From: Bacillota bacterium | GTDB lineage: Bacteria > Bacillota > Clostridia > Oscillospirales > Ruminococcaceae | Assembly: GCA_029572815.1 (NCBI GenBank) | Contig: JAKPUQ010000098.1 | Location: 62,001-126,000 of the forward strand | DNA length: 64,000 nucleotides | Direction: 5' to 3' | Shown here: positions 1-64,000 of the stretch, one piece after another | Position numbering within the stretch: position 1 is the stretch's first letter | Layout: every line of letters begins with the position of its first letter | Notes under the pieces: generated by a model | Databases searched by the model: none | Seen by the model: the letters and a program-made list of their open reading frames with translations, nothing else | Told to the model about the DNA's origin: nothing | Translations under genes and position numbers: made by a program

Positions 1-17
1 AGCTTACATTCTGATAA

Positions 18-52
18 AAAAAGGACTGCTATTACAGCAGTCCTTGATTTTT
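18..52 (-). terminator. Rho-independent terminator of the aldolase gene
   Basis: aaggactgct-attac-agcagtcctt perfect stem; T-run on minus strand just after the stop at 52. Confidence 0.85.
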
Positions 53-1026
53 TATTCCTGTGATATTATCTCCTTGTAGAATTCGGAAACGTCCTTACGC
101 TTTTCTTTTGTGAACTGGATAGCGGTTCTGGGGTGCTGATTGAACAGACCTGTAAGGAGATACTGAAGATCGTAACCCCATACAGCACCTTCCTCACGGA
201 GTTTGTCCATATGCTTCTCAATGAACTGGAAGACAGGGTACACATTGTACTTGGGATTTTTCAGAAAGCCCAGAAGGAGTTCCATAGCGCAGTTTCCTGC
301 ACCTCTGCCCATAGAGGAGTATGTAGCGTCAAGCCAGTCAACTCCGTCACCGACTGCCTCGATGGTGTTTGCAAAAGCGAGCTGCTGGTTGTTGTGGGCG
401 TGGATACCGACTTTTTTGCCGTATTTAGATGCGACCTCAAGGTAAAGGTCTGCTATCCGAGCTATCTGCTCGGGGTAAAGTGAACCGAAGCTGTCAACGA
501 TATAGAAAACATCAACAGGGGACTGTCCGAGAATATCAAGTGCGACCTTCATATCGCTTTCCTGTGCGTTGGAGATGGCCATGATATTACAGCTTACTTC
601 GTAGCCCTTCTTCTTTGCATCCTCGATCATGTCTACGGCTGTGGGAATCTGGTGTATATATGTAGCTACACGGATAAGGTCAACGGGACTGTTTTCGCGC
701 TCAGCGATATCCTGCTTGTAGTTGCAGCGTCCTACGTCAGCCATGATAGCAATTTTAAGGTCAGTGTGGTTTTCACCTACGATAGAGCGGATATACTCAT
801 CATCGCAGAATTTACACGAACCGAAATCCTCCACCTTGAACATTTCCTTATCAGCTCTGTAGCCAAACTCCATGTAGTCAACGCCTGCCTTGAGGTTAGA
901 GAGATAAAGATCCCTTACAAACTCATCGGTAAATCTGAAATCGTTTACGAGTCCTCCGTCACGCAGAGTTGCGTCAACAACTCTCACATCTGATCTGTAA
1001 TTCATAAGCTTAGATATCTCTTTCAT
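52..1026 (-). CDS. Aldolase catalytic domain protein (HMGL-like/DRE-TIM family)
   Basis: MKEISKLMNYRSDVRVVDATLRDGGLVNDFRF and HAHNNQQLAFAN motifs; start moved to MKEI at 1026 with upstream RBS. Confidence 0.8.
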   Translation of the reverse strand: MKEISKLMNYRSDVRVVDATLRDGGLVNDFRFTDEFVRDLYLSNLKAGVDYMEFGYRADKEMFKVEDFGSCKFCDDEYIRSIVGENHTDLKIAIMADVGRCNYKQDIAERENSPVDLIRVATYIHQIPTAVDMIEDAKKKGYEVSCNIMAISNAQESDMKVALDILGQSPVDVFYIVDSFGSLYPEQIARIADLYLEVASKYGKKVGIHAHNNQQLAFANTIEAVGDGVDWLDATYSSMGRGAGNCAMELLLGFLKNPKYNVYPVFQFIEKHMDKLREEGAVWGYDLQYLLTGLFNQHPRTAIQFTKEKRKDVSEFYKEIISQE

Positions 1027-1107
1027 AATTATTCCTCTTTCCGTGATACTGTAGCACTTTACGCTGTAACGCTTTACGCTGTAATGCTTTAAAGTCACAA
1101 CATATAT

Positions 1108-1136
1108 AGTATAGCATACTTTTTCATCGTTGTCAA
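1108..1136 (-). promoter_or_regulatory. Sigma-70-type promoter of the aldolase gene
   Basis: Minus strand TTGACA-17 nt-TATACT. Confidence 0.75.
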
Positions 1137-1179
1137 ACATTTTTTGTAATTCTGCGTTTTATATCAAAACACACACAAA

Positions 1180-1213
1180 AAACAGGGACATTTCAGACAA
1201 TGTCCCCATTTTT
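1180..1213 (-). terminator. Rho-independent terminator of the CmpB-like gene
   Basis: gggacat-ttcagaca-atgtccc stem followed by T-run on minus strand. Confidence 0.7.
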
Positions 1214-1216
1214 ATA

Positions 1217-2038
1217 CTATTTACTCATTATTTCTGATTTCAGTTTCTCCAGGCGTTCCTTTAATTCAGCTTTTCTGTCAACAGAGAGCTTCGGGGAAGC
1301 TTTTGAAATACGCTTCAGAGTAATATCACGTTCCTCACTGAGCTTTTTATATTTATCAGCCAGTCCGTCAAGCTTTTGTCTCAGCTCCGCATTTTTATTG
1401 TCAAGCTCTGTTTTCTTATCCATAACGTACTCAACGCCGCTGAATATTCTTTCACCTGCAGCGTCTGAGAGCTTTCGCATATCAGCAGATATGCGCTCTG
1501 TGATAATGAGCTTGTTCCTGATATGGATGATAGCACATACTGTGATGACAGCGTCGCTGAGAAAGCCTATAAGTATGACCGACAGAAGAATTAAGCCGAG
1601 TTTAGGAGGCATTTTCTCTACAAAAGCTGTTACAAGCGGGTGTATCAGCCGCACTGTCACGAGGCAGGCAACGCCCCACAGCAGAGAGAATTTAAGGCAG
1701 ATATAGCCTTTCAGATTAAAACGCTCATTTGTATAGTCCCACCATTTCTGCCTGAATATCTTTTCAAGCAGAAATCCGGTGATGAATTCCAGAGCAGTAG
1801 TCATAATAACTGCTCCGAAATAAAGAACGATGATGTTTTCTTTTATGGGATCAAGAGCACCGCAGACAAGAATAACGCCAAAGCCGTATATAGGGCAGTA
1901 CGGCCCATTAAGAAAACCGCGGTTAATGAATTCTCCATGTTCTACTGCCTGATATACTACCTCAAGACACCACCCAAAGAATGCGTATATAATAAAGTAG
2001 CTTGCAGTGTGAAAGACTGTGATGAGGGTATCGTTCAT
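1217..2038 (-). CDS. Putative ABC transporter permease, CmpB family (PF06541-like) with coiled-coil C-terminus
   Basis: FFGWCLEVVYQ...GFLNGPYCPIYGFG signature and TM segments. Confidence 0.75.
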   Translation of the reverse strand: MNDTLITVFHTASYFIIYAFFGWCLEVVYQAVEHGEFINRGFLNGPYCPIYGFGVILVCGALDPIKENIIVLYFGAVIMTTALEFITGFLLEKIFRQKWWDYTNERFNLKGYICLKFSLLWGVACLVTVRLIHPLVTAFVEKMPPKLGLILLSVILIGFLSDAVITVCAIIHIRNKLIITERISADMRKLSDAAGERIFSGVEYVMDKKTELDNKNAELRQKLDGLADKYKKLSEERDITLKRISKASPKLSVDRKAELKERLEKLKSEIMSK

Positions 2039-2041
2039 ATA

Positions 2042-2711
2042 TCAATAGCCCAGTTCTTCGCCGACGATTATGACCTTTATCCTGCCTTTGTATCTCTGCT
2101 GAGCTGAAATGAGGTAATTGCAGCATATTCTGCCGTCACCTCCGCAGCCGTCGCTTATCTGTCGGCCGGCCTTGGAGAGGGAAACACATTCGCCCTTTTC
2201 CTTGCAGTAGGTCTCACAGTTAAGGCGTACACAGTTAGGGGGGCGCAGCCTCTCTCTTAACTCTGATCTCAGCCTCGTTGAGGTCCTTTACGATCTTATT
2301 GTATCCTGCAATGATTATAACGGACTTGGGACCAAAAGCTATTGCAGCAATACGGTTGCTGTTGCCGTCAACATTGTAAAGAACACCGTCCTCAGTGATA
2401 GCATTGGAGCTTGAAATGTACACATCTGCTGAAAATGCCTTGATATAAAGGTCACGGACTTCTTCGGGTGCTACCTTTGAGCGGTCAAGGTAGGTATAGT
2501 CAGGTGAGGAGAGAAGCTCGCTGAGTCCGCATTCAGCAATTGTCATTGTACCGCCGTTAGAGATCACATCACCCTTTTTCAGCAGGGAAGCTACTATAGG
2601 ACAGACGTCATCTTTAGTTTCGGCGTAGTAGAACTCCATATTGTTCTTACGCAGCTTTTCACCTACAGCGTTGATACGTTTTTCGATTATTGTTTTCTTG
2701 TTACTATCCAT
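2042..2711 (-). pseudogene. LUD domain (LutC/YkgG-like) protein, frameshifted in a G6/C6 run
   Basis: ORF 2235-2711 ends ...KREAAPP*; removing one C gives KREAAPNCVRLNCETYCKEKGECVSLSKAGRQISDGCGGDGRICC... through to TGA at 2042-2044. Confidence 0.75.
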
Positions 2712-2774
2712 TGTAAACACTCCTTAAAAAATCAATATGCAGGACATACTGCCCCGCATACCGTTATTATGAAC

Positions 2775-3302
2775 TTAGTCGTTATCAGGCTCAAGAACCG
2801 CATAGTTGCCGTCTGCGCGCTTATAAACAACGTTAATAAGACCTGTCTCGGCATTTGTGAACATAAAGAACTCATGATCCAGCATATTCATCTGAAGAAT
2901 AGCCTCATCGATATCCATGGGTCTCATCTTGAACTTCTTGTGCTTGATTACCTCGTAATCAACTGTATCAGGCACAGGATAAGCAAAAGCCTCCTTGAAA
3001 GCTGTATCCTTAAGCTTCTTCTCGACCTTGGTCTTGTTCTTTCTGATCTGTCTGATGATCTTATCGATAGCATCGTCAAGAGCAACATACTTGTCTTCAG
3101 CTGTACGCTCTGCACGGAAAATAATGCTGTTGTATTTTACAGTAAGCTCAAGAATGATCTGATTTCTGATCTCAGAAATAACGATCTTTGCATCAGCATC
3201 GTCGCCAAAGAACTTTCCGAGACGAGTATCGATCCTTTTCTCAGCGTATTCAGTAAAGTTAGTCGGGATCTGCATTTTCTTAGCTGTGATGGTAGTTTTC
3301 AT
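2775..3302 (-). CDS. hpf: Ribosome hibernation promoting factor, long form
   Basis: MKTTITAKKMQIPTNFTEYAEKRIDTRLGKFF N-terminus and C-terminal MRPMDIDEAILQMNMLDHEFFMFTNAETG. Confidence 0.95.
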   Translation of the reverse strand: MKTTITAKKMQIPTNFTEYAEKRIDTRLGKFFGDDADAKIVISEIRNQIILELTVKYNSIIFRAERTAEDKYVALDDAIDKIIRQIRKNKTKVEKKLKDTAFKEAFAYPVPDTVDYEVIKHKKFKMRPMDIDEAILQMNMLDHEFFMFTNAETGLINVVYKRADGNYAVLEPDND

Positions 3303-3444
3303 ATTAGTCCTCCTTTAAGCTATGTGAAAAACATAGCATAAGTTTATGGTTACATTATACCATAATATAAGAGCTTTTACAAGGTATTTTTGTTAAATTC
3401 GTTTAAATGCACAAAGAGAAATCTATTATTTGTTTAATCTGACA

Positions 3445-4806
3445 TCAATTATTGTTTTTTAAATTATCAAGAAGCACCTGTGCTATCTGCTCTGTGGTCA
3501 GATATCCGCTGTCCTTGTGTTCGATAAGAATGCAGAAAGCGATGGGGAAGGAAGGATCGTCCACAAATCCAACAAGAAGTGAATTTTCATGCGCACCCTC
3601 ATCTACCTGAGCAGTACCGCTCTTTACTCCGACAGTGTATCCTGAGATAGAATAAGCGTACCTGTCAGCTCCGTTTGTGAGAAGTATCTGCTTTGCAGAA
3701 GAAGCGGTGCTTTCGGAGAAAAGCTTGTCGCTGTAGCGTGTCTTGGCTTTATCCTTAACACTACCTTTGACGTCCGTTACGTGGTCGATGAAGTAAGGCA
3801 TAGTCATTCTGCCTGTCTCGTTTGCTATGGCGCTCTGCCACATCATAAGCTGCATTGGACTTACAAGGGTGTCTCCCTGACCGATGCAGCCCCACTGGGT
3901 CTTGAACTGATATTTGTCCTCTAGAGTCGTTGAAGCTGTATCGCACTGGATACCATCTATTTCATAATAGGTTGGTTCACCACCGTTGAGAACATAGCCC
4001 ATCTTTTCGTACTGTTTCATAACACGGTCCAGAGGCATTTCATCATCCTCAATGAGCTGTGCGAAGAATGGGTTACAGCTGTTTTCAAAGGCTTCCTGGA
4101 TATTCTGTGTACCGTGCCCGTAAATGTTGTGGCAGTCAATGGTATCTCCGGTCTGGTTAGTGTATTTGCCTGAGCAGTTATAGCTCTTGGCGTAGAGATT
4201 GCTTGTTCCCATTATCTCAAGGGCTGTAACAACAGTTGAGACCTTCTGTGTAGAGCCCGGGACCGTACCTGACAAAGTCTTGGACAGGAGAGTACCGGGG
4301 CGGAAACTGCCAATGTCAGCATAACCCTTGGTAACATCAAGAGAGGGGAGACTTGCGCTCACAAGCATCTCACCGGTCTTGTAATTATAGGCACATACAC
4401 AGCCGTCCTGATAGCCGAAGGCATTGAATACAGCGCGGTTTGAAGCGTGGTCAAGGGTAGTATAGATAGCAGCCTTGCCGCCGTTCTGCATAAGTCCGTT
4501 TGAGAAGCTGTAGTTATTAAGCTTCTCAATGTTATTTGCAACAAGAGTATTGTTCATCTGGCCCTTATCATCGCCGATGATATTTCCAACGTCGAGGAAA
4601 TAATTATCAGGATATGAGCCCTCTCCCGTACCGTCAAAGAGTACATCACCTTTTCGGTCATAGACAAATCCCAGCTCGTGTTTGTCGGAATTCATCATGT
4701 AGAATGAGGATTCATGAATGAGCTTGAATACGAGTACAGCCATACCGAGTATGAACAGCGTGATTATCAGGCTGATAAGCCTTTGTGTTCTTTTTATGCT
4801 CTTCAT
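3445..4806 (-). CDS. Penicillin-binding protein transpeptidase (PbpA/FtsI-like)
   Basis: RPGTLLSKTLSGTVPGSTQKV, YGHGTQNIQEAFENSCNPFF and VGVKSGTAQV (KTG-like box); start at MKSIKR after GGAGG. Confidence 0.9.
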   Translation of the reverse strand: MKSIKRTQRLISLIITLFILGMAVLVFKLIHESSFYMMNSDKHELGFVYDRKGDVLFDGTGEGSYPDNYFLDVGNIIGDDKGQMNNTLVANNIEKLNNYSFSNGLMQNGGKAAIYTTLDHASNRAVFNAFGYQDGCVCAYNYKTGEMLVSASLPSLDVTKGYADIGSFRPGTLLSKTLSGTVPGSTQKVSTVVTALEIMGTSNLYAKSYNCSGKYTNQTGDTIDCHNIYGHGTQNIQEAFENSCNPFFAQLIEDDEMPLDRVMKQYEKMGYVLNGGEPTYYEIDGIQCDTASTTLEDKYQFKTQWGCIGQGDTLVSPMQLMMWQSAIANETGRMTMPYFIDHVTDVKGSVKDKAKTRYSDKLFSESTASSAKQILLTNGADRYAYSISGYTVGVKSGTAQVDEGAHENSLLVGFVDDPSFPIAFCILIEHKDSGYLTTEQIAQVLLDNLKNNN

Positions 4807-6137
4807 TCCTTCCACCTCCATGCGGGCTCGGGATCTTCCTGCTTCTTCTGCTTATGCTCCTTGAAAACAGGGGACTGTCCTGCCATGAGCATTCCTATCA
4901 TAAGACCGCTGACGAGCAATGAGCTTCCTCCGGTGGAGATGAAGGGGATAGTAACTCCCGTAAATGGGATAAGATTACATGAGCCAAAAATATTCAGGGC
5001 CATCTGTACAATGAAAGCTGCGCAGACACAGGCAGACATTGAGCCATGAAAATATGAACGTGTAGGATTGATAAGGGGAACTGACGCTATTATAATAATG
5101 GCAAGAACCATCATAAGGGCGTAGAGAAGTCCCCATTCCTCGCTTATTGTAGCGAAAACTATATCATTGTCAAAAGCGAATACGTTGACGAGAAATCCCT
5201 TTCCGGGACCTACTCCGAACCACCCGCCGTTGGCGATCCCGATAAGCGCCTGAGACTGCTGATAGCCGTCGCCGGTCTTATCGCTCCATATATCAACGTG
5301 TAGTCTGTGCTGAACGTAATCGGGAGCGTATTTAAGTCCGATAAGAAGGAATACAACCAGTACAGCTATAACTCCGAAAAGCTTTTTCTTGGAGAATTTA
5401 GCCTTGGGGTAGCATATCCTGAGAAGGAAGCCGACTGCGTAAATACTGAGAAATGTGGGAAGGCTTCCGTAATCGTGGGATTTGACCTGTACAAGGCAGA
5501 TAACCGCCATTATACAGAAAAGTGCGATATTTTCATAGACTACATTAAAAATAAGTATTTTATGTTTTTTCTGCTGATCTGCAATAGATGTGGCGCAGGC
5601 AAGTACGAACAGAGGCTTGATGAACTCAGAAGGCTGCAATGTGAATGAACCGATCTCTATCCACATATTCTCAGCACTTGTGAATACAAGGGTGATAAGG
5701 ACCATTACTCCGATAGCGCCGTATATATATAGCTTTTTATCCTGAAGGAGCTTGTGATCCCTGCACAGCATATATCCTGCTTTACAGGCGGCAAGGCATA
5801 CTATACAGGTTGTGTAGTGCTTTACATCAAAGCCTACTTTGCCGAAACATGACTGGAATATGACACTCATACCTATTATCAGAATGAGCAGGAAATCCAG
5901 GGCATAGGAAATTTGCTTGAATGCGAGTATGACAGCAAAATAGGCTATGTCAAGAATAATCACCGCAGCACCAAGAACTGCCACATCGCGGACCTCAGTA
6001 TAATTGCCGTTGAACCAGATATTGGTGAGCATGGCAAAATGAGCAATTAGTACGAAAATACATGAGAAAACATATGCAACAGGATTAGCGTACACGGGGA
6101 TCCCTCCTTTTTCGGAAGAGAAGCCTGCGGTTTCCAA
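4803..6137 (-). CDS. FtsW/RodA/SpoVE family SEDS protein
   Basis: Multiple TM helices; SQALIGIANGGWFGVGPGKG and FTGVTIPFISTGGSSLLVSG. Confidence 0.93.
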   Translation of the reverse strand: METAGFSSEKGGIPVYANPVAYVFSCIFVLIAHFAMLTNIWFNGNYTEVRDVAVLGAAVIILDIAYFAVILAFKQISYALDFLLILIIGMSVIFQSCFGKVGFDVKHYTTCIVCLAACKAGYMLCRDHKLLQDKKLYIYGAIGVMVLITLVFTSAENMWIEIGSFTLQPSEFIKPLFVLACATSIADQQKKHKILIFNVVYENIALFCIMAVICLVQVKSHDYGSLPTFLSIYAVGFLLRICYPKAKFSKKKLFGVIAVLVVFLLIGLKYAPDYVQHRLHVDIWSDKTGDGYQQSQALIGIANGGWFGVGPGKGFLVNVFAFDNDIVFATISEEWGLLYALMMVLAIIIIASVPLINPTRSYFHGSMSACVCAAFIVQMALNIFGSCNLIPFTGVTIPFISTGGSSLLVSGLMIGMLMAGQSPVFKEHKQKKQEDPEPAWRWKE

Positions 6138-6504
6138 GCTTTATCATGTCATTTTCGTGAAGAATTGTTTCACGTGTAAGCTCACCGTTTACAAATATGC
6201 CGGATTTTGAGCCGATGTCCTTTATTGTCCATACACCGTTAGCAACAGTGAGCATGGCGTGATATCTTGAGACAGACAGATCCGGGAGCCTTATATCAGC
6301 TGAAGCGTGCCTGCCGATAAGCACCTCGTCGCAGCCAAGTTCATAGGTCTTGTCCTGCTCGGCAAGCTCCATATCATTTGAGACCTGATGCCAGTTCTTT
6401 TTTGTAGATTTTTTCTCACGATAAGCTGTTATAATGAGCACAAGGATACATATGTCCAGTGCAGCCGCCGCAACAGCACACAATATGAGATTCAGAGAAT
6501 CCAA
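6085..6504 (-). CDS. FHA domain-containing membrane protein
   Basis: LIGRHASADIRLPDLSVSRYHAMLTVANGVWTIKDIGSKSGIFVNG; N-terminal TM; overlaps ftsW-like start. Confidence 0.92.
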   Translation of the reverse strand: MDSLNLILCAVAAAALDICILVLIITAYREKKSTKKNWHQVSNDMELAEQDKTYELGCDEVLIGRHASADIRLPDLSVSRYHAMLTVANGVWTIKDIGSKSGIFVNGELTRETILHENDMIKLGNRRLLFRKRRDPRVR

Positions 6505-6586
6505 AGTAACACCTCCGTGTAAAAATACTTTTTATATTATAACACAATAGAATGATTATTTCAACAATAAAACTGCTGCATTAAAA

Positions 6587-6612
6587 ATCCCGAAGAAAAG
6601 CTCTTCAGGATC
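6587..6612 (-). terminator. Terminator after ftsH
   Basis: Minus strand tcctgaaga-gctt-ttcttcggga followed by TTTTT. Confidence 0.7.
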
Positions 6613-6620
6613 TTTCGTTA

Positions 6621-8537
6621 TTAGTTGTTTTCAGGAGCGGGCTCTTCATCAAAGCCAAGACCGCCCATTGGCTCCTCGGGAGCTTCATCTGTGAGGACTG
6701 ATTCACTGATCTCGCCTCTCATAAGCTTTTCAAAATCGTCTCCGTCGATCTTTTCATATTTGAGAAGATACTTTGCAAGGAAGTGCATCTTGTCAGCGTT
6801 TGCTCTGAGTATCTCAGTACAGTCGCTGTAAGCCTTTTCGATGATGGAACGAACTTCCTCGTCGATCTGTGCGGCAACAGCCTCGCTGTAGTTCTTGGTG
6901 TGACCGTAGTCCTTTCCGAGGAAGACTTCATCATTGTCAGAGCCGTAGGTAACAGTACCAAGCTTAGATGAGAAGCCGTATTTAGTTACCATGTTCCTTG
7001 CGGTAGCTGTAGCTCTTTCGATATCGTTGGAAGCTCCGGTACAGATATCATCCAGGAAGATCTCCTCTGCACAGCGGCCTCCCAGCATAGTGATTATGCG
7101 CTCACGCATCTGGTTGCGGGAAACGTGCTGATCGTCTGTATCAGGACGATAGATAGTAAGACCGGCAGCCATACCTCTCTGGATAATAGTAACCTGATGT
7201 ACCTTATCCTGGGTGGGAAGGTTGTATGAAGCGATCGCGTGGCCTGCTTCATGATAAGCCGTTACCTTTCTGTCATGCTCTGTAACGATCCTTGACTTCT
7301 TCTCGGGACCTGCAATTACCTTAAGAGTAGCTTCCTCGATATCAGCCTCAGTAATAGCGCTGCGCTCATTTCTTGCAGCAAGGAGAGCAGCTTCATTGAG
7401 TACATTTTCAAGGTCCGCACCTGTAAAGCCCTGAGTAGTTCTTGCGATACGTTTGATATCGACATCGGGGCCAAGAGGTTTGTTCTTTGCGTGTACTCTG
7501 AGTATCTCTTCACGTCCCTTTACATCGGGATAGCCAACAACGATCTGTCTGTCAAATCTTCCCGGTCTGAGAAGAGCGGGATCGAGAATATCACGTCTGT
7601 TCGTAGCAGCGATAACAATAACGCTTTCGTTGCCTGTAAAACCGTCCATCTCTACGAGAAGCTGATTAAGAGTCTGTTCACGTTCGTCGTGTCCGCCGCC
7701 GAGACCTGCGCCTCTGTGACGTCCGACAGCATCGATCTCATCGATGAATATAATAGTAGGAGCGTGCTTCTTAGCCTGTTCAAAGAGGTCTCTGACTCTT
7801 GAAGCACCAACACCTACGAACATCTCAACGAAGTCCGAACCTGAGATGGGGAAGAAGGGGCAGCCTGCTTCGCCTGCAACTGCACGGGCAAGAAGTGTCT
7901 TACCTGTACCGGGAGGACCGAGAAGAAGTACGCCCTTAGGCACTTTAGCTCCCAGCTCAGTATATTTCTTAGGGTTCTTGAGGTAATCAACTATCTCCAC
8001 AAGTTCCTGCTTTTCTTCATCAGCGCCAGCAACATCCTTGAATGTAGCCTTTCTTGCACTTGCGCCGTTTTTCAGATTAGCCTTGCCGAAGGTAGTGTAC
8101 TTACCGCCGCCGCCGCTCTGCTTCATCATAAAGTAGAGGATAGCGATTCCGAGAATTATGGTTAGCAGAACAGGGATAAGTGAATAGAGCCATGTTCTGT
8201 CAGTGACCTTGATGTAGTCCTGTACAAGAGGAGCGTCCGGATTAGCCTTATTATACTCCTTACGGTAGTTTTCGGTATCTGAAAGGAAGATGTTAACGTT
8301 TGGTACAGTGTAATGCTTCTCGGTATCATCGCCCTTCAGCTTGTAGGTAAGATCTCCCGTTCCCAGATCAAGGGTGTATTCAGAGACCTTTTTATCGTCG
8401 AAATAACTGATAACGGTGGTGTATTCGGTCTTATCCGCGTCAGCATTGATCCTTGAGCTGATGAAAACAAGGCAGAAAACCGCAATAACGATTAACAGCA
8501 GGTAGGTAATGATACCCTTGCTTTTCTTTGGTGTCAA
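6621..8537 (-). CDS. ftsH: ATP-dependent zinc metalloprotease FtsH
   Basis: [23 protein letters not shown] Walker A, SRH region, HEAGH zinc motif. Confidence 0.98.
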
Positions 8538-8554
8538 ATTATCCTCTCCATTCT

Positions 8555-9895
8555 TTATGATCGTAAAAATGATATTTCAAGAAATCTGGCTGTATTGCTG
8601 TCGGGAGCTGTTCTGTCAGCGATCCCGAGCCTTTCTGCTAAGATCGTACCTTCTTCGTCTTCGATAAAGAGAAGACCATTTCGCTTTTCGAGCGGTATTT
8701 TTTCATTGATAAGCTTTTTGACTGAGGAAGTGAACTCCCTTCCTTTAAGTCTTATCTTATCGCCGTATTTTCTGGTACGCACAATAAGCCTTCCTCTTAT
8801 TTTATCATAATCAAGCAGATAAAATGTGGATTTTTTGTGAACAGCTTCAATTTTCTTCAAATTATCACATTCTATAATATCGCACCTTACGATACAATTG
8901 TCACAAATGACGTTTTCACCGGGCTGCAAAGGCATTTCAACAGCTATTTCGGCCGCTTTATCTATTGAACGAAGGATAATGCTTCCCTCATTGGCTATAA
9001 GGTAAATCTTACCGGAAATATTGAGCTTGCCGCCATATAGGAGTATATGGTCGGCTTCCTTAAGTCTCTTATGTGAGTAGGGGAGTTTATTATCCGAGAG
9101 TAGTCGTGATATACAGCGTTTTCGGATAACAGACGGGTAACCTCTCAGTCCGACAAGGGCATTTCCGTCTCTGCATTGCTTCATAGCAAGGTCTGTATCG
9201 GCCTCGATAACTGCATTTTCCTCTCTGACCGTATCAATGGTATTTACAGAGGTAGCAACAACGGAGCTGTTTATCTCTTCAAGAAGGGGGATTATCCTAT
9301 GCCTTATTTTATTACGCGTATAATCATCTGAGAGATTAGTGCTGTCAGTAACATAGTTTTGTCCCGATATTTTTAGAAATTCTTCGATCTCAGCCCTCGA
9401 AACTGTGAGTAGCGGTCTGATTATATTACCTCGAACACAAGGTATGCCCGCCAGTCCCTTTATGCCTGTACCACGGGTCAGGTTAAGGATGACAGTTTCA
9501 AGGTTGTCATTTGCGTTGTGAGCGGTTGCAAGCTTTTTACCCTCAGAGTGCTTTGCGAACTCCTCATAGCGCATTATCCTCGCGGTCTCTTCTGTGGACT
9601 TCTGCCATTTTTTTGACTGACTGACAACATCACAGCGCACAGCCGTAAAGGCTATATCAAGGCTTTTACAGAGCTTGCGGCAGAACTCTTCATCGCTGTC
9701 GCTCTCTTCGCCTCTGATACAATGGTTGACGTGCAGAGCCTCTACAGTTATACCCAGTTTTTCTCTTAGCTGATACAGCGAAAGCAGCAGGGCAACACTG
9801 TCGGCGCCTCCCGAGAGGCCGCAGACTGCTGTATCGCCGCTGCTGAGCATATTATTTTCGGATATAAATTTGTAAACCTTGGTTAACATGATCAT
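8555..9895 (-). CDS. tilS: tRNA(Ile)-lysidine synthetase
   Basis: [19 protein letters not shown]-loop, [14 protein letters not shown]. Confidence 0.93.
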
Positions 9896-11256
9896 ACATT
9901 CTCGGGCGGAGTTTCGTAATCAGGATTTGAAAATCTTGTATACTGACCGTCCCATATGAGTTCGACAGTACCCGTTTCACCGTGACGGTTTTTAGCCACG
10001 ATACACTCGGAGATATTCTGTCTCTGGCTTTCCTTATTATAATAAGCCTCACGATAGAGGAAAAGAACTATATCTGCGTCCTGCTCGATTGATCCTGATT
10101 CACGCAGGTCAGAAAGCATGGGGCGCTTATCTGTACGGCTCTCAACAGCACGGGAGAGCTGTGAAAGGAGGATAACAGGAACATTAAGCTCCTTAGCCAT
10201 GACCTTTAGCTGTCGGGTTATCTCACTGATAACGGTAACACGGTTATCAGAGCGTGAGGTGGACTCCATGAGCTGAAGGTAGTCGATGATGACAAGTCCG
10301 AGATTTTTTGTACGTCTAAGCTTAGCCTTCATCTGCTGAACGGTCATGCTTGCGGTATCGTCGATATACAGCGGGAGAGAGCTGAGATAGCCTGCGCTGG
10401 TAGCAAGCTTTACCCAGTCATCGCCTGAGATCCTTCCGTTTCTGAGGGTGTTGGACTCGACAAGAGCCTCTGTAGAGAGTATTCTCGTAGCCAGCTGCTC
10501 CTTTGACATTTCCAGGTTGAAGGTAACGACTTCCTTTTCAGCACGTCTTGCGACGTTGGTAGCTATATTCATAGCGAAAGATGTCTTTCCCATACCTGGA
10601 CGGGCAGCTATAATTATCAGATCAGATTTGTTAAGACCTGATGTTATGCTGTCCAGAAGGGTGAAGCCGGTCCTCGCACCAACATACTTGTCCTTGTCAG
10701 GACCTGAGATCTTTCCGAGACGGTCATAAGCCTCGGCGATAGCCTCTGAAAGGGGAACAAGTCCGCGGACATCGCGTCCCTGCCTGATATCGTAGATTTT
10801 CTGCTCGGCAGAGTCCAGAAGTAGCTGGGCGTTCTGTTCGCCAGACTGCACTTCTTCAAGTATAGTCCTTGCTACATAGCTGAGGCTCCTCAGGAAGTAC
10901 TTATCCGCAACGATCTTGCAATAGCTTTCTATATTAGCGGTAGAGGGAAGCATATTTCCTATTTCGGCAAGATAACGCCTTCCCTCTGCCGGACTCTCGA
11001 ATATATGCTGTTTTTCTGCTTCATTGAGCACTGTTACGATATCAACAGGGAGACTCATGGAATTCATTTGCAGCATTATCGAGTAAAGAGCCTTGTGCTG
11101 ATCGTTATAGAAGTACTCGGGCTTTATGAGCTCAAGTACGTCAGAGAGTACTGAAGGATCGGAGATTATAGCTCCTAAAACGGACTGCTCCGCCTCGATA
11201 CTGTGGGGCAGTTCGCGGGCGGAGAGCAGGATATCATTTTCGTCCATATTTTTCAC
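9892..11256 (-). CDS. dnaB: Replicative DNA helicase DnaB
   Basis: PHSIEAEQSVLGAII..., IIAARPGMGKTSFAMNIA, SDLRESGSIEQDADIVLFLYR. Confidence 0.98.
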   Translation of the reverse strand: MKNMDENDILLSARELPHSIEAEQSVLGAIISDPSVLSDVLELIKPEYFYNDQHKALYSIMLQMNSMSLPVDIVTVLNEAEKQHIFESPAEGRRYLAEIGNMLPSTANIESYCKIVADKYFLRSLSYVARTILEEVQSGEQNAQLLLDSAEQKIYDIRQGRDVRGLVPLSEAIAEAYDRLGKISGPDKDKYVGARTGFTLLDSITSGLNKSDLIIIAARPGMGKTSFAMNIATNVARRAEKEVVTFNLEMSKEQLATRILSTEALVESNTLRNGRISGDDWVKLATSAGYLSSLPLYIDDTASMTVQQMKAKLRRTKNLGLVIIDYLQLMESTSRSDNRVTVISEITRQLKVMAKELNVPVILLSQLSRAVESRTDKRPMLSDLRESGSIEQDADIVLFLYREAYYNKESQRQNISECIVAKNRHGETGTVELIWDGQYTRFSNPDYETPPENV

Positions 11257-11259
11257 CGA

Positions 11260-11706
11260 TCAGCCTTCTATAACTTCCACATCAACTGTCTCGGAAATTC
11301 CGTTGTACAGCTTGACTGTGGCAGTATAAGAGCCGAAGTTCTTTATGTCTGTGCTGAGTGCGATCTTTTTCTTGTCGACAGTAACACCGACCTGTTCGGC
11401 AAGAGCCTCAGCAACATTAGCGCCTGTTACAGAACCGAAAAGCTTGCCGTTTGAGCCTGCCTTGGCTTTGATATTGATCTTCTTGCCCTTGAGCTTAGCG
11501 GCTGCGTCCTTAGCGTTCTGGATATCAACGTCTATCTTGTGCTGTGCAGAAGCCTGAGCGCCCTCCAGCTTGTTCATATTCTCGGGAGTAGCCTCAACAG
11601 CAAGTCCCTTGGGGAGAAGCATATTGCGTGCATATCCGTCCGCAACATTCTTTAATTCGCCCTTTTTGCCTGAGCCTTTTACGTCCTTTAAGAAAATAAC
11701 CTTCAT
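11260..11706 (-). CDS. rplI: 50S ribosomal protein L9
   Basis: [36 protein letters not shown]. Confidence 0.98.
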
Positions 11707-11731
11707 ATTTATACCGACCTTTCTTTGTTTA

Positions 11732-12467
11732 TTATTCCGAAGTATTATTGCGGCAGTCATCTATTGCAAAGATAAGAGCCTTTACAGCGTCCTCTACAGT
11801 AACACCTTCAAGCTGAGTTGCCGCCACAGTCTGGTGACCTCCGCCGCCAAGCTGTTCCATAATGATCTGAACGTTAAGTGCGCCGAGAGATCTTGCGGAT
11901 ATATTTACTGTGCTTCCTGTCTTGTATATAACAAATGAAGCGTCAACGTCTGTTATGCCGAGGAGCTCGTCGGCAGCCTGAGGTGCTACGAGCCTTATGT
12001 CATCTGATTTGAAATCAGCAGCTGCGATAGCGCAGTTGTTATGTATCTTTGCAGAAGCGACGATCTGGGTCTTTCTTCTGTAAGAGTCGATAGAATTGGA
12101 GAAAAGGAGTTTTACAGCTACTGTGTCAGCACCCATTTTTTTCAGGTATGCAGCAGCCTCAAAGGTCCTTACGCCGGTTCTCATGACGAAGTTCTTGGTG
12201 TCAAGCATAATACCTGCAAGCAGTGCATCAGCATGACAGCTTGCGATCTTCTCATCGGAGCTGTAATTGAAATACTGGATTATCTCGGTTACCATTTCCG
12301 AAGCTGATGAAGCATAGGGTTCATGGTGGAAGATAACAGCATTATCGATGAAATTGACAGTTTTTCTGTGGTGGTCAACGACAACAACGGACTGGGCCTT
12401 TTCGTATAGGTCGCGGCTTTCAACATAATCCTTGTTGTGGGTATCCACGATAATGAGCATATCATCG
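11732..12467 (-). pseudogene. gdpP: gdpP 3' fragment: c-di-AMP phosphodiesterase DHH/DHHA1 C-terminal part, separated from the 5' part by the IS
   Basis: MLIIVDTHNKDYVESRDLYEKAQSVVVVDHHRKT...GGGGHQTVAATQLEG; continues the fragment at 13847-15087. Confidence 0.93.
12462..12467. repeat. Left copy of candidate target-site duplication (tcatcg)
   Basis: Same hexamer at 13847-13852; removing the IS plus one copy restores the gdpP frame. Confidence 0.7.
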
Positions 12468-12542
12468 TGATGTAGTATAATAAAACTTGACACCTAATCC
12501 TCAAAGTAATAAAATGAAAATAATGAAAACCAGGAGGAGAAA

Positions 12543-12884
12543 ATGATGTCAAAGAACAGACAGTATGACAATGATTACAAGGTACAGGCGGTAAAGCTTG
12601 CTAAGGAGATAGGCACGGAAAAAGCAGCTACGGAACTAAACGTGCCGTCTAATACGCTGTATGGCTGGGTTAAAAAGGCGAAGGCTGGAGGGCTTGATAT
12701 CGGTCTGGGCGAGCGAAACCCTGAAGATGCACTGAATATCGCAGAAGAAAACCAACAGCTGAGGAAACGGATAAAAGCATTGGAAAAAGAAAACAAACGT
12801 CTAAGCGAAATGAATGAATTCTTAGAGGATGCCGCCGCTTTTTTCGCAGCGAGCCGTCAGAAGTCGGGAAAGAGCAAAGACTGA
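12543..12884 (+). CDS. IS3-family OrfA (HTH transposase subunit)
   Basis: KNRQYDNDYKVQAVKLAKEIGTEKAATELNVPSNTLYGWVKKA HTH; coiled-coil leucine zipper; FFAASRQ end. Confidence 0.95.
   Translation: MMSKNRQYDNDYKVQAVKLAKEIGTEKAATELNVPSNTLYGWVKKAKAGGLDIGLGERNPEDALNIAEENQQLRKRIKALEKENKRLSEMNEFLEDAAAFFAASRQKSGKSKD
12839..12845 (+). promoter_or_regulatory. Candidate -1 programmed frameshift heptamer T_TTT_TTC joining OrfA to OrfB
   Basis: In-frame ttt-ttc codons of orfA; -1 frame reads RSEPSEVGKEQRLKYIALRTDDGRMKGKIRFYCMALEVSRQAFYDY into OrfB. Confidence 0.65.
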
Positions 12885-13804
12885 AATACATTGCACTCCG
12901 CACTGATGACGGCAGAATGAAAGGAAAAATCAGATTTTATTGCATGGCTCTTGAAGTCAGCAGACAGGCTTTTTACGACTATCTTGACCGCAAGAACAAA
13001 CCTTGGAAGTATCAGAATCTTGCGAATGCCATGATGAAAATCCACGCTGAAGACGAATGTAATGAAGATTACGGCAGAGTGCGTATGTACCAGGCACTCA
13101 CTTACAGGCAGGAAATCGGAGAGTTTACGGACGTTCATGTGCCTTCTGAAGGCACTGTCCGTAAGGTTATGGAGGAGATAAATCTCATCCATAAGCCGAA
13201 ACGCAAGCCGGGCGGAATCACCAAAGCTGACCGCGAAGCACGTAAGTCGGACGATCTTCTTAAACGTGATTTTACGGCTGATGAGCCGCTCAAAAAGTGT
13301 GTTACTGATATTACAGAAGTGAAAGCAAAAGACGGAAAGCTCTATGTTTCCGCAATTTTTGACTGTTATGACCTGATGCCAAACGGTCTTGCAATGGCAG
13401 ATCATATGCGTGCGGAACTTTGTTCCCAAACGGTTAAAAATGCGTACCTGTGCTATCCTGCAATCCGAGGAGCAATTATCCATTCCGACAGAGGAAGCCA
13501 GTATACCAGTTCCGAATACCGAGACACACTGCAGAAATGCGGCATTATTCAGAGCATGAACAGTGCCGGCGGCAGATGTCATGACAATGCACGGTGTGAA
13601 AGCATATGGGCAAGAATGAAAGAAGAGCTTTTCTACAACAGGGGCAGAAGATCGGAGAACTTCACCATAGCTGAGCTAAAAACAATGGTTTGGAGATACT
13701 TTATGAGCTACTGGTCAAACCGCAGAATTTGCTCATCTATCGGCGGACTTCCGCCGGCGGTTAAACGCCAGAGGTTCTATGCTGAATTATCCGCTGCTGC
13801 TTAG
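12845..13804 (+). CDS. IS3-family OrfB (rve integrase core transposase); translated after -1 frameshift, first in-frame ATG at 12917
   Basis: VTDITEVKAKDGKLYVSAIFDCYD, IIHSDRGSQYTSSEY, CHDNARCESIWARMKEELFY (D,D,E). Confidence 0.95.
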   Translation, partial: RSEPSEVGKEQRLKYIALRTDDGRMKGKIRFYCMALEVSRQAFYDYLDRKNKPWKYQNLANAMMKIHAEDECNEDYGRVRMYQALTYRQEIGEFTDVHVPSEGTVRKVMEEINLIHKPKRKPGGITKADREARKSDDLLKRDFTADEPLKKCVTDITEVKAKDGKLYVSAIFDCYDLMPNGLAMADHMRAELCSQTVKNAYLCYPAIRGAIIHSDRGSQYTSSEYRDTLQKCGIIQSMNSAGGRCHDNARCESIWARMKEELFYNRGRRSENFTIAELKTMVWRYFMSYWSNRRICSSIGGLPPAVKRQRFYAELSAAA

Positions 13805-13846
13805 TCAAAATTTTTGAGAAAAATGTGTCAAGTGTTATTGACAATT

Positions 13847-15087
13847 TCATCGGGACCTATCATCTCCTCTGCTTCGGCCGGAGTGATGAATAGTCCGCAG
13901 TTTGTTTCCTCGTCAACTATATCGATGAGGTTTCTTGCCAGATTTTTTGAGCGGTCAACGGCTATATAAGCCTGCTTGCCAAGTATTTTGAGCGCACCGG
14001 CAAGGCCGCAGGCAGCGCCAACCGAGTCAAGGTCGCCGAAGCGGTGACCCATAAGGAAGACTCTTTCAGAGCTCATTATGAGATCCTGCATCGCATTTGC
14101 GATTATCCTGGTCTTCGATCTCGACCGTTTTTCAACGCCCTTGGAAACGCCTCCGAAGAAGCGGTAGCCGTTATCGGTCTTGATAACTGCCTGATCGCCG
14201 CCTCGTCCCAGAGCCATATCAAGGCACTGTCTTGCAATATTTTCGCTTTCCGAAAGGGAGGAAGCTCCCTGACCTACACCGATGGAAAAGGTAAGAGGAT
14301 ACTTTCCGGCGATCTTGATATTTCTTGCCGCGTCAAGTATCTTGAACTTGCTGTCGATAATATCATTGAGATGACGGTTTTCGATGATAGCGAAGAATGT
14401 ATTGGAGGATGTCTTCTTTATGAAGCCATTGGTCTTGCTCATGAAGTTTTCGATAAGCTTTTCGGTCTCGACAGATGTCTGCGCCTTCTCACTTTCCTTG
14501 GCGTTCTGCATGATATCGTCATAATTGTCGATGGTTATAACGACTACATTGGGGCGAGACTCGTCCATATTCTTCTTTATTGCAAAGTAATTCGTCTCAT
14601 CATGGAAGTATAGGACAAGGAAAGACATATCGTTCTTGTCGAATTTTTCAGCCGTAACATCATAGATACTGCCGTTGATAGGGCAGATAGCCTTTCCGTT
14701 GGATATAAGTGAGTCTATATCCATCTTAACAAAACCCTCAAAGTCATGACCGTAGACATCCTGACCAAGACCTATCTTTTCCGCGAATATCTGGTTGTAC
14801 CAGACAAAATGCCTGTGATCGTCAATGACAGCAACAGGAGCGGGAAGTGAATTCATGAATTCAGCGGCAGAGCTTTCAAGATGCTTGTTCATTTTAGAGA
14901 TATGCCGCATTGAATTCCTTGAATAGATGATAGTATAGATAATGCAGATAAAAATGATAACGGCAGAAGCAAGAAACAGCCAGTCAACTGTTCGGTCGGT
15001 TTTACCGATCAGCAGATAAGTGGTGATCATTGTACCTAGCGCAAGCAGGTGCAGGATCATCAGAACTGCCGGAAATTTCTTTTTCAC
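13847..15087 (-). pseudogene. gdpP: gdpP 5' fragment: 2 TM, PAS-like, degenerate GGDEF and first part of DHH domain, truncated by the IS
   Basis: MKKKFPAVLMIL...SLPAPVAVIDDHRHFVWYNQIF...LMGHRFGDLDSVGAACGLAGALK...AEEMIGPDE then 5 IS-encoded codons and stop. Confidence 0.93.
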
Positions 15088-15109
15088 CTTTAAGCTCCTT
15101 TCGGACAGA

Positions 15110-16978
15110 TCATGTCTCCATAATTATAGGAAGAATCATAGGGCTGCGCTTTGTTTTCTGGTAGATGTAATCGGAGAGTGCGTCACGAAGCTTGCCCTTG
15201 AGAGAATTCCACTCCCTGAGCTCACTTGCCGAGCAGTTGGCAAGAGTATCTGAAAGAAGAGCGCGGGCCTCTACCATGAGCTCCTCTGATTCACGGACAT
15301 AAACAAAGCCTCTTGATATTATGTCAGGACCTGCAACTATCTCATTGGTGCTCTTTTCGATGCCGATAACAATAATGATAAGTCCGTCCTGAGCAAGATG
15401 CTTTCTGTCTCTGAGAACTATGGAACCGACGTCTCCTACTCCGAGGCCGTCGACAAGGACGCGTCCTGCAGGAACCTGTGAAACGATCTTCATAGTATTT
15501 CCATCAGTCTCTATAACATTGCCTATTTCAGCGATGATGATGTTTTCTTTAGGCATACCCATCTGCAGTGCCAGGTCGGAGTGCTTTTTCAGGTGCTTGT
15601 ATTCGCCGTGGACAGGTATGAAAAACTTGGGCTTGGTAAGTGCCTGCATGAGCTTCAGCTCTTCCTGGCAGGCGTGTCCCGAAACGTGTACTTCATACAT
15701 AGCCTCATAAACTACCTCTGCGCCCGATTTCATGAGCTCATTGACAACTCTTGTGACGAATTTCTCATTGCCGGGGATAGGAGTTGCTGAGATAATGATG
15801 AAATCCATAGGAGTGATATTGACCTTTTTGTGGTCATTCATAGCCATTCTGGTAAGAGCAGACATAGGCTCTCCCTGGCTTCCTGTGGTTATGAGAACGA
15901 TCCTTTCGCTCTCATAGCGGTTCATCATTTCGATATCAATGATAATACCGTCAGGGACATCAAGGTATCCCAGTTCGATGGCGGTATTGATAACGTTTAT
16001 CATGCTTCTCCCGAAAACAGCCACCTTACGTCCGTATCTAACGGCGCAGTTGATGATCTGCTGCACACGGTGTATATTGGAGGAGAAGGTAGCGATTATG
16101 ATGCGCTTGCCCTCACCCTTCTGGAACAGCTTGTCAAAGGACTCGCCGACGGTCCTTTCTGAGTGAGTATATCCTGGTCGCTCAGCGTTGGTGGAGTCAG
16201 CCATAAGTGCGAGAACACCGCGGCTTCCGAGCTCACCGAATCGTGCGAGGTCAATGATCTTACCGTCGATGGGAGAATAATCTACCTTGAAGTCTCCTGT
16301 ATGAACGATAACGCCGGCAGGAGTATGGATAGCCATACCCACAGAATCGGGGATAGAGTGGTTGACCTTGATGAATTCAACAGCCATACAGCCCATTTTT
16401 ACTGTCTTTTTTGGCTCAACAACATTGAGGTTGACCTTTCCGTAAAATCCCTGCTCCTTGAGTTTGCCTTCGATAAGACCAATAGTGAGCCTTGTGGCGT
16501 AAACGGGTACATTGATCTTCTTGAGAAGATAAGCAAGACCACCGATGTGATCTTCATGACCATGGGTGATGACGATACCTCTTATCTTGTCCTGATTGCG
16601 CTCAACATAGGTGAAATCGGGGATAACAATGTCAACGCCGGGCATATCAGCATCGGGGAAGGCAAGTCCGCAGTCAAGAATGAACATATCATTTGAACAC
16701 TCGAATACTGTCATGTTCTTGCCGATCTCGTTGAGACCGCCCAGAGGGATTATCCTTACCGGAGTCTTCTTAACTTCCTTGGGCTGCCTTGTACGCGACC
16801 TGGGCTTGGCAGAAGTTGCCTTTTCGGCTTTTGCAGCAGTTTCCTTGACTGCTTTTTCCTTAACCGGCTTTTCTTTTACGGTTTTATCCTTGGGAGCAGC
16901 AGTTCTCTTTCTGTAAGTTCTTTTAGGCGTCTCAGAATTATTCTTCTTAGCCCTTGTATTCTTTTCTTTTTCGTTCAC
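15110..16978 (-). CDS. rnj: Ribonuclease J with a basic, low-complexity N-terminal extension
   Basis: VRIIPLGGLNEIGKNMTVFE, ITHGHEDHIGGLAYLL, VSGHACQEELKLMQALTKPKFFIPVHGEYKHL. Confidence 0.96.
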   Translation of the reverse strand: MNEKEKNTRAKKNNSETPKRTYRKRTAAPKDKTVKEKPVKEKAVKETAAKAEKATSAKPRSRTRQPKEVKKTPVRIIPLGGLNEIGKNMTVFECSNDMFILDCGLAFPDADMPGVDIVIPDFTYVERNQDKIRGIVITHGHEDHIGGLAYLLKKINVPVYATRLTIGLIEGKLKEQGFYGKVNLNVVEPKKTVKMGCMAVEFIKVNHSIPDSVGMAIHTPAGVIVHTGDFKVDYSPIDGKIIDLARFGELGSRGVLALMADSTNAERPGYTHSERTVGESFDKLFQKGEGKRIIIATFSSNIHRVQQIINCAVRYGRKVAVFGRSMINVINTAIELGYLDVPDGIIIDIEMMNRYESERIVLITTGSQGEPMSALTRMAMNDHKKVNITPMDFIIISATPIPGNEKFVTRVVNELMKSGAEVVYEAMYEVHVSGHACQEELKLMQALTKPKFFIPVHGEYKHLKKHSDLALQMGMPKENIIIAEIGNVIETDGNTMKIVSQVPAGRVLVDGLGVGDVGSIVLRDRKHLAQDGLIIIVIGIEKSTNEIVAGPDIISRGFVYVRESEELMVEARALLSDTLANCSASELREWNSLKGKLRDALSDYIYQKTKRSPMILPIIMET

Positions 16979-17473
16979 TATATGACCTCACTTTCAAAAA
17001 TCGCAAGACCTCTGCATGAACGGCGCAGAAGTCTGAAAAGGTTATGTAAAAGGCTTCGGAATGCAAGATCCACAGGATCTTTACTTTCAAAAGGCGATAA
17101 AAAGACTGACCACACAGAAAACAGGGAACGTACAAGCTCTTTTTGGAGCAAAACCTGCATTGAACATATGTGATCCTGAAAATATATTTTTCCGAAACCA
17201 GATGGATCGCCTATCGCCCTGCGATCCTATATCTTAATGACGATCGTTCTCGTCATAAAAGCCGTAATAATTTTATATAAAAATACTCATTGTTTATACG
17301 TATCAGAGCATAATTATTCACACTATAATTATACAAAAACAAGAGCTTAATGTCAATAGCAAAAGTGGCTGAAATCAACATTTGGCATTATCAATAAATT
17401 TTTATCAATGTTTTAAATAATTATGGGGAAGGGATTTTTATGCTTAATTGAATAATTGACTGTTTTTCGGCAT

Positions 17474-18721
17474 TTATTCATTTTTTACCTTTGGGGCAAG
17501 GAAGAGCAGGCCGACGATATTTGACAGCAGCATAAGTCCGTTGAATATGTCAGATACTGTCCAGAGCGTTCTTGCGCTGAATATTGCTCCTGAAGCTGCG
17601 GCTATTGCGAAAACAAACGGAAAAGCATTATTTGAATGATGGCTGAAAAGATAGTGAAAAGCAGTTTCACCGCAGTAGTACCAGCCTATTACGGTACATA
17701 GAACGAATAATGTCATTATAGCAGCAATGATATACTCAGTGTGTTCTCCAGTAACTAATTCAAACGCCTGTGTGATGTCGTTTCCCGTGCCGCTACAAAG
17801 GAGGGTGAGCGCTGTAAGAGTGCAGCAAAGCATGGTATCTATAAAGACCTCAAGCATACTGCACATACCCTGAGTTTTTACTGAACGGCTGCTCTCCGCC
17901 GAGCTGTGAAGCAGAGGTGAACTTCCCAGTCCTGCTTCGTTTGAAAATATCCCACGCCTTATGCCTGCGGAAACAGCAGCTGAAACAGTGTATCCGACCG
18001 AACCTCCCAGCGTCTGCTTTACGCCGAATGCGCCTCTTATTATCGCTGAAATAGCACCTGGAAGACGATTGCAGTTCACAGCTATTACGGTCGCGCATAT
18101 AGCTGCATATGCAATTGAAGCAACCGGAAGAAGCAGCTGTGCAGTTGAGCCTATTCGTGAAGCGCCTCCCTTTATTGTTAAGAAAACAGCTGCAAAAATT
18201 ATAAATGAAAGCAGCAGCGGTGATATATCCACACAGTTTTTTATGCTTTCACTCATACTGCTTATTTGTACCATACCGCCCATGCCGAATGACGCAAGAA
18301 CACAGCATACGGCAAAAGCACCTGCAAGAAGCCTGCTTCCTATCCCTTTTTGAAGATATGCCATAGGACCCTTTACACATTCATCAGTGTATAACGCCGA
18401 AAGATGATTTTCGGCATAGACAGTTGCCATTCCGAGAAAAGCGGACACCCACATCCAGAAAACTGCTCCCGGTCCACCTATGGAAAGCGCAGATGCTACT
18501 CCTGTGATGTTGCCGGTGCCCATAGCGGCTCCCAAAGCCATACACGAGGTTTTCAGCTGCGGACGTATATTTCTGCCTTTCTTCAGCTTACCTAATATGT
18601 ATGAAAACATTCCAAACTGTATAAACCTGAGCTTTACAGTAAAAATGACTCCTGTAAATATAAGCAGGAATACAGTCGGAGCTCCCCATATTATTGCATT
18701 TATTCTTTCCGCCATATTCAC
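17474..18721 (-). CDS. Amino acid carrier protein (AGCS, Na+:alanine symporter family)
   Basis: LGAAMGTGNITGVASALSIGGPGAVFWMWVSAFLGMATVYAE and GIRRGIFSNEAGLGSSP. Confidence 0.95.
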   Translation of the reverse strand: MNMAERINAIIWGAPTVFLLIFTGVIFTVKLRFIQFGMFSYILGKLKKGRNIRPQLKTSCMALGAAMGTGNITGVASALSIGGPGAVFWMWVSAFLGMATVYAENHLSALYTDECVKGPMAYLQKGIGSRLLAGAFAVCCVLASFGMGGMVQISSMSESIKNCVDISPLLLSFIIFAAVFLTIKGGASRIGSTAQLLLPVASIAYAAICATVIAVNCNRLPGAISAIIRGAFGVKQTLGGSVGYTVSAAVSAGIRRGIFSNEAGLGSSPLLHSSAESSRSVKTQGMCSMLEVFIDTMLCCTLTALTLLCSGTGNDITQAFELVTGEHTEYIIAAIMTLFVLCTVIGWYYCGETAFHYLFSHHSNNAFPFVFAIAAASGAIFSARTLWTVSDIFNGLMLLSNIVGLLFLAPKVKNE

Positions 18722-18832
18722 ACTCTTTCCGCGATTTTATCGCAATAAAGTTTACAATTTGTTTTTAAATTTTGTTTTACATTAAATAGTATTTGTGTTA
18801 TAATAAAAATATACTGCGAAAGGGGGCGGAAA

Positions 18833-19285
18833 ATGAAGCAATTCTATCCTGATAGACATTGTCTCACCACGCTGAGACTTCTGATAACCGCAATTGTTGT
18901 TATCATTCTTTTTGCCGTAAGATACTTCATACCTGTTGATAAGATCGTTATGCTTTGTATTATCGTAGTTATCGCTATTGCTTGCTTCGAGATGTTCGTG
19001 CATCTACCCATGTTTTTCAATTCCATCAGTTATTCCGCTACCAGTACAGAGGTAACCAAAAGCAGCGGAGTTTTCATAAAGGTCCACCAGTCGGTTCGAT
19101 ATTCCTCGATACAGTACACAACTGTCATCAGCAGTCCCTTTTCTCAATATACCGGCTTTAACTTTATAATATTCTTTGTTTATGGCGGACAGCTGAGACT
19201 TCTTTTCCTTAAACAGGCAGATGCTCAGGAGATCATAAAGCTTTCCGGCGGTGTCAGCGTAAAGGGGGATAAGTATGTGCCGTGA
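18833..19285 (+). CDS. PH (bPH2) domain membrane protein, YdbS-like
   Basis: Two TMs then TEVTKSSGVFIKVHQSVRYSSIQYTTVISSPFSQ; promoter TTTACA-17-TATAAT upstream. Confidence 0.75.
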   Translation: MKQFYPDRHCLTTLRLLITAIVVIILFAVRYFIPVDKIVMLCIIVVIAIACFEMFVHLPMFFNSISYSATSTEVTKSSGVFIKVHQSVRYSSIQYTTVISSPFSQYTGFNFIIFFVYGGQLRLLFLKQADAQEIIKLSGGVSVKGDKYVP

Positions 19286-20739
19286 ACATCCTCTGAAGAT
19301 ACTCAAATATTCCGCAAAGAATATATGGCTCCTGATATTTCCTTTGCTCAGAGGTATATATACCTATCATTTTGACAAAAACTGGTTCTACAGCTGGGTG
19401 CAGGGTGCATGGTTTGATATAGCTGTTCTGGGAGCCATCATAATATTCGGCTTTACCCGCTGGGCATTTTCAAGGATTGACTTTACCGAGGACGAGCTGG
19501 TGCACCGCGACGGCGTATTTGTAAGAGTCAATACCTATATACCTTTCAGGAATATAAGCTCTGTTACGGTTGAACGTCCCATATATATGGCACCTCTCGG
19601 AGCAATGAGGTTCAGATGTGACACAAGAGCCGGAATATTCAAGACGGTAGATCTGAAGCTCCTTGTCAGCAACAAGACCCGCAGAAAGATAATGGAGCAT
19701 ATGATTGATGTGGACGAAAAAAAGAAAATTGAAGGCATACCTCAGCCTAAAGCGCTGTCAATACTGCTTTTCTCAGTCTTTTTTTCAAGCGGTTTTTCGG
19801 GAACCGTATATCTTGCAACCTTCTTCTTCAAAGGCGGAGATATCGCTTATGACATTATAAGCCGTTCGCTGAATATCATAACTCTTGAAACCGCCAAAAT
19901 AACGGAAAAGCTGGTGCTTAAGATACCAACAGCGGCTATTTTTATCGGCGTATTCTTTATCGCGTCCTGGTTCCTGTCCTTTCTTGTCAATGTGTTCAGA
20001 TACGGAAAGTTCAATATTGAATGTGACAAGAACTGTATGAAGGTGGGCTACGGTATAATCGACCGAAAGGAATACAGGATAAAGAATTCCCATATCAATT
20101 ATACAGACCTGCGGCAGAATTTGATCATGAAGCTTATGGGAGCTGTGGCTGTAAATATAAGCTGTGCAGGCTATGGCTCATCAAAAAAACAGGCTTCCTG
20201 TGCTGCTTCCTGTCAAGCATGAAAAAAGCCTTGGCAAGAATTTGCAGGTCATAGGCATATACAGCGGCATTGATAATGATTACAGCGCTCAGCCTGCAGG
20301 AATAGGCTCATACCTTCTGATACCGCTTCTTATTGCGTCACTTATCGTGCCTTCGCACGATTGGGTGGCGAGACTATTCCCACGCTTCGCCGAGCTCTCC
20401 TTCTTCGTTGCTGTCATGCTGGAGATACCTGCGGTATGGTTCATTATCGTAAAATTTGTTGCTCTTCTCACAAGCGGAGTGGCACTTTACGATGATAAGA
20501 TCATGATACGCTGCTCCGCCTGGACGAGATTTCACACAGTTGTCTCTGAAAGAGAAAAGATCGTAAAGATGGAGCTTGAGCAGAATCTGCTTCAGGCTCT
20601 CAGCGGACGCTGCGCCATGAGCATATGGTTTGAGGGCGAGGAACACAGGCGCTTTAAGATAAAGGCGATGAAGGCGTCGGAGGTACGCAAGATAGCTGAT
20701 ATTCTCGGATATAAACTTGCAGAAAAGGTCAGAACTTGA
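19275..20739 (+). pseudogene. PH domain membrane protein, YdbT-like, frameshifted at an A7 run
   Basis: ORF 19275-20222 and ORF 20164-20739; dropping one A at 20183-20189 gives ...NISCAGYGSSKNRLPVLLPVKHEKSLGK... Confidence 0.75.
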
Positions 20740-20764
20740 CTTTTTTTGAGAAAAATGGTATTAT
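20736..20764 (+). promoter_or_regulatory. rnpB promoter
   Basis: TTGACT-17 nt-TATTAT; -35 overlaps the stop codon of the upstream gene. Confidence 0.75.
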
Positions 20765-20770
20765 ATTCAG

Positions 20771-21114
20771 GTGAGCAGACTATACGGTAGCGGAAACGAT
20801 ATAGTTTACGAGGAAAGTCCGGGCATCACAGAGCAGGGTAGCTGCTAACGGCAGCCGAGGGCGACCTTAGGGCAAGTGCAACAGAGATATACTGCCGTCT
20901 TTATGGCGGTGATGGTGGAAAGGCGAGGTAAGAGCTCACCAGAGCACTGGAGACGGTGCTGCTATGTAAACCCTATCCGATGCAACGTCTATTGGTGCCT
21001 GTTATCTCAACGTCGGCTCGGCGGATAACAGGTAATGACGGCTTCAGCTTACCGGCGACGGCAAGCGTAGATAAATTACCGCACACGACAGAACCCGGCT
21101 TATCGGTCTGGTCA
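20771..21114 (+). ncRNA. rnpB: RNase P RNA (type A-like)
   Basis: gaggaaagtccgggc (CR-I), ggtaatgacggcttcagcttaccg, gacagaacccggcttatcggtctggtc 3' end. Confidence 0.95.
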
Positions 21115-21146
21115 TAAAAAAAGAGAGCTTACGCTCTCTTTTTTTG
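21114..21146. terminator. Bidirectional terminator between rnpB and the AraC gene
   Basis: aaaaaaagagagctt-acg-ctctcttttttt. Confidence 0.8.
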
Positions 21147-21150
21147 TATG

Positions 21151-22014
21151 TCAGTCCCTCCACATCTTTCTGTAGGAGAAGCAGGTGAGGTTCTCGGTCT
21201 TTTTGAACTGCCTTGCGAAGTAGCTCTGGTCATTAAAGCCGCAGAGATGTGATATTTCCTCAACGGATTTATCTGAGAAACGCAGCAGCTTCTTTCCGTA
21301 GTTGATACGGGCGGTGATAATATGCTGGAAGATGGTCTTTCCGTATATCCTCTTGTATTCTCGGGTGAGATAATACTTGCTGATATAAAACTCAGATGAC
21401 AGCTTTTCAAGAGAAAGATCCTCATTAAAATGGTCATCTATATAGTTATGTACAGCTGCCAGCTTCTGCTTTAATGCTGAGTCATACTGCTGAGCTGTAT
21501 TGTTGACCGTAAGGGAAAGAGTCAGCAGATCCACGATCAGCTTCGATGTTGTTATTTCTGCATCGGGTAGCTTTTTTTCGTTTATGTCGATTATATCAGT
21601 GATTGCGGAGACTACTTTATCGAAGAAAGGCGGTCTGAAAACGTTTTTTGACTGTGAAATGAAGTAGTCATAATATTGCTGTGAGGTACTTCCGTTAAAG
21701 TGCACCCACATAAGTTCCCATGGGTCGTTGGCAGAGCTTTTGTAAAAGTGGGATATACGGCAGTCAAGGAAGAAGCAGTCTCCCTTGCCAAGGGGATAGG
21801 TCTCATTGCCGATAGTAACTTCGCCTCTGCCGCTGATAACTGCAGCGATAAGGAAGGAATCCAGAGTGTGTCTCTGTGTAGCAGCTGCGTCCTCGGTTTT
21901 TAGTGAGCCCGTTTCCTGAATATAGAAAAAAGTATTTTTGGCAGCAGGGCTGGGCGTACAGATAAGACGCTTTGAAAGCTTATTCCTGAAGCCGTTGGAT
22001 CCATGAATCTCCAT
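21151..22014 (-). CDS. AraC family transcriptional regulator
   Basis: N-terminal cupin and C-terminal LSLEKLSSEFYISKYYLTREYKRIYG...SVEEISHLCGFNDQSYFARQFKK. Confidence 0.95.
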   Translation of the reverse strand: MEIHGSNGFRNKLSKRLICTPSPAAKNTFFYIQETGSLKTEDAAATQRHTLDSFLIAAVISGRGEVTIGNETYPLGKGDCFFLDCRISHFYKSSANDPWELMWVHFNGSTSQQYYDYFISQSKNVFRPPFFDKVVSAITDIIDINEKKLPDAEITTSKLIVDLLTLSLTVNNTAQQYDSALKQKLAAVHNYIDDHFNEDLSLEKLSSEFYISKYYLTREYKRIYGKTIFQHIITARINYGKKLLRFSDKSVEEISHLCGFNDQSYFARQFKKTENLTCFSYRKMWRD

Positions 22015-22079
22015 AATAAACTCCTTACTTACAGAGCCTCTGGGAGACAGCGCTCTGCGGCAAAATACATTTGATCCGT

Positions 22080-22331
22080 TCAGAATATCTTTATAAGCAG
22101 CAGTATGACCGCAGCAACCGCAGAGAAAAAAAGCAGGCGTTTTACGTTCATCTTACGGCGGCATATAGCTCTGTGGGGAGATGCCAGGCTGTAAAGCCTT
22201 TCCGCTTCATTATGAGAGATCGTATCAGGGATAACACTGACATTCGGCCTCAGATAGAATACTGCACGTTCAAAATATAAACTGTCAGGATCGTTTACCT
22301 CGACTATCCTTTTATTGACACCTTTTATCAT
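22080..22331 (-). CDS. Hypothetical small protein with C-terminal TM
   Basis: MIKGVNKRIVEVNDPDSLYFERAVFYLRPN...RLLFFSAVAAVILLLIKIF. Confidence 0.6.
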   Translation of the reverse strand: MIKGVNKRIVEVNDPDSLYFERAVFYLRPNVSVIPDTISHNEAERLYSLASPHRAICRRKMNVKRLLFFSAVAAVILLLIKIF

Positions 22332-22381
22332 AATACCTCCGAAATAGTTGTTTGCAGGAAGTATTGACATTTTGGCGGCTT

Positions 22382-23203
22382 TTATTCAGCCTGAGAGTCA
22401 AGGTTCCTTATGTAGTGGAATAGGTACTGCTGGGCGATACCGCCCTTTTCGGCTGCAAAAGCAGGGAATCCGTCAGGATAATACTCTGCAAGTACTCGCT
22501 TTATCCATACATCCTTCGGAAATGCTTCTGTTCGGTACATTCCGAAAAGGAGGACGCACTCAGCCACCTTCGGACCCACACCCTTGATCTTCATAAGTGC
22601 TGTACGTGCTTCATCAATAGGCATTGCAGCTATTTCATTCAGTTTTAACTCGCCGCTCTGTACTTTTGATGCGGCGTCGGTTATATACTTTGCACGGAAG
22701 CCGCTTCTCAGATATGCAAGGGACTCCTCGGTCTCCTGAGAAAGCTGATCTGTGTTTGGAAATCTGCCGTGATAATGATCACAGAGCCTGTCAATTATGC
22801 CTTTGATACGGGGAATGTTGTTATTCTGGGAAATAATGAAGGAAATAAGGCATTCCCAGCTGTCCTGACGTAGAAGGCGGATACCCCCTGCAAAGCCAAC
22901 AGCCTTTGCGAGAGTCTCGTCCTCGGAAAATCGGCGTTTCAGCTCGGAGTAGTCGGTCTCAAAGTCAAAATAGTTTATCCACTTGGAAATAAAGTCATTT
23001 TCATCAGTGTCATGGAATATAAAGCTTCCCTTGTCGGTCTGGGATACTTTAAGCTTGTCATTCAGGAATGCTCCTTCGTATGTTGAGATGTAGTCCGAGG
23101 GGATCTTCTTCCAGCGGAATGCCTGTCCGCAGTCGAGGGTCTCGTCAAGATCCAGGTCGGGTTCAAAAACAATTATATCATTTCCCTGAACACGATAATC
23201 CAT
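22382..23203 (-). CDS. 8-oxoguanine DNA glycosylase (OGG1-like, HhH-GPD)
   Basis: LDETLDCGQAFRWKKI, FIISQNNNIPRIKGIIDRLC, MKIKGVGPKVAECVLLFGM...PKDVWIKR. Confidence 0.9.
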   Translation of the reverse strand: MDYRVQGNDIIVFEPDLDLDETLDCGQAFRWKKIPSDYISTYEGAFLNDKLKVSQTDKGSFIFHDTDENDFISKWINYFDFETDYSELKRRFSEDETLAKAVGFAGGIRLLRQDSWECLISFIISQNNNIPRIKGIIDRLCDHYHGRFPNTDQLSQETEESLAYLRSGFRAKYITDAASKVQSGELKLNEIAAMPIDEARTALMKIKGVGPKVAECVLLFGMYRTEAFPKDVWIKRVLAEYYPDGFPAFAAEKGGIAQQYLFHYIRNLDSQAE

Positions 23204-23305
23204 AATTTTACTCCTTTTCTGAAAATATTTGTTCTGAATGAGGGGTTATACTTGATTTTTCTATTAAATTATACTAAAATATAATAGTAAATACAAGAGC
23301 AAGGA

Positions 23306-24190
23306 ATGATTTTTTTGAAAAAATTCATATCTTTTACAATGGCAGTGCTGGCATTTGGACTGTTTTTGTGCGGTTGTGCCTCAAAAAGCAGTAATGACAG
23401 CAATAGTAATACCGAGGCAACAAGTCAGCCCTTCACCGAAAGGGAGGTCGAAACTGCTGAAGGAACATTCATATTTGACAACGCAGGTCTGCTCAGTGCA
23501 GATGACATAAAAGCCTGCAACGACTACGCGGGCTGGCTCTATTCTCAGAAGCTTATTAATGCCGCAGTTGTAACTACCAATGATCTTGGAGGGAAGTCTC
23601 CCTCAGACTTTGCCCTTGAGCAGTACAACAAGCTGTATGAGGGGAAGGGAAGCGGGCTGTTGGTACTTATTAATAATGATACTAACGAGGACAGTATCTG
23701 GCGAACCGGGTCCTGCCTTACGGATATAAGCCAGACTTCAGAGGATAATGCTGTATACTGGGCTACAAAAGAGATAGTCGGCGGCAGCTACAGGCGCGGC
23801 ATACTGAGACTTCTTCAGCTTGGAGAGCTCTGTAACGATCATATAGTTGACAATACACAGCTTTTCAGCTACGATGTAATGAATTCTCTGGAAAAAGCAC
23901 TGGCTTCGTGCAAGTATGATGTAACTCTGCTCGCTTCGCGGAATGGCTCTTCTGCTTCAAACGAGGACGTACTAAAAAGCTATTACAAACGTAAGTACAA
24001 AAGCGGTGACGGTATAATGTTTATGGCAGACACCAACACAAAGACCATGATCGCTTATTCGGACGATAAAATCCCGGCTAAGCTTAATCAGGCGTTGATA
24101 GAAGCGAATAAGCTGACTGCTAAGGATGACTACTTCGGAGCTGCAAACAAGATAATCGAGGCACTTGACGGAAAAACAGCTTCTGTGTAA
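23306..24190 (+). CDS. TPM domain-containing lipoprotein
   Basis: Lipobox FLCGCASK; FDNAGLLSADDIKACNDYAGWL...VVTTNDLGGKSPSDFALEQYN. Confidence 0.85.
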   Translation: MIFLKKFISFTMAVLAFGLFLCGCASKSSNDSNSNTEATSQPFTEREVETAEGTFIFDNAGLLSADDIKACNDYAGWLYSQKLINAAVVTTNDLGGKSPSDFALEQYNKLYEGKGSGLLVLINNDTNEDSIWRTGSCLTDISQTSEDNAVYWATKEIVGGSYRRGILRLLQLGELCNDHIVDNTQLFSYDVMNSLEKALASCKYDVTLLASRNGSSASNEDVLKSYYKRKYKSGDGIMFMADTNTKTMIAYSDDKIPAKLNQALIEANKLTAKDDYFGAANKIIEALDGKTASV

Positions 24191-24225
24191 AAGACGGAAT
24201 AAAAAGATTCAAGGAGTTGATAATT

Positions 24226-26082
24226 ATGCCGCCAATAGGTGGACCGAGAGGAATGGGCTACCTCACAGAAGAGGAGAAGAAAAATCGTCCTAAGGTCACA
24301 AAGGAACTTCTCAAAAGGATATTCTCATACCTTAAGCCCTACTGGAAGCAGATGATTGTTGTACTTATAGCGATAATCATATCGTCTACACTTAACCTTC
24401 TGCCGTCAGTACTGACCGGTAAGATAATTGATGAGGGACTTATCGGACGCAGCCTGAAAAAGCTGATCCTTTTCATCGTACTGTCTCTCTGTGTTACTCT
24501 GGGAGCAAATCTCATCGGAGTTCTTGAGAGCTATATGAATACATGGATCGCACAGCATATCACCTATGATATGCGAAACAAAATGTATGCTCATCTCCAG
24601 AAGATGTCACAGAGGTTCTTTACCTCCAATAATCAGGGAGACATCATAACGAGAATGACCAGCGATATTTCGGGTGTCCAGCAGATAATCACAAATACTC
24701 TCACAAGTATATTGTCAAACTCTATCACTCTTATCGTTGCAATGATAGTTATGTTCAGACAAAACTGGATTCTTGCCATAGTGGGCATACTTGTAGTACC
24801 GCTTTTTGCTATACCTACAAGAAGCGCCGGAAAGACCCGATGGTCAATCACGAAGGAGTCTCAGGCGTGCAGCGATGAGATAAACGGCATACTAAACGAG
24901 ACCATGTCCGTCAGCGGACAGCTCCTTGTCAAGCTTTTCGGTATGGAGAAGACCGAGTACGATAAGTATGAGAAGGTCAACCACAAGATGATAAAGCTTA
25001 ATATCCGCGAGGGTATGGCAGGACGCTGGTTCAGAGTAGCACTTACGACCTTTTCAAGTATAGGTCCTATGCTGATATATCTTGCAGGCGGAATACTTAT
25101 GATGAAGTTCGATTCAAGCCTTACCGTCGGCGATATAACTGTTCTTGTAGCACTTCTCGGAAAGATGTACGGTCCTGTGAACCAGCTTCTCAATATTCAG
25201 GTTGACTGGATACGCTCAATGGCTATGTTTACAAGAATTTTCGAGTATTTCGATATGCCTGTGGAGATAGAGAACGCTCCTGATGCTATAACCCCCGAAA
25301 AGGCGCCCGAGGGCGAGGTGGAGTTCAGAAACGTTGGCTTCTACTATGACAAGGAAAGACAGATACTTGATGATATCAACTTCAGACTGGACAGCGGCAA
25401 GTGTATCGCTGTTGTAGGACCTTCAGGTTCGGGAAAGAGTACTCTTGTAAACCTTATCCCCAGACTTTATGATGTTACAGCAGGTACTGTTCTTTTTGAC
25501 GGTACAGATGTAAGAAAGCTTGATCTTGCATATCTGAGAAAGCATATCGGGATCGTAAGTCAGGAGACCTATCTCTTCAACGGTACTATCCGTGAAAATC
25601 TTCTTTATGCAAAGCCCGACGCTACGGAGCAGGAGCTCATAGAAGCCTGCAAACAGGCAAATATTTATGAATTCATCGAAAAACAGGAGACAGGTCTTGA
25701 CACGGTGGTGGGCAACAGAGGACTGAAGCTTTCAGGCGGCGAAAAGCAGAGAATATCGATTGCAAGAGTTCTGCTGAAGGATCCTGCTCTTATGATATTT
25801 GACGAGGCAACGTCCGCTCTGGACTCCATCTCGGAGCAGAAGATACAGGACGCCATCGAGCCGCTTATTTCATCACGAACAAGTATACTTATAGCTCATC
25901 GTTTATCAACTATTCTCGCGGCGGACGAAATACTCGTTATCAAGGACGGCGTTATCTCAGAGCGAGGCACTCACAGCGAGCTTGTAAATAAGGGCGGAGT
26001 ATATTCCGAGCTCTACAGAACTCAGTTCAGCAAGGCTGAAAGCGGTACAGAACGTTTTGAATACACAGAAGGCGAGGACTAA
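24226..26082 (+). CDS. ABC transporter, fused permease/ATP-binding protein
   Basis: VVGPSGSGKSTLVNLIPRLYD, LKLSGGEKQRISIARVLLKDPALMIFDEATSALD. Confidence 0.96.
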   Translation: MPPIGGPRGMGYLTEEEKKNRPKVTKELLKRIFSYLKPYWKQMIVVLIAIIISSTLNLLPSVLTGKIIDEGLIGRSLKKLILFIVLSLCVTLGANLIGVLESYMNTWIAQHITYDMRNKMYAHLQKMSQRFFTSNNQGDIITRMTSDISGVQQIITNTLTSILSNSITLIVAMIVMFRQNWILAIVGILVVPLFAIPTRSAGKTRWSITKESQACSDEINGILNETMSVSGQLLVKLFGMEKTEYDKYEKVNHKMIKLNIREGMAGRWFRVALTTFSSIGPMLIYLAGGILMMKFDSSLTVGDITVLVALLGKMYGPVNQLLNIQVDWIRSMAMFTRIFEYFDMPVEIENAPDAITPEKAPEGEVEFRNVGFYYDKERQILDDINFRLDSGKCIAVVGPSGSGKSTLVNLIPRLYDVTAGTVLFDGTDVRKLDLAYLRKHIGIVSQETYLFNGTIRENLLYAKPDATEQELIEACKQANIYEFIEKQETGLDTVVGNRGLKLSGGEKQRISIARVLLKDPALMIFDEATSALDSISEQKIQDAIEPLISSRTSILIAHRLSTILAADEILVIKDGVISERGTHSELVNKGGVYSELYRTQFSKAESGTERFEYTEGED

Positions 26083-26120
26083 ACAGAAATATCCCGTCAG
26101 ACAGAAAGGAAGGATTTCAT

Positions 26121-26813
26121 ATGGATGAAAGGGAATTCTACATGGAGGCATTTGACAACCTGCCTGCACTTACTGACAACAACGAATCGGTCAAGGAGAC
26201 CTTTTCTCATGTTTTCTACGATTTTCTCCAGCCGTCTCATCTGTATGACTCGGCTATAGAAGTCGTAAAGACTTATCTTAATATACTTGATAACGAGTTC
26301 AGCGTAAAGTTTCAGCGCAATCCTATACATAATATTGAGAGCAGACTTAAATCGCCTCAGTCCATCATAGGAAAGCTTCAGAAAAAGGGACTTCCGCTGT
26401 CAACAGATGCAGCCAGGAAAAATCTCCTTGATCTTGCAGGCATACGCGTTACCTGCTACTATATAAGCGACATCTATGCACTTGTGGAAAAGCTTGGCAG
26501 ACGTGATGATTTCACGGTCATCAAGCGAAAGGACTACATAAAAAATCCCAAGCCCAGCGGATACAGGAGTTATCACATGATACTCAATGTACCTGTGTAT
26601 CTATCCACTCACAAGGAGTACGCACCCGTTGAGATACAGATAAGGACAATTGCCATGGACTTCTGGGCAAGTCTTGAGCATCAGCTCAAGTATAAGACCT
26701 CTGCCGAGCTCTCTCCCGAAATATCAGAGGAACTCAGACAGTGTGCAGAGCGTATAGCTGAGACTGATATTCAGATGCAGCGCATTTATATGCAGATAAA
26801 CGATATGGAATAA
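26121..26813 (+). CDS. Small alarmone (p)ppGpp synthetase (RelA/SpoT domain)
   Basis: IGKLQKKG...DLAGIRVTCYYISDIYALVEKL...KNPKPSGYRSYHMIL...VEIQIRTIAMDFWASLEHQLKYK. Confidence 0.93.
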   Translation: MDEREFYMEAFDNLPALTDNNESVKETFSHVFYDFLQPSHLYDSAIEVVKTYLNILDNEFSVKFQRNPIHNIESRLKSPQSIIGKLQKKGLPLSTDAARKNLLDLAGIRVTCYYISDIYALVEKLGRRDDFTVIKRKDYIKNPKPSGYRSYHMILNVPVYLSTHKEYAPVEIQIRTIAMDFWASLEHQLKYKTSAELSPEISEELRQCAERIAETDIQMQRIYMQINDME

Positions 26814-26816
26814 AGA

Positions 26817-26843
26817 AAAGCTCACCTGTGGGTGAGCTTTTTC
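26817..26843 (+). terminator. Terminator
   Basis: aaagctcacc-tgt-gggtgagctttttc. Confidence 0.8.
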
Positions 26844-26955
26844 GTCAAAAACTGTCTTTAAGCCTATGTTTTTACAAAAAAATACCCGTTCACATATGTT
26901 ACCGATGATGATATAATAAACTTACATAATAAATAGAACAGAAAGGAGCATAAAA

Positions 26956-27257
26956 ATGTTCGGGATCGTAAAAAAGTTAAGCATGAGGTAATGGACAGAA
27001 CGCTGTATATGGAGATATTCGGCGATAATAAGGTAGCATATCGTGTCCTCAGCGGAAGAATGTCACTTTTCGGCGACGAAGTCATTACATACGGAGTTGA
27101 GGTTCTTGACCATAGAAGCGGCGAGAAAGAATGTATACCTGATTTTTCGCAGAATATAGAGGACGCAGTCTGCTTTGCCGAGTCTCTTATCAGTGAAAAA
27201 AGCAGGCTGCGGCAGCTCTACAGCAAAGCTCTTGATTATCTGCGCGTCTCTATATGA
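26956..27257 (+). CDS. Small conserved protein (DUF6514-like); possible frameshift near 26970
   Basis: ORF 26991-27257 has no good RBS; ATG 26956 has AGGAG but stops after 11 codons; adding one A to the A6 run joins them. Confidence 0.5.
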
Positions 27258-27357
27258 TAAAAAATTTTTTGTCCGGCAGTTGCATTTTTTCTGAATATAT
27301 GATATAATGTAAACTTGTAACGGCAAGTATGCCGTATATTGAAAGGAGAGGTAGTAT

Positions 27358-27591
27358 ATGGCAGAGCTAAAATATGAGATAACCGAGAAGATCGGTGTGC
27401 TGTCCGAAAATGCAAAGGGCTGGACAAAGGAGCTCAATATGGTCAGCTGGAACGAGCATGATCCGAAGTATGATATAAGAGAGTGGTCTCCCGATCATTC
27501 AAGAATGGGCAAGGGAGTTACCCTTTCAGCGGACGAGCTTGCTGAGCTCAAGGAGCTTCTTGCAGGTATTGATCTTGATTCATTTGAATAA
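27358..27591 (+). CDS. YdbC/PC4-like ssDNA-binding protein
   Basis: KGWTKELNMVSWNEHDPKYDIREWSPDHSRMGKGVTLSADEL. Confidence 0.88.
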   Translation: MAELKYEITEKIGVLSENAKGWTKELNMVSWNEHDPKYDIREWSPDHSRMGKGVTLSADELAELKELLAGIDLDSFE

Positions 27592-27621
27592 TAAAAAAGC
27601 AGCTCAACGAGCTGCTTTTTC
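27592..27621. terminator. Bidirectional terminator, convergent genes
   Basis: aaaaaagcagctc-aac-gagctgcttttt. Confidence 0.85.
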
Positions 27622-28485
27622 TTATTTTATAATAGCTTTTGCACCAAAGTAAATCAGTACAAGTATACCAAGAACTATTCGATACCAGCCGAATACCTTG
27701 AAGTCGTGCTTCTTGATGTAGTCCATAAGGAATTTGATAACAACTATGGAAACGAGGAAAGCAACTACCATACCTGTGAGTAGAACGGCGAGCTCGCTTC
27801 CTGTGAAGTTGAAGCCGAATTTTGCAAGCTTGAGAAGGCTTGCACCGAACATTACGGGAATTGCAAGATAGAAGGTGAATTCAGCCGCAACAGTTCTTGA
27901 TACTCCGATAAGGAGAGCACCTACGATAGTGGCACCTGAACGGGAGGTTCCCGGGAAAATCGCGGCGATAAGCTGGAACACACCGATAATGAACGCTGTA
28001 TTGAAGCCAAGCTCTGCAATAGTGTTTATCTTGGGCTTTCTGTCTTTGTTCCAGTTTTCTATGATGATGAAGGCTATACCGAAAACGATAAGTGCAATGG
28101 CAACTGTCCAGGGATTGTAGAGATGTTCGTCAATCCAGTCATCAAGAATGAGTCCGATAACGGCAGCGGGAAGACAGGCTACGAGAACCTTGAACCACAT
28201 CATGAAAATGTCGGTCTTTATCATTTTGCCGAATGGCGTCTTGTTGAGAGGGTGAGCGTTGTTCTTGCGCCCGAAGGGCCACAGTTTCTTCCAGAAAACG
28301 ACTACAACTGCCATAATTGCACCAAGCTGTATCACAACATCGAACATTTCCTTGAACTCATCCGACTTGTCAAGATTGAGAAATTCTCCTACAAGGATCA
28401 GATGTCCTGTGCTGCTTATGGGAAGCCACTCTGTAACTCCCTCCACAATACCGAGGATTATAGTTTTGATTATCTCCCAGATCAT
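27622..28485 (-). CDS. uppP: Undecaprenyl-diphosphatase
   Basis: [19 protein letters not shown] and [21 protein letters not shown]. Confidence 0.97.
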
Positions 28486-28547
28486 ATATTATATTGTTCC
28501 TTTCAGTTAAAATACAAGGTAAATTATAGCATATTTATAATTGTATG

Positions 28548-29216
28548 TCAATTGTCAGAGTCATGATTTCTCATAAGTTTGAATTTTCTCTTTGAAATAG
28601 TTAGGATACCTGCATTTTTGAGCCTTGTGATCTCGCGCTGAAGTGCGCTTCTGTTGACGCAGAGATAGTCCGACAGGGCTGTTGTGGAGAATGGAATCTG
28701 CGGACTTTTGCCTTCGGGAGTTTTCTCCTCGATTATCCTGAGACAGCTTATCAGCTTATCCTCAATGGAACGCTGACTGAGTACCTCGATGCGCTCATTC
28801 AGTGAAATGGCCTTCTCCGACATAAGGTCGAGCAGGTTTTCAACGACCTTTGAGTGACACTGACAGGCATTTTCGCACCTTTTGGTGATTTCTGAACGTT
28901 TTACGAACATTATATCACAGTCCGTCTCCGCCATTATCTCAATTCCACTTCTCTGTGAAGCCGTAAATGTGAAGTAAACTCCGAATACGCTCTGTTCACT
29001 GAGAGACTCCATTATCGAACGTACCCCGTTTACATCATATCTTACCATAACAGCCGTTCCGCTCAGTACAATACCCAGTTTATCTGGATTATCAGAGTAG
29101 TCCATTATCCTGCTGCCGGATTTGAATTTCCTGATATCCGCATTAAAACAGTTTATCATCCTTCGGCAGTCATGCTGATCTATACCTTTAAATAAAACGT
29201 TATCTTCCGGTAACAT
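28548..29216 (-). CDS. Crp/Fnr family transcriptional regulator
   Basis: cNMP-binding-like fold and C-terminal ALSDYLCVNRSALQREITRLKNAGIL HTH; start MLPEDN after GGAGG. Confidence 0.9.
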   Translation of the reverse strand: MLPEDNVLFKGIDQHDCRRMINCFNADIRKFKSGSRIMDYSDNPDKLGIVLSGTAVMVRYDVNGVRSIMESLSEQSVFGVYFTFTASQRSGIEIMAETDCDIMFVKRSEITKRCENACQCHSKVVENLLDLMSEKAISLNERIEVLSQRSIEDKLISCLRIIEEKTPEGKSPQIPFSTTALSDYLCVNRSALQREITRLKNAGILTISKRKFKLMRNHDSDN

Positions 29217-29231
29217 AAAAATATCCTCCGT

Positions 29232-29247
29232 TGTTGCATATGCAACA
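29232..29247. promoter_or_regulatory. Candidate Crp/Fnr-type operator
   Basis: Perfect 16-bp palindrome TGTTGCATATGCAACA in the divergent intergenic region. Confidence 0.65.
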
Positions 29248-29319
29248 GATTTTTCTTTTCCTTTATGATACAATATATTCAGACAAAAGTCAATACTATT
29301 CTATATGGAGGTCTTCACA

Positions 29320-29586
29320 ATGAATGTAAAAGTTATAGGCGAACAGCTTTCTCAGAACGAGATCGACGCATATATCGACTACGGCAGAAAGAAGTACAGC
29401 GATAGGGAAATTATCGGCATGACTGTAAAAACTGACGGAGACTACGTTGATCTCCAGTATGATTTCGCTAAAGACGTTCCTTTTGACAGGATCAGAAGGA
29501 TCACAGGCTATCTGGTAGGAACCCTTGACCGTTTCAACAACGGCAAGCGTGCCGAGGAACGCGACAGAGTAAAGCATTCAGTATGA
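29320..29586 (+). CDS. Small protein resembling the C-terminal module annotated with anaerobic ribonucleotide reductases
   Basis: YVDLQYDFAKDVPFDRIRRITGYLVGTLDRFNNGKRAEERDRVKH; good RBS; family assignment from memory. Confidence 0.5.
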   Translation: MNVKVIGEQLSQNEIDAYIDYGRKKYSDREIIGMTVKTDGDYVDLQYDFAKDVPFDRIRRITGYLVGTLDRFNNGKRAEERDRVKHSV

Positions 29587-29660
29587 TCGTCCCTGTACGC
29601 GGAAGGCGGAGCTCTTCCGCAGGGACTCAATTATAATCAAAACAATGGAGGTATACTATT

Positions 29661-30212
29661 ATGAAGAAATATGTCTGTCCCGTATGCGGATACGTTCACG
29701 AAGGAGATGCACCCCCTGAGAAGTGCCCTCAGTGCGGCGTACCCGGATCTAAGTTTATAGAGAAGGAAGCAGGCGAGAAGCTCGTATTTGCCTGTGAGCA
29801 TGAGCTCGGTGTTGCAAAGGCTGTAACAGATCCCGAGATCATCGAAGGACTTCGTTCAAACTTCACAGGTGAGTGTACAGAGGTAGGTATGTACCTGGCA
29901 ATGGCAAGAGTAGCTTATCGTGAGGGTTATGCTGAGATCGGTGCTTACTGGGAGAAGGCTGCATTTGAGGAAGCAGAGCACGCTGCAAAGTTTGCTGAGC
30001 TTCTCGGTGAAGTTCTTTCATCTTCCACAAAGGAAAATCTTGAAAAGAGAGTTGCTGCAGAGCACGGTGCTACAGAGGGCAAGCTGAAGCTTGCCAAGAG
30101 AGCTAAGGAGCTCAACCTTGACGCTATCCACGACACAGTTCACGAGATGGCAAAGGACGAGGCACGTCACGGCAAGGCTTTCGAGGGACTTCTCAAGAGA
30201 TACTTCGGTTAA
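29661..30212 (+). CDS. Rubrerythrin with N-terminal rubredoxin-like domain (reverse rubrerythrin type)
   Basis: [25 protein letters not shown] then ferritin-like diiron helices [15 protein letters not shown]. Confidence 0.95.
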
Positions 30213-30221
30213 TATATACAT

Positions 30222-30258
30222 ATATGACTGGCGGGGCAACAGCCTCGTCAGTTTTTTT
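30222..30258 (+). terminator. Terminator after rubrerythrin gene
   Basis: gactggcgggg-caa-cagcctcgtcagttttttt imperfect stem and T-run. Confidence 0.7.
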
Positions 30259-30368
30259 ATTTTCAAAGCTCAATTATTAATATTTTGTGTAAAAATGACC
30301 AAAAGACTTGAAATACAGAAGTGAATTTGTTATAATGTATTCATAATGTTTAGAACGGAGGTTGTGCT

Positions 30369-33145
30369 ATGAACATGGTACTTGACTGGAATAAATATAT
30401 TGAAAAAGCGGTAAGCACTGTATCGGAAGGTATAGTTATGCTGAAAAATAACAATGAAGCCCTTCCCATTGCTGCAAATGAGACGGTTTCTGTTTTCGGA
30501 CGTATACAGTTTCACTATTATAAAAGCGGAACCGGCTCGGGCGGTATGGTAAATGTTTCAAAGGTAACAGGAATACTTGACGGACTTCTTGAGGCAGGCG
30601 TAAAGGTAAACGAGGAGCTGCTTGGCATTTACAGGAAGTGGGATGAGGAAAATCCTGTTGAGCAGGGGTCAGGCTGGGGCGGTGAGCCCTGGTCACAGAA
30701 GGAAATGCCTATTGATGATAACGTTGTAAAAATGGCTGCTTCTGTCAGCAAAAAAGCTATAGTAATAATCGGACGTACAGCAGGCGAGGAACAGGATCTG
30801 CGCCTTGAGGAAGGTTCTTATCTTCTCAGCAAAACCGAGATCGATATGCTCAGGAAGGTAAGAAAGTATTTTGATAAAGTTATAGTTCTCCTCAATGTTG
30901 GAGGACTTATGGATCTTACTGATATTGAGGACTGTGCTCCCGATGCGCTGCTATATGTATGGCAGGGCGGCATGACAGGCGGCACAGGAACGGCTGATGT
31001 TCTTACGGGAAAAGTCAGCCCATCAGGTAAGCTTCCCGATACTGCTGCAAAAAAAGTGTCGGACTATCCCTCTGATCACTATTTCGGCAATAAGATCAGA
31101 GAGCCTTATACAGAGGATATATTTGTCGGCTATCGCTGGTTTGAGACATTTGCAAAGGACAGTGTTCTTTATTCTTTCGGCTTCGGTCTTTCATATACTA
31201 CATTTGATATTGCTATGACCTATGCCCGAAATACTGAAACTGAAACTGTTATAGACGTCAGAGTTACAAATACAGGCAGCTACAAGGGCAAGGAGGTAGT
31301 TCAGGTCTACTGTGAGGCACCTCAGGGCAGACTTGGCAAGCCTGCAAGAGTACTTTGCGGCTTTGAGAAGACAAAAGAGCTGGCTCCGGGAGAGTCCCAG
31401 TCACTGAAAATAAAGATCGATCACAGGACATAGCTTCATATGACGATAATAACGGCTCTGATTCAGCTTATTGCTGGATACTTGAAAAAGGAAAGTATAC
31501 TTTCCATATCGGAAGCGATGTAAGAAATTGTACAGATTATTTCCATTTTGAGCTTGAAAATGATGTTATTATAGAAAAGTGTGAACAGGCGCTTGCTCCT
31601 GTAGTTGAATTTGAGCGTATAAAGGCAGTTACTTCAGATAACATTCTTACGGCAGTTAAAGAGAAAGCTCCTCTCAGCCTCGTGGACGAAAAGCAGCGAA
31701 TACTGAAAAGTATCCCTGCTGAAATAGAATATACAGGGGACAAGGGCTTCAAGCTGGCAGATGTCAAGAAAGGCAAGTGCTCCATGAGCGAGTTTATCGC
31801 CCAGCTTTCCGATCATGATCTTTCCTGCATAATCAGAGGAGAAGGTATGGGAAGTCCCAGAGTTACAGCCGGAACTGCTTCTGCTTTCGGAGGAGTTTCC
31901 GATATACTTACAGCATTCGGCGTACCGGCAGGCTGCTGCGATGACGGTCCCTCAGGCATGAGACTGGACTGCGGCACAAAGGCTTTCAGTCTTCCCAACG
32001 GCACACTTATCGCTTCCACTTTTAATAAGGAGCTCATTGAGGAACTTTATGCAATTGTTGGCATGGAAATGATAGCAAATAAAGTTGATTGCCTTCTTGG
32101 ACCCGGTATGAATATTCATCGTCACCCGCTCAACGGAAGAAACTTTGAATATTTCTCTGAAGATCCCTTCCTCACAGGAAAGATGGCTTCCGCTGAGCTT
32201 AAGGGGCTTCACAGTGTGGGAGTAACAGGCACTATAAAGCATTTCTGCGCAAATAATCAAGAGACTAACAGACATACTGTTGATTCAGTGGTTTCTGAGC
32301 GTGCTCTGAGAGAGATCTATCTCAAAGGCTTTGAGATAGCTGTCAAAGAGGGCGGCGCAAAAACAATAATGACCACATATGGTTCGCTGAACGGTGTATG
32401 GACAGCAGGAAACTTTGATCTGAACACAACTGTCCTCAGGGATCGGTGGGGATTTAAAGGCTTTACTATGACCGACTGGTGGGCAAATGTAAACTTCCGC
32501 GGCGAAGAGCCGAGACGAAGCAATTATGTTCCAATGGCAAAGGCTCAGAATGATGTGTATATGGTTTGCTCCGACAGTTCATGTGTCGATGAGGACATCG
32601 CGAAGGCTGTTGCAGACGGCGTTCTGACGAGAGCTGAGCTACAGAGAAATGCGGCAAATGTGCTTGGTATGCTTATGGATACCCATGCAATGAAACGCAT
32701 TATGGGTGAAGAGGATACAGTTGAGATCATAAATCGTTTCGACATGGATGGAAACGACGATGAGCCTGTTACTTTCTATGAGCTCAGTGAACGGTTTACT
32801 CTTGACCTTAACGGCGTAAAGAGTGTAAAGGACGAGAACTACTCATTTGCGGTAATAGTAAATCAGCCCGGATTTTATAATGTTACTGTTACGGCTTCAT
32901 CTACGCAGAGCAGCCTTGCACAGATACCTATGACATTCTTTGCTATGGGCACTCCTTGCGGTACTTTTACATGGAACGGTACAGATGGCAAACCTGTTTC
33001 CTATACCAAGGAAATACCTTTCTTCTCTAAGTTTACGGCAATAAGGCTCTATTTTGCACAGAGCGGACTTGATCTTCACAGAATTGATTTTGAGCTTGTG
33101 AGGACAGTCGATAATATGGATATAGCATTCGCTTCGGAGGATTAA
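30369..33145 (+). pseudogene. GH3 beta-glucosidase with permuted domain order (GH3_C-FnIII-GH3_N), frameshifted near 31425
   Basis: First ORF 30369-31433 ...SLKIKIDHRT*; frame continues as ...QDIASYDDNNGSDSAYCWILEKGKYTFHIGSDVRNCTDYF... into ORF 31682-33145 with GFTMTDWW. Confidence 0.85.
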
Positions 33146-33148
33146 AAG

Positions 33149-33490
33149 ATGAATATACAGATCTTCGGAACAAAAAAATGCTTTGACAGCAAAAAGGCAG
33201 AGCGTTACTTCAAGGAGCGCGGTATAAAATACCAGTTCATAGACATGAAAGAAAAGGGGATGAGCCGAGGCGAATTCAATAATGTGAAGCAGGCTGTGGG
33301 CGGAACCGACGCTCTTATTGACACATCCTGCAAGGATAAGGATCTTCTTGCACTTATAAACTATCTTTCAGATGAGGATAAAGAGGAGAAAATACTGGAA
33401 AATCCCAAGCTGATAAGAACTCCTGTAGTAAGAAACGGCAAGAAAGCCACTATAGGATACTGCCCTGAAGTCTGGAAAGACTGGGAATAA
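33149..33490 (+). CDS. ArsC/Spx family (arsenate reductase-like) protein
   Basis: MNIQIFGTKKCFDSKKAERYFKERGIKYQFIDMKEKGMS...KLIRTPVVRNGKKATIGYCPEVWKDW. Confidence 0.9.
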   Translation: MNIQIFGTKKCFDSKKAERYFKERGIKYQFIDMKEKGMSRGEFNNVKQAVGGTDALIDTSCKDKDLLALINYLSDEDKEEKILENPKLIRTPVVRNGKKATIGYCPEVWKDWE

Positions 33491-33675
33491 TTATGTTAAA
33501 AAATAAAAATATATCCAAAAGCGAAAAAAATTGACAAAAGGGTAGTGCATTTCACTTCAAAATATGTTATAATTCAATTATGTTAGTTTTTGATCACTGA
33601 CAGAAAACGGAAAAAAACTTGTTTTCCGCTAAATATTATTTTTATAGGGATTATTTCCCGAAAGGAGCTAAAATT

Positions 33676-35016
33676 ATGGGACTTATCAAGGCAGCTCTCG
33701 TTGGAGCAAGTCAGACACTGGCTGATTCATGGCTGGAATTCTTCGTTTGTGAGTCAATTCCTACAGATTGCCTCGTTGTAAGAGGTAAGAAGCAGCTGGG
33801 TAAACATTCTTCCAATACAAAGGGCAATGATAATGTTATCACTGACGGAAGCGGCATTGTTGTACACGAAGGCCAGGCTATGATCATGGTCGATCAGGGC
33901 GTAGTTACCGAGATCGCTACCGAGCCGGGCGTTTACAAGTACGAAACAGGTACTGCGCCCAGTATTTTCTCAAGCACTTTCGGTGCAGGTCTTAAGGCTA
34001 CATTCAAGGAAATGTGGGAGCGTATCAAGTATGGCGGATCTGCTGCTAAGGATCAGAGAGTTTACTTCTTCAATATGAAGGAGATCCTTGACAACAAGTT
34101 CGGTACTCAGAACCCTGTTCCTTTCAGAATGGCTTATCAGGATCTTGGAAGAAGCTTCACCGTAGGCGTTCGTTGCAACGGTATCTACTCATATAAGATC
34201 GCTGATCCTGTTCTTTTCTATGTAAATGTCTGCGGTAACGTAACAGACCGCTATATGCGTTCAGAGCTTGACAACCAGCTCAAGAGCGAGTTCCTCGATT
34301 CGCTCCAGCCTGCATTCGCTGCTATCTCAGCTTCAGGCATCAGATATGATGAGCTTCCCGGAAGACAGCGCGAGGTAAAGGCTGCTATCGAGACAGAGGT
34401 AAATCCTATCTGGAACGAGAAGAGAGGTCTCAAGATCTGGACAGTTAATATCAACTCTGCTACAATCTCTGAGGAAGACACCAAGAGGATCCAGGAGTTT
34501 GAAGACAGAGCTTGGAACCGTGATCCCGGCAACGCTGCTGCTACTCTGGTCGAGGCTCAGGCTCAGGCTATGCAGAATGCAGCAAATAACCCTAACGGAG
34601 CAGCTATGGGTCTCTTCGGTATGGGTATGGCTCAGCAGATGGGCGGTGCAAACGCTCAGGGCCTCTTTGGCATGGCTCAGCAGCAGCCTCAGCAGCCCGT
34701 ACAGCCTACACCTCCTGCCGGCGGAGCACCTGCCGGTGAGACATGGAAGTGCGAGTGCGGTGCTACAAATACAGGCAAGTTCTGCCCGACCTGCGGCAAG
34801 CCCAAGCCTGTTAAGCTCACACCAGACGGTTGGACCTGCGAGTGCGGTGCTGTAAATAAGGGCAAGTTCTGCTCAGAGTGCGGAAAGAAGAAGCCCGAGG
34901 GTGCACCTCTCTATAAGTGCGATAAGTGCGGCTGGGAGCCTGAGGATCCGTTCAATCCTCCTAAGTTCTGCGCTGAGTGCGGCGATCCTTTCACTGATGA
35001 CGATATAGTGAAGTAA
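33676..35016 (+). CDS. SPFH domain protein with C-terminal zinc ribbons, YdjI-like
   Basis: MGLIKAALVGASQTLADSWLEFFVCESI...; C-terminus WKCECGATNTGKFCPTCGKPKP / WTCECGAVNKGKFCSECGKKKP / YKCDKCGWEP...FCAECGDPF. Confidence 0.88.
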   Translation: MGLIKAALVGASQTLADSWLEFFVCESIPTDCLVVRGKKQLGKHSSNTKGNDNVITDGSGIVVHEGQAMIMVDQGVVTEIATEPGVYKYETGTAPSIFSSTFGAGLKATFKEMWERIKYGGSAAKDQRVYFFNMKEILDNKFGTQNPVPFRMAYQDLGRSFTVGVRCNGIYSYKIADPVLFYVNVCGNVTDRYMRSELDNQLKSEFLDSLQPAFAAISASGIRYDELPGRQREVKAAIETEVNPIWNEKRGLKIWTVNINSATISEEDTKRIQEFEDRAWNRDPGNAAATLVEAQAQAMQNAANNPNGAAMGLFGMGMAQQMGGANAQGLFGMAQQQPQQPVQPTPPAGGAPAGETWKCECGATNTGKFCPTCGKPKPVKLTPDGWTCECGAVNKGKFCSECGKKKPEGAPLYKCDKCGWEPEDPFNPPKFCAECGDPFTDDDIVK

Positions 35017-35021
35017 AATAA

Positions 35022-35058
35022 TACATAACGGGCGGACCTTAGCGTCCGCCTGTTTCAG
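35022..35058 (+). terminator. Hairpin, possible attenuator/terminator in the SPFH cluster
   Basis: acgggcggacc-ttag-cgtccgcctgttt. Confidence 0.55.
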
Positions 35059-35074
35059 ATTTTAGGAGCGAGAA

Positions 35075-36340
35075 ATGGAAGAAACCCGAGTTTATTCGTG
35101 CCCGTCCTGCGGAGCTCCGATGAAGTATAGCATCTCAAACGAGAAACTCAAGTGCCGCTTTTGCAGCAATACATATGATCTGGAGTATATACGCACTCAT
35201 TTTACTGAGGTTACTGATGAAAAACTTTCGGATTTTAACTGGATAGACAGAACGAAATATGTCTGGGAGCCTTATGATCAGGAATATCTCGAAGAATTTG
35301 ACCGTCCTTCCTGCGGAGGAAAAATATCAACAAAAGCTTATTATGGAACAGCTAAGTGTCCGTTCTGTAAGCATGATGTTGTGATCACATCGGATTTTGA
35401 CGGCGATATCCGTCCCGATAAGGTCATTCCGTTTAAAGTTACAAAAGCAGAATTCATTGAAAAGTATCAGGAATATATCTCGCGGATAAGAAAAGTTCCG
35501 AAGCCGTTTAAAGACATTGATGCAGTGAAGGAGGTTGTCGGCTGTTATATTCCTGTGTGGCTCTACAGCTGTCTGTGCGGCGAGGGAAATACCGATCCTT
35601 CGTACAAACCTCTCTGGACTAAGGATTACCCTATCCTTGCAAACGATACGGATATAAGCAGGGAAGTATTTTATACTATTCTGCCTTATAAATTCGATGA
35701 AGCGGAGAAGTTTACGGAATCATGTCTTGCGGGATTTCCTGCCAGCAGATATATCATTGGTGCGGAAAATGCAATGAAAACTGTTGATAAAGAGATTAAG
35801 GATATCTATTATTCTCAGAAAAAGGTCGATTATAAATTCAAATCTGATAAGAAAAAGCCAAAAGTATACTCAACAGAGGATCTTATTGACAGTCTCGAAG
35901 GTGTTAAGCTTGACTTTGAAAATACAAGCTACAGGAAGCTCTCGTATTATGTTGTCCCTGTCTGGTTACTGACCATAACATATAATTTAGAGGACTATAC
36001 ATTTGCCATGAACGGGCAGACAGGAAAAATGCGTGTTGACGGTATACCGAAGAAAAGGCGAGTGCTTTTTCCTTGTCTTCTGATCGCTATTCTGATACAA
36101 GCTTTAATTTTTGCATGCTTTTTCATTCCCTTTGCCAAAGCAGCAGGGGAGTGGAGAATGACTTTAAAAATAATGTCGATCTTTCAATACACATGGCTGC
36201 CACTTAGCATTGATTTAGCATCTATGTTTGGAAAAAAGCTTAAAAAGATAAAAAAATACTGTAACTCAAAGGATCTTAAAGATCAGAAGATATGGAGTGT
36301 AAGGGATTTTATCAGTTGGGAAAAGCGTACTGAGAAGTAA
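35075..36340 (+). CDS. Zinc-ribbon plus TM protein, YdjG-like (paralog 1)
   Basis: YSCPSCGAPMKYSISNEKLKCRFCSNTYDLE; PSCGGKISTKAYYGTAKCPFCKHDVVI; C-terminal TMs. Confidence 0.8.
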   Translation: MEETRVYSCPSCGAPMKYSISNEKLKCRFCSNTYDLEYIRTHFTEVTDEKLSDFNWIDRTKYVWEPYDQEYLEEFDRPSCGGKISTKAYYGTAKCPFCKHDVVITSDFDGDIRPDKVIPFKVTKAEFIEKYQEYISRIRKVPKPFKDIDAVKEVVGCYIPVWLYSCLCGEGNTDPSYKPLWTKDYPILANDTDISREVFYTILPYKFDEAEKFTESCLAGFPASRYIIGAENAMKTVDKEIKDIYYSQKKVDYKFKSDKKKPKVYSTEDLIDSLEGVKLDFENTSYRKLSYYVVPVWLLTITYNLEDYTFAMNGQTGKMRVDGIPKKRRVLFPCLLIAILIQALIFACFFIPFAKAAGEWRMTLKIMSIFQYTWLPLSIDLASMFGKKLKKIKKYCNSKDLKDQKIWSVRDFISWEKRTEK

Positions 36341-36373
36341 AAAATGATATATGTAATAACAGAGGTGAAATGA

Positions 36374-37456
36374 ATGTCTGATATTATAGAATACAAATGC
36401 CCTGCCTGTGCAGGAAAACTTGAATTTGACAGCGGTGCTCAGAAGATGAAGTGTCCATTCTGTGAATCCGAATTTGACGTAGAGTCACTGAAGGATCATG
36501 ACACTGCTCTTGAAAATACCAAGCCTGATGAAATGAACTGGGATACTACAGCAGGCAGCGACTGGCAGGATGGAGAAACTGAAGGTATGCGTATATACAC
36601 CTGCAAGTCCTGCGGCGGCGAGATAATCACCGACTCTACAACAGCCGCATCAAAGTGTCCATACTGTGACAATCCCGTTGTAATGTCAGGTAATTTTTCG
36701 GGGGATCTGAAGCCTGACTATGTAATTCCATTCAAATTTGACAAGGAAGCGGCTAAAAAAGCTCTTAACAAACACCTTGAGGGAAGGAAACTCCTCCCAA
36801 AGGTTTTCAAGGATCAGAACCATATCGACGAGATAAAGGGACTTTATGTTCCTGTCTGGCTCTTTGACGCAGAGGCAGACGGAAGCATGCTCTATAAGGC
36901 AGAGAAGATCCGCAGATGGAGCGATAACAATTTCAGCTATATCGAAAGGAAATATTGCTCTGTAAAGCGTGAAGGTAATGTGACATTCGAGCTTGTTCCC
37001 GTTGATGGTTCAACCAAAATGCAGGATGAGCTTATGGAGTCTATCGAACCATTCAACTTTAAGGACGCTGTTGACTTCCAGACTGCCTATCTCTCCGGAT
37101 ACCTTGCAGACAGATATGACGTTTCTGCCGAGGACAGCATTGCACGTGCAAATGAGCGTATAAAGAGGACAACACAGCAGATATTCGACAGTACAGTTCA
37201 GGGCTATGACTCATTTACAAGGGAGAGCGGTAACATTAAGCTCAGCAACGGAAAGGCGAAATATGCACTCTATCCTGTGTGGCTGCTTAATACCACATGG
37301 AACGGAAATAAGTATACATTCGCAATGAACGGACAGACAGGTAAATTCGTGGGAAATCTTCCTGTTGACTCGGGAGCAGCGACAAAATGGTTCTTTGCTA
37401 TTGCCGCAGGTGTGACCGCTGTTTGCTTCGGATTATCGTTTCTGCTCGGACTGTAA
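36374..37456 (+). CDS. Zinc-ribbon plus TM protein, YdjG-like (paralog 2)
   Basis: YKCPACAGKLEFDSGAQKMKCPFCESEFDVE; YTCKSCGGEIITDSTTAASKCPYCDNPVV; C-terminal TM. Confidence 0.85.
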   Translation: MSDIIEYKCPACAGKLEFDSGAQKMKCPFCESEFDVESLKDHDTALENTKPDEMNWDTTAGSDWQDGETEGMRIYTCKSCGGEIITDSTTAASKCPYCDNPVVMSGNFSGDLKPDYVIPFKFDKEAAKKALNKHLEGRKLLPKVFKDQNHIDEIKGLYVPVWLFDAEADGSMLYKAEKIRRWSDNNFSYIERKYCSVKREGNVTFELVPVDGSTKMQDELMESIEPFNFKDAVDFQTAYLSGYLADRYDVSAEDSIARANERIKRTTQQIFDSTVQGYDSFTRESGNIKLSNGKAKYALYPVWLLNTTWNGNKYTFAMNGQTGKFVGNLPVDSGAATKWFFAIAAGVTAVCFGLSFLLGL

Positions 37457-37468
37457 GGAGGAAATTGT

Positions 37469-37963
37469 ATGAATTTAAAGAAAATAGCTGCATCAGCAGC
37501 ATCTGCACTCCTTCTCTTGGCAGCTCCCCTGGCGTTCAGCGAACAGAAGGTCGTCTTAAAGCCTGCTTTGACAGCCTATGCAGACTATGATTTTGAATTT
37601 GTGGACGAAGATGTTGACATTGATGATATAGATATCGATGACGATCACGATATTAACTATGATGATGACGATGTGTATTACAGCTCGTCACATGATTCAA
37701 GGTCATCAGACAGGGCATATAATCCTGTGAAGTCATTTATTATATGTCTCATAATCGGTCTCGTTGTTGCTTTTATAGCTGTTTCTATCATGAAGTCAAG
37801 CATGAAATCTGTGCATAAACAGACAGGCGCAGCGGATTACCGGAAGGAAAACGGCGTAAGACTAAGAGTAAATGATGACACATATCTCGGTGTCAAAACA
37901 GAAAAGAGCCCCATTGCAAGAGCAAATCCTGTTCCGCCGCAGAATCATAATATAAGGAAATAA
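37469..37963 (+). CDS. Signal-peptide/TM protein with Asp-rich segment and YdjH-like C-terminus, lacking a TPM domain
   Basis: MNLKKIAASAASALLLLAAPLAFS; FVDEDVDIDDIDIDDDHDINYDDDDV; VKSFIICLIIGLVVAFIAVSIMKSSMKSVHKQTGAADYRKENGVRL. Confidence 0.65.
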   Translation: MNLKKIAASAASALLLLAAPLAFSEQKVVLKPALTAYADYDFEFVDEDVDIDDIDIDDDHDINYDDDDVYYSSSHDSRSSDRAYNPVKSFIICLIIGLVVAFIAVSIMKSSMKSVHKQTGAADYRKENGVRLRVNDDTYLGVKTEKSPIARANPVPPQNHNIRK

Positions 37964-37968
37964 TCCGG

Positions 37969-37997
37969 TTGACAAAAAACTTATATTGTAGTATAAT
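37969..37997 (+). promoter_or_regulatory. glmS promoter
   Basis: TTGACA-17 nt-TATAAT. Confidence 0.85.
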
Positions 37998-38077
37998 AGA
38001 TGTAATATGGCATTTTATAACTGCCATACATATAGGTTGGAACTGATAAATAGAAAATTTATTTGGAGGAACAGATT

Positions 38078-39916
38078 ATGTGCGGAATAGTCGGCTTTAC
38101 AGGAAGTAAACAGGCAGCTCCCATACTGCTTGACGGACTTTCAAAGCTTGAATACAGAGGATATGACTCGGCTGGCATCGCGGTTCGGGACGGAGAGAAG
38201 GAGACTGAAGTAGTAAAGGCAAAGGGAAAGCTCAAGGTGCTGAAGGAAATGACCAACGACGGTGACGCTGTAAAGGGAAGCTGTGGAATCGGTCACACAC
38301 GCTGGGCAACTCACGGTGAGCCTTCTGCTGTAAATGCTCATCCCCACAGCAGTGATGATGAGAATGTTATCGCTGTACACAATGGTATTATCGAAAACTA
38401 TCAGGAGCTCCGCGAGAAGCTCATAAAGAGTGGATACGAGTTCTACTCACAGACTGATACTGAGGTTGCAGTTAAGCTTATCGACTATTACTTCAAAAAG
38501 TACGGTCTGGGACCTGTTGACTCTATTGCAAGGGCAATGATCCGTATCAGAGGCTCTTATGCTCTGTGTGTTATGTTCAAGGACTATCCCGGTGAGATCT
38601 ATACTGCCCGAAAGGATAGCCCTATGATCATCGGTATTGCTGACGGCGAGACATACGTGGCTTCCGATGTTCCTGCAATTCTCAAGTATACAAGAAATGT
38701 TTACTATATAGGTAATATGGAGATCGCAAAGCTTGTCAAGGGCGGCGTTACATTCTACAATATTGACCGTGAGGAGATCGAGAAGTCTCTCACAGAAATC
38801 AAGTGGGATGCAGAGGCTGCTGAAAAGGGCGGCTACGAGCACTTCATGCTCAAGGAGATCCATGAGCAGCCCAAGGTAGTACGTGATACTATCCATTCAG
38901 TTGTCAAGGACGGAAAGATCGATTTTTCAGATATCGGCCTCACAGATGAGGAGATGCAGAAGATCAGCCAGATCTATATCGTTGCCTGCGGAAGTGCATA
39001 TCACGTTGGTATGGCAGTTCAGTATGTTATCGAGGACTTTACATCTATACCTGTCAGAGTAGAGCTTGCTTCCGAATTCAGATACAGAAAGATGACTCTT
39101 GTCAAGGACAGCCTTGTAATAATCATCAGCCAGTCCGGCGAGACCGCAGACAGCCTTGCTGCTCTCAGAGAAGCAAAGGAAAAGGGCATCAAGACACTTG
39201 GCATTGTTAATGTTGTTGGTTCTTCTATTGCTCGTGAAGCCGATAATGTATTCTATACACTTGCAGGTCCTGAGATATCTGTTGCAACTACAAAAGCATA
39301 CAGCACACAGCTTATAGCAGGCTATCTTCTGGCTATGCAGTTTGCTGTTGCCCGCGGAGAGATGTCAGAGGAGAAGTGCAGCGAGCTTCTTGATGAGCTT
39401 TACACTATCCCCGATAAGATTGAGAAGATCCTCGAGGACAAGGAGAGAATCCAGTGGTACGCCAACAAGCTTGCAGGCGCTAAGGACGCATTCTTCATCG
39501 GACGCGGTATCGACTATGCTATTGGTCTTGAGGGAAGCCTCAAGATGAAGGAGATCAGCTATATCCACTCTGAGGCATATGCTGCAGGTGAGTTAAAGCA
39601 CGGTCCCATTAGCCTTATTGAAGAAGGTATACCCGTTATCGGTGTACTTACTCAGCAGGAGCTTTACGAGAAGACCGTCAGCAACATGGTCGAGGTAAAG
39701 AGCCGCGGCGCTTCACTTATGGGACTTACAACCTATGGAAATTACAGCATGGAGGATCTTGCCGACTTTACGGTATACATTCCCCAGACTGATTCACATT
39801 TTGCGGGAAGCCTCTCTGTTATCCCTCTCCAGCTCCTGGGCTATTATGTTTCAGTTGCAAAGGGCTATGACGTTGATAAGCCGAGAAATCTTGCAAAGAG
39901 TGTAACTGTTGAATAA
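38078..39916 (+). CDS. glmS: Glutamine--fructose-6-phosphate aminotransferase
   Basis: MCGIVGFTGSKQAAPILLDGLSKLEYRGYDSAGIAV; two SIS domains; C-term DKPRNLAKSVTVE. Confidence 0.99.
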   Translation: MCGIVGFTGSKQAAPILLDGLSKLEYRGYDSAGIAVRDGEKETEVVKAKGKLKVLKEMTNDGDAVKGSCGIGHTRWATHGEPSAVNAHPHSSDDENVIAVHNGIIENYQELREKLIKSGYEFYSQTDTEVAVKLIDYYFKKYGLGPVDSIARAMIRIRGSYALCVMFKDYPGEIYTARKDSPMIIGIADGETYVASDVPAILKYTRNVYYIGNMEIAKLVKGGVTFYNIDREEIEKSLTEIKWDAEAAEKGGYEHFMLKEIHEQPKVVRDTIHSVVKDGKIDFSDIGLTDEEMQKISQIYIVACGSAYHVGMAVQYVIEDFTSIPVRVELASEFRYRKMTLVKDSLVIIISQSGETADSLAALREAKEKGIKTLGIVNVVGSSIAREADNVFYTLAGPEISVATTKAYSTQLIAGYLLAMQFAVARGEMSEEKCSELLDELYTIPDKIEKILEDKERIQWYANKLAGAKDAFFIGRGIDYAIGLEGSLKMKEISYIHSEAYAAGELKHGPISLIEEGIPVIGVLTQQELYEKTVSNMVEVKSRGASLMGLTTYGNYSMEDLADFTVYIPQTDSHFAGSLSVIPLQLLGYYVSVAKGYDVDKPRNLAKSVTVE

Positions 39917-39924
39917 TTGATCAT

Positions 39925-39957
39925 AAAAAGGCTGTCACTTTATGTCAGCCTTTTTGT
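39925..39957 (+). terminator. Terminator after glmS
   Basis: aaaaaggctgtca-cttta-tgtcagcctttttg. Confidence 0.85.
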
Positions 39958-39973
39958 ATTGGAGGAATAGGTA

Positions 39974-40789
39974 TTGAAAACACTGTACCTGTCAGATCTT
40001 GATGGAACACTTCTTAACAGCAGCCAGAAGACTTCTGAATTCACAAATAAAGCTATTAACCATCTTGTCAGTAACGGAATGATCTTTTCTTACGCAACTG
40101 CCCGCTCATGGAGTACCGCTTCAAAGGTGACTTCCGGTATAAATGTGTCTATCCCGGCGATAGTATATAACGGTGCCTTTGTGGTAGACAGCGTAAATAA
40201 CCGCAGAATTATCAGTAACTATTTTGGTGATGAAGTCGGAGAAATTATTGACTTTATGATCAGTAACGAGATTTATCCCAATGTTTACTCTGTGCGTGAT
40301 GATAAAGAGAAGTTTTCGTTTATCGCTGATAAAACGACAAATGGAATGGCTGATTTTGTGGAGTCCAGAAAAGGGGACAGCAGGACAAATCCTGTTACTT
40401 CTGCTTCTGAGCTATACAAAGGCGACATATTTTATCTTGCTTGTATAGATGAATTTGTGCGCTTATTGCCTTTATATGAAAAGTACAGGACAGACTTTCA
40501 TTGTATATTTCAAAGAGACATTTATTCAAAAGAGCAGTGGCTTGAAATAATGCCGCAATCCACTTCAAAGTCTGTGGCTGCGTTGAAACTGAAAAGACAG
40601 CTTGGTTGTGACAAACTTGTAGTCTTCGGGGACGCTCTGAATGATAAGGACCTTTTTGAGTGTGCTGACGAATCGTATGCAGTCTCAAATGCTGCGACTG
40701 AATTAAAAGAGAAAGCAACAGCTGTTATTGATAGTAATGATAATGATGGAGTTGCAAAATGGCTTTTAAGGAGAATAGAAAATGAATGA
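39974..40789 (+). CDS. Cof-type HAD-IIB hydrolase
   Basis: LYLSDLDGTLLNSSQKTSEFTNKAI...VVFGDALNDKDLFECADESYAVSNA. Confidence 0.92.
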   Translation: MKTLYLSDLDGTLLNSSQKTSEFTNKAINHLVSNGMIFSYATARSWSTASKVTSGINVSIPAIVYNGAFVVDSVNNRRIISNYFGDEVGEIIDFMISNEIYPNVYSVRDDKEKFSFIADKTTNGMADFVESRKGDSRTNPVTSASELYKGDIFYLACIDEFVRLLPLYEKYRTDFHCIFQRDIYSKEQWLEIMPQSTSKSVAALKLKRQLGCDKLVVFGDALNDKDLFECADESYAVSNAATELKEKATAVIDSNDNDGVAKWLLRRIENE

Positions 40790-41420
40790 GAAAAAAATAT
40801 CTGTAACTGAACTTGGAAACCCCCGCAAGCCCCATGGTGAAGCCGGAGCTGAAATGCTTGAGGGGATGAATAAGCGCCACTACGCTGTAACAGGCTGGGC
40901 TCTGGATTTTTTCAGCTTTAACGAAAATGATGCGGTTCTGGATATTGGCTGCGGAGGCGGAGAAACTATTCACAGGATCGCTGAAAAGATAAAAAATGGT
41001 AAGGTTTTCGGAGTCGATTACTCACCGTTGTCAGTAGAATTATCAACAAAGTGCAATTCAAAATCTGTTGAATGTGGAAAAATCCGCATTACTGAAGCCT
41101 CAGTCGAAAAGCTTCCATTTGATGATAAAAGCTTTGACAAGATAATAACCGTAGAGAGCTTTTACTTCTGGCCTGATCCTCAGAAAAACCTGAAAGAAGT
41201 TTACAGAGTTCTGAATGAGGGCGGTAAATTTCTGATTGTTGCCGATATAAACGGAGATGCCGAGCTTGATGAAGCTGACCTTGAGGGTATAAGGAAATAT
41301 GATCTTTTTAATCCTACGATCGCTCAGTTCAGGGAGCTTCTTGAGAAGGCAGGCTTCAGGAATGTTGAAGTTCACACAAAGGACGGAGAAAAATGGGTAT
41401 GCGCTGAAGGAAATAAGTGA
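40782..41420 (+). CDS. Class I SAM-dependent methyltransferase
   Basis: AVLDIGCGGGETIHRIAEKIKNGKVFGVDYS; overlaps previous stop. Confidence 0.92.
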   Translation: MNEKKISVTELGNPRKPHGEAGAEMLEGMNKRHYAVTGWALDFFSFNENDAVLDIGCGGGETIHRIAEKIKNGKVFGVDYSPLSVELSTKCNSKSVECGKIRITEASVEKLPFDDKSFDKIITVESFYFWPDPQKNLKEVYRVLNEGGKFLIVADINGDAELDEADLEGIRKYDLFNPTIAQFRELLEKAGFRNVEVHTKDGEKWVCAEGNK

Positions 41421-41422
41421 TT

Positions 41423-42094
41423 TTAAGCCGTATCAGGAGATACGGCTTTTCCATTCCCTTTTAAATACGGACTAAGTTTCGGAACTTCTCCCACTATAAT
41501 GCTTTCTGCCAGAATAAACTCAAATTCCGAACTGACATTGAAGCTGTACATCGGGACAGAAGATGTCATATGAACAGTTACCACAGCGGAAATACGGTGA
41601 CAGGTCTGGTTAAGTCCTGCATCTGTAAATTCACTTTTCAGACTTACGTCTGCTGCTCCTACGGGACAAACTCTTATTCTGATCGAAGGTCCTTTTCCGG
41701 TTAAGAGAGTTGAGTCTGAAAGAGAACCGAGAGGAATTTTTGCTGACCTGCCGGCTGAGGTTTCAAGCTTCTGGTTAATTGCAATTGCAAGCTCAGATTG
41801 AACCTTATTAACAGTAAACGGTATAACCTCTATAGAAACAGGTTCCTTATTATCATTGTAGAGCACAGCCGCAAAATCATCATATGTAAATCTGTTTGTA
41901 TTCAGATATTCAGTAACAGCAGCGGATATTACATCACTGGCTGTTCTTTGTGCAAAGTGTTCAGCACGCAGCTGAGCGACAGGGTGTATTTTTTTCTCTG
42001 TTATTGTGACAATAATGCATAATAGTATCAATAAAGCTGAGATAAGGGAAATCATTCTGAAGCGGCTGCTTTTTCGTTTTGGTCTTCTTCTCAT
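41423..42094 (-). CDS. yunB: Sporulation protein YunB-like
   Basis: HPVAQLRAEHFAQRTASDVISAAVTEYLN...PIGSLSDSTLLTGKGP-type motif (here IPLGSLSDSTLLTGKGPSIRIRVCPVGAADVSLKSEFTDAGLNQTCHRI). Confidence 0.85.
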   Translation of the reverse strand: MRRRPKRKSSRFRMISLISALLILLCIIVTITEKKIHPVAQLRAEHFAQRTASDVISAAVTEYLNTNRFTYDDFAAVLYNDNKEPVSIEVIPFTVNKVQSELAIAINQKLETSAGRSAKIPLGSLSDSTLLTGKGPSIRIRVCPVGAADVSLKSEFTDAGLNQTCHRISAVVTVHMTSSVPMYSFNVSSEFEFILAESIIVGEVPKLSPYLKGNGKAVSPDTA

Positions 42095-42217
42095 GATACA
42101 CACCTCCTTTTCCTCTTATTATATTCTTTTTTTATTTTTATGTGTTATTTTTCATTTCTATGGACAAAACCCGGATTCTATGTTAAAATAAAGTAATAAT
42201 ATTTTTGGAGCGTTGAA

Positions 42218-44788
42218 ATGAAAAATGTAATTATTGGTATAACTGCTCATGTTGACTCGGGAAAGACCACTCTTGCAGAGGCAATGCTTTATTCCTCTGG
42301 AGCTATAAGAAGTCTTGGGAGAGTTGACAGCGGCAGCTCCACTCTTGATACTAATTCAATAGAACGCGAAAGAGGTATCACTATTTTCTCGTCTCAGGCC
42401 GAGTTTACAGCAGGGGATACAAGATTTACCCTGCTTGATACACCCGGACACGTTGATTTCTCTTCCGAGACGGAACGTACTATGCAAGTGATCGATTATG
42501 CTGTTCTTGTAATAAGCGGTACAGACGGTGTACAAAGCCATACTACCACGCTGTGGAAGCTTCTTTGCAAATACAATATCCCTGTTTTTATTTTTGTTAA
42601 TAAAATGGACCTTATCGGTGCTGACAAAAAGTTTCTTACCGAAAGGCTTCGCAAGGAGCTTTCTGACAGATGTGTGGATTTTACAGCAGCCAATGACAAA
42701 ATTGCTGAGGACTGCGCTTCATGCTCTGAGGAGCTTATGGAGCGGTATCTTGAAAATGGTACTCTTGAAAGAGATACTATAGCTTCCTATATTGCTCAGC
42801 GGCAGATCTTTCCGTGTTTCTTTGGTTCAGCACTGAAAATGCATGGAGTAGAGGAATTTACCGCGCTCCTTGATAAATATACTGTAAATAAAAGCTACTG
42901 CGACAGCTTTGGCGCAAAGGTCTATAAGATCTCATATGACACAAAAGGAAGCCGTCTGACTCATCTTAAAGTTACAGGTGGAATTCTCAAAATGCGTGAT
43001 GATCTAAGCTATAAGGATCAGGATGGAAATGATGTTAGTGCAAAGGTGAGTTCTGTCAGGTTCTACACCGGAGAAAAGTTCCGCACAGCTGATCTGGTCA
43101 ACGCCGGCGAGGTTTGCGCCGTCACAGGACTTACAGGTACCTATGCCGGGCAGGGGCTTGGAGAGGAAAAGGATTCCGATGAAGCAGCTTTGGAACCTGT
43201 AATGACATACCGCGTTTCCCTTCCGGAGGAAAAGAATGTTCATGAGGCGCTTAAGGAGCTGCGTATGCTTGAGGATCAGGATCCTCAGCTTCACATACTC
43301 TGGAATGAGCAGAACCGAGAGATCCATATCCAGCTGATGGGAGTAGTACAGACTGAGGTGCTTACTAAGCTTGTTTACGATAAATTTGGTTTTGACATCG
43401 CATTTCTTGACGGTGCAGTTACCTACAGGGAGACTATACGAACTTCTGTTGAAGGCGTAGGACACTATGAGCCGCTCCGCCATTATGCCGAGGCTCATAT
43501 TCTTATGGAGCCCCTACCACGGGGAAGCGGTATAGTCATTGATACAGTCTGTCCCGAGGACGAGCTGGACAGGAACTGGCAGAGGCTTATCCTTACGCAT
43601 ATAAAGGAAAAAACTCATATCGGTGTACTTACAGGCTCTCCTGTTACTGATATTAAATTTACACTGGTGAAAGGCAAAGCTCACCTCAAGCATACTGAAG
43701 GTGGAGATTTCAGACAGGCTACCTATCGTGCCATCAGACAGGGATTAAGACTTGCGGAGGCGGTTTTGCTTGAGCCATATTATGACTATGAGATCGAAGT
43801 GCCCACAGAAAACGTTGGAAGAGCAATTTCCGACCTTCAGCGTATGTGCGCTGAATTTGATACTCCTGACAATACTGGGGAGAACTCTGTTATAAGAGGA
43901 AGTGCACCTGTATCCGAGATGAACAGCTACCAGGCGGAGATAATCGCCTATTCTCATGGAAAAGGCAAGCTTTCTCTTTCTATGGGAGGCTATAAAGAAT
44001 GTCACAACTCAGATGATGTAATAAGCGCTTTCGGATATTCTGCCGATAATGATACGGAAAACAGCGCTGATTCTGTATTCTGCTCACATGGTGCAGGGTA
44101 TCTTGTAAAGTGGGATGAGGTATATGATCATATGCACCTTCCGCTTTATCTCAGTGAAAACGATGAGACTGATGAAGCTCCCGAAGAGAGAAGAAACAAA
44201 GCCCGGAAATTCCTTGAAAAGGCTGTCAGTGATGAAGAGCTTATGGAGATATTTGAAAGGACCTATGGTAAGATCAACCGTGACCGCCATAAAGCCTTCA
44301 AGAAAACAAAAGCTGTCTCCATAGATGATAAGAAAGTACGCCTGCCTAAATACGAAGGACCCGACTATCTTCTTGTAGATGGCTACAACATTATTTTCGC
44401 CTGGGAGGATCTGAAAAAAATAGCAGAGGATAACCTTGATGCCGCAAGAGGAGAACTCATCAACCGTATGTGTAATTATCAGGGATATGCGGGCTGTGAG
44501 CTGATACTTGTTTTTGATGCGTATCGCGTAAAGGGCAAACACCGTGAAGTCGAAAAATACTGCAACATCAATATTGTATACACCAAGGAATCGGAGACGG
44601 CAGACTCCTATATCGAGAGAGTTACACATGAGCTCTCAAAGAAGCATAAAGTGAGGGTAGCTACCTCTGACGGTCTTGAACAGATGATAATTCTCGGAAA
44701 CGGCGCTATGAGGATCTCTGCCGCAGAATTCAGAAAGAGGTACGAAGCTGCCGAGCGTTCTATAAAAGAGTTCATTGAATCAATGTGA
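42218..44788 (+). CDS. TetM/EF-G-like translational GTPase fused to C-terminal YacP/Rae1-type NYN endoribonuclease domain
   Basis: ITAHVDSGKTTLAEAML, DTPGHVDFSSE, NKMD, HTEGGDFRQATYRAIRQGL; C-term DYLLVDGYNIIFAWEDL...LILVFDAYRVKG...YTKESETADSYIERVTHEL...VRVATSDGLEQMIILGNGAMRISAAEF. Confidence 0.92.
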   Translation: MKNVIIGITAHVDSGKTTLAEAMLYSSGAIRSLGRVDSGSSTLDTNSIERERGITIFSSQAEFTAGDTRFTLLDTPGHVDFSSETERTMQVIDYAVLVISGTDGVQSHTTTLWKLLCKYNIPVFIFVNKMDLIGADKKFLTERLRKELSDRCVDFTAANDKIAEDCASCSEELMERYLENGTLERDTIASYIAQRQIFPCFFGSALKMHGVEEFTALLDKYTVNKSYCDSFGAKVYKISYDTKGSRLTHLKVTGGILKMRDDLSYKDQDGNDVSAKVSSVRFYTGEKFRTADLVNAGEVCAVTGLTGTYAGQGLGEEKDSDEAALEPVMTYRVSLPEEKNVHEALKELRMLEDQDPQLHILWNEQNREIHIQLMGVVQTEVLTKLVYDKFGFDIAFLDGAVTYRETIRTSVEGVGHYEPLRHYAEAHILMEPLPRGSGIVIDTVCPEDELDRNWQRLILTHIKEKTHIGVLTGSPVTDIKFTLVKGKAHLKHTEGGDFRQATYRAIRQGLRLAEAVLLEPYYDYEIEVPTENVGRAISDLQRMCAEFDTPDNTGENSVIRGSAPVSEMNSYQAEIIAYSHGKGKLSLSMGGYKECHNSDDVISAFGYSADNDTENSADSVFCSHGAGYLVKWDEVYDHMHLPLYLSENDETDEAPEERRNKARKFLEKAVSDEELMEIFERTYGKINRDRHKAFKKTKAVSIDDKKVRLPKYEGPDYLLVDGYNIIFAWEDLKKIAEDNLDAARGELINRMCNYQGYAGCELILVFDAYRVKGKHREVEKYCNINIVYTKESETADSYIERVTHELSKKHKVRVATSDGLEQMIILGNGAMRISAAEFRKRYEAAERSIKEFIESM

Positions 44789-44822
44789 AATAAAAGCAGA
44801 TCTTAAAAAGGTCTGCTTTTGT
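44789..44822 (+). terminator. Terminator
   Basis: aaaagcagatc-ttaaaaa-ggtctgctttt. Confidence 0.75.
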
Positions 44823-45022
44823 TGGTTATATATAATGATATATTTGAATAAAACAAAAAAATAATTATAATTTCTGAAAAAATAGTGGAAATTCATTCTC
44901 TAATATGTTATAATAAGATTTGATTGGGATTTTTTTAAGGAACGTCGAAAATGCTTCTTATTTCCGATCACATTTCAGTATATTTTTTCTGCAATGCAGA
45001 TTTATTTTGAGGAGGCTTGTAC

Positions 45023-46420
45023 ATGAAAAAAGTGCAACTGACAGAAACCGTATTGCGTGACGCCAATCAGTCACTGATGGCTACGCGTCTGCCATATTCC
45101 GATTATGAGGGTATACTCTCAGATATGGACAAGGCAGGCTACTATTCTATCGAGTGCTGGGGCGGAGCAACATTTGACTCCTGTCTTCGTTATCTCGGTG
45201 AGGATCCCTGGGAGAGACTCCGCAATCTTAGGAAAAATCTTCCTAACAGCAGACTTCAGATGCTTCTCAGAGGTCAGAACCTTCTGGGATATAAGCACTA
45301 TCACGACGATGTTGTTGAGAAGTTTATCGAACTTTCTATCAAAAATGGTATCGATGTTATCCGTATCTTCGATGCTCTCAACGATTTCAGAAATATCGAG
45401 ACTGCTCTCAATGCAACAAAGAAGTACGCAACAGAGAAGACCATCGCTTCAGGATGTATCTCATATACACAGAGCCCTGTACACACAGTAGACAAGTATA
45501 TCGAAATGTGTAAGGAGCTCCAGAAGATGGGCTTTGACACTATCTGCCTCAAGGATATGGCTGGTACTATGTCTCCCTACGAGGCTGAGCACCTTATCAA
45601 GGGCATCAAGGACGCTATCGGCGATATGACCCTTATTCTCCATACCCACTGCACGACAGGCATGGCTTACATGACACTCACAAAGGCTATTGAGTCAGGT
45701 ATCGACGTTATCGACTGCGCAACATCATGCTTCTCAGGCGGTACATCACAGCCTGCAACAGAGAGTATGTTCTACGCTCTCAGTCAGTATGGTATCGAAA
45801 CAGGTCTTAACGAGGACATCATCAATAAGGTAAACGACTACTTCAAGCCTATCAAGCAGAAGTACATCGACAATGGTCAGCTCAATCCCAAGAGCCTTGG
45901 TACAGACGCTCAGGCTCTGGTTTACAAGGTTCCCGGTGGTATGCTTTCAAATATGATCGCTAACCTTACAGATATGCACGCAATGGATAAGTTTGACGAG
46001 GCTCTCGCAGAGATCCCGAAGGTAAGAGCTGATATGGGCTATCCTCCGCTGGTTACACCTCTTTCTCAGATGGTAGGAAATCAGGCTGTTACAAACGTGC
46101 TCGTTGGTGAAAGATACAAGAATATCTCCAAGGAGATCAAGAACTACATAAAGGGCGAGTACGGTAATCCTCCCGCACCTATCGCACAGGATCTCGTAGA
46201 TAAGGTTCTTGGCGATGGCGAGGCTGTTGACTGCCGTATCGAAGACCAGAAGAGAACAGGTGAGGAGTTCACAGCTGCAAGAGAAGCTCTCGGAGACCTC
46301 TGCCGCAGCGAGGAGGATGTAATGAGCTACATCTGCTATCCCGACCAGACTCTCAATTTCCTCAAGGACCGCAAGGCTAAGGAAGAAAACGAAGCTGTTT
46401 ACACTATTGAGGAAATGTAA
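45023..46420 (+). CDS. oadA: Oxaloacetate decarboxylase alpha subunit / pyruvate carboxylase subunit B type
   Basis: VQLTETVLRDANQSLMATRLPYSDYEGILSDMDKAGYYSIECWGGATFDSCLRYL. Confidence 0.95.
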   Translation: MKKVQLTETVLRDANQSLMATRLPYSDYEGILSDMDKAGYYSIECWGGATFDSCLRYLGEDPWERLRNLRKNLPNSRLQMLLRGQNLLGYKHYHDDVVEKFIELSIKNGIDVIRIFDALNDFRNIETALNATKKYATEKTIASGCISYTQSPVHTVDKYIEMCKELQKMGFDTICLKDMAGTMSPYEAEHLIKGIKDAIGDMTLILHTHCTTGMAYMTLTKAIESGIDVIDCATSCFSGGTSQPATESMFYALSQYGIETGLNEDIINKVNDYFKPIKQKYIDNGQLNPKSLGTDAQALVYKVPGGMLSNMIANLTDMHAMDKFDEALAEIPKVRADMGYPPLVTPLSQMVGNQAVTNVLVGERYKNISKEIKNYIKGEYGNPPAPIAQDLVDKVLGDGEAVDCRIEDQKRTGEEFTAAREALGDLCRSEEDVMSYICYPDQTLNFLKDRKAKEENEAVYTIEEM

Positions 46421-46432
46421 GGAGGCAGAGTT

Positions 46433-46816
46433 ATGTTTGATTCAAACTTTTTTACTGCTGCTGCCGAAAACGTAAAGGAAATGTCTATCGGTGACGCAGC
46501 GATCACTGCTGTGTTCGGTTACTGCGTTGTTTTCTGCGGACTTATTTTTCTGATGATCGTTCTCTACTGCACAGGTGCTTACTTCAAGTCAAAGAACGAA
46601 AAGGAAAGCGCCGTTGCAGAAGCTGCAAAGAAGATCGCTCCCGAGGCTGCTCCCGAAGCTGAAAAGGAGCTTCCTCTTGCTCCCGGCTCAGCAGGTCATG
46701 TTAAGCTCTTTGACGTTCCTGATAAGGAAGCTGCTATGATAATGGCTATCGTTGCCGACAAAATGCAGAAGCCGCTCAATGAGCTGCACTTTATTTCCAT
46801 TAAGGAGGTCAAATAA
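46433..46816 (+). CDS. Sodium pump decarboxylase gamma subunit (OadG family)
   Basis: Single TM, Glu/Ala-rich linker, position between oadA and BCCP. Confidence 0.75.
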   Translation: MFDSNFFTAAAENVKEMSIGDAAITAVFGYCVVFCGLIFLMIVLYCTGAYFKSKNEKESAVAEAAKKIAPEAAPEAEKELPLAPGSAGHVKLFDVPDKEAAMIMAIVADKMQKPLNELHFISIKEVK

Positions 46817-46818
46817 TC

Positions 46819-47220
46819 ATGAAGTATAAAGTAACTCTTAACGGCAAAACCTATGAAGTTGAGGTAGAGCAGGGTAAAGCTGTTCTGCTTGATGAATATG
46901 AGGCACTTGCGCCAGCTCCTGCAGCCGCCGCTGCTCCTGTTGCAACTGCACCTGCTGCCGCAGCAGCTCCCGCTCCTGCAACTGCAGCACCTGTTGACCT
47001 TGCAGCAGGCGAGACTGTAACAGCTCCTATGCCCGGAAACATCATCAGAGTTGACGTTGCAAAGGGCGACGCTGTAAAGGCAGGTCAGATCCTCGTTATT
47101 CTCGAGGCTATGAAGATGGAAAATGAGATAGTAGCTCCTAAGGACGGTACAGTTGCTCAGGTAGTTACAAGCAAGGGTTCTGTTGTAGATACAGGCGCTC
47201 CTCTGGTTGTTATCGCATAA
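46819..47220 (+). CDS. Biotin carboxyl carrier subunit
   Basis: Ala/Pro linker and VILEAMKMENEIVAPKDGTV biotinylation motif. Confidence 0.96.
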   Translation: MKYKVTLNGKTYEVEVEQGKAVLLDEYEALAPAPAAAAAPVATAPAAAAAPAPATAAPVDLAAGETVTAPMPGNIIRVDVAKGDAVKAGQILVILEAMKMENEIVAPKDGTVAQVVTSKGSVVDTGAPLVVIA

Positions 47221-47232
47221 GGAGGACTTGAA

Positions 47233-48453
47233 ATGGATATACTTGAAACCCTGAAGACCCTTTGGGAAAGCTCCGGTTTCCACAGCTTTCTCATTGACGG
47301 AGGCTGGAAAAATCTTATAATGATCCTTATTTCCTGCGTCCTCCTTTATCTTGGTATCAAAAAGAAGTTTGAACCCCTTCTTCTTGTTGGTATCGCATTC
47401 GGCTGTCTCCTTGTAAACCTTTCCTACTTCACAGCAGGAGACACATCCGACGCGCTTTACCACATGAATCTCTGGGATAACTTCCTTGATCCTACTCACG
47501 AAGACTATCACAGCTACGGAGCGATCATGGCTCACGGCGGACTTCTTGATATCCTCTACATAGGTGTCAAGGCGGGTATCTACCCTTCACTCATATTCAT
47601 GGGCGTTGGTGCTATGACAGACTTCGGTCCCCTTATTTCCAATCCCAAGAGCCTTCTCCTTGGAGCTGCTGCTCAGATGGGCGTATTCCTCGCATTCTTC
47701 GGCGCTGTATGCCTCGGATTCAGTGGAAATCAGGCTGCATCTATCGGAATCATTGGTGGCGCTGATGGCCCTACAGCTATCTTCCTTACAACAAAGCTGG
47801 CACCTGAGCTCCTCGGACCTATAGCTATTGCAGCTTACTCCTATATGGCTCTTATCCCCATGATACAGCCTCCGCTCATGAGACTTCTCACCACCAAGAA
47901 GGAAAGAGAAGTAAAGATGGAGCAGACTCGTGTCGTAACCAAGACAGAGAAGATCATCTTCCCCATAATCGTTGCTATGTTCGTAATCCTTCTTCTCCCT
48001 TCAACAGCTCCTCTTGTAGGCTGCCTCATGCTCGGTAACCTCTGGAGAGAGTGTGGAGTTACAGAGAGACTATCAGACACAGTTCAGAATGCTCTTATGA
48101 ACATCGTAACTGTATTCCTTGGAATTTCCGTTGGCGCAACTACAGCTGCTGACAGATTCCTCTCGCTTGAGACCATCAAGATCATCGTTCTTGGCCTTAC
48201 AGCATTTGCTTTCTCAACTATCGGCGGACTTCTCGTCGGAAAGATCATGTATAAGCTTTCAGGCGGTAAGATCAATCCTCTTATCGGTTCCGCAGGTGTT
48301 TCAGCCGTTCCTATGGCTGCCCGTGTATCTCAGATGGAAGGTCAGAAGGCTAATCCCTCAAACTTCCTGCTCATGCACGCTATGGGACCGAACGTAGCAG
48401 GTGTTATCGGTTCTGCTATCGCAGCAGGATTCCTCCTGGCTGTATTCAAGTGA
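47233..48453 (+). CDS. oadB: Sodium ion-translocating decarboxylase beta subunit
   Basis: MGVGAMTDFGPLISNPKSLLLGAAAQMGVF, GIIGGADGPTAIFLTTKLAPELLGPIAIAAYSYMALIPMIQPP. Confidence 0.97.
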   Translation: MDILETLKTLWESSGFHSFLIDGGWKNLIMILISCVLLYLGIKKKFEPLLLVGIAFGCLLVNLSYFTAGDTSDALYHMNLWDNFLDPTHEDYHSYGAIMAHGGLLDILYIGVKAGIYPSLIFMGVGAMTDFGPLISNPKSLLLGAAAQMGVFLAFFGAVCLGFSGNQAASIGIIGGADGPTAIFLTTKLAPELLGPIAIAAYSYMALIPMIQPPLMRLLTTKKEREVKMEQTRVVTKTEKIIFPIIVAMFVILLLPSTAPLVGCLMLGNLWRECGVTERLSDTVQNALMNIVTVFLGISVGATTAADRFLSLETIKIIVLGLTAFAFSTIGGLLVGKIMYKLSGGKINPLIGSAGVSAVPMAARVSQMEGQKANPSNFLLMHAMGPNVAGVIGSAIAAGFLLAVFK

Positions 48454-48477
48454 TATAAATTGAACACATTGCATATA

Positions 48478-48509
48478 AAGTCACGGCATTCAGGTGCCGT
48501 GACTTTTTT
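48478..48509 (+). terminator. Terminator after oadB
   Basis: aagtcacggca-ttcag-gtgccgtgactttttt. Confidence 0.88.
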
Positions 48510-48561
48510 GTTGACAGCCGATCATAAATCCATTATAATTATGTCATAACGGAGGTGTGAT

Positions 48562-49324
48562 ATGAGTTATTTTACATTTGATAATAAAAAGATATATTAT
48601 GAGGAGAATGGCAGCGGAACACCACTGTTATTCCTTCATGGCAACACAGCTTCTTCTAAAATGTTCACAGATTTCAGCAAACGATACACGGACAGTTACA
48701 AAGTTATACTCATAGACTTCCTCGGACACGGAAGATCGGAAAGGTTATCGGAATTTCCTGCCGATTTATGGTTTTATGAGGCTCAGCAGGCAATTGCATT
48801 CCTCAGGCATAAACATTATGACAAGGTTAACATTATAGGTTGCAGCGGGGGGAGCAATTGTTGCTCTGAATGTAGCACTTGAGGCGTCCGAATGTGTGGA
48901 CAAAGTCATTGCTGACAGTTTTGAGGGCGAGAAAGCTGATGAAGCCTTTGTAAAAAATCTGCTTTCCGACCGCAGTTCTTCGCTGGAAGATACAAACGCA
49001 AGGGTATTTTACTCCTATATGCACGGTGATGACTGGGAGCAGATCGTACATAATGACACATCGGCTATAATCAGACACTCAAAAGAAGTTGTGAATTTCT
49101 TCCACAAACCTATCAGTGATCTTAAAGCTAAGGTGCTGCTCACAGGAAGTAAAGGCGATAAGTTTATGTACAGTGTTGCACATGATTACTACGAAAAAGT
49201 ATACGGTAATATGCTTGAAAAGCTGACCAATGGCAGTATGCACCTGTTTGAAAGTGGCGACCACCCTGCCATGATGACAAATCAGGTCGAATTCTATAAG
49301 CTCAGCATGGATTTCTTAGCGTAG
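48562..49324 (+). pseudogene. Alpha/beta hydrolase, frameshifted in a G6 run at the nucleophile elbow
   Basis: ORF1 ...NIIGCSGGSNCCSECST*; dropping one G (48847-48852) gives NIIGCSGGAIVALNVALEASECVDKVIADSFEGEKADEA... into ORF2. Confidence 0.88.
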
Positions 49325-49498
49325 AACAAGGCAATTTCAATATATATACAGCCGTCACAAAAAGTTTTCATGTTTAAGATGAAAAATATTGAGGAAATAC
49401 TTGCAAAATATCATGAAATAGTGTAAAATAGTAATGTACGTTGTTAATAATATAACAACAGCGATCAATGTATCTTATTACGAAAGGATGTCATACCC

Positions 49499-50719
49499 AT
49501 GGCAGGATTAAACAAGGTTACTGTAGAAGACATTAACGTTAAGGGCAGAAAGGTACTCGTAAGAGTAGATTTCAACGTTCCCATGAAGGACGGCGTTATC
49601 ACAAACGATAACAGAATCCAGGCTGCTCTTCCCACTATCAATAAGCTCGTTGAGAACGGTGCAAAGGTTGTTCTTTGCTCACATCTCGGCAAGCCCAAGA
49701 ATGGTCCCGAGGCTATGTTCTCACTGGCTCCCGCAGCAGCAAGACTTGCTGAGCTGGTAAACACAAAGGTTACATTCGCAGCTGATGATACAGTTGTCGG
49801 CGACAACGCTAAGAAGGCTGTTGCTGCTATGAAGGACGGCGAGATCGTTGTTCTTGAGAATACACGTTTCCGCGGCAACGAGGAGACAAAGAACGGTGAG
49901 GAGTTCTCTAAGGAGCTCGCTGACCTCGTTGACGGTGAAGTATTCGTTATGGACGCTTTCGGTTCTGCACACAGAGCTCATGCTTCAACAGCAGGAGTTA
50001 CAAAGTTCGTTAAGGAAACAGCTGTTGGCTACCTCATGCAGAAGGAGATCCAGTATCTCGGTAATGCAGTAGAGGTTCCTGAGAGACCCTTCGTTGCTAT
50101 CCTTGGCGGTGCTAAGGTAGCTGATAAGCTCAATGTTATCTCCAACCTTCTTGAGAAGTGTGACACACTCATCATCGGCGGCGGTATGGCTTATACTTTC
50201 ATCAAGGCACAGGGCGGTTCAATCGGTATGTCACTTGTTGACGAAGAGAAGCTTGATTACTGTAAGGAGATGCTCGCTAAGGCTGAGAAGCTCGGCAAGA
50301 AGATCCTCCTTCCTGTTGACACAGCTATCGCAGCTTCATTCCCTGATCCTATCGATGCAGAGATCAGCGTAGAGTATGTTGACGCTGACAAGATCCCTGC
50401 TGACAAGATGGGTCTTGATATCGGTCCTAAGACAGCTGCTATCTTCGCTGAAGCTGCTAAGACAGCAAAGACTGTTGTTTGGAACGGACCTATGGGCGTT
50501 TTCGAGAACCCCACACTCAAGAAGGGTACAGTAGCAGTTTGTGAGGCTCTTGCTGAAGCAGATGCTACAACTATCATTGGCGGCGGCGACTCTGCTACAG
50601 CTGCTATCCAGCTCGGTTTCGCTGACAAGATGAGCCACATCTCAACAGGCGGCGGTGCTTCTCTCGAATACCTCGAGGGCAAGGTTCTCCCCGGTGTTGC
50701 AGCTATCGCTGAAAAGTAA
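49499..50719 (+). CDS. pgk: Phosphoglycerate kinase
   Basis: [32 protein letters not shown]...[35 protein letters not shown]. Confidence 0.99.
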
Positions 50720-50729
50720 TTATATAATC

Positions 50730-50760
50730 AATAGGGCGGATAGAAATATTCGCCCTTGTT
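50730..50760 (+). terminator. Hairpin after pgk (weak terminator/attenuator)
   Basis: agggcgga-tagaaata-ttcgccctt. Confidence 0.5.
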
Positions 50761-50780
50761 GTGGTAAATGAGGTGTTATT

Positions 50781-50987
50781 ATGAAACTCATTACAAGAGC
50801 TCAGGAGGATAAGACAACTCTTATTCTTCTTTCAGTCGTTTGCTTTCTTCTCGGAGTTGTTCTTGGCTTTGCTCTTTCTCCTATAAAGAAGGGCATCGCT
50901 ATCGGAAACAACAGCGGAAACAATTTTGGCGACAAGGACGCCGATATGTTTCCTTATGATGATGACGACGACGAAATAAAATTCTGA
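50781..50987 (+). CDS. Small single-TM protein with Asp-rich tail, between pgk and tpiA
   Basis: LILLSVVCFLLGVVLGFAL TM; tail DADMFPYDDDDDEIKF; RBS gaggtg. Confidence 0.7.
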   Translation: MKLITRAQEDKTTLILLSVVCFLLGVVLGFALSPIKKGIAIGNNSGNNFGDKDADMFPYDDDDDEIKF

Positions 50988-51003
50988 TAAAGGAGTTAAT
51001 ATC

Positions 51004-51780
51004 ATGAACAAGTCATTAAGAAAGGCAATTATTGCCGGAAACTGGAAAATGAACAAGACTCGTCCTGAAGCTAAGGAGCTTCTCGAGGCTATCAAGCCTC
51101 TCGTAGCTAACGCTGAGGGCAAGATCGAGGTTATCGCTTGTGTTCCTTTCACAAACCTTGAGACAGCTATCAACACAACAGCTGGCAGCAACGTTAAGAT
51201 CGGTGCTGAGAACGTTCACTTTGAGAAGAGCGGCGCTTTCACAGGAGAGATCTCCGCTGATATGCTCACAGAGCTGGGCGTTGAGTATGTAGTAATCGGT
51301 CACAGCGAAAGAAGACAGTACTTCGGTGAAACAGATGAAACAGTAAACAAGAGAACTCTTGCTGCTCTGGCTGCAGGTCTCAAGCCTATCGTTTGCGTTG
51401 GCGAGCTCAAGTGGGAGCGTCAGTGCAACATCACTGAGGAAGTTATCGCTCGTCAGATCAAGCTTGATCTCTGGGACGTAACTGCTGAGCAGGTAAAGAA
51501 CGTAGTTATCGCTTACGAGCCTGTATGGGCTATCGGTACAGGTCTTACTGCTACACCTGATCAGGCACAGGAAGTATGTGCATTTATCCGTGCACAGCTT
51601 GCTAAGAAGTATGATCAGGCAACTGCTGACGCTGTAACTATCCAGTACGGCGGATCAATGAATGCAGGCAATGCTGCAGAGCTTCTTGCACAGCCTGACA
51701 TCGACGGTGGTCTCATCGGCGGTGCTTCACTGAAGGCTGCTGACTTCAACACAATCGTTCAGGCAGCTGTAGAAGGCTGA
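51004..51780 (+). CDS. tpiA: Triosephosphate isomerase
   Basis: IAGNWKMNKT, VIGHSERRQYFGETDE, AYEPVWAIGTG, YGGSMNAGNAAELL. Confidence 0.99.
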   Translation: MNKSLRKAIIAGNWKMNKTRPEAKELLEAIKPLVANAEGKIEVIACVPFTNLETAINTTAGSNVKIGAENVHFEKSGAFTGEISADMLTELGVEYVVIGHSERRQYFGETDETVNKRTLAALAAGLKPIVCVGELKWERQCNITEEVIARQIKLDLWDVTAEQVKNVVIAYEPVWAIGTGLTATPDQAQEVCAFIRAQLAKKYDQATADAVTIQYGGSMNAGNAAELLAQPDIDGGLIGGASLKAADFNTIVQAAVEG

Positions 51781-51800
51781 TAAATCTGATATATCTTATT

Positions 51801-51835
51801 CTCCCGACTGCTTTATACAGTCGGGAGAATAAATA
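51801..51835 (+). terminator. Terminator after tpiA
   Basis: ctcccgactg-ctttata-cagtcgggag (T-run weak). Confidence 0.65.
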
Positions 51836-52258
51836 TATCGATTGATCGATTTTTTATTTTGTATTTATCTAAACAGTGATCTGTTTTTGATGAATTACAT
51901 TCTTTGTGCTTTACAAAACTTTTGATAAAACTAAAATGTATATTTTTCGACAATTTTGCTCTTTCTAAATTATTCAGTAACTTTATGAGCGGTACAAAAC
52001 TTATTTCAGATAATTTTGATTGTTTTGATGTACTGCAATATATTATATTTGACATTTTTACGAAAATATCATCTAAGCACAGTAATGTGGGCTATCTGCT
52101 TAATGACTGTGCGTCCGGACCGGTTTTATTCTGGTCATGAGCACCATAACTAACTAACGGCAGAAATCGTGTTTCCCGAAAGGGGAGTACGTTTATTGCG
52201 TGACCGGCATTTGTCGGCACATATAGATATTTAAACTTATCTTTAAAGGAGAATTTTT

Positions 52259-53779
52259 ATGTCAAAGAAACCCGTAGCACTTATTATCATGGACGGCTTC
52301 GGCTATAACCCCGATACATACGGCAATGCTATTGCCGCAGCAAAGAAGCCTAATCTTGACAAATATATGGCTGAGTGCCCTAACACTATTATCGGCGCAA
52401 GCGGTCTTGATGTCGGACTTCCCGACGGACAGATGGGCAATTCCGAAGTAGGCCACACCAATATCGGCGCAGGTCGTATCGTTTACCAGATGCTCGTTAA
52501 GATCTCCAAGGACATCAAGGACGGCACTTTCTTCAACAACAATGCTATCCTCAACACTATGAACAACTGCAAGGAAAAGAACAGCGCTCTCCATCTCATG
52601 GGACTTCTTTCTCCCGGCGGCGTACACAGCCACATGGAGCATATGTACGGTATCGTAGAGATGGCTAAGAAGAATGGTCTCGACAAGGTATATATCCACG
52701 CATTTCTCGACGGCAGAGACGTTCCTCCCTCATCCGCTGCTGAGTTCATGGAGGAGGCTGTTGCTGAGCTTAACAAGAGAGGTCTTGGCAAGATAGCTAC
52801 TATCTCAGGACGTTTCTATGCAATGGACAGAGATAACGCCTGGGACAGAGTTGAGAAAGCTTATGCTGCACTGGTTTACGGTGAGGGCGTTAAGGAGTCG
52901 GATCCTGTACAAGCTATAAAGAATTCCTATGCTAACGAGATCACAGACGAGTTCATGCTTCCTACTGTAATCGAAGGCGGAGCACAGATCAAGGCTGATG
53001 ACAGCGTTATCTTCTTCAACTTCCGTCCTGACCGCGCAAGACAGATCACACGTTCATTCGTTGATCCTGATTTCACAGGATTTGAGAGAAGAAACGGCTT
53101 CTTCCCTGTGAATTTCGTATGCATGGCTCAGTATGACGCAACAATGCCTAATGTTTCCGTTGCATATCCTCCTGAGCAGCTCACAATGACTATGGGAGAG
53201 TATCTCTCAAAGCTCGGTAAGACACAGCTCCGTATTGCTGAAACTCAGAAGTATGCTCACGTTACATTCTTCTTCAACGGCGGTGAGGAGAAGCAGTTTG
53301 AGGGTGAGGATCGTATCCTTATCAAGTCACCTGATGTTCCTACATTTGACCTCAAGCCGGAGATGAGCGCTTATGAGGTTTGCGATGCTGTTTGCGAAGC
53401 TATCGACTCCGACAAGTATGACGTTATCATTCTTAACTATGCTAACTGCGACATGGTCGGTCATACAGGCATTTTCGATGCTGCTGTAAAGGCTGTTGAA
53501 GCTACTGATACCTGTGTAGGCAGAATGGTTGAGAAGATACTGGCTAAGGGCGGTGCTGCTCTTATCACTGCAGATCACGGTAACGCCGATAAGATGATGG
53601 AGCCTGACGGAAGTCCTTTCACTGCACACACTACCAATCCCGTTCCGCTTATTGCTGTTGGCGTTGAGGGTCAGCTTATCGAAGGCGGTGTACTTGCTGA
53701 TCTTGCACCTACAATGCTTGATATTATGGGAGTTCCTCAGCCTGCTGAAATGACAGGTAAGAGCCTGCTCAAGAAGTAA
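52259..53779 (+). CDS. gpmI: 2,3-bisphosphoglycerate-independent phosphoglycerate mutase
   Basis: KKPVALIIMDGFGYNP...GNSEVGHTNIGAGRIVYQ...TADHGNADKM. Confidence 0.99.
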   Translation: MSKKPVALIIMDGFGYNPDTYGNAIAAAKKPNLDKYMAECPNTIIGASGLDVGLPDGQMGNSEVGHTNIGAGRIVYQMLVKISKDIKDGTFFNNNAILNTMNNCKEKNSALHLMGLLSPGGVHSHMEHMYGIVEMAKKNGLDKVYIHAFLDGRDVPPSSAAEFMEEAVAELNKRGLGKIATISGRFYAMDRDNAWDRVEKAYAALVYGEGVKESDPVQAIKNSYANEITDEFMLPTVIEGGAQIKADDSVIFFNFRPDRARQITRSFVDPDFTGFERRNGFFPVNFVCMAQYDATMPNVSVAYPPEQLTMTMGEYLSKLGKTQLRIAETQKYAHVTFFFNGGEEKQFEGEDRILIKSPDVPTFDLKPEMSAYEVCDAVCEAIDSDKYDVIILNYANCDMVGHTGIFDAAVKAVEATDTCVGRMVEKILAKGGAALITADHGNADKMMEPDGSPFTAHTTNPVPLIAVGVEGQLIEGGVLADLAPTMLDIMGVPQPAEMTGKSLLKK

Positions 53780-53790
53780 TTAAAACTATA

Positions 53791-53828
53791 AAAAGCCACA
53801 CAGCTTAGTCTGTTGTGGCTTTTTTGTT
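53791..53828 (+). terminator. Terminator after gpmI
   Basis: aaaagccacaca-gcttagtc-tgttgtggcttttttg. Confidence 0.85.
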
Positions 53829-53904
53829 GCGCAGAGTAAATTATGGTTGCAAATACTAACAACTTATGATATAATATTATCAAGTATGTGTTAGGAGCTG
53901 TTTT

Positions 53905-54948
53905 ATGGTAAAGAAAGTATTTGCATTCGCTTTATTAATATCAGGACTTATATTTTCAAGCGGCTGCTCTGAAGAAAAAGCTGTTTCGGAAGCTGATATG
54001 TCATCAAAGTCAAGAGATGTGTTTGCTATGGATACCTTTATGAACATTAAGGCGTATGGCGGTAATGCAGATATTGCATTGAGTGAAGCTGAAAAGCGTA
54101 TTCTTCAGCTTGAAGATGAGCTTTCCGTTACAAGTGAGACCAGCGATGTATGGGCTGTTGATCACAGCAGCGGAACGGCTGTTGATGTAAGTGATGATAC
54201 GGCGCTTATAGTAAATAAAGCCATTGAGATGGGCAAGAAAACAAATGGCGCATTGGATATAACTCTGTATCCGGTTCTAAAGGAATGGGGATTTACTACG
54301 GGAGAATATAAAGTTCCTGATGATAATACATTGAAAAGCCTTCTTAAAAATGTAGATTATAGTAAGGTTTCAATCAGCGGAAATAAAGTTACTCTGCCTA
54401 AAGAAACAGAAATAGATCTTGGCGCTCTTGCAAAGGGATATACCGGCGACGAGATAATGAAAACTATGGAAGAAAACGGTGTCAGCTCGGCTATCGTTAG
54501 TCTTGGAGGAAATGTTCAGGCACTTGGAAAAAAGCCTGACGGAAGCAACTGGAAGGTTGCTGTCCGTAACCCCTTTGCGCCGGATACGGATATGTGTATA
54601 ATAGAAATAGATGATAAGGCTGTTATAACCTCCGGCAACTATGAGCGATATTTTACCACTGATGACGGAAATGTGTACTGGCATATTCTGGATCCTGATG
54701 ATGGATATCCTGCTGATAATGGTCTGGTTTCAGTAACTGTCATAGGTGACTGCGGACTTGACTGCGATGCTCTCTCAACTGCACTTTTTGTTGAAGGATA
54801 TGACGGCGCGGTTGAATTTCTGAGATCCGATCCATCTTTTGATCTTATTCTAGTGACCGATGACATGAAGATATTCTATTCAGGCGGCATTGCTGACAGC
54901 TTTACAAACATAAGCGGTATGGAAGCAGAGGTGATCGCACTTGACTAA
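53905..54948 (+). CDS. apbE: FAD:protein FMN transferase (ApbE), lipoprotein
   Basis: Lipobox FSSGCSEE; DTFMNIKAYGG; EIDLGALAKGYTGDEIM; SLGGNVQALGKKPDG. Confidence 0.95.
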   Translation: MVKKVFAFALLISGLIFSSGCSEEKAVSEADMSSKSRDVFAMDTFMNIKAYGGNADIALSEAEKRILQLEDELSVTSETSDVWAVDHSSGTAVDVSDDTALIVNKAIEMGKKTNGALDITLYPVLKEWGFTTGEYKVPDDNTLKSLLKNVDYSKVSISGNKVTLPKETEIDLGALAKGYTGDEIMKTMEENGVSSAIVSLGGNVQALGKKPDGSNWKVAVRNPFAPDTDMCIIEIDDKAVITSGNYERYFTTDDGNVYWHILDPDDGYPADNGLVSVTVIGDCGLDCDALSTALFVEGYDGAVEFLRSDPSFDLILVTDDMKIFYSGGIADSFTNISGMEAEVIALD

Positions 54949-55300
54949 AGGCGTAAAACTGCTCATTGGAGCGGTATTGCTAATTTTTGCCGCAGCTGTA
55001 GTTTTGGCTGTTATCGGCTTGAAGCCATCCGAAAGTACATGGGTAGAGATAGTTCAGAATAACAAAGTCATCTATAAGCTGGATCTTTCCGAAGAAAAAG
55101 ACAGAACATTCAGGATAGATTATCCGGAAGGCGGCTGGAACGAGGTGCAGATCAAAGACGGACATATATGCATTGCTGATGCGGACTGTCCTGATCATAC
55201 CTGCATCAAAACAGGAGAACTGCGCTCTGAAAATATCCCTATTGTGTGTTTGCCACATAAGCTGGTAATTCGATTTTCAGAAGAGGGGGCAGGGAAGTGA
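54941..55300 (+). CDS. NusG domain II-containing protein
   Basis: VEIVQNNKVIYKLDLSEEKD...ICIADADCPDHTCIKTGEL...VCLPHKLVI. Confidence 0.93.
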   Translation: MTKGVKLLIGAVLLIFAAAVVLAVIGLKPSESTWVEIVQNNKVIYKLDLSEEKDRTFRIDYPEGGWNEVQIKDGHICIADADCPDHTCIKTGELRSENIPIVCLPHKLVIRFSEEGAGK

Positions 55301-55803
55301 TGAAGGCACATAAGCTGGCAAGACTGGCACTTCTGACTGCACTCGCACTTATTATATTCATAATCGAACTAAGGATTGATATTATCCCTATCCCCGGAGC
55401 AAAGCTTGGGCTCGCAAACATAATAACAGTTTATGCGGTATATAAGTACAGCACTAAAGAAACTGCAATGATCGTATTTGCGAGAGTTATTCTGGGAGCT
55501 GTTTTTGGCGGAAATATATCTGCTATAATGTACAGTATGACAGGTGCTGTCTTTTGTCTGACGGGTATGCTTTTAGTCAAACGGATCGTTCCGCTTAAGT
55601 TTATCTGGCTCAGCAGTATAATCGGCGCGATACTGCACAATACAGGACAGATAATCGTTGCAATTATCGTAATGCGCTCATTAGCAGTAATTTCCGTATA
55701 TCCTTTTCTGATCATCACAGGCTGTATCGCAGGAGCTTTTACAGGCCTATGTGCACAGTTCCTGATCAGCAGGAAGCTTCCTGAAAAGGAAAATAAAACC
55801 TGA
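55300..55803 (+). CDS. Gx transporter family / HepPPS component I-like membrane protein
   Basis: LARLALLTALALIIFIIELRIDIIPIPGAKLGLANIITVYAVY; overlaps NusG-II stop. Confidence 0.85.
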   Translation: MKAHKLARLALLTALALIIFIIELRIDIIPIPGAKLGLANIITVYAVYKYSTKETAMIVFARVILGAVFGGNISAIMYSMTGAVFCLTGMLLVKRIVPLKFIWLSSIIGAILHNTGQIIVAIIVMRSLAVISVYPFLIITGCIAGAFTGLCAQFLISRKLPEKENKT

Positions 55804-55868
55804 ACAGCTCAACCTGATCTCTTGCCATTTCTGACCTTTTATGGTATAATATTCAAGAGGTGAATCAA

Positions 55869-56090
55869 ATGAATCCAATGAATGCATTTAAGCTTAAATC
55901 CCTTCTTGAAAGATTTCTTGTAAATCACCCTAAGCTTTCTCCCTTTTTTAAAGCGGCAGTTGGCTCTATAGGCGAGGGAACGGTAATAGAGGTGAAGGTC
56001 ATTTCTCCTGACAACAAGACTATAATCTCTAATATAAAGATAAATGAAGAGGACATGGCAATACTTGACGAGTTGAAAGAACTGAAATAA
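55869..56090 (+). CDS. Conserved hypothetical small protein
   Basis: MNPMNAFKLKSLLERFLVNHPKLSPFFKAAVGSIGEGTVIEVKVISPDNKTIISNIKI with RBS aagagg. Confidence 0.65.
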   Translation: MNPMNAFKLKSLLERFLVNHPKLSPFFKAAVGSIGEGTVIEVKVISPDNKTIISNIKINEEDMAILDELKELK

Positions 56091-56121
56091 AAAAGCTGCC
56101 GCAGCTTTTTCTGCGGCAGTT
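56090..56121. terminator. Bidirectional terminator, convergent genes
   Basis: aaaaaagctgccgcag-cttttt-ctgcggcagtttt. Confidence 0.85.
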
Positions 56122-56637
56122 TTAATATTCTATTCCTTTTCTTGCGGTTATACCGTTGTCAAAAGGATGTTTCACAGCATTCATTTCCGTGAGATAATCA
56201 GCACGTTTTTTAAGCTTGTCAGAGGGATTTCTGCCTGTCATAATGATTTCTCCCTTTGAGAGTTCATTATTTATAAAGTTATCTGCAAGCTCAGTATCAA
56301 TGAGCTTTTTATTATATGCGTCGATGAATTCATCAAGGACTACAAGCTGAACTTCGCCTTTTATCAGAAGCTCTGATGCTTTTTTCAGCATATCGTTATG
56401 GCAGAGAGTTACCTCGCTTTTTTCAAGATCATTCATAGCAAAGGTAAACTTGTTGCACTCCTCGCAGCATATCACAATCACATTTTCAAGCCTCTGAAGG
56501 ACTGATATTTCAGATGATGTACCGTTTTTCAGAAACTGAAAAAAAGCTGTCTTCATACCAGAACCTGCAGCACGTATAGTCAAGCCAATTGCAGCAGTGG
56601 TTTTTCCTTTGCCATTACCATAATAAATATGTAACAT
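56122..56637 (-). CDS. Cob(I)yrinic acid a,c-diamide adenosyltransferase (CobO/BtuR-like)
   Basis: MLHIYYGNGKGKTTAAIGLTIRAAGSGMKTAFFQFLKN; LVVLDEFIDAYNKKLI. Confidence 0.93.
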   Translation of the reverse strand: MLHIYYGNGKGKTTAAIGLTIRAAGSGMKTAFFQFLKNGTSSEISVLQRLENVIVICCEECNKFTFAMNDLEKSEVTLCHNDMLKKASELLIKGEVQLVVLDEFIDAYNKKLIDTELADNFINNELSKGEIIMTGRNPSDKLKKRADYLTEMNAVKHPFDNGITARKGIEY

Positions 56638-56742
56638 TTCATATCACCTCATAGGTGTATTATAACATATCGTGCGAGGATAATCAATACATTTTTTTTG
56701 CTTTTTTAATAAAAAGCTTATCATAATTTAAGGAGTGTTTTA

Positions 56743-57531
56743 ATGAGTTCCATTATTTTCTTCGACATTGACGGAACTATCGTTACCGAAGATGAAAGAG
56801 CTATTATACCGGAGAGTACCCGTGAGGCTATCGCCGAAACAAGAAGAAAGGGAAATCTTACGTTTATCAATTCCGGCAGAACCGCCTTCAATATCAGCCC
56901 GAAGGTAAAGGAGCTAGGATTTGACGGGTATATCTGCGGCTGCGGTACATATATCGAATACGGTGGAAAGGTGCAGTTATGGCGTACAGTTCCGAAAGAT
57001 GAGTGTATCCGCATAGCCAAACCGCTCAGAGAATGTAATGTAACGCCGGTATATGAGCATACAAACGGATACTTTTTTGATGATAAGGCGCCTATGACCG
57101 AAGGCCTCAGATACTTTATGGAAGTGTTTGTGGACAGCGGCATCGATGTCAGTGGAAGAGTTGAGGACAACAGCTTTGGATTTGATAAATTTGTTATATG
57201 GCAAAATGAAAACAGCGATATGGAGCGCTTCATAGCTGAGGTGAGCAAAAATTATTCTATTATTGACAGGGGAGGCGGATTTTATGAAAATGTTCCTCTC
57301 GGATACACTAAAGCTACAGGCATTGAAAAGATACTGAAGCTCCTTGATATTCCAATGGAAAGAGCATATGCAATCGGCGACAGTATGAATGACCTGCCTA
57401 TGCTTGAAGCTGTTCCAAACAGTATCGCTATGGGAGGCGCGGAAAATATCTATCCGTATGTCTCATACATAACATCTCCTATCGAAGAAGATGGTATAGC
57501 AAATGCACTTAAACATTATGGTCTGATTTAA
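56743..57531 (+). CDS. Cof-type HAD-IIB hydrolase
   Basis: IIFFDIDGTIVTEDERAIIPESTREAI...AIGDSMNDLPMLEAVPNSIAMG. Confidence 0.92.
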   Translation: MSSIIFFDIDGTIVTEDERAIIPESTREAIAETRRKGNLTFINSGRTAFNISPKVKELGFDGYICGCGTYIEYGGKVQLWRTVPKDECIRIAKPLRECNVTPVYEHTNGYFFDDKAPMTEGLRYFMEVFVDSGIDVSGRVEDNSFGFDKFVIWQNENSDMERFIAEVSKNYSIIDRGGGFYENVPLGYTKATGIEKILKLLDIPMERAYAIGDSMNDLPMLEAVPNSIAMGGAENIYPYVSYITSPIEEDGIANALKHYGLI

Positions 57532-57679
57532 TAATTTCTCCATTTAATAGGCGATTATTGCTTTTATTATCAAATATTGCGATTTTTTGTGCTGCTTTTT
57601 TGTAAGTTCTTCTCCTTGAAATGCTTATGGGCCTATGTTATAATATTATTGATGCCTATGGCAAATAAAATGAGAGGAA

Positions 57680-57703
57680 ATGTCCGAATATTCGGACAGA
57701 TAA
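57680..57703 (+). promoter_or_regulatory. Candidate leader mini-ORF MSEYSDR* containing a perfect 18-bp palindrome
   Basis: gagaggaa-ATG TCC GAA TAT TCG GAC AGA TAA; TGTCCGAATATTCGGACA at 57681-57698; PFK ATG at 57710. Confidence 0.45.
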
Positions 57704-57709
57704 GAGATC

Positions 57710-58927
57710 ATGAATATTGCAGTTGCTCAGTCAGGCGGTCCGACCTGTGCTATTAACGCTTCTTTGGCAGGTGTTTTCAGCGCAGCTCAGAAATCAGAGG
57801 AAATTGAAAAGATCTATGGCGTAATTAATGGAATTGAAGGAATTATCAATGACGAAATGGTAGATCTCGCTGAAAAGATAAACAGCGATGTAAGCTATCA
57901 GCTCTTACTCAGAACTCCTTCAGCAGTTTTGGGGTCATGTCGTAAAAAGCTTCCCGATCACAAAGAAAGATCGGATGTATACGAGCGAATCACAGAAGTG
58001 CTTCACAGCCGCGATATCGGTATTTTCTTCTATATCGGCGGAAATGATTCGATGGATACAGTTGCGAAATATTCTGCATATCTTGCAGATAAGAATATAG
58101 ACGATATTAAAATAATCGGTATACCAAAGACGATAGATAATGATCTGTGTGAGACAGATCATTCTCCTGGATTTGGTTCAGCTGCGAAGTATGTTGCGGC
58201 AACAGTGCAGGAGATCACCAGGGACAGCAATGTGTACAGTATCCCGTCGGTTACCATCATTGAAACTATGGGACGCCACGCCGGCTGGCTCGCAGCAGCA
58301 GCCTGCTGTATACGTGCAAACGGGGAAAGCGCTCCGCACCTGATATATCTTCCTGAGACTACATTCAGTATCGAACGTTTTCTTTCCGACGTAAAGGAAC
58401 AGATGACAAAGCACAGAGCAGTTATTGTTGTAGTATCTGAAGGGGTTAAGACCGCCGAAGGAAAATTTGCGGCAGAAGAGTTCCAGTCAGGCCAGAAGGA
58501 TGTATTCGGGCACGTTTATCTTGCCGGCATAGGTAAATTTCTGGAGAAGCTGGTTGCCGCCGAGATCGGCTGCAAGGTTCGCTCTATAGAACTAAATGTA
58601 ATGCAGAGATGCAGCTCTCACATTGCTTCACTTGAGGATATACAGTCCTCAGAGGCAATTGGTATGGCAGCAGTTGATGCAGGACTTAATGGCAAATCAG
58701 GCTGTATGATGACATTTGTCCGCGAATCGGATATGCCTTACAGCTACAGGATCGATACAGTAGAAGCTTCAAAGGCTGCTAATTCTGAAAAATTCTTCCC
58801 CAAGGAATGGATAAATGAAGCAGGCAACAATGTTCTGCCGCCTGCTTATGATTATCTAATGCCCCTTATTCAGGGTGAGCTTCACGCTATAATGAAAAAC
58901 GGAATGCCTTTGAATTTTGTAATATAA
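57710..58927 (+). CDS. pfp: Pyrophosphate--fructose-6-phosphate phosphotransferase type phosphofructokinase
   Basis: QSGGPTCAINASLAGVF, YIGGNDSMDTVAKYSAYL, GIPKTIDNDLCETDHSPGFGSAAKY (PPi-type GGNDS/PKTIDND). Confidence 0.93.
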   Translation: MNIAVAQSGGPTCAINASLAGVFSAAQKSEEIEKIYGVINGIEGIINDEMVDLAEKINSDVSYQLLLRTPSAVLGSCRKKLPDHKERSDVYERITEVLHSRDIGIFFYIGGNDSMDTVAKYSAYLADKNIDDIKIIGIPKTIDNDLCETDHSPGFGSAAKYVAATVQEITRDSNVYSIPSVTIIETMGRHAGWLAAAACCIRANGESAPHLIYLPETTFSIERFLSDVKEQMTKHRAVIVVVSEGVKTAEGKFAAEEFQSGQKDVFGHVYLAGIGKFLEKLVAAEIGCKVRSIELNVMQRCSSHIASLEDIQSSEAIGMAAVDAGLNGKSGCMMTFVRESDMPYSYRIDTVEASKAANSEKFFPKEWINEAGNNVLPPAYDYLMPLIQGELHAIMKNGMPLNFVI

Positions 58928-58962
58928 AAAAAGGAGGACTTAAAAGTCCTCCTTTTTTTACT
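58927..58962. terminator. Bidirectional terminator, convergent genes
   Basis: aaaaaaaggaggact-taaa-agtcctccttttttt. Confidence 0.9.
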
Positions 58963-61817
58963 TTTCAGCCTTTATCGGGAGAGTAGCAAGTTTTAACAGT
59001 GATCTCTGAATTGCAAGAGCATCATTGGAAGTGAGACCTTCCTGAGTAAGATCACAGTCGCCGTTGGTACGTCCCTGTTCTGTAAGGTGCTTGGTGTATG
59101 AACCCTTTATACCATACTTATCAGGATTAGCAAGTGACTGCATGATAAGAACTGCGTCCGCAAGCTCAACTACCTTGTCACAGTTTGTATCGCCGTAAAG
59201 AACCTTTGTCTTATCAGGCTCAGACTCTGTAGCTGTTGTATTCTTTTCACTTTCACCGGGCTTTGTACCGTCAGGCTCAACACCCCAGATAAGCTCGCCG
59301 TCAGCATAAAGTGTGATCTTGTCTGTTATAGCAGCTGCTTCGTTCTCATCAGCGAAGGAAACGAGATCAGCATAACTATAGTCGTTTGTAGAATCCCAGT
59401 GAGGATATACACACTTCTCTTCGTCCATCTTTGTAGTAAGAGCGAACTGGAATACACGGCTTCCGTAGAAGTCACAGTTCTTCCACTGAATATCTACATA
59501 GTAGTTGCCCTTATCGTCATACTTGAAGGGGCCTGTGAACTTAGCCTCATTCTTGCCGTTTGAGTAGCTCTTTTCCTGGTCATAGTCGATTCTGGGAACG
59601 ATATAATCTACATCATAGCCTGCCTCTGTGAGCTCAGAAACATTGAAGTAATATCTTGCCCTCAGATCACTTTCAAATCTCGGAGGATCGATAGTTCTGT
59701 TGTAGATTACGACCTTAAGCTGAACGCTGCTGTCCTGCTCCTGGTTCTTTCCGCCTGCAGCATAGATGCCGACAGGAAGGGGGTTGCCGTCTTCATCTAC
59801 CTGATTGTAGCCGATAGCGTTTGCTGACATATCAAAATCAGGATTGATGTGATTTTCCTTTTCAAGCTCCTTGCCCTTTGCACCGTAGAAGTGGTACAGA
59901 CCTGCAAGGTCGCCGCAGAAGCCTGCGTTATAGTCATCTGTAACCTCGTTATAGATGTAGTCCTTTGTGACATCGTTGTGGAAATCCTTAAGGTCAGGAC
60001 CGCCTACAAGAGCTCCCCAGAGGGTGTGTACCTGTACTGTAGGATCTTCCATGCTCTGCTTGCCTGAGCAGTGTGATGAACGGTGGTGAGGCTGTGAAGC
60101 AAAGTTATTGCCGTAGCCTACCTCGTAAGCATAACCCATGGGGTTTTTACCAAGGATGTATTCCATTTGAGCCTTTGCCCAGGGGAGGAATGTTTCGTCG
60201 CCTGTGGTCTTAGCGTATACACAAGCGCAGAGACCTGCTGCTGTATTGTAACGAGCTGAACCATAGCCTGAAACAACTGCCCAGCCATAAGGTGACTTAG
60301 CAATGAAGTCGCTGCTTGTATCACTATCGGGGAGATCAGGGATCTGATCGCAGGTCATAGGAGTGTTCCAGAGGTAATCATCCATACCGAAGTACTTATG
60401 ACCTCTTACAGGCTCATAGCCCCACTTTGAAGCATCAACTTCAGCGTTGCAGCCCGACCAGAACTCGAGGTTGTAACGGAAGATGTACCAGTCACGAGCT
60501 GTGTTTGTAACAGGAGCAAGCTTTGCAAAAACTCCGCCCCAAACTGTATCCCAGCAGTGTACCCAGATATTCTGCCAGCAGTTACCTGTATCAGTGATGA
60601 TACGCTTCATGTAACCTGTGTACGGATGAGCGCCCCTTGTCGTTTGTAGTTGTCTCATCTACATCGATGATAGCTCTGATGTACTTATCATAAGCTGCGT
60701 CCTTCTGAGTCTCGTCCTCAGCAACTGCTGCATAATAGAGCCATACAGCTGCCCATGAGAGCTCATCATAGTCATAGCTTGAGTGGTAGAAGCCACCATC
60801 GTAGCCGAGAACCAGTGAACTGGGTGTTGAACCGGGCTGCCATGACTCCTCATGAGTAGCAACAGCAAGCTCATAAAGAGCTCTTGCGTACTTGAGGTTC
60901 TCAGCAGCATACTCAGGATCTGTATCTTTGAAGTTAAGGTAATTGATAGCCAGAGAAGCAGATGCACCTGCACACTGATCGGGAGCTGGCATTTCAGTAG
61001 TTGCGAAGTAAGCGGGTCTCTTAACGGCACAGCTTGATGAAGCAACAACAGTATCATCTACCTGGAGCTCAGGAGCACACCAGTAGTTATGGTCATTGTT
61101 ACCTTCGCCGACCTGATAACAGTATGCGATAGCATTTCCGTCATCATCGAGGAAGGTAGCCTTCATGTAGTAATCATTAATCCAGCGCATTTCGTCCTCA
61201 ACGTGCTTATCGAGGCCCATTTCCTTGTATGCGTCTCTGAATTCATAGTAACCCCAGCCTACTGTGGAAGCGGAGAAGCTTCCGGGGAGACCGAATTTAA
61301 CATGGTCACCGGCATCGTGCCAGCCGCCCGTAAGATCAAGCTTTCCGTCGCCGTCGGGATCAAGGTATTTGCGGTTTGCCTCGATGAACTTTGAAGACAT
61401 GTTAACGCCTTCATAGAGGCCCTTTGCGGCACTGAGACCGCCGTCACCGTCGCCCTCGCCCTTGGGCTGCTCGTCTTCTTTCTTTTCCTGTTCCTTACCG
61501 TTCTGAGAGCCGTCATTCTTAGCCTCGCCGTAAAGCTCGGGCATAGGATTCATAGGCTGGAGCGGTATCTCAGCGTCCTTTACATGACAATTTCCTCTCC
61601 ATGAGTAGTAGCCGTCATCGGCAACCTCATCGCCGCACTTGTTTGCGTCATAGAAGCATAACGCAAGCTGAAGTGCCTCAGCAAAATTGTCGTAGTTGTT
61701 TGGTTTGCCTTCCGTGATAACAGCGGCATTTACATTTGTCACCATGCTACATGACAAAAGTGTTGCAGCTGCTGAAAGGCAGGCTAATGATCGTTTGAAC
61801 ATCTTCGCCTTTTTCAT
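58958..61817 (-). pseudogene. Cellulosomal endoglucanase: signal peptide-GH9-CBM3-dockerin I, frameshifted in a C4/G4 run
   Basis: ORF 60591-61817 and ORF 58958-60658; dropping one G (60633-60636) gives VDETTTNDKGAHPYTGYMKRIITDTG; C-term GDTNCDKVVELADAVLIMQSLANP...GDCDLTQEGLTSNDALAIQRSLLKL. Confidence 0.88.
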
Positions 61818-61891
61818 TAAGATCTTCCTTTCAGGTTGTAATTTTTATCTAATGGACGACTTTCGCCTTGAAGCTGTCCAATATAGCCGTA

Positions 61892-62194
61892 TCACTTAAG
61901 CAGATTTTTCTTCTTGAGCCTGTCAAAAACGATATTATAACCGTCATTTCCATCCTTCAGCGAGCGGTTTACTCTGCTGATAGTAGCTGTACTTGCTCCT
62001 GTTTCAGTAACAATGCTGTTATATACTCTGTGCTCATCAAGAAGCTTTGCAACGTGAAGACGCTGAGCAAAAGCTTTAAGCTCAATGCTTGTGCAGAGGT
62101 CATCAAAAAACTTATAGCAATCGTCGACCGAGTCAAGGGTAAGTATTGCTTCAAAGAGCAGATCCATGCTTTCTGATTTGATTTTGTCGATCAT
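61892..62194 (-). CDS. YerC/YecD family TrpR-related protein
   Basis: LDSVDDCYKFFDDLCTSIELKAFAQRLHVAKLLDEHRVYNSIVTETGASTATISRVNRSL. Confidence 0.9.
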   Translation of the reverse strand: MIDKIKSESMDLLFEAILTLDSVDDCYKFFDDLCTSIELKAFAQRLHVAKLLDEHRVYNSIVTETGASTATISRVNRSLKDGNDGYNIVFDRLKKKNLLK

Positions 62195-62635
62195 AGTTAT
62201 TCTCCAATCTGCCGTAAAGGCGTATGCAACAATTTCTTACTTTACATTTTAACACATTATTCCGTAAAAGTAAAGCCTTTTTTAAAAGAATAAGTTCACA
62301 TTATAATGAACCATTATACATTACACCTTTGAGTATATGATATCACATTCTCAACAAAAAGTAAAGATTATTTCTTAAAGTTCGCAAAAAATGGAGATAA
62401 TAACCAAAGCACCGCAAATATTCGTATATTGAATAGCAGGTTTTGACTTAAATCATATATTAAATGATTGTGCAAGATTGATAATTTAATAGATATCAGA
62501 AAATGATATACCTTCTTCGCCACATATGATCCTGAAAGGGGTTGAATTTTATTTGTTTTTATTGTATAATATAAAGAAACCGACATTATCGGTCATTAGG
62601 ATGAATATGATACCATACAGAAACGCGGTGAATTT

Positions 62636-64000
62636 ATGGAACAGACAATAAAGAGTGATAAGAATATTGAAGAGGCTAATATCCTCTATACTGTTGCGAT
62701 GAGGGGACTTGTCGCATTCCCGAAAATGGTCATGCACTTTGATGTTTCCAGGAGCAAGTCTATGGCTGCCGTTGAGCGTTCTCTCAAAGAGGGCGGCAAA
62801 CTGTTTCTTGTTACTCAGCATGAAGCATATATCGAAAACCCGAAAGCTTCCGATCTGTATAAGGTTGGAGTTGTCGCGGAGATAAAGCAGGTACTGAAGC
62901 TGCCTGATAATATTATGAAGGTCCTCGTAGAGGGCGTATACAAAGCAAATCTTGTTCGTTTAATAGATGACGGAGAGGTACTCAAGGCTGAAGTTAAGAG
63001 AACTCCCACTTACTCGAGAGCGAAGGTTGATGAGGTTGAGGAAGAAGCACTTATGCGTTCCGTTAAGGACGTATTTGAACGTTATGCTTCATTCTTTCCA
63101 AGAATGCCAAAGGAGCTTCTTACATCCATCATGACACAGGATTCGCCGATCAAGCTCTTTGAGACAGTGACCTTTAACTGTAACCTGAACTACAGAGATA
63201 AGCAGACTCTTCTTGAAGAGACAAATGTCATAAATAAGCTGTCAGTACTTTTTGCCTGCCTTACGTCTGAGGTGGAGATCCTTGAACTTGAAAACCTCAT
63301 CAATGAGCAGACGAAGAACAGCATAGACAAGGGGCAGCGCGAGTTTTACCTTCGTGAGCAGCTCAGAGTTATACAGGAGCAGCTCGGTGAGGACGAGGGT
63401 GAAGAAGCTTTTGGCTATATCAACGACATTATGGAACTGAAGCTGGACGAAAAGAGCAAAGAAAAGCTGCTTAAAGAGGCTGACAAGCTCACAAAGCTGC
63501 CGCCCTCTTCACAGGAGGCCTTTGTTATAAAAAATTATCTCGATACAGTTCTTGATCTTCCCTGGGGTAAGTATACCAAGGCCAAGCTGTCGATGGAAAA
63601 GGCAGAAGCCGTTCTCGAAAAAGATCACTATGGTTTGAAGAAAGTCAAGGAGCGTATTCTTGAGTTCCTCGCTGTACATATGCTCAACCCCGAGATCAAG
63701 GGACAGATCATCTGTCTCGCAGGCCCTCCCGGTATCGGCAAGACCTCGATAGCAAAGTCAATTGCCAAGGCTATGGGCAGAAAATATGCCAGAGTATCTC
63801 TCGGAGGTGTTCGTGATGAAGCCGATATCAGAGGTCACAGAAAGACCTATGTCGGCGCAATGCCGGGACGTATCATCACAGCTATTTCCCAGGCAGGCTC
63901 CGCAAATCCGCTCATTCTTTTTGATGAGATCGATAAGCTTTGCAGCGATATAAAGGGCGATCCCTCATCCGCGATGCTGGAGGTACTGGACGCTGAACAG
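62636..64000 (+). CDS. lon: ATP-dependent protease Lon, N-terminal part (runs off window)
   Basis: Open frame from ATG 62636 to window end; VAMRGLVAFPKMVMHFDV, CLAGPPGIGKTSIAKSIAKAMGRKYARVSLGGVRDEADIRGHRKTYVGAMPGRI. Confidence 0.97.
   Translation, partial: MEQTIKSDKNIEEANILYTVAMRGLVAFPKMVMHFDVSRSKSMAAVERSLKEGGKLFLVTQHEAYIENPKASDLYKVGVVAEIKQVLKLPDNIMKVLVEGVYKANLVRLIDDGEVLKAEVKRTPTYSRAKVDEVEEEALMRSVKDVFERYASFFPRMPKELLTSIMTQDSPIKLFETVTFNCNLNYRDKQTLLEETNVINKLSVLFACLTSEVEILELENLINEQTKNSIDKGQREFYLREQLRVIQEQLGEDEGEEAFGYINDIMELKLDEKSKEKLLKEADKLTKLPPSSQEAFVIKNYLDTVLDLPWGKYTKAKLSMEKAEAVLEKDHYGLKKVKERILEFLAVHMLNPEIKGQIICLAGPPGIGKTSIAKSIAKAMGRKYARVSLGGVRDEADIRGHRKTYVGAMPGRIITAISQAGSANPLILFDEIDKLCSDIKGDPSSAMLEVLDAEQ

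Follow-up and report, generated by a model that had tools for sequence, protein, structure and literature searches.

The gdpP gene of a Ruminococcus genome is interrupted by an insertion sequence (IS) of the IS3 family, and it is very probable that this represents a recent insertional knockout of the gene. The sequence shows that the element transposed into gdpP, left a TCG target duplication, and cut the DHH phosphodiesterase site in two, with its first metal-binding motif on one side and the remainder on the other. With no complete two-metal centre on either fragment, the protein should not hydrolyse c-di-AMP. The window, which is the whole 64-kb stretch of DNA that was analysed, is part of a 159-kb contig of a draft genome of 3.39 Mb in 210 contigs, 98.3% complete. 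By its gdpP it stands closest, among named relatives, to strains of R. flavefaciens and to metagenome-assembled Ruminococcus genomes, and the host is a Ruminococcus close to R. flavefaciens. The features of the locus, in window positions, are as follows.

11260 to 11706, minus strand: rplI, the gene for ribosomal protein L9, which follows gdpP on its downstream side
11732 to 12467, minus strand: gdpP 3' part, with VDTH (D420), DHH (D443-H444-H445), D501 and DHHA1 with GGGGHQ (Pfam DHH 40-125 and DHHA1; solved GdpP 5xsi, E 7e-58)
12465 to 12467: target-site duplication, copy 2 (TCG), from the gap-free junction alignment to relatives and the IS ends
12468 to 13849, plus strand: IS3-family insertion sequence, 1382 bp, with imperfect terminal inverted repeats TGATGTAGTATAATAAAACTTGACA / TGAAATTGTCAATAACACTTGACA; ends agree with other copies in the genus
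12543 to 12884, plus strand: orfA of the IS (HTH_Tnp_1, 113 aa; Pfam PF01527, E 7.8e-11)
12818 to 13804, plus strand: orfB open frame of the IS (rve/DDE transposase; NF033516 transpos_IS3, 198.9 bits against a cut-off of 160)
13850 to 13852: target-site duplication, copy 1 (TCG), on the same evidence as copy 2
13850 to 15087, minus strand: gdpP 5' part, with TM region, PAS-like region, degenerate GGDEF and the first DHH metal motif GHRFGDLDS (H348, D352, D354) (Pfam GGDEF_GdpP and DHH 1-50; solved GdpP 9n0l)

The insertion element and the restored frame

The element lies in the orientation opposite to gdpP, and its orfA and orfB open frames overlap by 67 bases (12818-12884) in different frames, the ATG-started orfB ORF being 12917-13804. 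An orfA with an HTH domain, an rve transposase, imperfect terminal repeats and a 3-bp target duplication are features in common with the IS3 family. The overlap of the two open frames resembles the arrangement of that family, in which a programmed frameshift may operate here too, and the assignment to that family, already proposed in the first-pass annotation, is supported by the transposase score over the NCBIfam cut-off. Its ends were set with the help of other copies in the genus, which start TGAT... and finish ...TCA, as the element here runs TGA...TCA; the nearest of these copies are only about 65-75% identical to it over long stretches. The insertion within gdpP is as called at first, except that this comparison moves its end from 13846 to 13849. 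The 6-bp TCATCG duplication described at the same time proved to be the 3-bp TCG, and the longer repeat is only apparent: TCA is both the end of the IS and the sequence of the flank in front of the left TCG. The extra length at the locus is 1385 bases, IS and duplication together. A clear 3-bp duplication was not found at the few other IS copies with both ends in one locus.

When the IS and one TCG are left out, gdpP forms an unbroken 656-aa frame containing EEMIGPDDMLIIVDTHNKDY, which bears out the in-frame restoration expected from the first reading. The joined frame aligns without a gap at the junction to six close relatives, and its product is 93% identical, gap-free, to the closest Ruminococcus GdpP. 

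A misjoined contig, or a mixed population in which only part carries the insertion and most cells are gdpP-intact, is very unlikely. The genome is a draft in 210 contigs, and the assembly may hold base errors, since a GH9 gene of the window is split by an apparent frameshift beside a G run, both of which speak for such an artefact. The IS, however, has proper ends and a target duplication, which would not arise from a misjoin, the insertion lies mid-contig in the 159-kb contig, and a second, intact gdpP allele was not found among the contigs. The IS is also a single copy in this assembly, so that there is no repeat to mislead the assembler. As for the GH9 gene itself, which carries a CBM3 (58958-61817, minus strand), it consists of two overlapping ORFs that match the GH9 model at 1-240 and 234-442, and the split, a frameshift that is either real or a base error of the assembly, adjoins a GGGG run near 60630.

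Division of the metal site between two fragments

The 5' part of gdpP includes one TCG copy, and its frame runs a few codons into the IS and stops at 13828 (ORF 13828-15087), while the 3' ORF (11732-12493, minus strand) reaches into the IS as far as a GTG at 12493. The 5' ORF matches GGDEF_GdpP (PF24898, E 5.5e-30), the degenerate GdpP-type GGDEF, and, more weakly, DHH model positions 1-50, and the 3' ORF matches DHH model positions 40-125 and DHHA1. Together with the matches to solved GdpP proteins, these models support the identification of the split gene as gdpP, in agreement with the name given to it beforehand. The gene shares with GdpP (YybT), the DHH/DHHA1 c-di-AMP phosphodiesterase (5xsi/5xsn, 9n0l), the domain order TM-PAS-degenerate GGDEF-DHH-DHHA1 and its motifs, as well as the operon place beside rplI and dnaB; it differs from the solved GdpP in its interruption, which falls after the first metal motif and before VDTH and DHH.

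In a DHH/DHHA1 structure (DrRecJ-like), two metals are held by H34, D38, D40, D95, H121 and D171 (PMC11229311). Mapped by motif, the corresponding six predicted ligands here are H348, D352 and D354 on the 5' fragment and D420, H444 and D501 on the 3' fragment, and all six are near-invariant in 78 relatives. The insertion falls after residue 411 of the joined GdpP, therefore three ligands lie on each fragment, and the catalytic motifs do stand on separate ORFs as the first-pass annotation had it. A continuous protein with a complete metal site is absent, and what the sequence presents is a disrupted gdpP gene and not a functional GdpP. Because the six metal ligands are split three and three, there is a strong expectation that c-di-AMP hydrolysis by GdpP would be lost.

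Activity could persist, wholly or in part, if both fragments were made and came together again as a phosphodiesterase, with translation of the 3' fragment starting in the IS end, either at GTG 12493 behind GAGG or at the ATG of DDM. The in-frame GTG of the 3' ORF does have a GAGG motif upstream on the minus strand, and a search of the IS end for promoters gave a sole, weak promoter-like match at 12504-12477, but this match holds only 9 of 12 positions and such matches are common here. The break, moreover, cuts through the DHH domain, which is the catalytic one, and leaves three metal ligands to either side; reassembly is judged highly improbable, the low dN/dS of both halves (discussed below) notwithstanding.

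Comparison with relatives and age of the insertion

The insertion was found in none of the 80 relatives fetched for this locus, a comparison that had been suggested as a search for the empty site, and all gdpP frames among them, apart from those cut off by the end of a contig, are intact, with 654-707 aa between stops. Among 125 congeners, a GGDEF_GdpP match occurs in all 68 genomes that combine good completeness with little contamination. Recurrent disruption of gdpP in the genus was considered and rejected, as the ten short frames fetched from the 125 congeners all run to contig ends. The window thus holds the sole internal gdpP break seen in the 80 fetched relatives and the 125 congeneric genomes. 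One genome of the species was examined, and the insertion may be confined to a single strain or to part of one population.

Some features of the relatives' assemblies were observed along the way. In five other Ruminococcus genomes (L177, L180, L182, L183 and L184) a contig ends within gdpP at residues 326-357, just before or at the first DHH motif, which is perhaps a conserved stretch that breaks metagenome assemblies. The metagenome-assembled genome RGIG8671 has two contigs (JAGAQC010000076 and JAGAQC010000067) whose gdpP loci are equally similar, which may reflect a contig present in duplicate or a mixture of two strains. The record JAMPEF010000017, titled Alistipes senegalensis, carries a Ruminococcus-type gdpP locus, and its label or binning is probably wrong.

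For each gdpP half, dN/dS against the nearest relatives is about 0.03-0.06 (about 0.03-0.04 against the closest), like the values between intact relatives, and only one of 108 near-invariant GdpP positions is changed (M626V). Both halves still look constrained, and the insertion is therefore probably recent, although only relative to the split from the nearest relative. The nearest relative lies at a large synonymous distance (0.6-1.1), and for that reason the dN/dS values mostly describe the time before the insertion. The same consideration weakens what the low values would otherwise lend to reassembly of the two fragments, since they mainly reflect pre-insertion time.

At residue 626 of the joined GdpP (11825-11827, minus strand), right after GGGGHQT, the V found here replaces an M present in all 78 relatives. 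The solved GdpP 5xsi has N at this position, so the V may be harmless.

Turnover of c-di-AMP and consequences of the lesion

A search for a further GdpP or a PgpH, called for when the lesion was first described, was run on the genome and yielded neither. The DHH family gave four matches, namely the two fragments of the window, RecJ and NrnA; the latter two are the other DHH proteins of the genome and were ruled out as a second gdpP, and no second GdpP was found by this search in the 98.3% complete assembly. PgpH over the cut-off was not found in 40 genomes (this one and 39 relatives), with a positive B. subtilis control, and a protein with a sub-threshold PgpH match resembles a polysaccharide polymerase by eye. 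Searches of the genome also returned no AtaC-type phosphodiesterase (PF01663), no c-di-AMP riboswitch (RF00379) and no DarA/PstA receptor (PF06153). One intact diadenylate cyclase, CdaA, is present. Compensating damage in CdaA was looked for and none was seen, as no residue departs from the columns unanimous in 15 other genomes, one of them from the order and not the genus. Since one intact CdaA is present and neither a PgpH nor an AtaC-type candidate turned up, a raised level of c-di-AMP is to be expected, barring a takeover by NrnA or by an unknown enzyme.

A reading compatible with the knockout, tentative but with some weight, is that gdpP is inactive and the stand-alone DHH/DHHA1 protein NrnA keeps c-di-AMP in check, with little phenotype. 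The NrnA-type protein of the genome is intact (316 aa) and has matches among DHH enzymes of known structure, TmPDE and Rv2837c for example, and NrnA-type enzymes can hydrolyse c-di-AMP directly (PMC11229311). Pde2 of S. aureus, which is related to NrnA, nevertheless prefers pApA and hydrolyses c-di-AMP very inefficiently (PMC5207132), and deletion of gdpP alone makes group B Streptococcus sensitive to hyperosmotic conditions and increases its c-di-AMP 20- to 38-fold (PMC5919688). The further idea that NrnA or an undescribed enzyme took over the breakdown, and that the lineage can for this reason do without its only dedicated c-di-AMP phosphodiesterase, is rather doubtful.

The insertion may also affect the neighbouring genes. 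On the minus strand the order is rnj (15110-16978), gdpP 5' part, gdpP 3' part, rplI, dnaB, tilS and ftsH (gene names mostly from translations), and the same-strand order rnj-gdpP-rplI-dnaB is found in 73 of the 80 fetched relatives, the other seven agreeing as far as the locus reaches. Polar effects of the IS on rplI and dnaB are possible. The dnaB gene is expected to be essential and must still be expressed, probably by read-through or from a promoter that lies either downstream or in the IS end.

Loss of gdpP has been described in other Firmicutes. Mutants of S. aureus show raised beta-lactam resistance (PMC5207132; PMC11520302), and gdpP has been disrupted there by transposon in Tn mutants (PMC11520302). 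Papers that cite Ba et al. 2019 and Smith et al. 2012 (PMC10734486, PMC4585701) attribute to them truncated gdpP of S. aureus and spontaneous L. lactis mutants of the gene, and cells are known to survive when gdpP function is lost through mutation or insertion. The present case would share this loss but differs in being a natural IS insertion in Ruminococcus, known from sequence alone, and beta-lactam tolerance and osmotic effects in this genus would be analogies from other Firmicutes. A literature search found no clear case of a natural IS insertion in gdpP and no work on c-di-AMP in Ruminococcus, the papers naming both being, by title, on other subjects.

The lesion itself is an ordinary disruption of a gene by an IS. 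The mild puzzle is how the cell copes, perhaps via NrnA, as no backup of the known dedicated kinds was found. The locus would represent a natural gdpP null in the R. flavefaciens group, and no phosphodiesterase of the GdpP/PgpH type other than GdpP was found in the genus. If the strain can be grown, it could be used to test directly whether raised c-di-AMP is tolerated in such a bacterium or whether c-di-AMP is degraded there in another way.
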